Below are positions 1 to 51,110 of a stretch of DNA of 51,110 bases, in pieces. Source of the stretch: Desulfovirgula sp. (GTDB taxonomy: Bacteria; Bacillota; Desulfotomaculia; Desulfotomaculales; Nap2-2B). Both the position numbers and the translations under genes were made by a program. The notes below the pieces were generated by a model. That model was given only the letters and a program-made list of their open reading frames with translations. It searched no databases and was not told the origin of the DNA. The first letter of the stretch is position 1; each line of letters starts with the position of its first letter. The DNA lies in assembly GCA_020725585.1 (NCBI GenBank), contig DYES01000075.1:1-51110 (forward strand), in the 5' to 3' direction.

Positions 1-64
1 GGATTTGAACCTGCGGCCTCACGGTCCCGAACCGTGCGCTCTAGCCAAACTGAGCTACGCCCCG
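1..64 (-). tRNA. tRNA-Pro (anticodon CGG), 3' end cut by the window
   Basis: Read on the minus strand from 64, the sequence folds as a tRNA: acceptor 5' strand CGGGGCG, U8-A9, a D arm with GCTC/GAGC, an anticodon stem CACGG/CCGTG around the loop TTCGGGA, and a T arm starting GCAGG-TTCAAAT. The anticodon at 29-27 is CGG, followed by G37, so it reads proline codon CCG. A 5' C at position 1 is usual for bacterial tRNA-Pro. The T-stem 3' strand and acceptor 3' strand lie outside the window. Confidence 0.93.
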
Positions 65-148
65 CTTTTCCAAGCATCTTTATTATCCTACAAAAAACCC
101 ACAAAGTCAAGGCGAAACTTCTTTTCGAAAATCACCTTTTAAAAAATA

Positions 149-1336
149 CTATTTTTCAATCCATTTTTCCAGAATTTCTTCGCCCCGGCCCCTCATTCCC
201 GTGTAATAACGGACAATTCTCCAGGCGCGCTCCTGCTCGTTATAGCTAATGAAACGCTCCTCGTAAACGCCCGTGGGATCATAATAGACGGTGTTCACGT
301 AACCGACCAGCACAATAACCTGCTTTGCGGGAAATATGCTTTTAACCTCGCGCATTATATTTTCATTAAACTCCAAAACGGCATCCGGCTTGTTCTTAAA
401 GTCCACATCGCTGAAAGTAAAGTATTTGAAAGGATCAACGGCAACGAAAACATAGAGCAATTTTTCCCTGCTTCCCGGGCCTGGCCAGAGGTCGGCGGCA
501 GAATAGCGCACCTTGACAGGGGTCTGGTTGATGGCAATTGCCGGGTAGTCCCGCTGCAATTTTTCGACCAGCTTTTCGTATTGCGGGTCAGTGCCGGCCA
601 GCGGGGCCAGTTTCCCGGACTTCAAGAAGGCCTCTATAGATACCTCAATTTTCGGGAACATCCTGTCCAGCAAGGCCGCGGCCTCTGCTCTGGTCAGCGT
701 TCCCCGCGGGCGAAAGGTGCCGTCCGCGTATCCAGCCACAAAGCCCTGTTCTACTGCCCAGGCCAGCATATTTTTAAACTCCGGCTTGATTTTACTGTGA
801 TCCTTAAATTTTAAAGATAAAATATTGGGGTTAATGGGAGTCTTTTGATCATCCTGTCTCACCTTGAGGAAAGCGGCGATAGCCTGCTCCCTTAAAATCG
901 GCTCAGCGGGCGCAAACAGGCGGCTGCCCTCGGAACCGGAAAAATCTCCAATATACCGGTACGTTGCGCCGACTGCCGGGGCGTACCACTCAGAAAGGGC
1001 AACGTCTTGATGAGTAGGCTTGTCCAAGGGTTCGACAGCCAAATTCCCGACCCTGGCCAGGATGGCCGCGAACTCTGCCCTGGAAAGGACGCCCTCGGGA
1101 CGAAAAGTTCCGTCCGGGTATCCAGCCAGCAATTTTCTTTCCACCAGTTGATTAATTACATAATAGCCCCAGTGCTCTTTGGGCACGTCGGTAAAAAGCA
1201 GGCCGGCTGGCTGGGCCGGGTTCTCTTGCCCGGCTGCGGAAATTATGGCCCCGCTGAAGAACGCAAATAACAAAAATAAAAAAAGTAAAGACAAAAAAGG
1301 TACTTTTTGCCTGCTCCATAACTTCTCCACCAGCAT
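149..1336 (-). CDS. Secreted S-layer homology (SLH) domain protein
   Basis: The 395-residue protein has a basic start and a long hydrophobic segment (about residues 12-36) that acts as a signal peptide. Three SLH domains follow: about 48-95 (GYPDGTFRPEG, then SRAEFAAIL), a degenerate one at about 108-160, and about 176-227 (GYADGTFRPRG, TRAEAAALL). SLH triplets bind pyruvylated secondary cell-wall polymer, so the protein should sit on the cell surface. The C-terminal part (about 230-395) matches no family I recognise. The ATG start has only a weak G-rich ribosome site. It is divergent from rqcH across about 150 bp. Confidence 0.88.
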   Translation of the reverse strand: MLVEKLWSRQKVPFLSLLFLFLLFAFFSGAIISAAGQENPAQPAGLLFTDVPKEHWGYYVINQLVERKLLAGYPDGTFRPEGVLSRAEFAAILARVGNLAVEPLDKPTHQDVALSEWYAPAVGATYRYIGDFSGSEGSRLFAPAEPILREQAIAAFLKVRQDDQKTPINPNILSLKFKDHSKIKPEFKNMLAWAVEQGFVAGYADGTFRPRGTLTRAEAAALLDRMFPKIEVSIEAFLKSGKLAPLAGTDPQYEKLVEKLQRDYPAIAINQTPVKVRYSAADLWPGPGSREKLLYVFVAVDPFKYFTFSDVDFKNKPDAVLEFNENIMREVKSIFPAKQVIVLVGYVNTVYYDPTGVYEERFISYNEQERAWRIVRYYTGMRGRGEEILEKWIEK

Positions 1337-1446
1337 ATACCCCCACTTAAGCTTTCACTCTCACTGCAACACTTAAAAAGTCACAATCGTTGCCTTTACT
1401 TTAATAGACGTTCATACATAGAAAAAGTTCCCGGTTTTCGCTTTTA

Positions 1447-1455
1447 TGATATAAT
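1447..1455 (+). promoter_or_regulatory. Extended -10 promoter of rqcH
   Basis: TGATATAAT is a perfect extended -10 element (TGn plus TATAAT at 1450-1455), 36 bases before the rqcH start. The -35 region is weak (TTCCCG near 1428), which is common for extended -10 promoters. Transcription would begin near 1462. Confidence 0.5.
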
Positions 1456-1490
1456 AATTTTGTTTAACAACCCGCAAGGAGAATAAACCC

Positions 1491-3257
1491 ATGCCTTTTG
1501 ACGGTTTTGTCCTGGCCGCCATTCGCCGGGAATTAGAAGAAAAAATAACCGGCTCCGCCATCGACCGGATCTACCAGCCCACCGCTGAGGCGCTGGTCTT
1601 TAACCTGCGGCGGGCAAGAGAGCGCCACCGCCTGTTTCTTTCCGCGCACCCGACCAACGCGCGCGTCCATTTGATGTCGGCGCCGGTGGAAAATCCGGCT
1701 TCCCCGCCGTTGTTTTGTATGGCCCTGCGCAAGCACCTGGAAGGAGGCCGCTTGAAAAAAATTGATCAGCCCGGCCTGGAAAGAATCCTTATCCTGGACA
1801 TCGAAGCCAGAGACGAAACGGGCGCTCTCGCGCCAAAACGCCTGGTGTGCGAACTGATGGGCAAACACAGCAACATTATCCTAGTGGACGGCCGGACCGG
1901 CCTGATCGTTGACGCCATCAAGCGTTACTCGCACGCGGTCAGCCGCTACCGCGAGGTGCTGCCGGGAAGGCCTTACCTCCCCCCGCCTGCCCAGGGGAAG
2001 TTCAACCCCCTGCTTCTCCGCGAAGAAGAATTTGAGCGGGCCATTTTAACCCAGCCGCTGGAGCTGCCGTTAAAAGACGCCCTCCAGGCCTGCCTGGACG
2101 GTTTTAGCAAGACGCTCGCCCGCGAACTAGTCTACCGGGCCGGGCTGCCTGAAGAAATGATCCTGGATGAATGCGGGGATTACGAGTTAAAAAAATTGTG
2201 GCGGGCGCTGCAAGAATTAATTATCCCCGCTGAAAAGGGGCAATTTCAGCCCACCCTGGCTGCCCGCCAAAAAAAATACATTGACTTTGCTGCCTTTGAG
2301 CTGACGCACCTGACCGGAGTGACCCGGATAACAGGCTCGATGAACGTTCTGGCGGAACAATTCTACGCCCAGAAAGAGGCGGGCGAAGAGCTGGAAAAAC
2401 AAAGGCAGGCTCTGCTCAAGCTGGTGCACAAAGAATTAAAGCGGCTGCACAAAAAATTTAGCATTCAAGAAGAGCAGTTGAGCGCCGCCCAGGAGGCAGA
2501 TGAAGCCAGGCTCTACGGCGAGATTTTAATGGCCAACCTGCACCGGCTGGAAAAGGGGCTGGCCCATGCCCTCCTGGAGAACTTTTACGACCCGCAGCAC
2601 AAACCGGTCCAAATACCGCTGGACCCTGGGCTGTCGCCCGTGGAAAACGCCCGGGCATATTTTAAAAAATACAACAAGACCAAAAACGCCTTGCAGAAAG
2701 CCCGGGAGCTGATTGCCGAAATCCAGCAGGAACTCGTCTACCTGGCCGGCGTGGAAACCGCCCTGCAGCAGGCCGCTTCCCTTGCCGATTTGGGAGAAAT
2801 CAAGGAAGAACTGGCCGAACAGGGCTATTTACCCCCAGAAAATCGGAAAAAAACCGGCCCGGCCCCCCGCTCCCCCGAGCTTTTGACCTTCACCTCATCC
2901 GACGGGTTCACCATCCTGGTCGGGCGGAACAACAAGCAAAATGATTACTTGACCATGCGCCTGGCCAAAAGCAACGACCTGTGGCTGCACGCCAAGAACA
3001 TTCCCGGCGCGCACGTGATCATCCGCGCAGACAACCGTACGCCGACCCCCACCGCCTTGCAGGAGGCGGCCGCCCTGGCAGCCTATTACAGCCGGGCCAG
3101 GCACTCTCAAAACGTGCCCGTGGATTACACCCTGCGCAAAAACGTCCAAAAACCGCGCGGCGCCAGGCCCGGCTTCGTTATCTACAAAGAACAGCGCACC
3201 ATCACCGTCAACCCGGACGAAGAGCTGGTCGCGCGTCTAGCGGTTCCTCAAAAATAA
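1491..3257 (+). CDS. rqcH: RqcH/NFACT family ribosome quality-control protein
   Basis: The 588-residue protein belongs to the NFACT family (RqcH, Rqc2/NEMF, formerly FbpA-like fibronectin-binding proteins). These bind stalled 50S subunits carrying peptidyl-tRNA and recruit Ala-tRNA to add C-terminal alanine tails. The N-terminal NFACT-N domain includes CELMGKHSNIILVD at about 123-136. A charged coiled-coil lies at about 295-430. The C-terminal NFACT-R domain carries DLWLHAKNIPGAHVIIR at about 497-513, the family signature. The ATG follows AAGGAG at good spacing. The 3' end overlaps the convergent next gene by 21 bp. Length is normal for the family. Confidence 0.93.
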   Translation: MPFDGFVLAAIRRELEEKITGSAIDRIYQPTAEALVFNLRRARERHRLFLSAHPTNARVHLMSAPVENPASPPLFCMALRKHLEGGRLKKIDQPGLERILILDIEARDETGALAPKRLVCELMGKHSNIILVDGRTGLIVDAIKRYSHAVSRYREVLPGRPYLPPPAQGKFNPLLLREEEFERAILTQPLELPLKDALQACLDGFSKTLARELVYRAGLPEEMILDECGDYELKKLWRALQELIIPAEKGQFQPTLAARQKKYIDFAAFELTHLTGVTRITGSMNVLAEQFYAQKEAGEELEKQRQALLKLVHKELKRLHKKFSIQEEQLSAAQEADEARLYGEILMANLHRLEKGLAHALLENFYDPQHKPVQIPLDPGLSPVENARAYFKKYNKTKNALQKARELIAEIQQELVYLAGVETALQQAASLADLGEIKEELAEQGYLPPENRKKTGPAPRSPELLTFTSSDGFTILVGRNNKQNDYLTMRLAKSNDLWLHAKNIPGAHVIIRADNRTPTPTALQEAAALAAYYSRARHSQNVPVDYTLRKNVQKPRGARPGFVIYKEQRTITVNPDEELVARLAVPQK

Positions 3258-3659
3258 GACGAGGGCGGTCAGGAGCATGACCGTTAACAGGACCATGGTA
3301 AGCCCGCCGAAATTAGCCAGCGGCTTTAAACGAATGCCTTCTCTTTCTGCTTTTTCCCTTAAATAACGGTAGACTTTAAGCCTGCCCACCACGTCCATCA
3401 CCAGGCTGTCGGCGAGATCGGGCTCTCCTCCCTTTTCCAAAATACTGTCGCCCGTAATCTCCACCCATCTCCATTCTTCGTCTGCCGCCAGCTTGATCCT
3501 TAAATAATTCTTGAACTCCTTTTCCCGGGGCTTGAGCCTTTGAAAAAAAATCCTGCGCTCCCCGCGGGTAAGGTGCCGGATGGTTTTCAGCAAAAGGCGC
3601 CTTTCCTCCGGCGGCAGATTAAACTGCCCGGCGATCAAATCGGCAAACTGGCAAGACAA
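3237..3659 (-). CDS. Uncharacterised small protein with C-terminal membrane anchor
   Basis: The 140-residue protein starts at TTG behind AAGGAG with 8-base spacing, which supports this start. Residues 1-115 are charged and probably helical, with clusters such as PPEERRLLLKTIRHLTRGERR. One strongly hydrophobic segment at about 118-136 is followed by RNR, as in a tail-anchored protein with its soluble part in the cytoplasm. I do not recognise the family. It converges on rqcH and overlaps its last 21 bases. No frame damage is visible. Confidence 0.7.
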   Translation of the reverse strand: MSCQFADLIAGQFNLPPEERRLLLKTIRHLTRGERRIFFQRLKPREKEFKNYLRIKLAADEEWRWVEITGDSILEKGGEPDLADSLVMDVVGRLKVYRYLREKAEREGIRLKPLANFGGLTMVLLTVMLLTALVLFLRNR

Positions 3660-3772
3660 AGGACCGCTCCTTTCTTAATATTAAAAAAGCAGAATATTTG
3701 TCCCCTAGTTTATCACGGTGCAGGCTACCCGGCAAGAAGAACTTAAAAAGAGGGGCACAAATTTAAATATAA

Positions 3773-3802
3773 TGGTAATATTATATATGGCAATATTATA
3801 CA
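3773..3802 (+). repeat. Tandem pair of 15-bp AT-rich repeats upstream of the P-loop/Asp23 gene
   Basis: TGGTAATATTATATA (3773-3787) is followed directly by TGGCAATATTATACA (3788-3802), with two differences. Each unit contains the palindrome AATATT. A TATAAT box overlaps the left edge at 3768-3773. The pair lies about 70 bases before the start of the following gene, so it could be an operator or promoter element. Confidence 0.6.
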
Positions 3803-3872
3803 GATATAAAACTAAAGGAAAAACCGTTCCTTTTTGCGAATCTTAATAGAGCAGAAAATTGGAGTGATAAAA

Positions 3873-4700
3873 GTGGAAGTTTACGCGCTGGTCGGTCCCA
3901 GCGGTACGGGGAAAAGCCACCGGGCCGGATCTGTAGCCCACGAACTGGATGCAGAACTCATTATCGACGACGGCTTAGTTATTCAGGATACCCGCATCCT
4001 GGGCGGCTTTTCGGCGAAAAGGCAGCCAACGCGGATTGGAGCCATCCGGGCAGCCCTTTTCTTAAACGAGGAACATGCACGGCAGGCTAAGGAAATAATC
4101 AAAAATGTGCATCCCAAGAAAGTGCTCATCCTGGCCACATCCGCGCGCATGGCGGAGAAAATTGCCCGGCGCCTGGAGCTTGGGCCCTTGACCAAAATCA
4201 TCAGCATTGAAGAAATAGCATCGCCCAAAGAAATCCGCAAGGCGCGCATAGAAAGAACGCAGCACAGCAAACACGTGATCCCGGCGCCTACCCTGGAAGT
4301 GAAAAAGAGCTTTCCGGATACGCTTATTGATCCCTTAAAAATTTTTTTAAAGCGCAAGGGTGCGCCCGAAAAGCGCGGCTGGCTGGAGCAGTCAATCGTC
4401 AAGCCCACCTTTACCAGCTACGGAAAATTAACCATCACCCATAGCGCCCTGGCCAGCATCGTCGCCCGGGCGGCCGAGGAAGTGCCGGGCGTAAAAAGCG
4501 CGGGCAGGATAAACATCATTCAACAGGTGGAAGGCGTGATCATAGAACTATACCCCGTCGTCTACTACGGCTGCCACCTGCCGAAAATAAGCCGCAAAAT
4601 TCAGGTGGCCGTAAAAAGACGGGTGGAAGACATGACCGGCCTGACGGTGAAAGCCATCCACGTATACATAAGGGATCTGGACCTGGTCAGGCCGGTCTAA
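3873..4700 (+). CDS. P-loop ATPase fused to a C-terminal Asp23/Gls24 domain
   Basis: The N-terminal half is a nucleotide-binding domain with Walker A motif GPSGTGKS at residues 8-15. The C-terminal part (about 176-275, from GKLTITHSALASIVARAAEE to VKAIHVYIRDL) matches the Asp23/Gls24 (DUF322) fold, known from envelope-stress and cell-surface-associated proteins of Firmicutes. The GTG at 3873 is preferred because GGAG lies 8 bases upstream and the P-loop then sits at the extreme N terminus. A TTG at 3834 is open in frame but has no ribosome site. The substrate is unknown. A structural or regulatory role at the envelope is inference. It stands alone between oppositely directed genes. Confidence 0.8.
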   Translation: MEVYALVGPSGTGKSHRAGSVAHELDAELIIDDGLVIQDTRILGGFSAKRQPTRIGAIRAALFLNEEHARQAKEIIKNVHPKKVLILATSARMAEKIARRLELGPLTKIISIEEIASPKEIRKARIERTQHSKHVIPAPTLEVKKSFPDTLIDPLKIFLKRKGAPEKRGWLEQSIVKPTFTSYGKLTITHSALASIVARAAEEVPGVKSAGRINIIQQVEGVIIELYPVVYYGCHLPKISRKIQVAVKRRVEDMTGLTVKAIHVYIRDLDLVRPV

Positions 4701-4726
4701 AAAGTTTATATAAGAGATTGCTCGAC

Positions 4727-5398
4727 TTAAGCTTTAACGGCAAAAACGTGGTTGCCAATCTGGGCAATGACGGGGAGCTGCCGGATCCATTTGTCGGTGG
4801 CCGTGCGCGGGTTGTAAAAAAAGAGCGCCCCGTTGGTGGGGTCCTTCCCCAGCAAGGCCTGCAGCGCTGCGTTAATGGCCACCTCGTCCGGTTCAAGGTT
4901 AATGGAGCCGTCCGCCACCGGGGTAAACTGGTGGACGTAAGGGCTGTTCTGCATAATTACTTCCCGGATCGTGTTCGGAAAGTAAGGGCTGGCCACCCGG
5001 TTAAGGATCACCGCCCCCACGGCCACCTGCCCGGTAAAACTTTCCCCGCGGGCTTCCGCGTAAATTATCCTGGCTAAAAGCATTAAGTCGTCGCGGGAGA
5101 TATTGCCCCGGGAAAGCGCTTCCGGCACCAGCCCTGCTGCCCGGCCGGGGATGATCAGGACTTCTCCCGGCCTGATTAACGTGCTCGACAACTTATTAAT
5201 TTTTATCAACTGCGTCAGGGATACGTTAAACTGCTCGCTGATTTTGCACAACGTATCCCCTTCTTTGATCGTATAACAAACCAGGTTCCGGAAGCCACGC
5301 AAGTCCTGCTCCTGCGCCTGGGCGCAAGAAACGAAGAAACCCTGCACAATCAGCAAGGCAACAACAAACGTGGCGGTGATTTTCCAGTATTTGGCCAT
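4727..5398 (-). CDS. LysM plus SleB-type cell-wall hydrolase, secreted
   Basis: The 223-residue protein has a signal peptide (about 1-28, ending AQA), a LysM peptidoglycan-binding domain at about 40-84 (YTIKEGDTLCKISEQFNVS), and a SleB/Hydrolase_2 domain at about 105-223 (LLARIIYAEARGES). Glu115 in the YAEARGE motif is the expected catalytic acid of this lytic-transglycosylase-like family. Family members degrade spore cortex or act in sporulation. The ATG at 5398 has AAAGGAG at good spacing. An upstream in-frame ATG at 5422 lies before that site and is less likely. B. subtilis SleB has a different binding domain, so no symbol is given. Confidence 0.88.
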   Translation of the reverse strand: MAKYWKITATFVVALLIVQGFFVSCAQAQEQDLRGFRNLVCYTIKEGDTLCKISEQFNVSLTQLIKINKLSSTLIRPGEVLIIPGRAAGLVPEALSRGNISRDDLMLLARIIYAEARGESFTGQVAVGAVILNRVASPYFPNTIREVIMQNSPYVHQFTPVADGSINLEPDEVAINAALQALLGKDPTNGALFFYNPRTATDKWIRQLPVIAQIGNHVFAVKA

Positions 5399-5529
5399 TC
5401 TTGCTCTCCTTTCTTGGCTCAAATAATAGTTTTGACAAAAAAACGGCCGTTATATTCATCTAATTTATGCCATAATTAACATTATAAGGTTAATTTTTAG
5501 GTTCTTCCCCGTCTTTAATTTCAAAGAAG

Positions 5530-5575
5530 ACAAAAAACAAAAAAAGGAATTAGGAATCCAGAATTAGACTCCTAA
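5530..5575 (-). terminator. Rho-independent terminator of the dnaD-helicase loader operon
   Basis: On the minus strand, TTAGGAGTC and its partner GATTCCTAA (one mismatch) form a stem around an 8-base loop, followed by a T-rich tract (TTCCTTTTTTTG). It lies about 70 bases downstream of the helicase-loader stop codon. Confidence 0.6.
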
Positions 5576-5647
5576 CCCCTCATTTCCTTAGCGGCGCCAT
5601 AGGCGGCGGGAGGTCTAAAGGCCTCTTTGATTTATGCCTTTCGCTGC

Positions 5648-6382
5648 TTACTTGCCTTTCCCCTGGCGCTGCAGAACGCGGATGTCCATGTCCACCAGGA
5701 GCCGGTAAGGACGGCACATTTGATAAATGCGGGAGGTGGTTCTCTCCCCTAAATACTCCTCCAGATCTTCCAGGTTTATATTGGTGGTGATGATTACGGG
5801 CAGCGAGTGATTCAGCCGGTAGTTAAGGATGGAATAGAGCTTGTTGCGGACCCAGTCAGTGTAGTTATGCGCCCCGAGGTCGTCCAGGATCAGAAGAGGA
5901 ACTTTCCGGGCGGCGTCTAAAATTTCCTGCTCCGTCAAATCACCCGGCCCGCGGTGGGGGTCGTAAGTGGAACGGATCCGGTCGAGCAAATCGGGCACAA
6001 CGATAAACAGTACGGAAACGCCTTTCTCTAAGAGGGCGTTGGCAATACAGCAGGCCAAAAAGGTTTTGCCGCTCCCCACCGGGCCGGTAAAAAGCAGGCC
6101 GTCAACCCCGGCCTTCCTGGAAAAATCGCTCACAAAAGCGAGAGCCGCGCTAAAAGTAAGGCGCGCCGATTCGTGATAACTAATTCCCTTGGCGGGATCG
6201 GTAACCTGGCGGGAGTAATATTTAAAGCTGAATTTATCAAAGGTGCAGGAACGCAAGGCGCTCGGCAGGCAGGATTCCTTAAACAGCTTAAAGAGTGCTC
6301 TTTGCGCCGAGCAGCTGCAGGGAACGGCCAGGTTTCCCTGCACGAGGACGCCGCGATCGTGGCAAAGCTTGCAGATTTCCAA
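5648..6382 (-). CDS. DnaI/DnaC-like replicative helicase loader ATPase
   Basis: The 244-residue AAA+ protein has an N-terminal cysteine cluster (C4, C7, C22, C24) like the zinc-binding part of helicase loaders. Walker A is GPVGSGKT (100-107) and Walker B is LLILDD (163-168). A sensor-type TTN (VIITTNINLEDLEEYLGERTTSRI) and an arginine finger follow. Loaders of this type deliver the DnaB-type helicase at the origin. The start is TTG with GGGAG about 10 bases upstream. It follows the DnaD gene on the same strand, which is the expected primosome context, and a terminator follows it. Confidence 0.87.
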   Translation of the reverse strand: MEICKLCHDRGVLVQGNLAVPCSCSAQRALFKLFKESCLPSALRSCTFDKFSFKYYSRQVTDPAKGISYHESARLTFSAALAFVSDFSRKAGVDGLLFTGPVGSGKTFLACCIANALLEKGVSVLFIVVPDLLDRIRSTYDPHRGPGDLTEQEILDAARKVPLLILDDLGAHNYTDWVRNKLYSILNYRLNHSLPVIITTNINLEDLEEYLGERTTSRIYQMCRPYRLLVDMDIRVLQRQGKGK

Positions 6383-6517
6383 CGTTTTCGGGCTCCCTTC
6401 TTCTTAAAAACGCAGACCCCAGGCACAAAAGGCAAGAAAAGCACAAAGTGAAGTGCCCTTGTGCCCTTGATCCTTTCTGTAAAATATTTTCTAAATATTA
6501 TAAAATAAATAATTGGC

Positions 6518-7321
6518 CTAGCTCAAATAAAGCGCCTTCACTATTTCTTTTTTCCGGCGACTGCCTGGTTTGGCGCCGTCCGGGCCGCCGCCCGGCTTTT
6601 TTTGGCGCCGGCTCTGGAAATTGCGGTCATACTCGGCGACCGCGTCCAACGTATGAAGATTATTCTTCTTCCACTTCAAAAGAATGCCGTCAATGTACTT
6701 AAAATTATGCTTGCCGATTAAAACGGCCCTGCGCAGGGCGTCCAAGATAAGGGAACAATCGAGCTCCCGCCCCCAAAGCCGGATTTGCTCCACTTCCATG
6801 GGCGAAAGCGGACGGCCGAACTCTTCTTCAAAACTCCTCACCAGCCGGGCGAAATCCGTCCCGCCAACGCCTTTTTCCTCTTTTTCCTCCTGCTCCGCCA
6901 GGGCCTTGCGGGTCTTTTCGATCTCCTTGACTTTCGCGCATGCCCATGCCTCCGACAATTTCGCAAAGAGGGGCTCAAAGTCGTAGCCGCTTAAAATGGC
7001 GCCCTGTGCTTCATCGTAATATTGAGTGACGGCAATGACCTCTTTTTCCAAAAGACTGGCCAGGTTTCGCTCCACCCGCTCCAGCCCCCCCGCCAGGCAC
7101 TCCGCCAGGAGCTCCGGCGGCGGGAAGAGAATTTTCTCCTCCATGCGCAGGCGCAACAACTGAACGAGCACCATCATCTCTTCGTCGGTAATATCTATCT
7201 TCGTATAGTAACGCAGCAACAGGTTGGGAATGCTCGTCGCCCCGCAGAGCATGAGATCGGCGCCAAAGGCTGCGGTGATGTTGCCCTCTCTATATCTCTT
7301 CAAGGTCTTCCGGCCTTTCAT
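6518..7321 (-). CDS. dnaD: DnaD/DnaB-family primosome initiation protein
   Basis: The protein has an N-terminal winged-helix-like region (about 1-110) and a C-terminal DnaB_2 domain. That domain carries the YxxxIxxxW-type signature KYIDGILLKWKKNN near residue 220. A basic glycine-rich tail follows, as is common in DnaD proteins. DnaD remodels origin DNA and recruits the helicase loader, whose gene lies downstream. The ATG at 7321 is chosen because AGGTGG lies 8 bases upstream. A GTG at 7333 is the alternative and adds four residues. A possible promoter (TGGACA, 18-base spacer, TAAAAT) lies at 7346-7375 on this strand. Confidence 0.82.
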   Translation of the reverse strand: MKGRKTLKRYREGNITAAFGADLMLCGATSIPNLLLRYYTKIDITDEEMMVLVQLLRLRMEEKILFPPPELLAECLAGGLERVERNLASLLEKEVIAVTQYYDEAQGAILSGYDFEPLFAKLSEAWACAKVKEIEKTRKALAEQEEKEEKGVGGTDFARLVRSFEEEFGRPLSPMEVEQIRLWGRELDCSLILDALRRAVLIGKHNFKYIDGILLKWKKNNLHTLDAVAEYDRNFQSRRQKKPGGGPDGAKPGSRRKKEIVKALYLS

Positions 7322-7454
7322 CTCTTTGCCCACCTACCCCACTATATTTTATGGTAAAGGCAGGAGGTTTGTCCAGGTGAAAAAAAGCCGTCATATTTGT
7401 ATTTGCGTCTGGCAATCGGCAAAATTTATCTTCTTATGGCGAAAAATGTTAAAA

Positions 7455-8309
7455 TTATAAAAAGACCGGTTTCCGCAAGACAAAGGCGCAGACCCGCAAA
7501 CCCATCTCCTTCAAGAGCTGCACAGCCTCGCGCGTACAATACCCGAGATCTTTTTTCCGGTGTGCGTCGGATCCCACGGTAAAAATGCGCACCCCGGCTT
7601 TTTTCGCCAGGGCAAGGAGGTCGGTGCTGGGATGAAATTCGGTGAGGCCGCGGCGGCGGCTGGAGGTGTTCACCTCCAGACCAGTTCCCTTTCGGGCCAT
7701 GGCGCGAAAAATATCCTCCACGCGCCCGCGGTGGAGATCGTTGATTTCCCGGCCGAAAAACTCGCCGCCGTATCGTTTGTACAGATCCAGGTGGCCGATG
7801 CAGTCAAAAAGCCCCGAGTCGACCGCTTCTTTTAAGGCCCCGAAATAATCTTTTGCCACGGCGTCCAGGTTCTTGTGGGCAAAGTACTCCCGGCATTCCC
7901 GGCGGGAGGAAATCGCCTGGTGCTCCAGGCAGTGAATGGAGCCGAGCACAAAATCAAAGGGGTAGCGCGCCGCCACTTTCTCGACGGCGGCTTCCGCCCC
8001 CCGTTCAAAGCCCACCTCCAGCCCGGCCTTGACGCGCAATCCCGCTGAAGAAAACTCCTTTCGCGCCTCCTCCAGATCTTGAAAATAGCGCTCCAGCCAG
8101 CGTTCACTTTCCATGGGCTCTATTTTTCCGTCCACCCGGACGAACCAATCAATATGCCTGCGCCGGGGGTCCACTTCCAGGTGCGGCGTAAAGCAAATTT
8201 CTACAAGGCCCCTGGCCAGGGCCTCCCGACAGTATTCAAATATGCTCACGTCCTCGGCGTCAATGGAATAACCCGGATGAACGTGATAATCCAGATAACA
8301 ACCGGTTAT
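7455..8309 (-). CDS. PHP-domain histidinol-phosphatase-like phosphoesterase with unconventional start
   Basis: The PHP metal-binding motifs occur in order: DYHVHPGYSID, CFTPHLEVDP, GLEVGFE, GSIHCLEH, IGHLDLYKRY, LEVNTSS and GSDAH. This pattern matches HisJ/HisK-type histidinol phosphatases. The essential HVH motif (codons 8285-8277) lies upstream of the first ATG/GTG/TTG in frame, GTG at 8249. The frame is open to 8369 with no standard start. The best candidate is ATA at 8309, overlapping the upstream gene's TAA as ATAA, with GGGAG 10 bases before it. CTG at 8294 is an alternative. No other histidine genes are present, so the substrate is uncertain. Confidence 0.8.
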   Translation of the reverse strand: MTGCYLDYHVHPGYSIDAEDVSIFEYCREALARGLVEICFTPHLEVDPRRRHIDWFVRVDGKIEPMESERWLERYFQDLEEARKEFSSAGLRVKAGLEVGFERGAEAAVEKVAARYPFDFVLGSIHCLEHQAISSRRECREYFAHKNLDAVAKDYFGALKEAVDSGLFDCIGHLDLYKRYGGEFFGREINDLHRGRVEDIFRAMARKGTGLEVNTSSRRRGLTEFHPSTDLLALAKKAGVRIFTVGSDAHRKKDLGYCTREAVQLLKEMGLRVCAFVLRKPVFL

Positions 8310-8839
8310 AACACTTCCGCTCCCAGAACAGACTGCATTTGCGAAAGGGCCCAGCGGTGGGCCTCCTGGTCAAAACTGGCCACCCCCTTCTGGTGCACAA
8401 TCACCCGGTAGTCGCGATTGGCCAGTTCCTCTACCGTATACAACACGCAAATATTGGTACACACTCCCACCACGTGCACTTCTTCCGGCTCCAGATCACT
8501 TAATATATTACTCAAATTGGTCCGGAAAAATCCGCTGTAGCGAGTTTTCGGCACCTTAATGACAAAGGGGTACTCCTCCACAAGGACGCGCAATTCGTCA
8601 ATCAGCTCGGCGCCGGGCGTGCCAAAAACACAGTGTTTAGGAAAACGCTTAAACTCCAGATCTTCAGGATCGTGGGCGTCCATAATAAAAACGATCGGTA
8701 AATTTGCAGCACTAAACTCTTTTACTTTCTCCCCAACGTAGGGAACAATCTGCCGGGCCGCTTCCCCGCAGGTGAGCGCCCCGTCTGGATCAATAAAGTC
8801 TTTGAGCATGTCGATGACGAGCAGCACTTTTTTAGGCAT
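8306..8839 (-). CDS. Isochorismatase-superfamily cysteine hydrolase (nicotinamidase-like)
   Basis: The 177-residue protein has the catalytic triad pattern of nicotinamidases: Asp10 (LLVIDMLKDF), Lys98 (VPKTRYSGF) and Cys131 (GVCTNICVLYT). A metal site is suggested by Asp54, His56 and His69 (MDAHDPED, FPKHC). Nicotinamidase converts nicotinamide to nicotinate for NAD recycling, but relatives hydrolyse other amides or isochorismate. The ATG follows a GGGGGTGA site. Its stop codon overlaps the proposed start of the PHP gene, so the two are probably co-translated. It diverges from the metallophosphoesterase gene. Confidence 0.85.
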   Translation of the reverse strand: MPKKVLLVIDMLKDFIDPDGALTCGEAARQIVPYVGEKVKEFSAANLPIVFIMDAHDPEDLEFKRFPKHCVFGTPGAELIDELRVLVEEYPFVIKVPKTRYSGFFRTNLSNILSDLEPEEVHVVGVCTNICVLYTVEELANRDYRVIVHQKGVASFDQEAHRWALSQMQSVLGAEVL

Positions 8840-8938
8840 AATCGGTCACCCCCGCAAAAACTTTGCGCTTAATAATCTTTATCTTTCATCCTGCTTGCCT
8901 CTTTTATTTATTCGCCCCGCCCGGCGCTTTCTCCTGCC

Positions 8939-8975
8939 GCGGACCGCTTTTGATCAAAAGCACTTTTGGGTCCGC
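8939..8975. repeat. Nested inverted repeats in a divergent intergenic region
   Basis: The 16-bp perfect palindrome GCTTTTGATCAAAAGC (8946-8961) is flanked by a second inverted repeat, GCGGACC (8939-8945) and GGTCCGC (8969-8975). It lies between the divergent nicotinamidase-like gene and the phosphoesterase gene. There is no T-run, so it is more likely a protein-binding or cruciform-forming site than a terminator. Confidence 0.6.
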
Positions 8976-9031
8976 TCCGCAATAAAATAATAAAAATAAG
9001 CAGCCGGGAGGGAACCGTAAAAATACCTGCT

Positions 9032-10471
9032 ATGAGTCCTCCTCATCGCCCGACCCTCATTAAAAATGAAGAGCTGTGCACCGTGGGCAGCGACCACGTC
9101 CTGATTACCTGGGTCACTCCGGAAGAAAATACCGATACTTCCATTTATTTTGGACAACAAAAAACAAATCTCACCAGGCTCACGTTAGAACAAAACAAAC
9201 AGTTCCACCGGGCGGAAATAAAAAATCTGCAGCCTTCCACCCGCTACTGGTACCAGGTGGAGAGCAACGGCGCGAAAGGCCCCCTGAACTCTTTTCAGAC
9301 CCTGCCCAGGCCGCCCGGAAGATACCTGTTCAGCTGCGCCCTCTTCAGCGACACCCACGTGGCCGTCGGGGACAGCGTCGAAGATTTCAACGAAATCTAC
9401 TTCGGAAAGCTTGCCGGGTATTCCAGCGACCTGCTTATCCAGTGCATCCTGGACAGTAAGCGGCGGGGCATCGATCTGGCCGTCATGACGGGTGATCTCA
9501 CCGACTCCGCCAGCCTGCCGCAGTTTCTTCTGCTGCGCGACCGCATCCTGCCCGCTTTCGGAAACACTCCTTATCTTGTCTGCATCGGCAACCACGATAA
9601 GTACGAATCCAGGTCGGGCGCGGGCCTAGGCGAGAAAGGCTTCCTGGAATACGTGGCTCGCCGGGACAGCAGTTACGCCAGGGTGACGTACGGGGATCAC
9701 CAGTTCGTTTTGCTGGATTCCGGCCAGAAGGACAATGATTGGGGATTTCTTGATGACGCACAGCTCAAGTGGCTCGAAGAAACGTTGCGGAAAAGCGGCG
9801 ACCGGCCCACTTTTCTGTTTATCCACCATCCCTGCAACGGGCCGGATTTATGGTTCGGGGTAAAAAATTTTTGGGCGCTGCAAAGCGTAATCCACCCTTT
9901 TCCGGGGGTGCAGGGCGTTTTCAGCGGGCACATGCACCGCCACCTGGTGACCACCAACCCGCTGTTCACCAGAAACCTCCCTTACGTAGAGCTTCCCGCT
10001 ACCGTTCAGTTTCCCTGCAGCTACGCCATCGTGCGGGTTTACGAAAAAGGCTTTGAATACAATGCCTACAAAGTGAGCAGACTGGATTTATCCGAAATGT
10101 CCCGGGAGCGAGTGATTCTTAAATCTGTAGGCAGCGCCCTCTACACCTGGTACGCCTTCGGGGGCGTTGGCGACCGCAGCATCGCTTACTTAAACGGAGC
10201 AATCCACCGCCCCGCCCAGTACGACCTGTCGATTACCTTAGAACACGCCAGGGCGGTGGAGTTATACAAAAAAATGCAGGCTGTCGAAGGAGCCAGTCTT
10301 GCCCCCGCCGGCGAGGCCGGCCAGTCCAGGGTTATCCTGGGGCGCTACGAATCGCTGCTTTTGGCCGCCCAGGCGCAGTGGCAAAAGGCTTTCCTCCACG
10401 GCGTCAAGGCGGCGGTCACCAGGGTGAGCAACTACGACGTTCCCGAGCAAGTCAAGCAGCACGTGGAATAA
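9032..10471 (+). CDS. Metallophosphoesterase with N-terminal fibronectin-III-like domain
   Basis: Residues about 8-95 resemble the N-terminal domain of purple acid phosphatases (ITWVTPEENTDTSIYFG, then STRYWYQV). The calcineurin-like metal motifs follow: SDTHVAVGD, MTGDLTD, GNHDK, FIHHPC and SGHMHRH. The last ~120 residues are unassigned. No signal peptide is seen, unlike most purple-acid-phosphatase relatives. The start is unsettled. ATG 9032 is the first ATG but lies 19 bases after GGGAGGG (9006-9012). A TTG at 8966 sits inside an inverted repeat and lacks a ribosome site. ATA at 9023 would have 10-base spacing. Confidence 0.8.
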   Translation: MSPPHRPTLIKNEELCTVGSDHVLITWVTPEENTDTSIYFGQQKTNLTRLTLEQNKQFHRAEIKNLQPSTRYWYQVESNGAKGPLNSFQTLPRPPGRYLFSCALFSDTHVAVGDSVEDFNEIYFGKLAGYSSDLLIQCILDSKRRGIDLAVMTGDLTDSASLPQFLLLRDRILPAFGNTPYLVCIGNHDKYESRSGAGLGEKGFLEYVARRDSSYARVTYGDHQFVLLDSGQKDNDWGFLDDAQLKWLEETLRKSGDRPTFLFIHHPCNGPDLWFGVKNFWALQSVIHPFPGVQGVFSGHMHRHLVTTNPLFTRNLPYVELPATVQFPCSYAIVRVYEKGFEYNAYKVSRLDLSEMSRERVILKSVGSALYTWYAFGGVGDRSIAYLNGAIHRPAQYDLSITLEHARAVELYKKMQAVEGASLAPAGEAGQSRVILGRYESLLLAAQAQWQKAFLHGVKAAVTRVSNYDVPEQVKQHVE

Positions 10472-10663
10472 CGGGAAACAACAACAACAGAATTACTTGT
10501 GCAAGCAGTCACATATATGTTATCATAATGATCCAGGATAATTTTACTAATTTTCCTTGGATCGTTTCTTTTTTTAAAGTAATTTTAAAGTATATTTATT
10601 TAAGCGGGGTGGGGAAAAATAAAAGAAAAAATCAAAGTCAAGGCATGTCCTAAAGGGCAGCTG

Positions 10664-11918
<1,255 letters not shown>

Positions 11919-11948
11919 CTCCTGCGGTGCTTATAGTTTATAGTGCCT

Positions 11949-11978
11949 AAATGGGGCGCTTGACGGCGCCCCATTTTA
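11949..11978 (+). terminator. Rho-independent terminator after gap
   Basis: ATGGGGCGC (11951-11959) pairs perfectly with GCGCCCCAT (11966-11974) around a 6-base loop, followed by TTTT. Two further A-T pairs extend the stem. Confidence 0.85.
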
Positions 11979-11996
11979 AGCATCAACACAGCCTCT

Positions 11997-14360
11997 TCAT
12001 TCAATTTTCTCCAGGAGCCGCAGTACCATGGAAGCCGCCTCCGCCCGCGTGACGGGTTTATCCGGCCGGAAGGTGCCGTCCGGGTAGCCGCTTACCAGCC
12101 CGGTCCTGGCGGCAAGCGCAACGGCTTCTTTTGCCCAATCCGGGAGCTGGTCCTTGAAGGCTGGCGCCGGCTGCGTCTGCGACAGCCCTTTCTGAGCGGC
12201 CGCGCGGCTCATGATGGCCGCCAGCTCCGCCCGGGTGAGGGCGTTTTGCGCGCGGAAGACGAAGCCGCCGTCGGCCGGATAGCCCTTCAAGAGCCCCGCT
12301 TTCGCGGCCTGCGCCACGGACTTTTTCGCCCAGGCCGGAATGGCGTCCTTGTCAGCAAAGGCCAGCTCAGTTTCGGACGCCTCAGGAAGCTTTAGCGCCC
12401 GCACCAGAATGGAGGCCGCCTCCGCCCTGGTGATGGTGTTGTCAGGCCGGAAGGTGCCGTCCTCGTAGCCGGAGATGACCCCCATGCCGGCCAGTTTGAC
12501 CACGGTGGCCTCCGCCCAGTGGCCGGCCATGTCCGTAAAGCGCACCGGTTGCGGCTTCGGTGCCTCCCTGGCCACGGCAAAGACGGCAAACATGGTGAGG
12601 TGGTCGACCGTAACCGCTACGGTCCCCTTATCAGCGTCCACGGTGCCCGCGAGGCGCACCCACTTGCCGGCCTTCTCGTCGTAGTAGAAGACAGCCGGCT
12701 CCTGGCCCTCGCCCAGCTTGCCCCTGTCGAAGTAGAGGGTGATGGTGATCCTGCCGGTCAGGGTGCCGTTCTTGAGGGTAACGTCCACCACCTTGCTGAG
12801 CAGGGGCATCCCTGCGCCCGCGGCCTTTTCGTCACCCACGACCTCAGCCTTGATGGCGGCGTTCGCACCGCTCACGGTCCCGGCCGGCACCTCAACCTTC
12901 ACCTTGCCGGAGATCTCGGCCACGGTGGTGGCTCCCGCCTGTACGGGCTTCTCGACTTTATCGGTAGATGGCGTTGGCGCACCGCCTCCGCCGCCACCAC
13001 CGCCGGTGGAAGCAGAAGTTACGGTGTAGGAGAATGTCGCAATTTCGCTCTGAATGCCATTCCTTTCTGCTAGAGCTTTTAGGGTAGTGCTGCTTGTTAA
13101 CGTCAATGGGGCCGTGTAAAGTTTTGACGGTGTTGAACCATCTGTGCTGTAGTAAATGCTTGCTCCTGGTTCGGCGTTCAGCACCACCTGAACACTTCCA
13201 GTGTACGTACCGGGTGCCGGTTGGGCTACGGGAGGAGCAGGGCTGTTAGCTACAGTGAAGTAGCTAAAGGAACTGACGGCAAATTCAACCACGCCGTTTT
13301 TGAGCTCTCCTCCCAGGTTCATCCACTTGTCGCCGACTAATTTGTAAGCCTTGATACGCTCACCCGTAACCCCGGTGGCAGGAAGTCGGATAGTGACCGG
13401 TTTCGCCAGGGTTACGTTTTCTATCTTAATTTCTGTAACCTGGCCTACTATGTTGGCTGCAGGAAGATTTCTTTTATCCTCCACTTGCTTTACCGTTATC
13501 TTTGCCGTTCCGCTGATGGTTCCCGGAGCGATCTCCAGCTCAACACCAGAGTTACTCCTTAACACCACTGTCCCACTGGGAGGCGGAGTAAAGTCAAATA
13601 CACCGTTATCCGGTATTTTCACCTCTACTTTTCCGTCCGGCACCGCTTGGGTAGTAAAACTAAAAGCGTACTCTTGCGCCAGGGCGTTGCCCACCAGGTC
13701 CTTCACCGCGCCGGCGGGGATGACCACACTGTAGGTGGCGTCGTAGTCAAGGTTAGCATCCGGCTTAATGGTGAGGACCTTGCCGGCCACGCCCTTGGTC
13801 ACGGCGACCGCATCGCCGGAAGCATCCTTAACCGAGATGCCGCCGTATGCAGGTCCTTCCTGCACATCCTCGCTGAAGGTGACGGTAACGGTTTTGTTCA
13901 CCGGGACGTTCGTCTGGCCGTTTTGCGGGTCGGTGAACTCCACCTCGGGCGGGACGCTGTCCCGCGGCGGCTGCGGCGGGCCGCTTACGGTAAGGTTGAC
14001 CTCTTTTACTTCACCTAGGCAAAAAATGACCGTTTCGTTAGCTCGCACCCTGCCGACCTCAAAGACCACCGTCTTTCCTTCGTCAGCAGCCGTCCCCGCA
14101 ACGGCCAGCTTTTTGCGCAGGGGTCCCGGGCTACCGTACTTGCCTGCCTCCTCCACCGTGATCCGGCCGCGCTCTGCGCCGTCTATCTTGGCCACCACCT
14201 CCGTGCCCACAGGCGCGGGCTGGCCGTCGATGGTCACCGTGCCCCAGTAGGCCGCTGGCGGTATGTCCGGCGCCTGCGCGAAAGCCATGGCGGGGAGAAA
14301 AAGCGACACGAAAAACGCCACAACAAGCCCGGCGCACTTCAAACGCAAGGCTTTTTTCAA
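11997..14360 (-). CDS. Secreted multi-domain surface protein with three C-terminal SLH domains
   Basis: The TTG at 14360 has AAGGAGG nine bases upstream and starts directly at a signal peptide (LKKALRLKCAG, hydrophobic core, AMAFAQA). The 787-residue protein then shows a Big_5 Ig-like domain (PPEVEFTDPQNGQTNVPV), two ZU5-like segments, a chitobiase C-terminal-like domain (GASIYYSTDGSTPSKLYTAP) and a run of eight glycines. Three SLH domains end it (GYEDGTFRPDNTITRAEAAS; a second near GYPADGG; GYPDGTFRPDKPVTRAEAAS). It should be anchored to the cell wall by its SLH end. A 14468 start would put 36 non-signal residues first and is rejected. It lies downstream of the Ig-repeat protein and was probably made with it. 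Confidence 0.9.
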   Translation of the reverse strand: MKKALRLKCAGLVVAFFVSLFLPAMAFAQAPDIPPAAYWGTVTIDGQPAPVGTEVVAKIDGAERGRITVEEAGKYGSPGPLRKKLAVAGTAADEGKTVVFEVGRVRANETVIFCLGEVKEVNLTVSGPPQPPRDSVPPEVEFTDPQNGQTNVPVNKTVTVTFSEDVQEGPAYGGISVKDASGDAVAVTKGVAGKVLTIKPDANLDYDATYSVVIPAGAVKDLVGNALAQEYAFSFTTQAVPDGKVEVKIPDNGVFDFTPPPSGTVVLRSNSGVELEIAPGTISGTAKITVKQVEDKRNLPAANIVGQVTEIKIENVTLAKPVTIRLPATGVTGERIKAYKLVGDKWMNLGGELKNGVVEFAVSSFSYFTVANSPAPPVAQPAPGTYTGSVQVVLNAEPGASIYYSTDGSTPSKLYTAPLTLTSSTTLKALAERNGIQSEIATFSYTVTSASTGGGGGGGGAPTPSTDKVEKPVQAGATTVAEISGKVKVEVPAGTVSGANAAIKAEVVGDEKAAGAGMPLLSKVVDVTLKNGTLTGRITITLYFDRGKLGEGQEPAVFYYDEKAGKWVRLAGTVDADKGTVAVTVDHLTMFAVFAVAREAPKPQPVRFTDMAGHWAEATVVKLAGMGVISGYEDGTFRPDNTITRAEAASILVRALKLPEASETELAFADKDAIPAWAKKSVAQAAKAGLLKGYPADGGFVFRAQNALTRAELAAIMSRAAAQKGLSQTQPAPAFKDQLPDWAKEAVALAARTGLVSGYPDGTFRPDKPVTRAEAASMVLRLLEKIE

Positions 14361-14405
14361 TAGGATATCCCTCCTTGGTTCTTTTATGCCGGCCTCTTGT
14401 GCTAA

Positions 14406-14429
14406 GGGCCGCGCCCTCCGGCGCGGCCC
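14406..14429 (-). other. Perfect 10-bp stem-loop between the two surface-protein genes
   Basis: GGGCCGCGCC and GGCGCGGCCC pair perfectly around a 4-base loop, in the gap between the Ig-repeat protein and the SLH protein. No T-run follows on the minus strand, so it may slow transcription or stabilise a processed mRNA end rather than terminate fully. Confidence 0.55.
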
Positions 14430-14468
14430 CCGCACGGAGCCGGAAATTGGAAGCCGTCCAGTCGTCAA

Positions 14469-17400
14469 TTAATCCGGGTACCTGCCCACCGTCACCGGCG
14501 TGGTGCTAAAACCGGCAAGGGTTCCAGGCGCATCCATATACACCCAATAGCCCTGGTGCGGCAAGACATTCGGGGCCGGCGCGCTAGCAGACGTCACGGC
14601 CCAGGCTGTCGGGTTGACCGCCGGGCTCACCGCCGCGCTCCACTTGTCGCGCACGGAGTAAAGGGCATCGCTTACCCCACCCGCCTGCGTAAAGCCCACG
14701 AGGTTCCACCCGGCAGCGAGCTCCTTCACCGGCGGGCTGGTGGCGGCAGAGCTCGGCGTGATCACCGCGAGGGCTGGCACACTCAGCTTGACGTAGACGG
14801 CCTCGAGGAGCTGGATGGTGTTGTTCTCCTCGGTAACCTGCACCCACCGCAAGCCTGCGGCGTCGAACTTCCAGGCGATCTCCACGGCGTCAAGGTCAAT
14901 GACGTCGCCCAGGAGAGCCTGGCCGCCCGCGAGCTGCACCGGCACGGAGAAGGTCCTCCAGCCATCCGGACCAGGCGTAAGCTCGTAGCAGGCGACTACG
15001 AGGTAGCCCTGGCCGTCGTTGTCGGCAACCACGCCCCGGGACTCGTTGCCCGAGTTGTCAACGGCCACCACCTTGAACTGGACGCGGTCTTTGCCGAGGA
15101 CGAACCCGTCCGCAAGGTTCACGACAAAGGCCACATCGTCGGCGGGTTCGCAACTGTAAGTATCATCATCCCCGAAGCTTACCGGCGCCCAGCCCTCCTC
15201 ACCGTAGGGGGCCACGAAGACCTGCACGCCCTCGAGGTCCGTATCTTCCGGGGCGGTGAAGCTCAACCGGAAGCTGCCGGGACCGGGAGCATAGGCAACC
15301 GCCAGGTTCTCCACCTCACCAGGCGTAGTGGTGTCCGGAGCCGGTACCGGCTGCACCGTCAGCTTCGCGGAGCCTTCCAGACCGGTGGTCCTGGCCGTGA
15401 TGGTCACCTCACCATCCGTGCTGTCCTTGTAGTAGGCGGTGGCGGAGCTTTGGCCGGCGGCGACATCGACCTGCGTGATCTGCTTGCCGCTCTCGTCCTC
15501 GAACCGCCCGGTGTTCGAAGAGGAGCTCAGCACCATGGTGAGAGGCGAACCACTAACAACCACGGGGTTGTCAAACTGGTCCACGACGGTAAATGTGATT
15601 TGAGCCTTCTCATTTACCACTACCGAGTTGTCTGCTTCAACGGCGATCTTTGCTGGCTCGGCAGGAACGACGTTGATGGTGCCTTCAGCAGGGTCGAGAC
15701 CAGGGGCGCTGGCCGTTATCGTCTGGGTGCCGGCCTTCGTGTCGTAGTAGTAGACCGCGGCCTCGCTCTCGCCCTGTTTGATGGTCACGGAGCTAATCTC
15801 GTTCCCTCCCTCAGCCTCGTCATAGAACTTGCCGGTGGGTGATGCTGTCTCCAGGCTCACCTCGAGGTCGGCGCTCTGGACCACCGGGTTGCCGTACTGG
15901 TCGGTCACCTTAACCGTCACCGCTCCGGTCGTGCCCGCGGTGATTGACCCTGCGGTGATGCTCAGCACGTTAGCCACCTGGCCGGCCGGGCGCACGGTGA
16001 CGGACTTGGTGCCTTGAACGTCAAAGCTGGTCGTTCCTTGTACCCCAACGTGAGCAGTAGCCGTAACCGTGTTCGCCCCAACGCTCGTGGGCCGGTAGTA
16101 GACGGCGGCCTCGCTCACGCCCTGGGCAATGGTCACGCTGTTAACGTTGGTTCCGCCGACGAGGCTGGTGTAGAACTCGCCGTCTTTGCCGTCCGTCAGG
16201 CTCACGGTCGTCTCCTGGGCCACGGCGTAGGGCTGGCCGTACTGGTCCAGCAGCTTGATGTTCAAGGGCAGGCGCAGGTTGACCTCGACGGAGTCATCGC
16301 CGGCGATCTCAAACCTCTCCGGGCGCGGGCCCATGAGCGTGACTGGTGTCTCACCAGTAACGGCACCGTCAGTGGCAGTAGCTGTAATTTTAATGTTCTT
16401 CTGCACGCCGTCCTCGGGCCGCAGCTTGTCGTAGTAGTAGACGGTCACGCTGGAGGCGCCGGCAGGGATGGTTACCGTTGTGATAGCCGTGTCGCTTGTA
16501 GCGTCGGCGTAGAACTTGACGTTGCTAGTATCAGAAGTGGATTCAAGGCTCACCTCAAGGTCGCTCGACTGCGGCACCGGGTTGTTGTACTGGTCCTGCG
16601 CCTCGATGGTTACCGCCGTGCGCTGGTCAGAGTTGATCTCCACAACACCCTCAGTAGCCGGATAGGCGTCGGCCACCTTGACCACGAAGTGATGGTTGGC
16701 AGCAGGCACGATCTTGAACTCCGCCGTGGCGGAAAGCGCCGGGTCTGTGATGCTGGCGGAAATGGTCACCTTGTCGGACGCCTTTGTGTCACCAAACTCG
16801 AAAGAGAACTGGCTTTGTCCTTCGTAAATCGTGCCAGTGGCCTTGAGCTTGTCTTGCGAATCTTGAGTGGCGCCATTGCGCCACACTACCGTGCCGGCAT
16901 TTGCGCCGGAAGCGGTCAGGCTTACAGTGTAATTTTTATCGGCAGGGAACGGGTTGCCGTAGGCGTCCCGGAGCTGGAGGGTGAAGCCCACGGGATCTCC
17001 CGCTGTGAGCTGGGTACGCGGCTCGACGAACACCAGCTTGGCCAAATCGCCGCATGGGTCAACAGTAATGGTGATAGCACTCGGGTTGGACAGGTTTTTG
17101 TCATTCGCTACTGCGATGGTTACGTCCTCCGCCTCCGTGTCCTTCAGGTAGGCGGTACCGCCGGTATTGCCTTTGGTGATAACGAGCTTATTCTCCGTTA
17201 GCTCCTGGGTCGCCGCGGAGTCAGAGTAAAGCTTGGCGGAGTATACGGCAGTGGCGACGGTCTCTGTAAGTGTAAATTCTAGCGTTAGGTCGCTATCCAT
17301 CGTGGTTACATTGCCGTAAACGTCCTGGATGACGCAGTTAACCGGTACAACCTGGTTGGCGACGAACTTAGTTCCGCTCTGCGGCTCCGTGATGACTATC

Positions 17401-17906
17401 TTCGCCGCCTCGGCCGGCTCGATGGTAACGCTGCCGTAAGCGGTGGTCGTGTCCACCGTGGTCCTCACGGCAAACTGGTAGCTGCCCGCTGTAGTCGGGT
17501 TCTTTCCTCCGGCAAACTCCACGGTCACCTCGCCGCCCGGGGGCACGGTCAGCTCGGCCGGAACACCAACTCTAAAAATGTTGCCGAGCCTATTCACCCC
17601 GGCCGGCTGGTACACCTCTCCCTCGTACACGATGCCAGGAACGGTTGCGTTGCTTACATCGTACCCGCTGGGGAAGGTGACGACAATCTCGTCGCCCGGC
17701 TCAAGGCCGCTCGTGGCGTCGAAGGCAACGGTGTAGCCGACGTTCGTGGCTCCGGCCTTGAGATTGTCAGCCATGACGCTGACGTTCCCGACCTGGCCCG
17801 CCATCGCCGGCACCGCCGGCAAAAGCGTCAGGAGCATGGCCAGCAGGGCCAGGACGGAAACGGCCTTCCTGGAAACGAAGAACTTGCTCTTGCCCATCAA
17901 AATCAC
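14469..17906 (-). CDS. Large secreted protein with Ig/invasin-like repeats, no SLH domain
   Basis: The 1145-residue protein has a signal peptide (MGKSKFFVSRKAVSVLALLA to AMAG). At least five repeats of about 90-100 residues follow, each with a DQYGNPV-type motif (LRDAYGNPF, QDQYNNPV, LDQYGQPY, TDQYGNPV, VDQFDNPV) and often a TITA/TVTAT strand. These are Ig-like invasin/intimin-type domains. A fibronectin-III-like region (PGEVENLAVAY) and a C-terminal module (GWNLVGFTQAGG to HQGYWVYMD) end the protein. There is no SLH domain or LPXTG anchor. GTG 17906 follows AGGAGG by 12 bases. It could be an S-layer or sheath component. That role is inference. Confidence 0.85.
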   Translation of the reverse strand: MILMGKSKFFVSRKAVSVLALLAMLLTLLPAVPAMAGQVGNVSVMADNLKAGATNVGYTVAFDATSGLEPGDEIVVTFPSGYDVSNATVPGIVYEGEVYQPAGVNRLGNIFRVGVPAELTVPPGGEVTVEFAGGKNPTTAGSYQFAVRTTVDTTTAYGSVTIEPAEAAKIVITEPQSGTKFVANQVVPVNCVIQDVYGNVTTMDSDLTLEFTLTETVATAVYSAKLYSDSAATQELTENKLVITKGNTGGTAYLKDTEAEDVTIAVANDKNLSNPSAITITVDPCGDLAKLVFVEPRTQLTAGDPVGFTLQLRDAYGNPFPADKNYTVSLTASGANAGTVVWRNGATQDSQDKLKATGTIYEGQSQFSFEFGDTKASDKVTISASITDPALSATAEFKIVPAANHHFVVKVADAYPATEGVVEINSDQRTAVTIEAQDQYNNPVPQSSDLEVSLESTSDTSNVKFYADATSDTAITTVTIPAGASSVTVYYYDKLRPEDGVQKNIKITATATDGAVTGETPVTLMGPRPERFEIAGDDSVEVNLRLPLNIKLLDQYGQPYAVAQETTVSLTDGKDGEFYTSLVGGTNVNSVTIAQGVSEAAVYYRPTSVGANTVTATAHVGVQGTTSFDVQGTKSVTVRPAGQVANVLSITAGSITAGTTGAVTVKVTDQYGNPVVQSADLEVSLETASPTGKFYDEAEGGNEISSVTIKQGESEAAVYYYDTKAGTQTITASAPGLDPAEGTINVVPAEPAKIAVEADNSVVVNEKAQITFTVVDQFDNPVVVSGSPLTMVLSSSSNTGRFEDESGKQITQVDVAAGQSSATAYYKDSTDGEVTITARTTGLEGSAKLTVQPVPAPDTTTPGEVENLAVAYAPGPGSFRLSFTAPEDTDLEGVQVFVAPYGEEGWAPVSFGDDDTYSCEPADDVAFVVNLADGFVLGKDRVQFKVVAVDNSGNESRGVVADNDGQGYLVVACYELTPGPDGWRTFSVPVQLAGGQALLGDVIDLDAVEIAWKFDAAGLRWVQVTEENNTIQLLEAVYVKLSVPALAVITPSSAATSPPVKELAAGWNLVGFTQAGGVSDALYSVRDKWSAAVSPAVNPTAWAVTSASAPAPNVLPHQGYWVYMDAPGTLAGFSTTPVTVGRYPD

Positions 17907-17986
17907 GTTCTTTCTTATCCTCCTCTCTTAGTCAAGGTGACTTTTAGACACTACCTGTATAAACGATGCCTTTTGCGCCGCTTTTT

Positions 17987-18238
17987 TCAGCCACCAGAGC
18001 TCTCCTCTTCCGGCTCACCTTCCTCCAATCGCATATCGTGATAATCCTGGCCAAAAAAAAGTTCGTCCACGGTGACGCCGAAGAAGTCGGCCAGCTTCTT
18101 TTCCACCTCCTTCCTTGGGTGGCGGCGACCGGATTCGATCATGGCGTAGGAGCTCTGGCTGATCCCTACGGCCTCGGCCACCCGCTTCTGGGTGAGGCCC
18201 ATCTTGAGCCTCAAGCGGTACATTTTCTCGTTCCTCAC
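17987..18238 (-). CDS. XRE-family HTH transcriptional regulator, short
   Basis: The protein of about 83 residues is one Cro/C1-type helix-turn-helix (YRLRLKMGLTQKRVAEAVGIS, then YAMIESGRRHP and LADFFGVTVDELFFG) with an acidic tail. GTG 18238 is preferred, with AAAGGG about 8 bases upstream. A GTG at 18247 overlaps that site. It diverges from a second XRE gene over an intergenic region with three related palindromes, so cross-control is likely. It lies upstream of the surface-protein genes on the same strand, which makes it a candidate regulator of them. Confidence 0.83.
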   Translation of the reverse strand: MRNEKMYRLRLKMGLTQKRVAEAVGISQSSYAMIESGRRHPRKEVEKKLADFFGVTVDELFFGQDYHDMRLEEGEPEEESSGG

Positions 18239-18337
18239 CGCGCTCACCCTTTAGCCATTCTCACTAAAACCCCCTTTAAGGCATCCACTTTCTTGCAACA
18301 GCAAGAACCCCACCTCCGCCGTCACTAGCAAAATTTA

Positions 18338-18463
18338 ATCACGTAATGCGATTAATGTCAAGAGGGAAAGTATAAAAATTCCCTATTTTGGTTTAAATCA
18401 TAAAAAGTATATATCACAAATCGTGAATTATGAATACTTGCCGTTGCATCACGAAACGTGCTA
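18338..18463. promoter_or_regulatory. Three copies of an XRE-type operator
   Basis: ATCACGTAATGCGATT (18338-18353), ATCACAAATCGTGAAT (18413-18428) and ATCACGAAACGTGCTA (18448-18463) share the partly palindromic form TCACnnAnnCGTG. The first copy is the most degenerate. The second and third are 35 bases apart, and the last ends 22 bases before the downstream XRE start. Multiple operators between divergent Cro/C1 regulators are the classic arrangement for auto-repression. Confidence 0.65.
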
Positions 18464-18485
18464 AGCTTTTAGCGAGGTGACCCTG

Positions 18486-18857
18486 ATGTCCTCCATTGGG
18501 GAAAAGCTGGCCGAACTGCGCCGGCAAAAGGGGCTTTCGCAGGCGGAGCTGGCGCGGCTTTTAAACCTGGGCCAGAGCACCATCGCCATGTACGAGAAAA
18601 ACAAGCGCGCCCCTGATTACCACCAGCTAGCGCGCCTGGCGGATTTTTTTAACGTATCCGTCGATTATCTTTTGGGGCGTAAAAGAGAAGACGAAAAGGA
18701 CGCCCCTCCGCCAAACGAAAATCTTCTGGCCGCCGCCCGCGATCCCTTATTTCGTAAACTTCTGGTGCAAATACCCGACCTTTCAGAGGAAGAAAAGCGC
18801 TCCGTGGCCGAACACTGGGAGTGGGCGCTTGAGTTTGTGAAAAAAAAGCGCCGCTAA
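18486..18857 (+). CDS. XRE-family HTH transcriptional regulator
   Basis: The 123-residue protein has a Cro/C1 HTH at about 5-60 (IGEKLAELRRQKGLSQAELA, STIAMYEKNKRAP, FNVSVDYLLGR). A C-terminal helical part (about 75-123) probably mediates dimerisation. ATG 18486 has GAGGTGA at 5-base spacing. The upstream GTG at 18477 lies in that site. Three operator-like repeats lie just upstream. A degenerate ImmA/IrrE gene follows, and XRE plus ImmA is a usual pair in mobile-element control, where the peptidase cleaves the repressor. Confidence 0.88.
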   Translation: MSSIGEKLAELRRQKGLSQAELARLLNLGQSTIAMYEKNKRAPDYHQLARLADFFNVSVDYLLGRKREDEKDAPPPNENLLAAARDPLFRKLLVQIPDLSEEEKRSVAEHWEWALEFVKKKRR

Positions 18858-18870
18858 AAAAAGCCGCCGT

Positions 18871-18900
18871 AAAAGGCCCCTTTTCCGCGGGCCTTTTTTA
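18871..18900 (+). terminator. Terminator after the XRE gene
   Basis: AAAGGCCC (18871-18878) pairs with GGGCCTTT (18888-18895) and is followed by a T-run. Confidence 0.8.
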
Positions 18901-19020
18901 TTTATTTTTTTCTAACCTCCGCTTCACACTTCGACAAATAACGACACGGGGGGAAGTTTACAATAGTTCTGTAATTTAATTCATGGTACTTTAAACGCAT
19001 TTTTGGGAGGCGGTGTAAAT

Positions 19021-19517
19021 TTGCCCCCGGTCATCCAACTGGCTATTGAGCTAATTGTCAAGTACCAGCTTAAAGAGCCGCCCGGACCCTACCGGCTCTT
19101 CTGCCTGGCCAGGAAGGAGGGCATACTTTTAGCCCGCTACCCTTTCCGCGGCCGCATCGCGGGAATTATTACCGCTTTGAGGACGGCACGACCCTCCTCA
19201 CCGTGAGGAAGGGACTCCTTGAGCCGGAGCTAAAGCACGTGCTGGCCCGCGCCCTGGCTCAGTACAGCCTGGAGGAAATCAGCGAGATATACTTGCGCTG
19301 GATCACCCCGGAAAAGGAAGACGCGGCCCAGGAAATCGCCGCTCTACTGCTCATGCCGCCGGGGAGTACCGCTGCCGAAGAGCTTGCAGACATCCATACG
19401 GCGGCAGAAACCTTCACCGTTCCCGTTTCCGTCGTACGCCTGCGCCTGCGCTTAGAGGAACGGCTGCAAAAACTCCTCCCTCCTCCCGCCGTCCAGACGG
19501 CAGTGGTGCAGCGGTAA
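19021..19517 (+). pseudogene. Frameshifted, catalytically degenerate ImmA/IrrE-family peptidase
   Basis: The 5' part (TTG 19021 with GGGAGG 10 bases upstream) reads LPPVIQLAIELIVKYQ to GILLARYPFRGRIAG. It then needs a -1 shift near 19160-19165 to continue as NYYRFEDGTTLLTVRKGLLE and EDAAQEIAALLLMPPGS, which matches the ImmA/IrrE (DUF955) layout. Without the shift the first frame stops at 19206. The HExxH zinc site expected after the RxVLAHELGH-type helix is replaced by HVLARALAQYS, so even a repaired protein would lack the catalytic motif. The downstream glutamate region is retained. Alternatives are a sequencing error or two short proteins, the second starting at GTG 19203. Confidence 0.7.
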
Positions 19518-19527
19518 ACCGGTCCGT

Positions 19528-19558
19528 AAGCGGCGGTGGGCGGTACCGCCGCTTTTTT
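19528..19558 (+). terminator. Terminator after the ImmA-like relic
   Basis: AAGCGGCGGT (19528-19537) pairs perfectly with ACCGCCGCTT (19545-19554), followed by T residues. This suggests the relic was a functional transcription unit until recently. Confidence 0.85.
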
Positions 19559-19588
19559 GGCCTGCCCAGAGCCCGTGCCGGGCGCAGC

Positions 19589-19624
19589 AAAAAGCGGCTG
19601 CGTTCTTCTCTGCAGCCGCTTTTT
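19589..19624. terminator. Bidirectional terminator
   Basis: AAAAAGCGGCTGC (19589-19601) pairs with GCAGCCGCTTTTT (19612-19624) around a 10-base loop. It has T-runs on both strands and serves the carboxyltransferase operon on the minus strand. Confidence 0.85.
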
Positions 19625-19629
19625 CATCT

Positions 19630-21171
19630 CTATAGGTTAATATTGGAATATTTCCGCCACGGCCTGACGACCTCTTTGTTTTCCAGCACGTCCAGCGCCC
19701 GGGAGATAAATTTTCTCGTCTCCGAGGGCATGATCACGTCGTCGATGTAGCCGCGCTCCGCGCCGCAGTACGGGTTCTCGTAGAGATCCCGGTACTGCCT
19801 GATCCTTTCCGCCGCCACCGCCGCCGGGTCTTCGGCGTTTTTGATTTCCTTGGCAAAGATCACGCTGGCCGCCGTTTCCGCGCCCACGATGGTCACCCGG
19901 GCGATAGGCCAGGCGTAAACGAAGTCGGCGCCGGTATCTTTGCAGCACATGCCCAAATAGGCCCCGGCGAAAGACTTGCGGATGATCACCGTCACCTTGG
20001 GCACGGTGGCGTCGATGTACGCGTAGAGCATTTTCGCTCCGTGCCTTAAGATTCCCTTGTGCTCCTCGTAGGAACCAATCATATAGGCCGGGGTGTCGTG
20101 GAAGTTGACCAGCGGGATGTTGAACAGGTCGCAGAAGCGCACGAACCGGGCCACCTTGTCGGCCGCGTCGCAATCGATGACCCCGCCCATGACCAGCGGC
20201 TGGCTGGCCACGATCCCCACGGAGCGCCCGTTAATCCGGGCAAAGCCCACAATGACGTTTTGGGCGAAGTCCTTTAAGATCTCAAAGAAAACCCCGTTGT
20301 CCACGATCTTGTCAATCACTTCGTGCATGTCGTAAGGCTCATGGGCCTCTTCGGGCACCAGGCCGTCCAGCTCAGGGATGAGCCTTTCCGCCTCGTCCCC
20401 CGTGTCCACGCGCGGCGGCTTCTCCTTGTTGTTTTGGGGCAGGTAGGCCAGCAGTTCCCTGGTCTTGTCCAGGCAGTCTTTGTCGTCCTCCACCACCACG
20501 TGCGTCTGCCCGGTTTTGTAAGCGTGCGCCTGCACGCCGCACAGCTCCTCTAAGGTTATTTCCTCGCCCAGCTGCGTTTTCACGAAAGCCGGGCCGGCGA
20601 TGCCCATGAAGCCGGTTTTGCGGCATTGAAAGACGAAGTCCTGCATAATCGGGTGGTAGGCCTGCCCGCCCAGGCAGGGCCCCATCAAAAGGGCAATTTG
20701 CGGGATGATCCCGGAAGCGAGGATCTGGGAGCGGAACAGCCAGGCGTAGGCCTCCAGGGTGTCCATCCCCTCCTGCAGGCGGGCGCCTCCAGAATCGTTC
20801 ATGCCCACAAAGGGGATGCCCAGATCTTTGGCCATGTCGATGGCCTGGGAAAACTTTTTGCCGTGGTACTCGCCGAAAGTGCCGGCCATGGAGGTATAAT
20901 CCTCCGCCGCCACCATAACGTGGCGGCCGTTTACCTTTCCATAGCCGACCACCACCCCTTCGGCGGGAACCTCCCTTTTATCCATCCCAAAGTGGATGGT
21001 GCGGTGTTTGACAAACATGCCGATCTCCGTGAAGGTGCCCGGGTCGAAAAAGTACTCCACCCTTTCCCGGGCCGTCCACTTCCCGCTCTTGTGCTGCTGT
21101 TCCACCGCCTTCGGTCCGCCCATCTGCATGATTTTGGCTTTTCGCTGCTTTAAGTCCTCATAGCGATCCAC
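19630..21171 (-). CDS. Acyl-CoA carboxyltransferase / decarboxylase alpha-type subunit
   Basis: The 513-residue protein has the two crotonase-like carboxyltransferase halves of propionyl-CoA carboxylase beta and methylmalonyl- or glutaconyl-CoA decarboxylase alpha subunits. Features are KWTARERVEYFFDPGTF, AAEDYTSMAGTFGEYHGKK, the oxyanion segment GMNDSGGARLQEG and the C-terminal AYLGMCCKDTGADFVYAWP. It moves a carboxyl group between an acyl-CoA and biotin. The usual DTPGFLPG motif reads HDTPAYMIG. No biotin carrier, biotin carboxylase or sodium-pump subunit is nearby. Being last in an operon after an acyl-CoA dehydrogenase suggests decarboxylation of an enoyl-CoA such as glutaconyl-CoA. That substrate is inference. 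Confidence 0.88.
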   Translation of the reverse strand: MDRYEDLKQRKAKIMQMGGPKAVEQQHKSGKWTARERVEYFFDPGTFTEIGMFVKHRTIHFGMDKREVPAEGVVVGYGKVNGRHVMVAAEDYTSMAGTFGEYHGKKFSQAIDMAKDLGIPFVGMNDSGGARLQEGMDTLEAYAWLFRSQILASGIIPQIALLMGPCLGGQAYHPIMQDFVFQCRKTGFMGIAGPAFVKTQLGEEITLEELCGVQAHAYKTGQTHVVVEDDKDCLDKTRELLAYLPQNNKEKPPRVDTGDEAERLIPELDGLVPEEAHEPYDMHEVIDKIVDNGVFFEILKDFAQNVIVGFARINGRSVGIVASQPLVMGGVIDCDAADKVARFVRFCDLFNIPLVNFHDTPAYMIGSYEEHKGILRHGAKMLYAYIDATVPKVTVIIRKSFAGAYLGMCCKDTGADFVYAWPIARVTIVGAETAASVIFAKEIKNAEDPAAVAAERIRQYRDLYENPYCGAERGYIDDVIMPSETRKFISRALDVLENKEVVRPWRKYSNINL

Positions 21172-21340
21172 TGAACCTTCCTCCTCAAGATATCTAAAAT
21201 TTTTTCCCGTCGGGTTAATTGAGTTCAGAACCGCTTCGCCCGAACCAAATTCAGCCCTCCGCCGCCCGTTTTATGATATAGGGGTTGCAACCAAAATTTT
21301 GGAGTGCTTCTTCTGACGTTCCGACGACTGACGGCTGATT

Positions 21341-22498
21341 TCACCGGTTGGCCTTGCGGTAGCCCAGCGCATCCTGGGAAATGATTATTTTGTGAACATT
21401 GCTCGTTCCTTCCACGATCTGGTAATACTTCGCGTCGCGGAAGAGCCTGGCCACCGGGTACTCTTCCGAATAGCCGTAGGCGCTGTAGATGCGCAGGGCG
21501 TAATCGGCGCACTTGTTGGCCATCTCGCTGGCAAACAGCTTGGCCATGGAAGTCTCTAAGGTATTGGGCACCCCCTTGTCTTTCAGGAAAGCTGCCCGGT
21601 AGGTTAAAAGGCGGGCCGCCTCTATGTCCACGCACATTTGCGCAATCCAGTCCTGGATCATCTGGAACCGGCCGATCTGCTGCCCGAACTGCTCCCTGGT
21701 GGTGGCGTACTCGACGGCCGCGTCGAGGCAGGCCTGGGCAACGCCCACGGCGCCCGCCGCCGAAGCCAGGCGCGTGTTGTCCAGCTGCTGCATGCAGATG
21801 GCGAATCCCTGGCCTTCCTTCCCCAACAGGTTTTCTTTGGGCACCCGGCAGTTTTCAAAAGTGATGGAACCGGTGGGGGAAGACCAGTTGCCCAGCTTTT
21901 CCTTAATTTCTTCCACAACGATGCCTGGGCTCTTCATGTCCACAATAAAGGCGGACATCCCCTTGGCCCGCTGCGTGGGGTCGGTGTAGGCGTAAACCAG
22001 TCCCACGTCCGCCACCGTGGCGTAGGATATCCACATCTTGCTGCCGTTTAAAACGTAATGATCCCCCTCCAGCACGGCGCGCGTCTTCATGGCCGCCACG
22101 TCCGAGCCGGCGTTGGGCTCGGTCATGGCAAAACAACCGAGCAATTCCCCGCTGCACAATCCCGGCAGGTACTTTTGCTTGAGTTCCTCGCTCCCGTGGC
22201 GCCAGATGGTGATCGCCGGGCCCAGTGTATTGGCGGCGAAAACCAGGCGCAGCGAGCTGTGCACGCGGGCGATTTCTTCGGCCAAAATGGCCAGGGCCAG
22301 GTAGCCGAGGCCGTTGCCGCCGTATTCTTCCGGGATGACGCAGCCCAAAAAGCCCAGCTCGCCCATCTTTTTCACCAGGTCGCGGCGGAAACGGTGCGCC
22401 TTGTCGTCGGCATCGACGGTAGGCTTCACCTCGCTGACGGCAAAATCGCGGGCCAGCCTCCTGATGTCCTGTAATTCTTCCGGCAAATCAAAGTTCAT
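21341..22498 (-). CDS. Acyl-CoA dehydrogenase
   Basis: The 385-residue flavoprotein has the family signatures CFAMTEPNAGSDVAAMKTRA and QIVEGTSNVHKIIISQDALG. Glu363 sits at the usual catalytic-base position (VEGTSN). It introduces a 2,3-double bond into an acyl-CoA and passes electrons to ETF. Next to a carboxyltransferase, it could be a glutaryl-CoA-type dehydrogenase of the non-decarboxylating kind, with decarboxylation done by the neighbour. That is inference. ATG 22498 follows GGGGGAG at good spacing. The gap to the carboxyltransferase is 169 bp, with no gene or clear terminator in it. Confidence 0.92.
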   Translation of the reverse strand: MNFDLPEELQDIRRLARDFAVSEVKPTVDADDKAHRFRRDLVKKMGELGFLGCVIPEEYGGNGLGYLALAILAEEIARVHSSLRLVFAANTLGPAITIWRHGSEELKQKYLPGLCSGELLGCFAMTEPNAGSDVAAMKTRAVLEGDHYVLNGSKMWISYATVADVGLVYAYTDPTQRAKGMSAFIVDMKSPGIVVEEIKEKLGNWSSPTGSITFENCRVPKENLLGKEGQGFAICMQQLDNTRLASAAGAVGVAQACLDAAVEYATTREQFGQQIGRFQMIQDWIAQMCVDIEAARLLTYRAAFLKDKGVPNTLETSMAKLFASEMANKCADYALRIYSAYGYSEEYPVARLFRDAKYYQIVEGTSNVHKIIISQDALGYRKANR

Positions 22499-22548
22499 AA
22501 AATCTCCCCCTTCTTTCTTTCTTTAAAATATTTTTTTAAATAAACCTC

Positions 22549-24696
22549 TTAGACCTTCCGGATGAAGAGCGCGTCGGCCACTTTAACCCCCTGCCCTGCC
22601 GGCAGCACGATCAGGGGATTGATGTCCAGCTCGGCCAGCTCGTCCGAAAGCGCCAGGGCCATTTCCGAAACCTTCACCAGGACCTCGGCCAGGGCTTCCA
22701 CATCCGCTCTCGGCCGGCCGCGGGCGCCGGCCAGAAGACCAAAGCCCCGGATTTCCCCGATCATTTCCCGCGCCTGGGCGAGTGTGAGCGGCGCCACCCG
22801 CATGGCGACGTCCTTTAAGATTTCGACGAAAATCCCTCCCAGGCCGAACACCACCACCGGGCCGAACTGGGGGTCGCTTTTCACCCCCACAATCACTTCC
22901 ACCCCGCCGGGCGGCACCATTTCCTGGACCAGCACGCCGTTAATCCGCGCCCCCGGGGCATAATTGCGCGCGTTGGCGAGCACCTCGGAAAACGCCTGGG
23001 CCAGCTCGCTTTCGCTTTTGATCCCCAGGCGGATGGCCCCGGCTTCCGTCTTGTGCGGGATATCTGGAGAATCCACCTTTAAGGCCAGCGGGTAGCCGAT
23101 CTTTTTCGCCAGCGACAACGCTTCTTGCTGCGTGCCGGCCGTTTCTTCCCTGGTCACGGGGACGCCAAAGGCCGCCAGCACTTTTTTCGACTCACGCTCG
23201 CTTAAGACCCTGCCGGCGCCGGACAGAATTTCTTTCACGGAAGCGGGCGCGGCGCCCGGGGAAATAATCTTTTGAGGCGCACAAGCGCTACGGCTGCGCC
23301 ATGCGCTTTGGAAAGCGCCGTAATTCATCAGGTGCGCCACGGCCTTTACGCAGCGCACCGGCGACTTGTAATAGGTGACGCCGGCGGAGCGCAGCACGGC
23401 AAAGCACTCGCCCATCAGCCTGTCCCCCGCCGTCCAGGCCACGGCAATCGGCTTTTGGGTCCGTTTGCTCATTTTCGCCACGTCCTGGGCCATCCGGACG
23501 CCGGACTCGCCCGTAATCATGGTCATGATCACCACCAGGGCGTCGATACCCGGGTCGTCCGCCACAGCCTGCAAAACCTTCCAGAAACCTTCCGCCTCGT
23601 TGATCACCTGGGCGGTCACGTCCACCGGGTTTAAGGCGGAGCCGTAGGCCGGGATGACGGAAAGAATCTGGCGGCGCGTTTCCTCCTGCAGCGGGGGCAC
23701 CTGCAGACCGCATTCCTCAGCGGCGTCCGCCGCCAGCACCCCGGCGCCGCCGGAGGTGGTGATGATGCCCAGCCTTTTTCCCTGCGGGAACCTTACCCCG
23801 CTGTTGATCAAGAGGGCTAAATCGATAAACTCTTCGATATCCGCCACCCGGATAATCCCTTCTTGCTTGAAGAAGGCGCTGTAGACCTGATCGGAACCGG
23901 TGAGCGCCGCCGTGTGGGATGACGCCGCCCTGCTGCCTGTTTCCGAGCGCCCCACCTTGAGTACGGCCAGCGGCTTGCCCAGTTCCAGGGCGCGTTCGGC
24001 GACGCGCGCAAATTTTCTTCCGTCCCGCATGCCTTCTAAATAGGTAAAGACAACGCGCGTGTTCTCGTCTTCCAGCATGTAGCGCATAAAGTCCAGGCAG
24101 TCCAGGTCCACCTCGTTGCCCGTGCTGACCACGTAAGAAAAGCCCACTCCCGCCTCCTGGGCCAGGTTGAAAATGGAATAACCCAGCGCCCCGCTCTGGG
24201 TGACGAAGCCTACCGCACCGGGAGTAAAGGGCTTGATCTCCAAAGAGGCGCTAAAAGCGGCAGCGATTCGCTCGTGCAGGCTCACCGCCCCCTGGCAGTT
24301 CGGCCCGCACAGGCGCAGGCCCGTTTTCGCGGCCAGTTCGGCGAGCGCAAGCTGAAGCTTGCGCCCCTCTTCGCCCGCTTCGGCAAAACCGGAGCTGAAA
24401 ATGGTGGCAAAGCGCACTCCCTTTTGGGCGCACTCCTCCAGGACGGGCAGCACCCGCCGGTAATTGACGGCAATTAAGGCCAGGTCCACCGGCCCGGGCA
24501 CTGACGCTATGCTCGGGTAACAGGGGCAGCCGGCAATCTCCTGGTACTTGGGGTTGACGGGGTAAATCTTTCCCTGGTAGCCGTGCTCTTTTAAATACCG
24601 CAGAGGTTTTCCGCTGATGGTGGTTAAGTCTGCCGAGGCGCCGATGATGGCAATGGACCGCGGCTCGAAAAAAAGTTGGAGATCGACTTCGCGCAT
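22549..24696 (-). CDS. ADP-forming acyl-CoA synthetase, alpha-beta fusion
   Basis: The 715-residue protein combines a CoA-binding domain (FFEPRSIAIIGAS at 9-21), a ligase CoA domain carrying the phosphohistidine motif SSHTAALTGS (His261), and a C-terminal ATP-grasp domain (YPLALKVDSPDIPHKTEAGA, VVVFGLGGIFVEIL). It interconverts acyl-CoA, ADP and phosphate with acid, CoA and ATP. Running forward, it would make ATP from the pathway product. Reversed, it would activate the transported acid. ATG 24696 matches family starts, and GGGGTGA lies about 10 bases upstream. ATG 24717, two bases after the upstream IclR stop, is an alternative. Confidence 0.9.
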   Translation of the reverse strand: MREVDLQLFFEPRSIAIIGASADLTTISGKPLRYLKEHGYQGKIYPVNPKYQEIAGCPCYPSIASVPGPVDLALIAVNYRRVLPVLEECAQKGVRFATIFSSGFAEAGEEGRKLQLALAELAAKTGLRLCGPNCQGAVSLHERIAAAFSASLEIKPFTPGAVGFVTQSGALGYSIFNLAQEAGVGFSYVVSTGNEVDLDCLDFMRYMLEDENTRVVFTYLEGMRDGRKFARVAERALELGKPLAVLKVGRSETGSRAASSHTAALTGSDQVYSAFFKQEGIIRVADIEEFIDLALLINSGVRFPQGKRLGIITTSGGAGVLAADAAEECGLQVPPLQEETRRQILSVIPAYGSALNPVDVTAQVINEAEGFWKVLQAVADDPGIDALVVIMTMITGESGVRMAQDVAKMSKRTQKPIAVAWTAGDRLMGECFAVLRSAGVTYYKSPVRCVKAVAHLMNYGAFQSAWRSRSACAPQKIISPGAAPASVKEILSGAGRVLSERESKKVLAAFGVPVTREETAGTQQEALSLAKKIGYPLALKVDSPDIPHKTEAGAIRLGIKSESELAQAFSEVLANARNYAPGARINGVLVQEMVPPGGVEVIVGVKSDPQFGPVVVFGLGGIFVEILKDVAMRVAPLTLAQAREMIGEIRGFGLLAGARGRPRADVEALAEVLVKVSEMALALSDELAELDINPLIVLPAGQGVKVADALFIRKV

Positions 24697-24719
24697 TTTA
24701 GTTTCTTCACCCCTCATGG

Positions 24720-25472
24720 TTATGAAAAGTAGCCCATTTTCTGGGACAGCTGGTCGGCAGCGCGCTTCACCTCGCCGATTAAAACCGGCAGCCTCTCTTC
24801 GTTTAAGCGGCTCTTCAAGCCGATGATTCCTAAAGAAGCCCTGGCCGAGCCGGAAAAATCACGCACGGGGGCCGCAATGCCGATGCCGTAGTTGAGATAG
24901 TCGCCAAAGGAAACGGCGTATCCCTGCTCCCGGATCTTTTTGATCTCCTCCGCCAGCGCCTCCGGGCCGGCGCTTTTAAACTCCCCCTTCTCAGCCATCT
25001 CCTTTAAATACGTCCGGATAAAATGGTCGTCCATAAAGGACAGCAGGGCCTTTCTGGCCGCGCCGCTGTGCAGCGGCATCTCCTTGCCGACCAGTTCGAT
25101 GACCTTCACCGGATGGGGCCCTTCGACCCGCTCCAGGAAAACCCCCATCTTGCCCTGCGCGACGGTCAGGTAGGAATCCTCGCCGGTGCGCGCCGTAAGC
25201 TCTTTGAGCACGGGCAGCGCCGCCTTGCGCAGGTCCAGCATCCCCCTGACCTGCAGGCCCATCTTTAAAAGCTGCGGGCCCAGCCGGTAGTTTTTTGTTT
25301 CGGGGCTCTGCTCGACCACCCCAAACTCCTTAAACGTCTGCAGGAGCCGGTGGACCGTGCTGGGTGGGAAGCCTGTTCGGACAGCCAGCTGCCTTAAGGA
25401 GAGGCCGTCCTCCGTCCCCTCTTCGCAAATGGCCAGCAGGACTTCTAAACCTTTCCGCAAGGTGCTGCTCAT
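24720..25472 (-). CDS. IclR-family transcriptional regulator
   Basis: The protein of about 250 residues has an N-terminal winged helix (SLRQLAVRTGFPPSTVHRLLQTF at about 28-50) and a C-terminal IclR ligand-binding domain (GEDSYLTVAQGKMGVFLERVEG, then REQGYAVSFGDYLNYGIGIAAPV). IclR proteins usually sense a small acid and control a local catabolic operon. ATG 25472 is chosen from three in-frame starts (TTG 25481, ATG 25478, ATG 25472) by ribosome-site spacing to AACAGG. It lies directly upstream of the acyl-CoA synthetase with almost no gap, so it probably shares that mRNA. Confidence 0.9.
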   Translation of the reverse strand: MSSTLRKGLEVLLAICEEGTEDGLSLRQLAVRTGFPPSTVHRLLQTFKEFGVVEQSPETKNYRLGPQLLKMGLQVRGMLDLRKAALPVLKELTARTGEDSYLTVAQGKMGVFLERVEGPHPVKVIELVGKEMPLHSGAARKALLSFMDDHFIRTYLKEMAEKGEFKSAGPEALAEEIKKIREQGYAVSFGDYLNYGIGIAAPVRDFSGSARASLGIIGLKSRLNEERLPVLIGEVKRAADQLSQKMGYFS

Positions 25473-25565
25473 CGGCATCAACCTGTTCCAGATAGTAAAA
25501 TGAATTCCAATATATGAATTAAATTAGACACTTTTTCTCTTTTTCCTTCTGTCCTGATCCAAAAT

Positions 25566-27212
25566 TTATTTTAAAAATCCTATTGCTTCTGTGGAAACAA
25601 CCATTTGGCCGTCTCTTTTCCTGATTAGTGTGTGCTTACGCCAGTTGGCGTCGTCCTGCCGCGGAAAATCCAGCCGGTAGTGGGCGCCCCGGCTTTCCCG
25701 CCGCAAAAGGGCCGACCGGACAATCATTTCGGCTACCAGCAAAAGGTTGCCGCTCTCCAGGAACTCAACCAGTTCGCCGGGCTTTGCGGGCGCGGCTCCT
25801 GCTTTAAGTTTTTCGATGTCGGCCCGGGCTTTTTCCAGGGAATCCGCCGACCTTAAAACGCCCGCGTTTTCCCACAACGTTCGCCGAACCGCCTCTTTGA
25901 CCGCGGAAAGCGAAGGAAAAACCCCGTGTCTTCTCTGCTCCGCAAGCTTTTCACGCAGGCCTGCGTAAGATCTTTTGGCCAGGGCGCCGGCTTCGTCTGC
26001 AGAAAGGGGTGCCGCTTTTTGCCCGGCTGCAAATTCCGCCGCCGCCAGGCCCGCCCGCCGGCCAAAAACCGCTGCCTCCGTCAAGGCGTTGCCCCCCAGG
26101 CGGTTTGCGCCGTGCACTCCGCCGGCAACCTCGCCGGCGGCAAAAAGGCCGGGTATCTCCGTGCACCCCCAGGAGTCGGCCGCCACGCCGCCCATCGAGA
26201 AATGAGCGGTGGGCATTACCAGCACAGATTCTCCATCGGCCAGGAGACTGCCCGCCCAGGACTTAACTCTTTCCAGATATGCGTCGGAAACCCCCCAGAT
26301 CCTTTGCGCCCGCCGCCAGCCTTGTGCCGCGCCGCCCAAGTCTAACCTGACGGCCCCCGCGATCCCCCGCCCCTGGGCCACTTCCGCGCACATGGCCCGG
26401 GAGAGCAAATCGCGGCAAACGATCGCCACCGGCGATCTATCTATGCCGTACTTTTCTAACAAGTTCTCCCCCTCGGCGTTCAAGATCTTGCCCGCGTCCG
26501 CCAGAATCGCCAGCACAAACCTGCTGGGCCGGCCGGGCACGGCCGTGGCCAGGGGGTAAAATTGCACAAACTCCATATCGATCAGGGGCAGACCGGCCCG
26601 GTATGCCAGCGCGTAGCCATCCCCGGCGCTCCCCGGCGGGTTGTCGGTGCGCAGATAAGCGGCCCCGCCCCCGCCAGTAGCCAAAACAACGGCCCGCGCG
26701 GCAACGGCCAGCGGCCTGCCTTCCCTTCTCAAAAGCCCCCACACGCCGGCGGCCTGGCCCTCGCGCAACAAAAGATCAGCGGCTAAAAAGGGGTAAAGAA
26801 AATTTACCCCCAGGCGGCGCGCGTATTCTGCCATGGGCCTGGTGATGCGCAACCCTTCCTGGCCGACCTTCGGGGCAAAAACGAAAAAGCCCTTTTGGCG
26901 CTCAAGAATTTCCACGCCAAATTCCCGCAGGGATAAAACCGCCCGGGGAGCGTCTTCCACCAGCGCCTCCACGAGGGCGGGCTCATTTAAATGGTACCCC
27001 GCCTCTACCGTCAACCGACGGTGTTCTTCGGCGGTGAACCCGGCCACCCGGCCGCGAAAACTGCCCTGGCTGAGCGTGGAACTGCTGGCCCGGCCGGGCG
27101 TTACCTTCGAACATAACAAAACTTCCTGGCCCTTTTTTCTGGCGGCGATGGCGGCCGAAAGCCCGGCGATGCCGCCGCCCACCACCAGCACTTCCGTAGA
27201 GACAACTTCCAC
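25566..27212 (-). CDS. FAD-dependent oxidoreductase of the fumarate reductase/aspartate oxidase type
   Basis: The 548-residue protein has an N-terminal FAD-binding motif (VLVVGGGIAGLSAAIAARKKG at about 8-28), a second adenine contact (VLATGGGGAAYLRTDNP) and the substrate-site motif TAHFSMGGVAAD. The catalytic-arginine region is GANRLGGNALTEAAVFG. The histidine that carries covalent FAD in Sdh/Frd is absent (GRASSSTLSQGS instead), so FAD should be non-covalent, as in L-aspartate oxidase. No iron-sulfur or membrane subunit is nearby. Placed after a TRAP transporter, it may oxidise or reduce the imported acid. GTG 27212 follows GGGGGG. Confidence 0.85.
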   Translation of the reverse strand: MEVVSTEVLVVGGGIAGLSAAIAARKKGQEVLLCSKVTPGRASSSTLSQGSFRGRVAGFTAEEHRRLTVEAGYHLNEPALVEALVEDAPRAVLSLREFGVEILERQKGFFVFAPKVGQEGLRITRPMAEYARRLGVNFLYPFLAADLLLREGQAAGVWGLLRREGRPLAVAARAVVLATGGGGAAYLRTDNPPGSAGDGYALAYRAGLPLIDMEFVQFYPLATAVPGRPSRFVLAILADAGKILNAEGENLLEKYGIDRSPVAIVCRDLLSRAMCAEVAQGRGIAGAVRLDLGGAAQGWRRAQRIWGVSDAYLERVKSWAGSLLADGESVLVMPTAHFSMGGVAADSWGCTEIPGLFAAGEVAGGVHGANRLGGNALTEAAVFGRRAGLAAAEFAAGQKAAPLSADEAGALAKRSYAGLREKLAEQRRHGVFPSLSAVKEAVRRTLWENAGVLRSADSLEKARADIEKLKAGAAPAKPGELVEFLESGNLLLVAEMIVRSALLRRESRGAHYRLDFPRQDDANWRKHTLIRKRDGQMVVSTEAIGFLK

Positions 27213-27242
27213 AGGGAAACCCCCCTAAACTAAAAAACCCTG

Positions 27243-27291
27243 AAAAATACAACTCTTGTTGCTGCCGGGACAAAGCCGCGGCAGCAACAAG
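27243..27291 (-). terminator. Hairpin/terminator between dctP and the flavoprotein gene
   Basis: CTTGTTGCTGCCG (27255-27267) pairs perfectly with CGGCAGCAACAAG (27279-27291). On the minus strand a TATTTTT tract follows about six bases after the stem. It probably gives partial termination, raising dctP mRNA relative to downstream genes. Confidence 0.65.
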
Positions 27292-27315
27292 AAACGCCCG
27301 CTGTCTTTTCAGCTG

Positions 27316-28398
27316 TTAGCTCTTGACAATTTCTTTGCAGACTTTCTCAAACTCCTCGTAGACTTTCTTGCCGGGGAGCCCCTTCTTTTCCATGTCCTGG
27401 ATCCACTCATTCTCTATTCCTTTGAGGGGCTCGCGCCACTTTTTCTGCTCTTCCGGCGTCAAACGGTAGATGACCATGCCCTGTTTTTCAAATTCCACGG
27501 CCAGCTCTTCTTGCTGTTTGTCAATCACTTCCCCCGCGTGCTTGCTGGTTTCTTCGCCGGCCTGCAGCAGCGCCTTTTGAATGTCGGCAGGCAGTTTCTC
27601 CCACGTTTTTTCGTTAATCACGTAGGCCACCGGGTAACCTCCAAAGGCCGCCCCCAAGGTGTGGTATTTTTCCAGCTCGTAGACCCGGTAGCCTTTGACG
27701 CTCACGTAGCTTAAGAAGTTTCCTTCCACGATCCCCCGCTGGGTAGATTCGTATATTTCAGGAGAAGGAACCACCACGGGCGTTACGCCGTATTTCTGCG
27801 CGATTTTATCGTAGATGCCGCCCGAGGTCTTGATCTTCATTCCCTTGAGGTCCTCCGGCGATTTGATTTGCTTTTTCACGGTGCCTACGTCGTACTGGGG
27901 CGTCGTGTACACAAAGATTGGCCTTACGCCGTACTTTTTAAATTCATCCATCAACACGCCGCCGGCGAGACGGTGGTAAATGGCGCTCCCTTCTTTAGCG
28001 GTAGTGTAGTTGGGGAGTACCATGACGGTATTGAGCGGCAGCTGGCCCGCCAAAAAAGTAGGGGCGACGTAAGCGATGTCGGCTACACCCTGGCTGGTGA
28101 GGTTCAACAGGTCTTTTAATTTACCCAGCTGCTCGGCGGGGTAATACTCGATTTTAACCTTTCCGTTGGTGAGCTCCTCCGTGCGCTTGATAAAAAACTT
28201 CGCTATGTCGGCCGAAAAGAGATGCGTTACCGGAAAAGAATCGGCCATTTTTAATTTGATCTCCTGCTGTGCCTCCTGCTTCGCCTGGGGCTGCTCCTTC
28301 TTCTCTTCAGCAGCCTTCTGGCCGCCGCATCCGGCAGCCAAAAGCGCAACAAACGCAAAAAGGGCGGCTGCCGCCAAAAGGCGCAAAAACTTTTTCAT
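27316..28398 (-). CDS. dctP: TRAP transporter substrate-binding lipoprotein (DctP type)
   Basis: The 360-residue protein begins with a lipoprotein signal peptide (MKKFLRLLAAAALF to LLAAGC) and a charged linker. The DctP fold follows (IKLKMADSFPVTHLFSADIAKFFIKR, then EDLKGMKIKTSGG with the conserved arginine region altered, and VEGNFLSYVSVKGYRVYE). It delivers a carboxylic acid to DctQM from outside the membrane. Two conserved-region tyrosines and an EKYHTLG segment fit the family. AAGGAGG precedes the ATG. It is third in the order dctQ-dctM-dctP. Confidence 0.92.
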   Translation of the reverse strand: MKKFLRLLAAAALFAFVALLAAGCGGQKAAEEKKEQPQAKQEAQQEIKLKMADSFPVTHLFSADIAKFFIKRTEELTNGKVKIEYYPAEQLGKLKDLLNLTSQGVADIAYVAPTFLAGQLPLNTVMVLPNYTTAKEGSAIYHRLAGGVLMDEFKKYGVRPIFVYTTPQYDVGTVKKQIKSPEDLKGMKIKTSGGIYDKIAQKYGVTPVVVPSPEIYESTQRGIVEGNFLSYVSVKGYRVYELEKYHTLGAAFGGYPVAYVINEKTWEKLPADIQKALLQAGEETSKHAGEVIDKQQEELAVEFEKQGMVIYRLTPEEQKKWREPLKGIENEWIQDMEKKGLPGKKVYEEFEKVCKEIVKS

Positions 28399-28536
28399 TT
28401 TTAATAATACCTCCTTCTTTACTTTCGAGCCTTAGATACCATAAGGTTCTGTGCACAGCGCTTCACCTTTTACGCCGCATCCTTCCGGACCCATCCACCT
28501 CCCTCCAAGAAAATATTATGAAAATGATTGATTAAC

Positions 28537-29826
28537 TCAGTACTTCATGAAAGACGGCAGCCAGGTGGCAATGATGGGGAAGGACAACAGCAAACCGAGA
28601 GTGACCACCTCCATCGCCAGCATGACCCCCGTTCCCCGGAAAACCTGATCGAGGGGGGCTTTTACAGTGGCGCTCACCACATAAGCGTTTAATCCTACCG
28701 GAGGCGTTACCAGGCCTATTTCGTTCAGCTTGGTAACAATCACGCCAAACCAGATGGGATCAAACCCCAGGCCGGTCACCAGGGGAAAGGTCAGCGGGAG
28801 CGTCAACAGCAAGATGGCGATCTGATCCATGATGCAGCCGAGGATAAGGTATAAAACAACTATGCAACCCATGATCGCCCAGGCAGGAATCTGGGACTGG
28901 CCGATATAATTAATCACCTTTTGGGTGGCCTGCGTGAGGGTAAAAAAGTACCCGCAGACCATGGCGCCGATAATAATGGTAAAAATCATGGTGGTTATTT
29001 TCGCCGTCTGCAGGGCGGCTTCGTAAAGCCCTTTCAAATTAATCCGGCGGGTTGCCGCGGAAATCACCAGCGCGCCAAAAGCGCCAATCGCCGCGGCTTC
29101 CGTCGGGGTGGCCACACCGGCATACAGAACGACAATCACTACGGAGCCCAAAATAACAAACGCCCACAAAGGACGGAGCGAGGCAAATTTTTCCGGCCAG
29201 CTGTAAGCCTGGCCGCGGGGCATTACACCTGGAGAAACTTTGTTCCAGAGGATAATTCCCAGGCAGTAAACCAGGGCGGTCAAAAGACCGGGAAGAATAC
29301 CGGCGATAAGCAGTTTGCCGATGGACGTTTCGGTGGCGATGCCGTAGATGACCATCGGTATGCTGGGTGGGATCATCACGGCCAGGGTGCCGGCTACGGC
29401 CACGATCCCCGTCGAAACCGTGAGCGAATAGCCCGCCTTGCGCATCTCCGGCACCGCGATGGCGGACATGCAGGCCGCCGAGGCCGTGCTGGAGCCGGAC
29501 ATGGCGCCCATGCCGGCGGAGGCGAAAATAGTAGCCATCGCCAGGCCCCCGGAAACCCGCCCCAACCATTTCTCGGCAGCGATAAAAACCTCCCTGACGA
29601 TGTTGGCCCGGGAAACAATCTCCGCCATCAGGATAAACATAGGCACCGTGGTCAGCGAAAAATTTGCCGCCGTGCGGAAAGGCGCGTTGCTCATGATGCT
29701 CAAGACGGCGTCCGGGCCGCCCTCTAAAAACAGGCCGATAATGCCCGCCACGCCCATGGCAAAACCCACAGGCATCCCCACAAACAAGAAGAGAAGAAGC
29801 AGGATCAGCACTGAAGCAACGATCAT
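28537..29826 (-). CDS. dctM: TRAP transporter large permease subunit (DctM)
   Basis: The 429-residue, highly hydrophobic protein has about 11-12 membrane helices, and the DctM motifs GAMSGSSTASAACMSAIAVP and GTLAVMIPPSIPMVIYGIAT are plain. It is the sodium-coupled transport channel of a TRAP system. ATG 29826 has GGAGG seven bases upstream. The TTG at 29832 is rejected as lying between them. The 5' end is 22 bases from the dctQ stop codon. Confidence 0.93.
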   Translation of the reverse strand: MIVASVLILLLLFLFVGMPVGFAMGVAGIIGLFLEGGPDAVLSIMSNAPFRTAANFSLTTVPMFILMAEIVSRANIVREVFIAAEKWLGRVSGGLAMATIFASAGMGAMSGSSTASAACMSAIAVPEMRKAGYSLTVSTGIVAVAGTLAVMIPPSIPMVIYGIATETSIGKLLIAGILPGLLTALVYCLGIILWNKVSPGVMPRGQAYSWPEKFASLRPLWAFVILGSVVIVVLYAGVATPTEAAAIGAFGALVISAATRRINLKGLYEAALQTAKITTMIFTIIIGAMVCGYFFTLTQATQKVINYIGQSQIPAWAIMGCIVVLYLILGCIMDQIAILLLTLPLTFPLVTGLGFDPIWFGVIVTKLNEIGLVTPPVGLNAYVVSATVKAPLDQVFRGTGVMLAMEVVTLGLLLSFPIIATWLPSFMKY

Positions 29827-29848
29827 TGACAAACCTCCGCCTATTTAG

Positions 29849-30358
29849 TTAATGCTCCTCCCACTTTACCGAGGAAGGAATAAAGATCGCCTGAATAATT
29901 CTTACGCACAGCAGTGCGGAGCCCAAAGTCAGGAGAAAATAGGCCGGGGCCAGCGGGTAGGCCAGGATGCAGGCGGAAAACTCGCCAAACCGGACGGCCC
30001 TTAGCGTAGTCTGCCAGCCCATGATAGCGATGAGGGCAAAAAAGACCAGGGCCAAAAAGTTTAAAAATATATCCAGAGGCAGCTTCACCCGCTCCGGAAA
30101 AAACCTCCGAAACAACACGACGCGTACGTGCCCACCCTGCATAAAGACATAGCTCATAGCCAAAAAAACCAGGGCAATCATTAAATATTCTTCGGTGATC
30201 TCCACTACGCCGGGAATCGGGTGGTTGAAAAACTTCCGTCCCGTTACGTCGGCGGTGACCAGCAGCATCATAACTAATACGCTGCACACACTCAAAGCGG
30301 CGCAGGTTTTTTCCAGAACATCGATTGCCTTCCCCAAAATGCTTAAAACGGAGCGCAT
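29849..30358 (-). CDS. dctQ: TRAP transporter small permease subunit (DctQ)
   Basis: The 169-residue protein has four predicted membrane helices and the DctQ features RKFFNHPIPGVVEITEEYLM and GHVRVVLFRRFFPERVK. It pairs with the DctM encoded downstream to form the membrane part of the transporter. ATG with GGAAGG upstream. It follows the IclR gene by about 50 bases. Confidence 0.9.
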   Translation of the reverse strand: MRSVLSILGKAIDVLEKTCAALSVCSVLVMMLLVTADVTGRKFFNHPIPGVVEITEEYLMIALVFLAMSYVFMQGGHVRVVLFRRFFPERVKLPLDIFLNFLALVFFALIAIMGWQTTLRAVRFGEFSACILAYPLAPAYFLLTLGSALLCVRIIQAIFIPSSVKWEEH

Positions 30359-30406
30359 AGAACCATACCCTTCCTGATAACTTTAAAGGATAACTTTAAA
30401 GCACGT

Positions 30407-31165
30407 TCAGTCCTTACACCCCAACTGCCTGGAAATCTTCCGCCCCCCTTCCAAAAGCAGCTTAATGCAGTAATCCATTTTTTCCGGTTCCGCCCGGATT
30501 TCCGGCATGCCAATCGATAAACTCGCCGCTACCTCCTTGAACCGGTCAAAAACGGGAACGCTGATGGCCACCAGTCCCTCGTTCCGTTCCCCCCGGGTAA
30601 CGGCATAGCCCTTTTGCCGGATTTCGGCCAGCCTGGCGCGCAGTTTTTCTTTGTCGGTTTCCGTATTTTTCGTAAAGGGTTTCAGTTCTAAACTATCGAT
30701 AATTTTCTCTCTTTTCAGATCATCTTGAAAAGCCAGCAAAACCAGTGCCGAAGCCCCTGCGTAGAGAGGGGAACGCTGCCCGATGTCCACCGAAGCCTTC
30801 ACCGGGTGCGCGCAATCCAAAAACTCCACGCACACCCGCTCTCCTTCGGAGATTATGTTCAGGTGGACGGCTTCGTTGGCTTTATCCCTGATCTCCCGCA
30901 TCACCGGCAGGGCGGCCGCGCGCACCTCGATCTGGCCGACCACGATGCTCCCCAGGTCAAACAGGCGCATTCCGAGTTTGTATTTTTTTGTTAATTTGTT
31001 CTTTCTTAGCATTCCAAATTTTTCTAAAGTATTTAAAAGGCGCAAAACGGTTGGCTTCGACATTTTCAATTCTTTGCTTAACTCCGCCAGGCCCCATTCC
31101 GGTTGTTCCCTGCTGAATTTACCGAGAATGACCAGCGCCTTTTCCACTGAACCGACAGTTTTCAT
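30407..31165 (-). CDS. IclR-family transcriptional regulator
   Basis: The 252-residue protein has a winged helix (GLAELSKELKMSKPTVLRLLNTLEK at about 25-49) and an IclR effector domain (EAVHLNIISEGERVCVEFLD, GQRSPLYAGASALVLLAF, RQKGYAVTRGERNEGLVAISVPV). It is first in the TRAP operon and probably controls uptake. It resembles the IclR at 32977-33741 more than the one at 24720, with the shared pattern GQRSPLYAGASA, suggesting a duplicated pair with related ligands. Confidence 0.91.
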   Translation of the reverse strand: MKTVGSVEKALVILGKFSREQPEWGLAELSKELKMSKPTVLRLLNTLEKFGMLRKNKLTKKYKLGMRLFDLGSIVVGQIEVRAAALPVMREIRDKANEAVHLNIISEGERVCVEFLDCAHPVKASVDIGQRSPLYAGASALVLLAFQDDLKREKIIDSLELKPFTKNTETDKEKLRARLAEIRQKGYAVTRGERNEGLVAISVPVFDRFKEVAASLSIGMPEIRAEPEKMDYCIKLLLEGGRKISRQLGCKD

Positions 31166-31368
31166 TCCAAGATCCTAACCAGCTTCCTTTTTTGCCTGAA
31201 TTTGCTGGTATATTTCACATAGTGTTACGGCATTTCACCATTAGTTACTCTTGATCTATCATGACTTTTCTTCAAAAGACAACAGTTGCTCCCCCAATGG
31301 TTGTAATCGCGGCTTCAATGGTTTCTATTCACGTCTAAACTGCGCAGCCCCCAACATTTAAAAATGTT

Positions 31369-32964
31369 TTAGGCGATGGGCCTGGTCACCGAGTAAGAAA
31401 GACCAAAAGTAGGTATCCAGGCGGAATGCTTTCCCGCTCCCCCGGCCACTAGAATGTTCAGATCGGCCGCCTCGCGGCAAATCCCGATGGTCTGGTTCTC
31501 GTCAACGTAGCCGGCAGCATCCGGCAGCCAGCTTTTGATGTGCGCGAGCTGCCCGGGGGACATTTTCGAAGCAGGCACCCTCGCCCGGGCGAACAGAAAA
31601 CGGCGCACGTCCTCTTTGCTCCAACCGTCCCCGGCGATGGTGGCCGCGTGCTCAGGCCCGAGGAATAAAAATGCGTCCCCCTGGTGGTAAAGATTATTGT
31701 TTCCCGTGGTGGCCATCGTCCCGGCAATTGTCGTTAAGATCCCTTCGGCGTCCGTGCTCCCGTGGTCGTTGACGTTGTGCGGAGCTTCCGCGGCCACGAC
31801 GGTTACCGTGCTTGCTTCGCGCGGGTACCCCCTCTCCACATGAAAGGGCGGCCAGGGGCTTTCTGCTTCGTTTTCCGCCACACAGTAACTGTATTTACCG
31901 GGCTGGCCCATGGTGGACTTGTCCAAAAGGCCGGGCACTCCCCCGCCGATATTCTGCAGGATCAAGCGCATGGCCCGGCCGATGGTGGCGTTGGCCCGCC
32001 AGCCCTGTCCAAAGCAGTTATGCCCGGCGTTAATCTCTAATTTTCCGGCCGCCGGGCCGTTGACGATTAACAGCACGCCGCAGGGGTGGGTGGTCGACTG
32101 CACGCCGTTGAGGTTGAAGCGGGGGTCCAGTACCGCCTCGACGCCCGCCAGGACCACCGGCAGGTATTCTGGGAGGCATCCGGCCAGGATGCAATTTACG
32201 GCCACCTTTTCCACCGTCACGTCCGCCCAGCGGGGAGGCATCCGGCCGATCACTTCCTGCGGCTGCCTTGTGCCGGCGTGGCGCAAGAACTCCTCTAAAG
32301 CCTTTTCCGTGGGCAATACCACGGGCAGGCCGTCCGTCCAGCCCTGCCGATAAAAATAATCCGCCGCCTGCTGCGGATCGGAAAAAGTCAAGCGCTCCGG
32401 CTGGATTTCCCGTTCAGGGGGCAAACAAGCGCCGGCCTCTTTCCCGGCGGACGCCGCGAGCTGCTTGCTCAGCCTTTCCAAAGCCACCTTGACCGCCGCC
32501 TGGACCTCCGCTTCCTTCAAACCGCCCAGAGGGTGGGGAATGACCAGAAAAGCAAGGCCGCTTTTTTGCAAAGCACAGGCCTGGGCCCTGGCCAGAGCAG
32601 TAAAACGATCGGTAATCACCGTAACCGTGCGCACGCCTTTGTTTTCCAAAACCACCGCGTCGTGGACACTCCACGAGGCGCAAGACCCTCAATCGCCCAC
32701 ACCGTTAATCACAATTTCCGCCCTTTCGGCAAGCTCATTCAAGAGATCCTCCGGGGCGGGGTGGGCCGAGCTGGCCTTGGCTGCTCGCACAATGGAAGCG
32801 GGACGGAAACGGGTCAAAACAAGGTCGGCCAACCGGTCAAAGAGAAAATCAACGTTTGGCTTGTTGTTGCTTAAAAAAGCCAGGCGCTTCCCCTGCAGTA
32901 CAAAGGGAGCAGATACCGCCTCTTCCTTTGGCGGGTGTGCTGCGGGATTGCAAACCACCAACAT
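31369..32964 (-). CDS. UGSC-family selenoprotein, long form (TGA at 32689-32691 read as selenocysteine)
   Basis: Codons 32964-32692 read MLVVCNPAAH to EIVINGVGD. An in-frame TGA follows, then GSCASWSVHDAVVLENKGV, giving the motif U-G-S-C that names this family (Sec92, Cys95). The frame then runs uninterrupted to 31369, 531 residues in all. Reading TGA as a stop would leave a 91-residue stub and an orphan whose first start (GTG or TTG) lies past the motif. The long C-terminal part (from YFYRQGWTDGLPVVLPTEKA, with VNCILAGCLPEYLPVVLAGV) is an uncharacterised domain often seen with UGSC proteins. ATG 32964 has AAGGG eight bases upstream. It follows IclR by 12 bases. A redox role for the Sec/Cys pair is inference. 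Confidence 0.87.
32657..32691 (-). other. Selenocysteine TGA codon and SECIS-like hairpin
   Basis: After the TGA (32689-32691), bases 32676-32671 (TCGTGG) pair perfectly with 32665-32660 (CCACGA) around the 5-base loop AGTGT. A lower stem GCG/CGC is separated by a two-base bulge. The apical loop starts 19 bases after the TGA and has G at its second position. Both fall within the known limits for bacterial SECIS elements read by SelB. Confidence 0.75.
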
Positions 32965-32976
32965 ATTCCTCACCCT

Positions 32977-33741
32977 TCAATAAAGTTTGTACCCCAGCCG
33001 GCGGGATATCTCCCGGGCGCCCGCTTTGACCAGCTCAACAAAAAAAGGAATGTTTTTATCGTCCGCGCGCACCGTTGGCAGGCCGATCGCCAGGCTGGCC
33101 GCGATCTCCTCCTGGTGGTTGAAGACCGGCGCGCTGATGGAAAAAACACCGATAATCAGCTCGCTGTTGCTGACGGCGTAGCCTTTCTTCCGGATGTCGG
33201 CCAGCTCCGCTTCCAGCTGCACCGGATCGACAATTGTCCGCGGGGTGAGCGCTTTTAATTTTACCTTCGCCAGAAATTCCCTTCTTTTATGCTCCGGCAA
33301 ATAGGCCAGCAAAACCTTGGCGGAAGCGCCTGCGTAAAGGGGGCTTCTCTGCCCCACAAAGACGACCCGCTGCAGCTCTTGATTTGATTCCACGTACTCT
33401 AAGCACATCCGCTCGTCGTTTTCAATTATGTTTAAGTAAACGGCTTCTCCGGAGCGGTCCCGGATCTCTTTCATGACCGGCAGGGAAACTTCGCGAATTT
33501 TTAACCGCCGCTGAACAATATTTCCCAAATACAGCAATTTCGTGCCCAGGCGATATTTTCTTGTGTTCTTGTCTTTTTCCAGATAATTAGTCTTTTCTAA
33601 AGTTGCCGTCAGCCTGATGACGGTTGTTTTCGGCATGCCCACCAGGGCAACGAGCTCACCGATGCTTAATTCCGGCCTTTCTACTGTAAATGATTCTAAA
33701 ATTTTGAACGCCTTCAAAACAGAACGGACGTCATTTTCCAT
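32977..33741 (-). CDS. IclR-family transcriptional regulator
   Basis: The protein of about 254 residues has a winged helix (SIGELVALVGMPKTTVIRLTATLEK) and an IclR effector domain (EAVYLNIIENDERMCLEYVE, GQRSPLYAGASAKVLLAYLP, RKKGYAVSNSELIIGVFSIS). ATG 33741 is used. A TTG at 33747 is possible, and both have weak ribosome sites. It ends in TGA, an ordinary stop that shows TGA is not globally recoded. It lies between the acyl-CoA dehydrogenase and the selenoprotein genes, with 19 and 12 base gaps, so all three are one operon. Confidence 0.9.
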   Translation of the reverse strand: MENDVRSVLKAFKILESFTVERPELSIGELVALVGMPKTTVIRLTATLEKTNYLEKDKNTRKYRLGTKLLYLGNIVQRRLKIREVSLPVMKEIRDRSGEAVYLNIIENDERMCLEYVESNQELQRVVFVGQRSPLYAGASAKVLLAYLPEHKRREFLAKVKLKALTPRTIVDPVQLEAELADIRKKGYAVSNSELIIGVFSISAPVFNHQEEIAASLAIGLPTVRADDKNIPFFVELVKAGAREISRRLGYKLY

Positions 33742-33760
33742 AACCAATCATAAGCCCCCG

Positions 33761-34921
33761 TTACCTGCGCTGATCGAACCTTCTCCCCAGCAAGGCGGAA
33801 GCTATGTTGATTCGCTGGATCTGAAGAGTTCCGCCGGCCACCGGCCAGCCGCGGGAGTCGCGGACCATCCTCTCGATGGGGTATTCTTTAGAATACCCGT
33901 AGCCGCCGTGGATCATGAGGGCCATGTCGGTTACCTCTTTGGCGATTTCCCCGGCAAAGCATTTCGCGATGGAAGAATGGAGCACGGAAGGATAGCCCTG
34001 GCTGGCGTTGACGGCGGCGCGGTAAATCAGCAGGCGGGCCGCCTCCACTTTCATGACCATGTCGGCCAGCATGAACTGCACCGCCTGAAATTCGCAAATC
34101 GGCTTTCCGAACTGCTTTCTTTCCTGGACGTACTTGATGGATTCCTCCAGCGCTCCCGCCGCCAGGCCCAAAGACATGGTCGCGTTGCCCAGGCGCTCGA
34201 TGTCAAAGGCCCGCATTAAATCTTTGAAACCGCCCTCTTGAACGACCAGATTTTCTTTGGGCACCCGGCAGTCTTCGAAAATGAGGTCGCAGCTGGGAAA
34301 GCCCCGAAAGCCCATAAAGCGCTCCTGCTTGCCGAAAGTAAAGCCGGGGGTGCCCTTTTCAATAATCAGCCCGCCGATTCCCTTGGCTCCTTTCGCCTCG
34401 CTTAAGCGCACGTAAACCACGTAGGCCTGGGAATGGCCGCCGCCCGAGCAAAACCTCTTCTGGCCGTTGACCACGTAATAATCCCCGTCCAAAACCGCCC
34501 TGGTTCTCAGGTCGGTCAAAGCCGAGCCCGCTTCCGGTTCCGTCATTCCGACCGAGATCATGATTTCGCCGCTCGTTACCCGCGGCAGGTATTTTTTCTT
34601 TTGCTCTTCCGTGCCGAACAGGTGAATGACCCGCGCCGGCCCCACGTTGGCCTCAAAAATGGGAAAAGCGGCCAGCGGCGAAACTTTGGCAATTTCCTCA
34701 ATCACTAAAATGGCCTCGAAGGCCGTGAGCCCCTGGCCGCCGTACTCCTCCGGCAGCGTTATCCCTAAAAGCCCCAAATCGGCGTACTTTTGAATAATCT
34801 CGTCCGGGACAAACACTTCCTTTTCGTCCCACTCGCCGGCATAAGGCCGGATCTCCTTTTCCACAAAATCGCGCACCATGTCCTTGAGCATTTTTTGTTC
34901 ATCGGTAAGCTGGAAATCCAT
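33761..34921 (-). CDS. Acyl-CoA dehydrogenase with relocated catalytic glutamate
   Basis: The 386-residue protein has the ACAD signatures VGMTEPEAGSALTDLRTRA and MIHGGYGYSKEYPIERMVRD. At the usual base position the expected Y-E-G-T reads A-G-G-T (Gly363). A glutamate instead occurs at residue 242 in FDIERLGNA, the helix-G position that supplies the base in isovaleryl-CoA and long-chain dehydrogenases. A branched or bulky acyl-CoA substrate is therefore likely. ATG 34921 (MDFQLTDEQ) matches family starts, and GGGGTG lies 10 bases upstream. ATG 34951 adds ten unlikely residues. It heads an operon with IclR and the UGSC selenoprotein. Confidence 0.9.
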   Translation of the reverse strand: MDFQLTDEQKMLKDMVRDFVEKEIRPYAGEWDEKEVFVPDEIIQKYADLGLLGITLPEEYGGQGLTAFEAILVIEEIAKVSPLAAFPIFEANVGPARVIHLFGTEEQKKKYLPRVTSGEIMISVGMTEPEAGSALTDLRTRAVLDGDYYVVNGQKRFCSGGGHSQAYVVYVRLSEAKGAKGIGGLIIEKGTPGFTFGKQERFMGFRGFPSCDLIFEDCRVPKENLVVQEGGFKDLMRAFDIERLGNATMSLGLAAGALEESIKYVQERKQFGKPICEFQAVQFMLADMVMKVEAARLLIYRAAVNASQGYPSVLHSSIAKCFAGEIAKEVTDMALMIHGGYGYSKEYPIERMVRDSRGWPVAGGTLQIQRINIASALLGRRFDQRR

Positions 34922-35026
34922 CCGAACCGCACACCCCTCTATCCTAAACATAAAATTTTGTCTTTAAACTATTTTCATATTTCGCAATTACATATTTGAC
35001 TCTTAAGGTTTTCACTCTCCGGCGAT

Positions 35027-35041
35027 GTCCATTATATGGAC
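35027..35041. promoter_or_regulatory. Palindromic operator candidate upstream of the acyl-CoA dehydrogenase operon
   Basis: GTCCAT-TAT-ATGGAC is a 15-base inverted repeat about 106 bases upstream of the dehydrogenase start. Its size and symmetry resemble IclR-family operators. The IclR gene in this operon is the natural candidate regulator. Confidence 0.45.
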
Positions 35042-35165
35042 TCTTAATCTGCATAGTGGCACCCCTAAGATAAAACATTATTCACCGATACACAAGCTTT
35101 TCCTGGCGGGTGGTCATAATTGAAGGGTGAGCGGTCGTTTTTATCACTAAAAGGTTTTACATATA

Positions 35166-36029
35166 TTAATCTAAACCTAAAAGCCGGGCCGGGTTTTCGA
35201 CAAGCATGCGCCGGATCTGGTCCGGTCTTATCCCCGCCTGGAGCAATAAATTGACGAAATCGATCATGCCGGCCGCCGGGCGCGGGTTGCCCGGCTGCCC
35301 CAAATCGGTGACCAGCACGCAGTGCTGTGCTCCGGCAGCGTTAATGCCGTCTGCCATCTGCTTTGCCGAAACGTCCCCCGTGATCACGTTAAGGTAGCAT
35401 TTTTCCAAAAAAGCCCCTTTACCGGCCAGGGTGAGTTGATCCTCCAGGGGCAAGCCGATAAATGCAGCGTCGGGATGGTTGACCAGCAGCTTTTTCACGC
35501 CCACCTCCAGAGCGCGGTCAACCAGAGCCTTGATTTCCTCTGCGCCCAAATGCCCGGTAGCCACCACCGCGCCGGCCCGGGCGGCCAGGCGCAGAATATC
35601 AATTACCTGGGGGAAAAGCTTTCCCGGAGAAGCAAAAATCGAAAGACCTTCTCTGGCCGGCCCCGCCTGCGGGGTAAACGGGCCTTCGCCATGCCTTTTT
35701 AAAAAATCAAGATAATTCTGTGCGGAAATAGTCGGAAACCAGACGAACTTTGCGCCCATGGAAAGGGCCGCTTCCACCGCCCAAACGTTAAACCCGCCTA
35801 CCTGGTGATTGAGAACGATCCCTCCGTAGGCCGCCGCCCCGCCGGCATATTTGTGCGTCAAATTAGCGCGTGCAACGCTGGGGCACTCGTGGGCTTTAAT
35901 CACCACCGCCCGCATCCCCGCGGCACGCGCTTCGCGGGCCAGCTCAAAATCATCCAGCGCGCGGTGAAAAAGGCTAGGAGCGCAGTGGGTGTGCAGGTCG
36001 ATGGCGCCCGCCGGCAAAAAATTGGCCAA
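35166..36029 (-). CDS. DUF6282-like metal-dependent hydrolase (amidohydrolase/PHP-like)
   Basis: The protein of about 287 residues begins MANFLPAGAIDLHTHCAPS, with His13 and His15 as likely metal ligands. Further metal-type motifs are VIKAHECPS, VLNHQVGG, VATGHLGAEE, VNHPDAA and VTDLGQPGNP. The layout is a TIM-barrel hydrolase. I place it in the DUF6282 type from memory of this motif order. The TTG at 36029 is chosen because GGGAGG lies eight bases upstream. The TTG at 36035 is too close. It follows the second TRAP permease gene. Hydrolysis of a cyclic amide, lactone or amide in the imported substrate is inference. Confidence 0.8.
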   Translation of the reverse strand: MANFLPAGAIDLHTHCAPSLFHRALDDFELAREARAAGMRAVVIKAHECPSVARANLTHKYAGGAAAYGGIVLNHQVGGFNVWAVEAALSMGAKFVWFPTISAQNYLDFLKRHGEGPFTPQAGPAREGLSIFASPGKLFPQVIDILRLAARAGAVVATGHLGAEEIKALVDRALEVGVKKLLVNHPDAAFIGLPLEDQLTLAGKGAFLEKCYLNVITGDVSAKQMADGINAAGAQHCVLVTDLGQPGNPRPAAGMIDFVNLLLQAGIRPDQIRRMLVENPARLLGLD

Positions 36030-36211
36030 AACCAAGACCTCCCTAAATTCTACCTTAAAAATCTACGTTCTTTGATGGGCCTAAAATAGACTTAAAATTA
36101 ACTTTCCCAAACTTAATCCAATATAAAAGAACCCTACAGAACCACTTTCGTCAAAATTTTATTTTTCCCTTTTGTTTCCGGTTTGTTTTTCGAAACAGTT
36201 TTTACAGTATT

Positions 36212-37483
36212 TTATTTCACCAGCATTAAGCTTAATTTCGGTACATAAGTCACCAGCAAAAGAACCGCCACCATGACCAAAGCAAAAGGAATGGCCCCCC
36301 ACAGCACCTTCTCTATTCTTTCCCTGGTGATCCCGCTCAAAATAAACAAATTCATACCCAGCGGAGGCGTAATCAGAGCCAGCTCCATATTAATACAGAA
36401 AATGACTGCAAAATGAATGGGATCGATCCCCAGCTGGCGCATGATGGGCAAAAAGATAGGCGAGGTTAAGAGCAAAATGGAAGTGATATCTAAAAAACAA
36501 CCCAAGATCAGGAGAATTCCGTTCACGATCAACAAGAAGGCCACCGGCGAAAGGTCTCCGGCTAAAACGGCAGCGGTAACCGTCTGGGGAATTTTCAACA
36601 TGGTCAACACGTAGCCAAACACGGTCGCCCCGCCGATAATCAACAGAATCATCGCGCTGGAACCGGCGGACTCCCCCAGCACCTGGATAATATCTTTGGG
36701 CTTGAGCCCTTTGTAAATCACCAGGGCGCACAAAAAAGCATAAACCACGGACATTCCCGCCGCTTCGGTGGGCGTGGCGACCCCCCCGTAAATTGTCCAG
36801 GCAATCAAAACGGGCAATAAAAGCACCCAAAAGGCTTTTTTCAACGCCCGCCACTGCTCCGGCCAGGGCGCTCTCTTTACGCTGCGGGCCGCCTGGTCCC
36901 GGCCAAAAACGATCATTCCGGCAAAGATTAAAGCCAAGGCGAGAATTATCCCCGGGATCACGCCGGCCAAAAATAGTTTGCCTACCGACTGCTCCGCAAC
37001 CGTCCCGTACACGATCATCGGTATGCTGGGAGGAATTAGAATGCCCAGCCCTCCGGCCACGGCGATGATCCCCAACGTGTATTTGGTGTTGTAGCCCCTC
37101 TTAATCATCTCCGGAGCGAGCACAGAACCGATGGCCACCGCGGTAGCCGAGCTGGAGCCGGAAATAGCCGCAAAAAAAGCGCAGGCGATGACGGCTACCG
37201 TGGCCAAGCCCCCGCGCAGGTGCCCAAAAACCTTTTCCACCGCTTCGATTAAATAATTGGTCACTCCCCCGCGCACCAAAACGTCGGCGGCCAGGATAAA
37301 AAAGGGGACGGACATCAGGGTGAAACTGTCCACGGAGACAAACATCATTTGGGGAACAGCCGTTAAGGCACTGGGCCCAACCATCAGGTAGAGCAGAAAC
37401 AGACCGGCCAGGCCGAGAGAAAAAGCCACCGGCAGGCCGCACAACAAAAAAACAAAAAGGGTAATGATCGCTAAAGCCGTCAA
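36212..37483 (-). CDS. dctM: TRAP transporter large permease subunit (DctM), second system
   Basis: The protein of about 423 residues is highly hydrophobic, with DctM motifs AAISGSSSATAVAIGSVLAP and GGLGILIPPSIPMIVYGTVA. TTG 37483 has AGGTG seven bases upstream and begins directly at the first helix (MTALAIITLFVFLLCG). The TTG at 37519 would add 12 polar residues. It is the last transporter gene in the order dctP-dctQ-dctM, unlike the first TRAP cluster. Confidence 0.92.
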   Translation of the reverse strand: MTALAIITLFVFLLCGLPVAFSLGLAGLFLLYLMVGPSALTAVPQMMFVSVDSFTLMSVPFFILAADVLVRGGVTNYLIEAVEKVFGHLRGGLATVAVIACAFFAAISGSSSATAVAIGSVLAPEMIKRGYNTKYTLGIIAVAGGLGILIPPSIPMIVYGTVAEQSVGKLFLAGVIPGIILALALIFAGMIVFGRDQAARSVKRAPWPEQWRALKKAFWVLLLPVLIAWTIYGGVATPTEAAGMSVVYAFLCALVIYKGLKPKDIIQVLGESAGSSAMILLIIGGATVFGYVLTMLKIPQTVTAAVLAGDLSPVAFLLIVNGILLILGCFLDITSILLLTSPIFLPIMRQLGIDPIHFAVIFCINMELALITPPLGMNLFILSGITRERIEKVLWGAIPFALVMVAVLLLVTYVPKLSLMLVK

Positions 37484-37604
37484 AAAGGCACACCTACTTT
37501 CCCTTAAATCACCTTGCAATTAAAAATTCCCACATGCCTGATTGCTAGCTCCTTAATTACTTCATTACCTTACCTTACTTTATTTAAGCCTTTTACTTTT
37601 CAAA

Positions 37605-38126
37605 CTATCTTTTTGAACCGCCTTCCAAAGAAGATGAGCTGGCTAAACTAAGAATATTTTCATAAACTTTTTGGCAAAAACGAAAAAGCATCAAAATGCC
37701 TCCTGCCGGGACGGCCAGTTGGGGTATGTACATGGGGAGCTGCAGGCTGGACATGGAGGTGGCGCCAACGCGAATCGACTGCTGCACCAGCCCCCAACCC
37801 TTCACGGCCAACAGCGCGCAAAAAACAACCCCTAGAAGATAAGCAAACGTCTGCAAAATTAAGCGCTGCCTTTTTGCCAGGCGGACAATTAAAACATCAA
37901 TGGTGATGTGCCCGTTCCTCCTTAAAAGAGCGCTTCCCCCGATAAAGGTTGACCAAATAATCAGATAGCGAATAATTTCTTCAAAGGCAGAGACTGAGTA
38001 GTGAAATAAATACCTGAGCACCACTCCGATAAACACCAAAAGAGAAGCCGCTCCCAAAGAAATTCCGGACAGCCAGATCTCGGCGGTATCGACAAACCCG
38101 AGCAGAGAAGAAAATTTATTGCGCAA
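37605..38126 (-). CDS. dctQ: TRAP transporter small permease subunit (DctQ), second system
   Basis: The 173-residue protein has four predicted helices with DctQ-type features (YLFHYSVSAFEEIIRYLIIW, RRNGHITIDVLIVRLAKRQR). The start is TTG with AGGAGG eight bases upstream. A 217-bp gap separates it from dctP upstream. That gap has a G/C-rich patch but no clear terminator or gene. Confidence 0.9.
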   Translation of the reverse strand: MRNKFSSLLGFVDTAEIWLSGISLGAASLLVFIGVVLRYLFHYSVSAFEEIIRYLIIWSTFIGGSALLRRNGHITIDVLIVRLAKRQRLILQTFAYLLGVVFCALLAVKGWGLVQQSIRVGATSMSSLQLPMYIPQLAVPAGGILMLFRFCQKVYENILSLASSSSLEGGSKR

Positions 38127-38343
38127 AAATCAGCCCTCCTAAGGTATGTGATCAAAAGTATAAAATCCAAATTACGAACTAGATCTTAGGATAATTTTGC
38201 TCTTGCAAAACATTAACGAAATTTGTTGCGGGGGTATCGGCAGGGCAATTCTTTTTCAACTCAAAAACCATTATCCGCCCCGGCGCCGGCACCCCCGAAA
38301 AACATTCCTTGGGAATACATTTAGTTAAATCTTTAAATCTAAT

Positions 38344-39384
38344 TTATTTAATGCTCCTCACCTTGGCGATTAACTCCTGGCCGATCGCTTTCCCGTATTC
38401 GTCATAGACAGCCTGCAACGCCTTTACCCATCGCTCGTGCTCCTCGGGGGCCAGCTCGTGGATCTGCATGCCGCCCTCCTGAAGAGTCTTTAAAGCATTT
38501 GCTTCCTGGCTCTCTAATTTCTGCCGGTTTTGCTTGGTGGCTTCCGCAACCGCTTCCTGCACAACCTTCTTTAAATCGTCCGGCAGAGAGTTCCAGAACT
38601 GCAAATTCATCACCACTGGATAGGCAATGGCGCTGATGCGCACTTTGGTCAGGTGCTTGGTAATTTCGTAATACTTGTTGGGCGCCGCGTAAGTTACCGT
38701 GGTTAAGGCGCCGTCCACAATCCCTTGTTCAAGGGCCAGGTATAATTCACTGGCCGGCATGGTAATTGCGCTGCCCCCCAGAGCTTTAATGCTGCTTTCT
38801 AAGATCCTCGTGTGCGCCCGGATTTTTTTGCCTTTTAAGTCGGCAATTTTCACGATCGGCTCCTTGCTGAACAAATCCAGAGGAATGTTGGATATGTAGC
38901 CTAACCCTTTCACGCCCTTAGGTTCCAGCATGGCCAGCAGCTCCTTGCCCACATCGCCGTCTTGAAACTTATACAGCGCCTCCTGGCTGGAAAACATCAT
39001 GGGCAGGTCAACTACCTGGAACTGGGGAACAACTGCCGACACGTAGCCTGTGCTGGGAATGGCCATCTGAATTAAGCCGTTAATCACCGCCTGAAAACCG
39101 GCTTCTTCAGAGGCATACAGCTGCCCCTGGTGAAAAAGCTCCACCTTAATTTTACCGCCGGACTTTTCTTCCACCGCCTTCTTGAAATCCTCCGCCCAAA
39201 CGCCTTTGCTGTGGGTAGCCGGGGACTCGTGAGCAAGCTTAATTACGTAAGTTTTGTCCGCACCTTTTTCGCCGCCGCCGGCCTGCTTCTCCTCCTTCCC
39301 GCCGGCGCCGCAGCCGGCCAGCAGCGCAAGGGCAAAAAGAACCGCCAGGAACAAGCAAGACACTCGAAACTTATTGCCGGCCAT
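38344..39384 (-). CDS. dctP: TRAP transporter substrate-binding lipoprotein (DctP), second system
   Basis: The 346-residue protein has a lipoprotein signal (FLAVLFALALLAGC), then a charged glycine-rich linker. The DctP fold follows: YVIKLAHESPATHSKGVWAE, ADLKGKKIRAHTRILESSIK with the conserved arginine in KIRAHTR, and LALEQGIVDGALTTVTYAAP. This is a more typical DctP than the one at 27316. ATG 39384 has GGAGG ten bases upstream. It follows the D-glutamate-cyclase-like gene by about 60 bases and so is probably co-transcribed with the AtuA set. Confidence 0.92.
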   Translation of the reverse strand: MAGNKFRVSCLFLAVLFALALLAGCGAGGKEEKQAGGGEKGADKTYVIKLAHESPATHSKGVWAEDFKKAVEEKSGGKIKVELFHQGQLYASEEAGFQAVINGLIQMAIPSTGYVSAVVPQFQVVDLPMMFSSQEALYKFQDGDVGKELLAMLEPKGVKGLGYISNIPLDLFSKEPIVKIADLKGKKIRAHTRILESSIKALGGSAITMPASELYLALEQGIVDGALTTVTYAAPNKYYEITKHLTKVRISAIAYPVVMNLQFWNSLPDDLKKVVQEAVAEATKQNRQKLESQEANALKTLQEGGMQIHELAPEEHERWVKALQAVYDEYGKAIGQELIAKVRSIK

Positions 39385-39445
39385 CTTCAAATCGCCTCCC
39401 TTATACTGTTTTTTAATATTCTGTTTTTTAACTGTCCTTGTATTT

Positions 39446-40480
39446 TTATTTACAATTTTTTAATCCCTGGCGAACCAATTCACCCAAAAGTGTAACAAAA
39501 GCCTGGTGAACGGTTGACGCCAAACCATCGGCGCTGGGTTCCACGTAACCGGTAATGCCGTCGATGAAAGAGGCCGCTGCGGCTGCCCGCAAAATTCTTT
39601 CTTCCACCACGGCGTCATGGAAAACCTCTGTTTTTCCGAGCACGGCCGCCAAACAGGCCGCCACGCCGTAGGCTCCCCAGTTCGAGATGGCCGCCGTGAC
39701 CAGCACGTCGGTAATGGTCGAAGGGGCTATTCCTCCCCCGCAGCCGCAAAGACACCTGTCTCCGTAAGGTATGCTTTCCCTGATTCCCTCGCGTATCACC
39801 CCCATTCCGATCTCGTTGCCCCCGTCGCCGATACCAATGGTGCCAATTCCCCTGCTGGCTGCTTCCTGCATCAGAAAATCTACCTTCGCCATGTGCTCGG
39901 TTGTATCGGCCCCCCGGCTGGTATGAATTTTCCCTTTCTCGTTCATGCCCCCTTTCTCAATAGCAATTACTGCCGCCGGCGCATAAAGCGCCAGCAATTC
40001 CTTCGCCCTTTGCGCCGCTTTCCCTGGGTCGGCCGGAAAGCCCAACACCCCTGCCGCATGAATAGGTGCCGTGGAGGCAGACGCCTGGATAGCTTCTTCA
40101 GGAGAAAGCACCCTTAAGCCGGCCGCTTCCACTACCCGGCTCATCGCCCCCACTAAATTTTCCTCGACGAAGATAAAAGGCACCGCACCCAGGCCCTTGT
40201 GCAGGGCGCGCGCCAGCGCCGCCGCCCCCGGGGGGCCGTCCGTTTCCGCAATAGCCGGGGTGATGTGCGGCCGGTCCGGCCAGCCGGTGGCGATAAAAAC
40301 CACGTCTCGGGGTTGAACTCTATTGCACAAAAGCTCTGCGGCAGCCAGTGAAAGAGGTTTGGCGCACTTTTTCCGGGCGTACGGGTAAAGAATATGGATT
40401 ACATTGCGCGAAGGCACATCCAGCGTAATCAACTGATCAATTCTTTCCCCGATCTTTATTAATTGCTCTTCAGCCAGCAA
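39446..40480 (-). CDS. D-glutamate cyclase-like (DUF4392) protein
   Basis: The 344-residue protein matches the DUF4392/D-glutamate cyclase C-terminal-like family: VVFIATGWPDRPHITPAIAETDGPPGA, VIAIEKGGMNEKGKIHTSRG, and GIGTIGIGDGGNEIGMGVIREG. Mammalian D-glutamate cyclase turns D-glutamate into 5-oxoproline. Bacterial members are mostly uncharacterised. TTG 40480 has GGTGA six bases upstream. Its place between DUF4387 and a TRAP dctP suggests it acts on the imported or derived acid, perhaps forming or opening a lactam. Confidence 0.83.
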   Translation of the reverse strand: MLAEEQLIKIGERIDQLITLDVPSRNVIHILYPYARKKCAKPLSLAAAELLCNRVQPRDVVFIATGWPDRPHITPAIAETDGPPGAAALARALHKGLGAVPFIFVEENLVGAMSRVVEAAGLRVLSPEEAIQASASTAPIHAAGVLGFPADPGKAAQRAKELLALYAPAAVIAIEKGGMNEKGKIHTSRGADTTEHMAKVDFLMQEAASRGIGTIGIGDGGNEIGMGVIREGIRESIPYGDRCLCGCGGGIAPSTITDVLVTAAISNWGAYGVAACLAAVLGKTEVFHDAVVEERILRAAAAASFIDGITGYVEPSADGLASTVHQAFVTLLGELVRQGLKNCK

Positions 40481-40557
40481 TTCTTCTCACCTTCCCCTTA
40501 AACCGGACCTGGGTATTTCGACAACCGGTAAAATCTCGCGAAGACACCTGCCGCTTA

Positions 40558-40884
40558 TCACTGTTCCACAGGAACTTCTATGTCCAGTAACGGCGGGTAC
40601 TGCTGGCAGCCGAAGATATCGGATTCGCCGGGGCTGCCGCTGGGCCGGGTGCGGTAAATGGTGAATTTAATGGCGTTGGCGGGATCGAAAAAGACAAAAT
40701 CCGAAATCCGCTTTTCGTCGATGCCATAGAGCCGGGCGATGCTTTCTTTCGCAATTACGCCGCTTTTTTTGACCAGTTCGTAATTCTTCTTCTCCCGGAA
40801 AATGATGTCGAAGGTTATCTTATCCACGCCGGCGTTTTTGCTGCGGATGGTTTTGGCCAGGTCGGCCAGCTTGACGGTTTTCAT
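40558..40884 (-). CDS. DUF4387 family protein
   Basis: The 108-residue protein starts MKTVKLADLAKTIRSKNAG and continues with KITFDIIFREKKNYELVKKS, the typical DUF4387 layout. The family is of unknown function and commonly adjoins AtuA-like genes, as here. ATG 40884 has AAGGAG ten bases upstream. An earlier ATG at 40923 has no such support. It probably works with the AtuA-like protein as a partner subunit. Confidence 0.87.
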   Translation of the reverse strand: MKTVKLADLAKTIRSKNAGVDKITFDIIFREKKNYELVKKSGVIAKESIARLYGIDEKRISDFVFFDPANAIKFTIYRTRPSGSPGESDIFGCQQYPPLLDIEVPVEQ

Positions 40885-40987
40885 GCCGAATTCACTCCTT
40901 TTCCATAACGGGTGCATTGTCAAGACGATTAAATACGCTTAAATACAAAACAGAGATAAAGCCGAAATAAAACAAGAAGAAAATGGT

Positions 40988-42355
40988 TTACACGCCTGCT
41001 TCCGTAAGCTGAACGGAAAATAGCTCCAGGGGGTCGTCCACCGGCACGGTATGATTCATCGTCCAGACGTAGGCAGGAGTCGCCGGCAGAACTTCGTCGA
41101 CGATGAAGGCGGCGCTGCCGGCCGTGCCCTTGACTTCCGGCAGGCGGGCGTAAAAGATCTGCCGGGTGCCGATCATGGTGACTTCTTCGGCCATTTCTTT
41201 GGTCGGCGCCACTCCTTCCACAACCACGCACAGCTCGTGCGAACGGATTTCTTTCACCGGTTCTAAGTCGCCCATCACCCCGTTTTTGCCGAAAATGTGG
41301 TAGTGCAGTTCGTAGCCCGCGTCGCCGAACCTCTCTTTGGCCTGGTCCCTGGCCCACTGGATAACCCGCTCGATATTGCAAATGGTGTAGGGGTCGCGGA
41401 TGCCCGCGATGCCGATGTACCTTTCGCCCACCTTTCCCGCGCCTTCTATTTTTACCCGCATTTCCTGCGCGGGGATAAACTTCGGCCCCGTAATGCGGGT
41501 GGTTTTCTCGTCAAATTGTTCGTACCTGCATTCGGTCATGTCCAGCATGCCGCCGGGGACAAATTCGTAAAAGGGGTTGGCGCGCTCGTACATGGCGTGG
41601 CCGGCCACTGAAGCCACCGTACAGCGCTGGTCGGGGTGCATGGCGGTAACCTTGACGTCTTCGTCGGAAATGGTCCCGATAATCGTTTCCTTTCCCCCGT
41701 AGGGCTCCGCGCAGAAGGAAGCACACTCCAGCACCTTGCCCAGGTAATAGGACAGCGCTTCCGGGAAGCCCGCCCGGATGGCCGGCGCGGCAAAAATCAC
41801 AATATCGCTGGAGCGCCCGCCGATGATTACCTCTGCCCCCATGTCCAAAAGGCGCACGTAGGGGTGAATTCCCGCCACAGCAACAATTCGGTCCGTCTTC
41901 TCAATGTCCTCTAAGGTAAGATCTGGCCTCCCGTCCAGCCCCTGGATCACTTTCCCCTCCTTAATTTTCTGCCGCAGGTAGTCTTTGCTTACCTCCGAAT
42001 AAAAGTAACCGAGCTTAAATTTCGGGAGGCGGTGCTTTTCGGCAAGTTCCTTAATAATCTGCACGTAGAGGTCCACCCGGCTGTTCGTTCCCGTATCCCC
42101 TGCGGAGCCGATGATCATGGGCACGCCCAGCCGGCGGGAAGCAAGCAGCATGTGCTCCAGATCATGCTCCTGCCACTGCCGGGGACTGGTGGAAATATCC
42201 GCGCCCAAAGGCACGGGGCCGATGTCGCAGCTCCCCGAATCGGCCAGGATGAAGTCCGGCTTCGTTTCCACCCCCCGGTAAAAGCTCCCGGTTTTAATCG
42301 GCGCAAAGCCTAAGTGGCCGTTGGGACAAAGAAAGCGCAGCGTCCTTTTTTCCAT
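40988..42355 (-). CDS. AtuA-like acyclic terpene utilisation family protein (DUF1446)
   Basis: The 455-residue protein matches the AtuA/DUF1446 family: GSCDIGPVPLGADIST, GSAGDTGTNSRVDLYVQII, VIIGGRSSDIVIFAAPAIRAG. In Pseudomonas, AtuA is needed for citronellol and geraniol use, but many members sit in non-terpene catabolic clusters. ATG 42355 follows GAGGAGG and an AAAAGG at good spacing. Starts further upstream lie in AT-rich promoter DNA. It is the first gene of a likely long operon with DUF4387, the cyclase-like gene and TRAP genes, divergent from a GntR gene. Confidence 0.87.
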   Translation of the reverse strand: MEKRTLRFLCPNGHLGFAPIKTGSFYRGVETKPDFILADSGSCDIGPVPLGADISTSPRQWQEHDLEHMLLASRRLGVPMIIGSAGDTGTNSRVDLYVQIIKELAEKHRLPKFKLGYFYSEVSKDYLRQKIKEGKVIQGLDGRPDLTLEDIEKTDRIVAVAGIHPYVRLLDMGAEVIIGGRSSDIVIFAAPAIRAGFPEALSYYLGKVLECASFCAEPYGGKETIIGTISDEDVKVTAMHPDQRCTVASVAGHAMYERANPFYEFVPGGMLDMTECRYEQFDEKTTRITGPKFIPAQEMRVKIEGAGKVGERYIGIAGIRDPYTICNIERVIQWARDQAKERFGDAGYELHYHIFGKNGVMGDLEPVKEIRSHELCVVVEGVAPTKEMAEEVTMIGTRQIFYARLPEVKGTAGSAAFIVDEVLPATPAYVWTMNHTVPVDDPLELFSVQLTEAGV

Positions 42356-42440
42356 TAATCCTTTTCCTCCTCTTTGTTCTTCCCGCCTGAAAACAAATTT
42401 TCCAACCATTGAAAAGAAAAACGAAAACTTCGTCTCTTTT

Positions 42441-42677
42441 GTGGTATTAACCACTTAACCATTGATGGCTAACATGTATATACCACTTTTTTGTTTACTT
42501 CTTCATGAATTTCAAATTTCCTTCTTCGGAAAAAAATCAAGAAAATTTTTTTATTTTTATAATGGTTCAGACTGGCGGGGCAAAAGGCCGGGAGGGCCGG
42601 GAAATAATGCTTGACGGGAGCTTTTCGGCCGTGTTATGCTATTTGCCGGAACGATCCCGAACTTGATATAACCACTT
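42441..42677. promoter_or_regulatory. Three GntR-type operator sites in the AtuA-GntR divergent region
   Basis: The inverted repeat GTGGT-ATTA-ACCAC (42441-42454), the HutC-like GTATATACCAC (42476-42486) and GATATAACCAC (42665-42675) each run into ACCACTT. UTRA-type GntR proteins bind GTnTAnAC-like sites, and GTATATAC fits exactly. The third site sits between the GntR promoter and its start codon, so auto-repression is likely. Confidence 0.55.
42611..42640 (+). promoter_or_regulatory. Promoter of the GntR gene
   Basis: TTGACG (42611-42616) and TATGCT (42635-42640) are separated by 18 bases, close to a housekeeping promoter. Transcription would start near 42647, just before the third ACCACTT site. 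Confidence 0.55.
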
Positions 42678-42702
42678 GTTCTACGCTGCAGGAGGGAAAA
42701 GG

Positions 42703-43449
42703 TTGCTCTCGCCGCAAAGCGCCATACCGCTGTACCAGCAGTTGAAAGACGACCTGCGGGAAAAAATCAAAACTGGGGCCCTCGGGCCCGACGAACGCCT
42801 CCCGTCGGAACGGGAGCTCTGCGCGCAGTACCACGTCAGCCGGATGACGGTGCGCCAGGCCCTGGCGGAGCTGGTCAACGAAGGGCTTTTGTACAGAACG
42901 CACGGGAAGGGAACTTTCGTAGCCCGGCCGCGCATCGACCAGGAACTGGTCAGGGTCACGCCCTTTGAAAGCACGCTGCGCAGCAAGGGGCTGCGCCCGG
43001 CGACGAAAATCCTCGGCTCCAGGATGGTCAGCGCCGACTACGAGATGGCCACCGCCCTGGCCATTCCCCTCTTAAGCCCGCTGGTCAACCTGACCCTTTT
43101 GGGGTTGGGCAACGAGCAGCCGGTGGCCTATTACAGCGCGTACTTTCCCGAAAAGATCGGCCATAAAATGGTGGAAGCGGCCCGCCTGCGGCTGAGCCAG
43201 GGGGTTTCTTTTACCACCTACGACCTATACAACGACCTGCCGGAAGTCAGCCCGGCCCGGCTTACGCAGTCCTTCGAGGCAATCGCCGCCGACGACCGGC
43301 TGGCTGAAATTTTGCAAGTTTCACCGGGAAAACCCTTGATGCACATTACGACGGTAGTCTACTTAGAGGACGGCAGGCCGTCAGAATACAGGCATTCCTA
43401 TTACCGGGCGGACATGTACCGGTTCCACATCACCCGCCCGGCAAAGTAA
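42703..43449 (+). CDS. GntR-family regulator with UTRA domain
   Basis: The 248-residue protein has an N-terminal GntR winged helix (PLYQQLKDDLREKIKTGAL, LPSERELCAQYHVSRMTVRQALAELVNEGLLY) and a UTRA effector domain (about 85-245, with QLVRVTPFESTLRSKG-like start and SEYRHSYYRADMYRF end). Such HutC-like regulators are usually induced by a substrate of the neighbouring pathway. TTG 42703 has AGGAGG seven bases upstream. The TTG at 42676 precedes that site. It diverges from the AtuA operon, its probable target. Confidence 0.92.
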   Translation: MLSPQSAIPLYQQLKDDLREKIKTGALGPDERLPSERELCAQYHVSRMTVRQALAELVNEGLLYRTHGKGTFVARPRIDQELVRVTPFESTLRSKGLRPATKILGSRMVSADYEMATALAIPLLSPLVNLTLLGLGNEQPVAYYSAYFPEKIGHKMVEAARLRLSQGVSFTTYDLYNDLPEVSPARLTQSFEAIAADDRLAEILQVSPGKPLMHITTVVYLEDGRPSEYRHSYYRADMYRFHITRPAK

Positions 43450-43472
43450 CAGCATCCGCTCTTTTAATCAAA

Positions 43473-43495
43473 AAGCGCCCGGATTCCAGGCGCTT
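43473..43495 (+). terminator. Weak terminator after the GntR gene
   Basis: AAGCGCC (43473-43479) pairs with GGCGCTT (43489-43495) around a 9-base loop. The following T content is low, so strength is uncertain. A second small stem (CCCGGC/GCCGGG) lies just beyond. Confidence 0.45.
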
Positions 43496-43563
43496 GCTCT
43501 GCTTTCCCGGCCCTCTCTGCCGGGCCCCGTTCTTTCAGTCTTTTCAAGTCAGTTTCACACCAT

Positions 43564-44379
43564 TTAAACCAGCGGCATCTTCCGAAAGGCATCCGTTTCG
43601 TATTCTTCGATCCTTCCGCGGTCGGCCAGTTCGGCCAGCCTCGGGTCGACAGGCAAAACTTCAATCAGCCTGATCCCCGCCTGGCGCGCGGTGTCTTCTG
43701 CTCTGCCGTTCCCGAAAACGTATATTTCTTCCCCGCACTTCGGGCACTTCAGGTAGCTCATGTTTTCCACCATGCCTAAAATGGGGATGCCCATATGATC
43801 TGCCATTTTGATCGCTTTTCTCACGATCATCTGGGATAGATCCTGCGGCGAAGTGACCACCACCAGGCCGTCCAGCGGCAAAGACTGCATCACCGTCAAG
43901 GGCACGTCCCCCGTTCCCGGCGGCAAATCCACAATTAAATAATCCAGCTTTCCCCAGACGACGTCCGTCCAGAACTGCTTGACCACGTTGGAGAGGATCG
44001 GGCCGCGCCAGATCACCGGGTCGTCTTCCCGGGGAAGCAGCAGGTTTAAAGACATGACGGCAATGCCCAGAGCAGATTTCACCGGCAAAATGTGGTTGTC
44101 AAAAGCCTCCGGGCGGCCGTTCAAACCAAACATTTTGGGAATGCTGGGGCCGGTCACGTCTGCGTCCAGGATGCCCACTTTGTATCCCTGGCGGGCAAGG
44201 CCAACGGCCATTAAAGCGCTGACGGAGGATTTGCCTACCCCTCCCTTGCCGCTGATCACCGCCAGCACATGCTTGATCTCGTTAAACTCACTCTGCTTGA
44301 GCACTTCTGGCCTGTGCTTCTCGCCGCCGCATTCCGAATTGCCTTTAGAAGCGCAGGAAGAACATTGATTGTCGGACAC
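43564..44379 (-). CDS. mrp: Mrp/ApbC family P-loop ATPase (iron-sulfur carrier)
   Basis: The 271-residue protein has a deviant Walker A motif GKGGVGKS (44-51), a DADVTGPSIP switch region, DLPPGTGD (151-158) and a CPKC motif (Cys212, Cys215) that bridges a [4Fe-4S] cluster between subunits. The N terminus carries four extra cysteines (CSSCASKGNSEC). These proteins deliver Fe-S clusters to target enzymes. GTG 44379 has GGAG five bases upstream. The gene stands alone. A 20-base inverted repeat lies about 150 bases upstream. Confidence 0.92.
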   Translation of the reverse strand: MSDNQCSSCASKGNSECGGEKHRPEVLKQSEFNEIKHVLAVISGKGGVGKSSVSALMAVGLARQGYKVGILDADVTGPSIPKMFGLNGRPEAFDNHILPVKSALGIAVMSLNLLLPREDDPVIWRGPILSNVVKQFWTDVVWGKLDYLIVDLPPGTGDVPLTVMQSLPLDGLVVVTSPQDLSQMIVRKAIKMADHMGIPILGMVENMSYLKCPKCGEEIYVFGNGRAEDTARQAGIRLIEVLPVDPRLAELADRGRIEEYETDAFRKMPLV

Positions 44380-44531
44380 TTCTTCTCCATCTCCTCTCCT
44401 GTATAATCTGCATTATGGTTATAACCTTTGCTCAGCTGACGAAACCTGACGTACTGTCTATAGCGTTCGTCCACAAAGAGCATTTGAAGCGACGTTGAAC
44501 AACCGCCCAGACGGAGGGTGAACAACATCGT

Positions 44532-44551
44532 TTATGAACTGATGTTCATAA
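44532..44551. promoter_or_regulatory. Perfect 8-bp inverted repeat between mrp and the amidase gene
   Basis: TTATGAAC and GTTCATAA flank a 4-base centre (TGAT). The site lies about 150 bases upstream of mrp and 20 bases from the start of a T-rich run. It has operator geometry with no gene in it. Confidence 0.5.
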
Positions 44552-44587
44552 TAATTTTAGGCCCTTTTTCTTTTTCTGTCAAGCTTT

Positions 44588-44617
44588 TTTGCTTTCTTTT
44601 GCTTTCCTTTGCTTTCT
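44588..44617. repeat. Three 10-base tandem repeats (TTTGCTTTC)
   Basis: TTTGCTTTC begins at 44588, 44598 and 44608, so the period is 10 bases. The stretch is pyrimidine-rich and lies in the gap between mrp and the amidase gene. Confidence 0.7.
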
Positions 44618-44660
44618 TTAAGCCTCTCCCGATGCCTGCTTTGCCCCCATTTGATTCCAT

Positions 44661-45347
44661 TTATAGTGCCGACTCTTTTCGATCCAGCAATCTGTTGAGC
44701 ACCGTGGCGAACTCTCCCCAGGTGACTGGCGAGTTCGGGTCGTGATCACCCACAATCAAACCCCTCTCTTTTAAGCGGGCGATTTCTCCCGCCGGGTCCC
44801 ACTTCTGTTCAGGTTGAAGGTGCAAAGCTTTCACCAAAGCCTGGGCCAGCGCCCCGGCCAGGCCGTCGAGAAAGGAAGGGTCTGCCAGGTGTGCAGCGTC
44901 CCGGGGATGATCGATAAAAAGGTTTTCCAGCAGCACGGCGGGCATCCTGGTTTCCCGCAAAACCGCAAAATTAGCCCGCTTCTTTCCGCGGTCCGGGAAG
45001 CCAAAGCGGCCGTAATAGCGCATCAACTCTTCGTGGAGAACGGCGCGTAAGCCCTCCGTGCCCTCCGGGGCGGCCACGTGCACGTAGCTTTCGAAGCCCG
45101 TGCCTCCCCCCGCGTTTACGTGCAGGGAGCAAAAGAAATCCGCCCCGCGGCTGTTGGCCAGGCCGGCACGGGCGCCAAGACTGACGGTATCGTCCCCGGC
45201 CCGCGTGAAAACTACTTCCACCTGGTAGCCACTCAACTTGTCAATCAAAAGTCTGGCCACTTTTAACGTGAGGTCTTTTTCTTTCAACCCAAAACCCGTT
45301 CCCCCCGGATCTTTTCCCCCGTGACCCGGATCGATGACGATCAGCAT
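44661..45347 (-). CDS. N-acetylmuramoyl-L-alanine amidase (Amidase_3) with SLH-like tail
   Basis: The 228-residue protein has the zinc-amidase pattern: His9 in IDPGHGGKDPG, Glu23, His76 in CSLHVNAG and the catalytic-type Glu141 in VLLENLFIDHPRD. It cleaves the bond between muramic acid and L-alanine in peptidoglycan. The C-terminal 45 residues (WDPAGEIARLKERGLIVGDHDPNSPVTWGEFATVLNRL) look like one degenerate SLH repeat. There is no signal peptide, so it may act in the mother cell during sporulation or leave the cell by another route. The ATG has only a G-rich upstream stretch. Confidence 0.88.
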   Translation of the reverse strand: MLIVIDPGHGGKDPGGTGFGLKEKDLTLKVARLLIDKLSGYQVEVVFTRAGDDTVSLGARAGLANSRGADFFCSLHVNAGGGTGFESYVHVAAPEGTEGLRAVLHEELMRYYGRFGFPDRGKKRANFAVLRETRMPAVLLENLFIDHPRDAAHLADPSFLDGLAGALAQALVKALHLQPEQKWDPAGEIARLKERGLIVGDHDPNSPVTWGEFATVLNRLLDRKESAL

Positions 45348-45622
45348 AAAGTCGGCCCCCCAGCCTTAAAATTCCATACTTCCCATGGCCAGGCACAGAT
45401 TTGAAGTACGGAGTCATAAAATGAATGATTGACAAAAGTTATTATACCGTACAGATGTTCCGGTGTAAATAGGAATGTAATTTGTGAAATTTTCGACTTT
45501 ATTAAAAAACAATTCAACCTGCAGGTCGGGCGTTTTAAGGAAAAAATATTTCTTTTCCGGCCAAAATGTTATAGACTATATAGCACCCCTCCCCCCAGCT
45601 CATAAACGATTGCGGAGGTGAA

Positions 45623-45847
45623 GTGAAGTTGATGGGTTTGCAGGAAACTTTCCATTATTTGTCGAGAGCCGGCGTTAAGGCCCTGCCCGTTCCGGGAACG
45701 AATAAATATTTTATTTCTTTTCAAGATGGCCAATCGGCATACATCAGAGAAAAAATTTTGCTCCGGCTGGCCAAGTCCGCCGTTAAAGACCCCCAGACGA
45801 TCATTCAAACCTTAAAAAATGCGCAAAGACCGCAAACACCCCGGTAG
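45623..45847 (+). CDS. Small uncharacterised protein
   Basis: The 74-residue protein (MKLMGLQETFHYLSRAGVKALPVPGTNKYF to QRPQTPR) is basic and mostly helical at its ends. GGAGGTGA lies just before GTG 45623. TTG 45629 or ATG 45632 would have longer spacing. The stop codon lies in the loop of a perfect terminator hairpin. I do not recognise the family. Confidence 0.65.
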   Translation: MKLMGLQETFHYLSRAGVKALPVPGTNKYFISFQDGQSAYIREKILLRLAKSAVKDPQTIIQTLKNAQRPQTPR

Positions 45848-45859
45848 GGGTGTTTTAAT
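45834..45859 (+). terminator. Terminator overlapping the small-protein stop codon
   Basis: AAACACCCC (45834-45842) pairs perfectly with GGGGTGTTT (45847-45855). TTTTAATTTT follows. The TAG stop codon is at 45845-45847 across the loop. Confidence 0.85.
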
Positions 45860-45904
45860 TTTACCTTAAACTACCGGCAGACTTACCGGCCCCCTTTTGA
45901 CGCC

Positions 45905-46060
45905 CTACGTGCTCGGCCTGTTCGGGCCGCGGCGGCGGGTTTTTCTTTTCTCTTCGCCCACACGCCCCAGGTCCCAGACAGGGCGATATCCGCCCTCGGT
46001 GCTGCCGGGAACTCTGTACCTGGAAACCGCCCCGTAAATCCGTTTTACTCTCACTGGCAT
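45905..46060 (-). CDS. Small basic protein (51 residues), unrecognised
   Basis: On the minus strand the ATG at 46060 has GGAG seven bases upstream within GGAGAAAGGAG. The frame reads MPVRVKRIYGAVSRYRVPGS and ends in an arginine-rich tail before TAG at 45905. Composition (GC-rich third positions, tyrosine- and arginine-rich) looks coding. An overlapping 79-residue frame in another phase has no ribosome site and is rejected. The function is unknown. Confidence 0.5.
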   Translation of the reverse strand: MPVRVKRIYGAVSRYRVPGSTEGGYRPVWDLGRVGEEKRKTRRRGPNRPST

Positions 46061-46312
46061 CTCCTTTCTCCAGCCCAAATTTTAATTTCCGATTTTTCAA
46101 ATAAAGTCCTCTGAAAAGTAATTTTCCCCCGGCAATGATTTATTATTTATTCCGGGTAGAAATTTTAGAAATTTATTTAGAAATTTATTGCAAAAGAAGG
46201 CTAAATTTTATGAAGAAATTTTTGCCACCCCGGCCAGCAGGATTTTACAATCCGCGCGGCGAAAAAATGTACAAAACCTTAAAATCGAAATAACCGAAGG
46301 GAGAGGTTTACC

Positions 46313-46525
46313 TTGACGGCATCAAAAAAAACCTATAAGTTCAGCTACCAGATCGACCAGGCGTTATGCATGGCTTGCGCGGCCTGCGAATGGGAATGTC
46401 GCGACGGGGGAATATATATCGACGAGACCGTGAATTACGCCATTAACCTGGATAACTGCACCCGCTGCGGCCGCTGCTTCCGGGCCTGCCCGACGGGAGC
46501 CATCAGCCGCGTTTCCAACCCGTAA
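46313..46525 (+). CDS. Ferredoxin with two [4Fe-4S] clusters
   Basis: The 70-residue protein has two cysteine sets: Cys19, 22, 25, 29 (CMACAACEWEC) and Cys49, 52, 55, 59 (CTRCGRCFRACP). These form two [4Fe-4S] clusters as in bacterial electron-transfer ferredoxins. TTG 46313 has GGGAGAGG upstream. It is monocistronic and closed by a strong terminator. The electron partner cannot be read from the context. AT-rich upstream DNA contains three TAGAAATTT copies (46157, 46166, 46178). Confidence 0.93.
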   Translation: MTASKKTYKFSYQIDQALCMACAACEWECRDGGIYIDETVNYAINLDNCTRCGRCFRACPTGAISRVSNP

Positions 46526-46601
46526 AAACGGACGATCAGTTGCTAAAGGCCGGCCCAGTTCCCGCCGGCTAATCTTTAAGCAAGTTTATTAAAGAGCGAG
46601 C

Positions 46602-46642
46602 AAAAGCCCTCCAAAAAGACTTATCCTGCCGGAGGGCTTTTT
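46602..46642. terminator. Bidirectional terminator between ferredoxin and the next gene
   Basis: AAAAGCCCTCC (46602-46612) pairs with GGAGGGCTTTT (46631-46641) around an 18-base loop. T-runs exist on both strands, serving ferredoxin (+) and the 46656-46988 gene (-). Confidence 0.85.
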
Positions 46643-46655
46643 ATCGTTTTTTGCC

Positions 46656-46988
46656 TTAACGGGTGATGTATTCGAAAAACCCGGCCAGCCGGCCGCCCTT
46701 TTCAGCCAGGAAATTTTCCAATTGGGATTCCGTCATGCTCCTCACCGCCTCCGGGTCTTTTTCGTCGGCCAGACCGAACATGATCCTTTTAATTTTCCCC
46801 AGCTCTATTGCCACTGTAATGACCGCCTCGCCCGCTCCCTCAAAACCGGTCCTGAATTCCAGCTCGTCAAAGTCTTCGGGCGGATCCGAAAAATAGGTGC
46901 AGCTCACCCCGAAAGCCCTTAAACGATCCTGATCCCGTACATTTTCCAGGTTAAGCTCCCTGTCCATATACCTGCGGAATTGTTCCAT
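46656..46988 (-). CDS. Uncharacterised 110-residue protein
   Basis: The protein (MEQFRRYMDRELNLENVRDQ to GGRLAGFFEYITR) is acidic and looks soluble, with a central strand-rich part (EAVITVAIELGKIKRIMFGLAD). It has one cysteine and no signal peptide. ATG 46988 has GGAGGAGG upstream, so the start is solid. It is not recognised. It sits alone, with its own terminator, downstream of a 494-bp intergenic region that has tandem duplications. Confidence 0.78.
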   Translation of the reverse strand: MEQFRRYMDRELNLENVRDQDRLRAFGVSCTYFSDPPEDFDELEFRTGFEGAGEAVITVAIELGKIKRIMFGLADEKDPEAVRSMTESQLENFLAEKGGRLAGFFEYITR

Positions 46989-47031
46989 TGCGTCCTCCTC
47001 CTTACCCTTTTAGGCCGGTTCGTCTTATCAT

Positions 47032-47124
47032 TTAATAATTACACTTAATAATTACACTTCCCAGTGAACATCTCCTCTGTTTGCAAAATATACTATAAAA
47101 ATTAATTATCAAAAATTAATTATC
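47032..47124. repeat. Two perfect short tandem duplications upstream of the 46988 gene
   Basis: TTAATAATTACAC occurs twice in tandem (47032-47044, 47045-47057). AAAAATTAATTATC also occurs twice in tandem (47097-47110, 47111-47124). Both are exact. They lie in the 46989-47482 gap, a 494-bp stretch that otherwise holds only a start-less open frame and the subtilase terminator. Confidence 0.8.
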
Positions 47125-47149
47125 CGGCTCATACAACTCCAAGGGATTT

Positions 47150-47413
47150 TCACGCTATTCCAATCCGTGCAGCCTGACAGTGCAGGGTTGTCATTAATAC
47201 CTGGAGTTCACTGGATCTCCCAAATATGCGATTAGCGGGATTTCCTTTTCGAAAATAGAGCAGGGAAACCACTTTCATGGCTTCTCTCTCATCAAACCGA
47301 AGCAACGCAGCCGGCTGTCCGTAATGGCTACTCTGTGGGGTTAGTATACTAAGGGTTGCAGCTGATCCGCCGCTGTCTGGTATGGGCGTTACCCTCCCAG
47401 AGGGTAAAAATGC
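47150..47413 (-). other. Open frame without a proper start, possible gene remnant
   Basis: From 47413 down to TGA at 47150 the minus strand stays open for 87 codons, reading SGRVTPIPDSGGSA, SHYGQPAALLRFDEREAMKV, VSLLYFRKGNPANRIFGRS and ELQVLMTTLHCQAARIGIA. The composition looks protein-like. Starts exist only inside it (TTG, then ATG 47278). No known domain is recognised. It may be a relic of a gene or element inserted here. Confidence 0.3.
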
Positions 47414-47432
47414 TTACAACGCAAAAAGTTCA

Positions 47433-47462
47433 CAAAAAAGCACCCCTTACAAAGGGTGCTTC
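47433..47462 (-). terminator. Terminator of the subtilase gene
   Basis: On the minus strand AAGCACCC and GGGTGCTT pair around an 8-base loop, followed by TTTTTT. It lies about 20 bases past the subtilase stop codon. Confidence 0.85.
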
Positions 47463-47482
47463 ACAAATATTTTATAAAATCG

Positions 47483-48718
47483 CTACGGTGCGGTGGCAGT
47501 ACCGGCAGCGGCCTCTTGAGCGTCCACCAAACCGTAGCCAAACAGGTTTGGATCGCCCAGGTTATCGGCAGTTGCCTGCAGCCGCGTCCGGATTTCGTCT
47601 CTCGTGGAAACACCGGAAGCAATCACCAGCGCAGCTGTGCCGGTGACGTGCGGACAGGCCATCGAAGTGCCCTCAAGCACCATGTAGCCGCCGTTCTTAA
47701 AAGTCGACATGATGTTTACTCCCGGAGCCGCGAGCTCAACTTCCGGCCCCCGGCTGCTAAACCAGGCTATATTGTCGTTTTGATCAGTAGCGGAAACGGC
47801 AATCACCTCTTTGTATTTGGCCGGGTACAATACGGTATCATCTCCGGGGCCGGAGTTCCCGGCGGCGGCGACCAGCACCATCCCGCTGTGATAGGCTTTA
47901 ACGATGGCTTCATATAATGACTGGACGTCGGAAGAGGTCCCAAAACTCATATTGACTACCTGCATTTTGTTGTCAATACACCATTGCAGCCCCTCGATAA
48001 TATCGGAAACATACCCTGAGCCCTGCCTGTTCAACACCTTGACCGCATATAGCCAGGCTTCGGGAGCAGTGCCGATCACGCCGACAGCGTTATCCACGGC
48101 GGCGATGATCCCGGCCACATGAGTACCGTGACCGTTATCGTCGTCAGGGCTTTTGCGGGGATTGATGGTATTGATGCCGCCTTTGATATTAGCCTGAAGA
48201 TCGGGGTGATCCAGATCTATCCCCGTGTCCAGAATTGCCACCTTAACCCCGCCGCCCGCATTGGCGCCCGGGTCTACCGCCAGTTTAGGATCTTCTTTAT
48301 CCCACACCAGATCTGCATCGATGCGATCCACTCCCCACGGGAGAATCTCGGGGTCAGCGGGAGGCGGTGCGGGCTGAGGAGGTTTTTTCTGGGGCCTTCC
48401 CTGGGTATAAACCAGAGCATCAGGATCGACCCGGAGTACTTCCGACCGCTGCCGCAGAGCTTTTTCCTTGTCTGGGTCCACTAACACTACCGCCGCATTA
48501 ATCAGCGGCAGATCCTTCACTTTTGAAATGCCGGCGTGTCTTAAAACTTTGTCCTTAGCTGGCTGTTCAATCAACCAGTTTTGGAAAACCACGATCTTGC
48601 GCTCCGGGGATTTTGAATTACCGCTGGCATTGCTGGCAAAAGCCGCAATTGCCGTACCGAAAACCAAAGCCAAAATAAGCAAGCCAACCAAAAGCCATTT
48701 AAGCCGCCTTTTTTTCAC
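47483..48718 (-). CDS. Secreted subtilisin-like serine protease (S8)
   Basis: The 411-residue protein has a signal peptide (about 1-29, ending FAS), an I9-type propeptide (about 38-105: KIVVFQNWLIEQ, INAAVVLVDPDK), a proline-rich linker and the S8 catalytic domain. The triad is Asp164 (AILDTGID), His197 (GHGTHVAG) and Ser352 (GTSMACPHVTG), with oxyanion Asn288 (AAAGNSG). It should mature outside the cell by removing its own propeptide. GTG 48718 has AGGAGG nine bases upstream. It is a single-gene unit with a terminator. Confidence 0.95.
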   Translation of the reverse strand: MKKRRLKWLLVGLLILALVFGTAIAAFASNASGNSKSPERKIVVFQNWLIEQPAKDKVLRHAGISKVKDLPLINAAVVLVDPDKEKALRQRSEVLRVDPDALVYTQGRPQKKPPQPAPPPADPEILPWGVDRIDADLVWDKEDPKLAVDPGANAGGGVKVAILDTGIDLDHPDLQANIKGGINTINPRKSPDDDNGHGTHVAGIIAAVDNAVGVIGTAPEAWLYAVKVLNRQGSGYVSDIIEGLQWCIDNKMQVVNMSFGTSSDVQSLYEAIVKAYHSGMVLVAAAGNSGPGDDTVLYPAKYKEVIAVSATDQNDNIAWFSSRGPEVELAAPGVNIMSTFKNGGYMVLEGTSMACPHVTGTAALVIASGVSTRDEIRTRLQATADNLGDPNLFGYGLVDAQEAAAGTATAP

Positions 48719-48864
48719 CTAGTTTCACCTCCTGTTTTTTCGGTTCGAGAAAAAAATTTCCATTGCCTTTATTAAGTTTGTAGTTCTCTGCTCAGAATTT
48801 TTTTCCTGCTTGCCTAAAAAAATTTTTCATGCGGGGCGGGCATTAATCATTAGCAACGCCGTTT

Positions 48865-49020
48865 ATGGGGGTCATTTCGGGGTATCCAAGAAAAAGGCCG
48901 AAGTATTGGACGAAAAAGCTGGAGACCTACATGGCCAATCCTAAGGCCTGTGTAGGCGCGGAAGCTAACGGCAAGCTGGTGGGATTTTTGTTCGGGCACA
49001 TCAAAGGCGGCGAATTCGGG
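48865..49020 (+). pseudogene. Truncated GNAT acetyltransferase fragment
   Basis: PKYWTKKLETYMANPKACVGAEANGKLVGFLFGHIKGGEFG matches the N-terminal third of GNAT acetyltransferases, up to the strand before the acetyl-CoA-binding RGxG motif. The frame then continues to 49146 as unrelated sequence, so motif A is missing. There is no clear ribosome site. It is interpreted as a gene fragment left by recombination with the recombinase relic next to it. Confidence 0.6.
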
Positions 49021-49079
49021 ACCTCTTTCTTTTTAACATATTTGATCAGCGGCATAATCTCGGGATGCAAGAAAACTTT

Positions 49080-49184
49080 TCATGGCTGCCGAAGGGCAAA
49101 GCTTGCTAGCTTTTTCTTGATTTCCGGGTTGAAAAGCTTCCCATAGTGAACAGTCATATCAAGACTGGAGTGGCCGAGAGTGCC
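49080..49184 (-). pseudogene. Tyrosine recombinase C-terminal fragment
   Basis: The minus strand reads GTLGHSSLDMTVHYGKLFNP followed by EIKKKLASFALRQP and a stop at 49080. LGHSS...TVHYGKLF is the pattern of the second catalytic histidine and nucleophile tyrosine of phage-type integrases. The frame has a stop (TAG 49212) just upstream, so only the tail remains. It abuts the acetyltransferase fragment in opposite orientation, and together they look like the scar of a lost mobile element. Confidence 0.6.
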
Positions 49185-49201
49185 TGAACAGGAAAGAGGT
49201 T

Positions 49202-49525
49202 TCAATGAACCCTAGGCGGTTCCCAGGAAAAATTGATTTTGGCCAGGTAAAGCCCGCATGCCTGGGCGTCGGGCTCGCTGTGCTTCAGTATTTCTTTCAG
49301 CCCGGCTTTTCCCACTCTTCTCAAGACATCCGCCGCGCGGATAATCTCCGGCACCCTCTTCTGCAGCGTGCCGTAGTCAGGAATGCTCGCCACGCAACCC
49401 CACCGAATTTCTTCTCTGCCCTGGATTTTCACAAAGAATCGGCAGTCCCGACAGCGCCGGACCGCCCTTTTCCTCATTTCGGGAAGAACTATCCGGTGGC
49501 TCTCCCACAGCTTGTTGTCACGCAT
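49202..49525 (-). CDS. Small cysteine-containing protein in the dinB operon
   Basis: The protein of about 107 residues has CRDCRFF and WGC motifs (three cysteines), and a later lone Cys in AQACGLYLAK. It is basic at the start, and a zinc site is possible but not shown. ATG 49525 has GGGTG six bases upstream. GTG 49534 is an alternative. It overlaps the dinB end by eight bases, so it is translated with dinB and possibly damage-induced. Family not recognised. Confidence 0.72.
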   Translation of the reverse strand: MRDNKLWESHRIVLPEMRKRAVRRCRDCRFFVKIQGREEIRWGCVASIPDYGTLQKRVPEIIRAADVLRRVGKAGLKEILKHSEPDAQACGLYLAKINFSWEPPRVH

Positions 49526-50702
49526 AACGGACACCCGCCTTCGTAAGCGAAACAGCCCGGAAAACGGCCCTTTCGCCGAAGCGGCTGCGGATGCGGTCGC
49601 AGGCCCGCTCGCTCCTCCTTATTTTCTCCCTTTCCCCGAAGAGCGCGGGCTGCTCCATTTTTACGGGGGTTAGACCCCCCAGGGCCACCCCGACCATCCG
49701 GACGGGCCAGCCTTCGGGCCAGTGCTTTTTCAGCAGGTCTACGGCGGCCCGGTAAATGTCCCGGGCAAGGTCCGTTCGTTCGGGGAGAGTCTTCATCCGC
49801 GAAAGCCAGGCGAAGTTCGCGTCTTTAAGCGATAAAGCGACCACCCGGCCCGCATAGCCTCCGGCCCTCACCCTTTCGGCCACCAGGTCGGCCAGCTCTA
49901 AAATGACCACCCTTATTTCTTCGTGGGTCCGGTAGTCCCTGGGCAGGGTCACCTGGTGGCCGACGCTCTTCACTTTCTCCAGGGTGTCCGGGTCGACCGG
50001 GCTGTAGTCTATTCCGTTGGCGCACTGCCAGAGGATTTCGCCGTTTACACCGAAGCGTTTTTTGAGGATTTTTACGGGGAAGCGGGCCAGGTCGCCGATG
50101 GTATGGATGTTAAAAAGCTTTAGGTGATGCTCATACCGGGGCCCTACGCCAAAAAGCTCCCTAACGGGTAGCGGCCACATTCGCGATGGCACATCCTCGT
50201 AATTGAGAACGGTCAGGCCGTCGGGTTTCTGCATTTCCGCTGCCATCTTCGCCAGAAGCTTGTTCGGGCCGATGCCGACGCTGCAGGTAACCCCTACTTC
50301 TTCGCGGATGCGCTTCTTGAGCTTTTGGGCTATTTCTACCGGAGAACCGAATAATTTCTCGCAGCCGGTGACGTCAAGAAAGGCTTCGTCGATGGAGAAG
50401 GGTTCCACCAGGGGGGTGAATTCCCGCATGATGCTTAAGATCCGGGTGGAAAAGTGGACGTAAAGGTGGTGCTGGGGCTTGATGAAAGTTGCTTCCGGAC
50501 AAAGTTTGGCAGCTTCAAAAACGGTCATCCCGGTCTTCACGCCCTTGGCCTTGGCCTCGTAGCTGGCCGCCAGCACCACGCCGTGGCGCTTTTCCGGGTC
50601 GCCGCCGACGATCACCGGCTTTCCTTTGAGCGCCGGGTCCAGCGCCTGGTGGACGCCGGCGTAGAAGGCGTTCATGTCGGCAAGGAAAATGACCCGCTGC
50701 AT
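49518..50702 (-). CDS. dinB: DNA polymerase IV (Y-family)
   Basis: The 394-residue protein has the Y-family catalytic motifs: Asp9 in FLADMNAFYAGVHQ and Asp105-Glu106 in FSIDEAFLDVTG. A little-finger region follows (EILWQCANGIDYSPVDPD, then a conserved RVVALSL stretch). It copies damaged DNA during the SOS response. ATG 50702 is preferred, as MQRVIFLADM fits family starts, with GGGGG 12 bases upstream. A start at 50744 lies inside the promoter. It has its own promoter below lexA and carries the small cysteine protein downstream. Confidence 0.93.
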   Translation of the reverse strand: MQRVIFLADMNAFYAGVHQALDPALKGKPVIVGGDPEKRHGVVLAASYEAKAKGVKTGMTVFEAAKLCPEATFIKPQHHLYVHFSTRILSIMREFTPLVEPFSIDEAFLDVTGCEKLFGSPVEIAQKLKKRIREEVGVTCSVGIGPNKLLAKMAAEMQKPDGLTVLNYEDVPSRMWPLPVRELFGVGPRYEHHLKLFNIHTIGDLARFPVKILKKRFGVNGEILWQCANGIDYSPVDPDTLEKVKSVGHQVTLPRDYRTHEEIRVVILELADLVAERVRAGGYAGRVVALSLKDANFAWLSRMKTLPERTDLARDIYRAAVDLLKKHWPEGWPVRMVGVALGGLTPVKMEQPALFGEREKIRRSERACDRIRSRFGERAVFRAVSLTKAGVRYA

Positions 50703-50732
50703 AAAATAGAAAACCCCCTGGCCAAAACAAAT

Positions 50733-50770
50733 GTTTGGTATCATTATACCAAACTAACGTTCCCTGTCAA
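50733..50770 (-). promoter_or_regulatory. dinB promoter with LexA-like box and overlapping palindrome
   Basis: TTGACA (50770-50765) and TATAAT (50748-50743) are separated by 16 bases. Between them GAAC-GTTA-GTTT (50762-50751) differs by one base from the Firmicute LexA box GAACnnnnGTTC. A second inverted repeat, GTTTGGTAT and ATACCAAAC with a 4-base centre (50733-50754), covers the -10. Repressor bound at either site would block transcription. Confidence 0.75.
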
Positions 50771-50777
50771 GGGGGTT

Positions 50778-51110
50778 TTAATATTTTCTAATTAACGAAA
50801 CCACTTTGCCCAATATAGTCGCTTCGTCGGTTATGATGGGCTGCATTGCCCTGTTTTCCGGCTGGAGACGGATGTGCCCGTCTTCTCTGAAGAAACGCTT
50901 GACCGTGGCTTCGTCTTCGATCAGCGCGGCTACGATGTCGCCGTTTTCGGCGGTGGGCTGCTTGCGGACGACCACGATGTCGCCGTCGAAGATACCGGCA
51001 TCGACCATGCTGTTGCCGCGGACGCGAAGGGCGAAGAGTTCGCCGCTGCCAGCCAGGTCTGCCGGTAGGGTGAGGATGTCTTCCTGGTATTCGACAGCCG
51101 GGACAGGCGA
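50778..51110 (-). CDS. lexA: LexA repressor, C-terminal part (gene continues beyond the window)
   Basis: The frame is open to the window end and reads [20 protein letters not shown], then [20 protein letters not shown] and [20 protein letters not shown]. This is the S24 peptidase domain of LexA, with the catalytic Ser in GNSM and Lys in TVKRFF. The DNA-binding half and the cleavage site lie upstream of 51110. It lies 75 bp upstream of dinB on the same strand, as in other clostridial lexA-dinB units, and is the likely regulator of the dinB promoter. Confidence 0.9.

Follow-up and report, generated by a model that had tools for sequence, protein, structure and literature searches.

The window analysed here, a 51,110-nt stretch of contig DYES01000075.1 from a Desulfovirgula sp., contains a reverse-strand reading frame that would be a complete gene if one internal TGA were translated. 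Two questions follow: is this TGA read as selenocysteine (Sec), and what kind of enzyme would the Sec-containing protein be? Our best overall explanation, to which we assign a probability of roughly 0.8, combines recoding of the TGA, an ancestry shared with the Sec proteins GrdB and PrdB, and a role as a thioredoxin-fed reductase. The features discussed are collected in Table 1.

Table 1. Features at the UGSC locus, in window coordinates.
Feature	Position	Strand	Basis or details
UGSC-family selenoprotein gene	31369–32964	−	531 aa, one Sec (U92), Cys95; ATG start, TAA stop
UGSC domain, residues 18–169	32458–32913	−	PF24696 137.8 bits; predicted model; PDB fold search; hhalign to GrdB/PrdB
In-frame TGA, selenocysteine codon 92	32689–32691	−	Frame translation; TGA/Cys at the aligned codon of relatives
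Bacterial SECIS hairpin	32656–32680	−	Core stem 32660–32676, apical loop GUG, −13.5 kcal/mol
D2, residues 189–531	31372–32400	−	Position and description agree with Unknown_1 (PMC2398784)
IclR regulator	32977–33747	−	PF01614; directly upstream of the UGSC gene, 12-nt gap
Acyl-CoA dehydrogenase	33761–34951	−	PF00441; 13-nt gap to the IclR gene
DUF6282 protein	35166–36035	−	PF19799
TRAP carboxylate transporter DctM-DctQ-DctP, upstream	36212–39390	−	PF06808, PF04290, PF03480

A recoded TGA in a conserved frame

Translation of the window bears out an earlier note on this DNA, which had described a single 531-residue frame: the sole interruption is the TGA at codon 92, followed directly by G-S-C. 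As that note also anticipated, standard gene calling with table 11 cuts the frame in two, giving a 91-residue stub (94 aa if begun at an upstream GTG) and a shortened protein of 428 aa starting from a GTG at 32655. The same mis-annotation is seen for plasmid p2-T1 of Acidovorax sp. T1, where a TGA form is recorded publicly as a 96-residue hypothetical protein. The joined protein carries the U/C-G-S-C motif, with Sec or Cys in first position, and when searched against UGSC models, as had been proposed, it gives 126 bits with NF041046 (cut-off 125) and 137.8 bits with PF24696 (cut-off 25), the downstream ORF alone reaching only 41 bits. The earlier description of the gene as a UGSC-family selenoprotein holds for the first ~170 residues; the other two thirds form a separate, uncharacterised domain (D2), which is a known UGSC fusion partner. 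As a selenoprotein, it adds one more member to an established family, in a fusion type already on record.

A scan of 84,980 genomes with the fusion protein as query returned 80 loci, in 75 of which the alignment spans the Sec site. At the aligned codon, TGA is found in 70 of these 75 and Cys in five, comprising two Natronomonas loci (TGT) and three loci from betaproteobacterial MAGs (TGC). More Cys forms are present on plasmid records from haloarchaea, an Arthrobacter, a Variovorax and a Neorhizobium. Homologues with a true stop and a lost downstream half, raised previously as a possible objection, were not encountered; relatives keep either TGA or Cys, and the downstream half is conserved. 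The family scores of the joined frame, taken with TGA or Cys in 75/75 relatives, place recoding far beyond chance. The earlier claim that TGA is a normal stop elsewhere in the window also stands, as it ends four Pfam-supported genes, including the IclR gene directly upstream, whose terminal TGA sits 12 bases before the ATG of the UGSC gene.

Among 60 relatives searched, the UGSC gene was not found in the same genus or family, and a weak match, restricted to the D2 part and containing stops, came from a single further genome in the order. From the absence of the gene in same-genus and same-family relatives, we infer that it was probably acquired horizontally. No match was found in phages.

The TGA could instead reflect a pseudogene, or a sequencing or assembly error that placed a stop into a Cys gene. 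The step from TGC or TGT to TGA takes a single base change, the assembly (a MAG of 2.37 Mb) is 83% complete, and close kin do not have the gene. However, TGA occupies the same codon in 70 of 75 independent relatives, the remainder of the 531-aa frame is intact and retains conserved residues, the SECIS covaries and the Sec machinery is complete (see below), leaving this explanation with a negligible probability.

In Natronomonas, the TGA stop of the Cys-type UGSC gene is followed immediately by the in-frame ATG of the D2 gene (L037:8505-8507 and L038), a junction that is a trap for automatic read-through prediction of Sec.

SECIS hairpin and selenocysteine machinery

The earlier note was silent on SECIS elements; we see one that is both present and covarying. 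The window hairpin has 18 nt between the UGA and the loop and a 7-bp core stem, and satisfies the bacterial SECIS constraints published in PMC13188914. Single-sequence folding gives a z of about −0.5 to −0.9, which is uninformative by itself, so covariation is needed to judge the element. Nearly all Sec relatives have a hairpin at a constant 18 nt, with a stem of 7–8 bp and a 3-nt loop opening with G-U. Across 40 distinct sequences, 95.6% of cells are paired and double (both-side) changes occur in six of eight pairs (21 cells). The covariation score of 0.268 was reached by none of 500 shuffles, the best slid register scored 0.115, and RNAalifold recovers the same stem unprompted.

Judged from these alignments, coding constraint does not account for the conservation of the hairpin, because a subgroup of the L020:11273 type has swapped G-C for C-G, partly via the synonymous change GTC to GTG, L066 has rebuilt its hairpin from different bases, and the Cys relatives of L066 (L040/L044/L045) have lost it. 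The comparison of Sec and Cys forms is a clean example of selection on RNA inside a coding region.

The earlier note had also proposed a check for selA, selB, selC and selD, and all four are in the genome above curated cut-offs. The selA (631 bits) and selB (403 bits) genes are neighbours on contig C56, while C6 carries both selD (394 bits, above its curated cut-off) and tRNA-Sec (72 bits), whose TCA anticodon was confirmed using ARAGORN. The selD gene (L015:1474-2529, plus strand) is a selenoprotein gene too, with one in-frame TGA in the context S-G-U-A-A-K-V. At the contig end, positions 1–64 of the window (minus strand) hold a truncated tRNA (Rfam, 42.7 bits).

C53 carries another tRNA whose body resembles that of tRNA-Sec (L002:1501-1592, minus strand; RF01852, 54.6 bits; anticodon GCA; U73), and beside it are a YedF/TusA-like ORF and seleno_YedE (TIGR04112, 495 bits). 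Its features agree with the selC*-type tRNA-Cys reported in PMC7609411. The presence of such a tRNA-Cys raises the prospect that UGA is decoded as Cys, as Trp or through general readthrough, instead of as Sec, but its GCA anticodon does not read UGA. Given also that TGA is an ordinary stop nearby, that the genome encodes a canonical tRNA-Sec(UCA), SelA and SelB, and that the SECIS is conserved, we consider decoding as anything other than Sec very improbable. By computation, it is almost certain that this is a genuine selenoprotein gene, in which SelB and the SECIS would cause UGA-92 to be read as Sec, yielding a two-domain enzyme of 531 residues.

Fold and ancestry of the UGSC domain

A thioredoxin-like fold has been guessed for UGSC proteins (PMC2398784, PMC13188914). 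In a confident AlphaFold2 model run on 39 aligned sequences (pLDDT 91, pTM 0.92), residues 27–172 form five successive beta-alpha units with strict alternation of strand and helix, and U92 is positioned at the N-end of the helix following the third strand. The predicted model departs from the thioredoxin-fold topology (beta-alpha-beta-alpha-beta-beta-alpha). A PDB fold search returned mostly flavodoxin-like or other Rossmann-type domains, with no thioredoxin among the 50 matches listed. According to the model, the UGSC domain is flavodoxin-like and not thioredoxin-like, which suggests that the published guess is wrong.

These results bear directly on what the published descriptions assume, namely a thioredoxin-fold oxidoreductase in which U-x-x-C serves as a CxxC-like redox pair acting on protein or peroxide substrates. 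The UxxC motif is indeed present, but alternating beta-alpha units run throughout the model, the best PDB matches are flavodoxin-like, and the neighbouring genes are concerned with transport and catabolism, not stress. We rate such an oxidoreductase as improbable.

Profile comparison points towards a different kinship. Using hhalign, the UGSC profile matches GrdB with a probability of 96.1% (E 3.1e-9), and a deeper UGSC set matches GrdB and PrdB together at 96.8% (E 2.7e-10). Decoy profiles from unrelated neighbour families gave probabilities of at most 1.4%, and 60 column-shuffled controls scored no higher than 29.4 vs 67.9 for the real comparison, with reversed profiles at 23. The GrdB match stays at 88% if only one of the two column sets, UGSC or HPLG, is masked, and drops to 12.6% if both are. 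This collapse indicates that the homology rests on the two motifs and their spacing over ~95 residues, and with the doubly masked signal at this level we hold homology to be likely, short of proven. On these profiles, it is very likely that the UGSC domain and the part of GrdB and PrdB that bears Sec have a common ancestor.

PF07355 (GrdB) matched neither the protein nor anything in the genome; control genomes also gave no match, but the model does score in 52/150 of the phylum. Searching the GrdB profile against the PDB found no relative. The best PDB profile match to UGSC, dihydrodipicolinate synthase (E 0.004), was rejected as a relative: nothing in it corresponds to the UGSC motif, and the fold search does not back it. 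We found no statement of the UGSC–GrdB/PrdB link in the literature searched, which left most subscription journals outside, and as far as checked both this link and the corrected fold are new relative to published work.

Second domain, gene neighbourhood and possible chemistry

No Pfam or NCBIfam model matches D2. Modelled alone, the domain has a confident fold (pLDDT 92.8), and the PDB fold search gave no confident structural relative. Its invariant residues include several Asp, Asn, Arg and Glu. By profile, no counterpart of GrdE/PrdA, the pyruvoyl part of glycine and proline reductase, was found in the 531-aa protein: identity of D2 with GrdE/PrdA was rejected at 0.1% against both, in a comparison that gave 99.5% for the positive control of GrdE vs PrdA. 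This lack of relationship between D2 and GrdE/PrdA counts against the proposed reductase reading.

The composition of D2 opens another way of dividing the labour, with D2 carrying out the catalysis, as a hydrolase or hydratase acting on an imported acid, and UGSC serving only as a redox tuner. Consistent with this, the invariant residues of D2 are polar with no invariant Cys, D2 exists also as separate genes, adjacent to UGSC in either order as well as fused to it, and in 3Di comparison it faintly resembles cyclic-amide hydrolases and class I fumarate hydratase. However, the fold matches are unusable (TM about 0.2, rmsd about 18 Å), values on which kinship of D2 with class I fumarate hydratase or the Toblerone fold was rejected, and UGSC accompanies D2 in 75 of the 80 loci, a count biased by the fusion query. 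Catalysis by D2 with UGSC as a tuner is judged unlikely.

The IclR and acyl-CoA dehydrogenase genes are likely in the same operon as the UGSC gene, and the DUF6282 gene adjoins UGSC-D2 also in Natrinema and L018. Further along this strand, past the UGSC gene, window positions 24720–31165 hold a second IclR-TRAP set (DctQ, DctM, DctP), a FAD/fumarate-reductase-like flavoprotein and a third IclR, all Pfam-supported. Across the 80 loci, the neighbours are mainly TctC receptors (24 loci), and others include CoA-transferases, MmgE/PrpD and amidohydrolases. TctC receptors are very numerous in Betaproteobacteria generally, so a TctC neighbourhood is weak evidence.

Thioredoxin reductase genes lie close to some relatives. 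The order in Arthrobacter is trxB-trxA-D2-UGSC; in Variovorax, trxB is separated from the D2-UGSC pair by two genes; and on Neorhizobium galegae pNgVX, an unannotated, frame-broken trxB-like stretch with the motif CSTC directly follows the UGSC gene (L151:10651-11581). Such close adjacency was seen only in Cys-containing relatives and at none of the 80 genome loci; the present genome has trxB, though not adjacent to the UGSC gene. Overall, the neighbourhood fits a thioredoxin-reduced enzyme in the catabolism of an organic acid taken up from outside. The probable substrate is a small organic acid brought in by the neighbouring TRAP transporter.

In the scheme we propose, the U92 selenolate would attack a substrate held and activated by D2, and a C-N or similar bond of the substrate would be reductively cleaved. 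Cys95 would then resolve the selenium adduct to give a selenenyl-sulfide, which thioredoxin and thioredoxin reductase would re-reduce. The proposed attack of Sec on carbon follows the GrdB/PrdB scheme and is drawn by analogy from known chemistry. A reductase mechanism for UGSC-D2 is moderately supported, and for the scheme as a whole we put the chances at about even. More tentatively still, and with somewhat less than even odds, UGSC and D2 might form another lineage of reductive-cleavage enzymes that depend on selenium, the third after glycine reductase and proline reductase. In such a lineage D2 would stand in for the pyruvoyl subunit as a substrate-activating domain of a new kind, and many bacteria as well as haloarchaea would use the enzyme to degrade small organic acids that they import.

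One betaproteobacterial subgroup (L066:7992-9590, L040:4885-6588, L044 and L045) has [U/C]GTS, the resolving Cys being replaced by Ser, and counts against the proposed Cys95 step. Within it, L066 has retained the TGA together with a hairpin, though one of another sequence, so that the second Cys of the motif may be dispensable for the Sec form. We found no enzymology of the UGSC family in the literature consulted. The tie to GrdB/PrdB and the thioredoxin supply would turn an orphan family into an enzyme with specific, testable chemistry.

Set beside known systems, the protein has the Sec position and UGSC motif of the family NF041046/PF24696, but most of its 531 residues fall outside the family model. 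A fusion of UGSC with a conserved domain, Unknown_1, was described in 2008 by Zhang and Gladyshev (PMC2398784, Fig. S1A), and the architecture is the same as here, where many such relatives were found; D2 is equated with Unknown_1 by position and description. Relative to that paper, the fold and the GrdB link are additions. GrdB has the same order of elements as the UGSC domain in the same register, with U-G-[ST]-C at a helix start, a G-x-P strand and (I)PHPLG, and PrdB has U-G-T-C in common with it. GrdB and PrdB (PF07355, TIGR04483) likewise have a link to thioredoxin. They differ in that only ~95 residues align, and the N-terminal region of GrdB is not found in the 531-aa protein.
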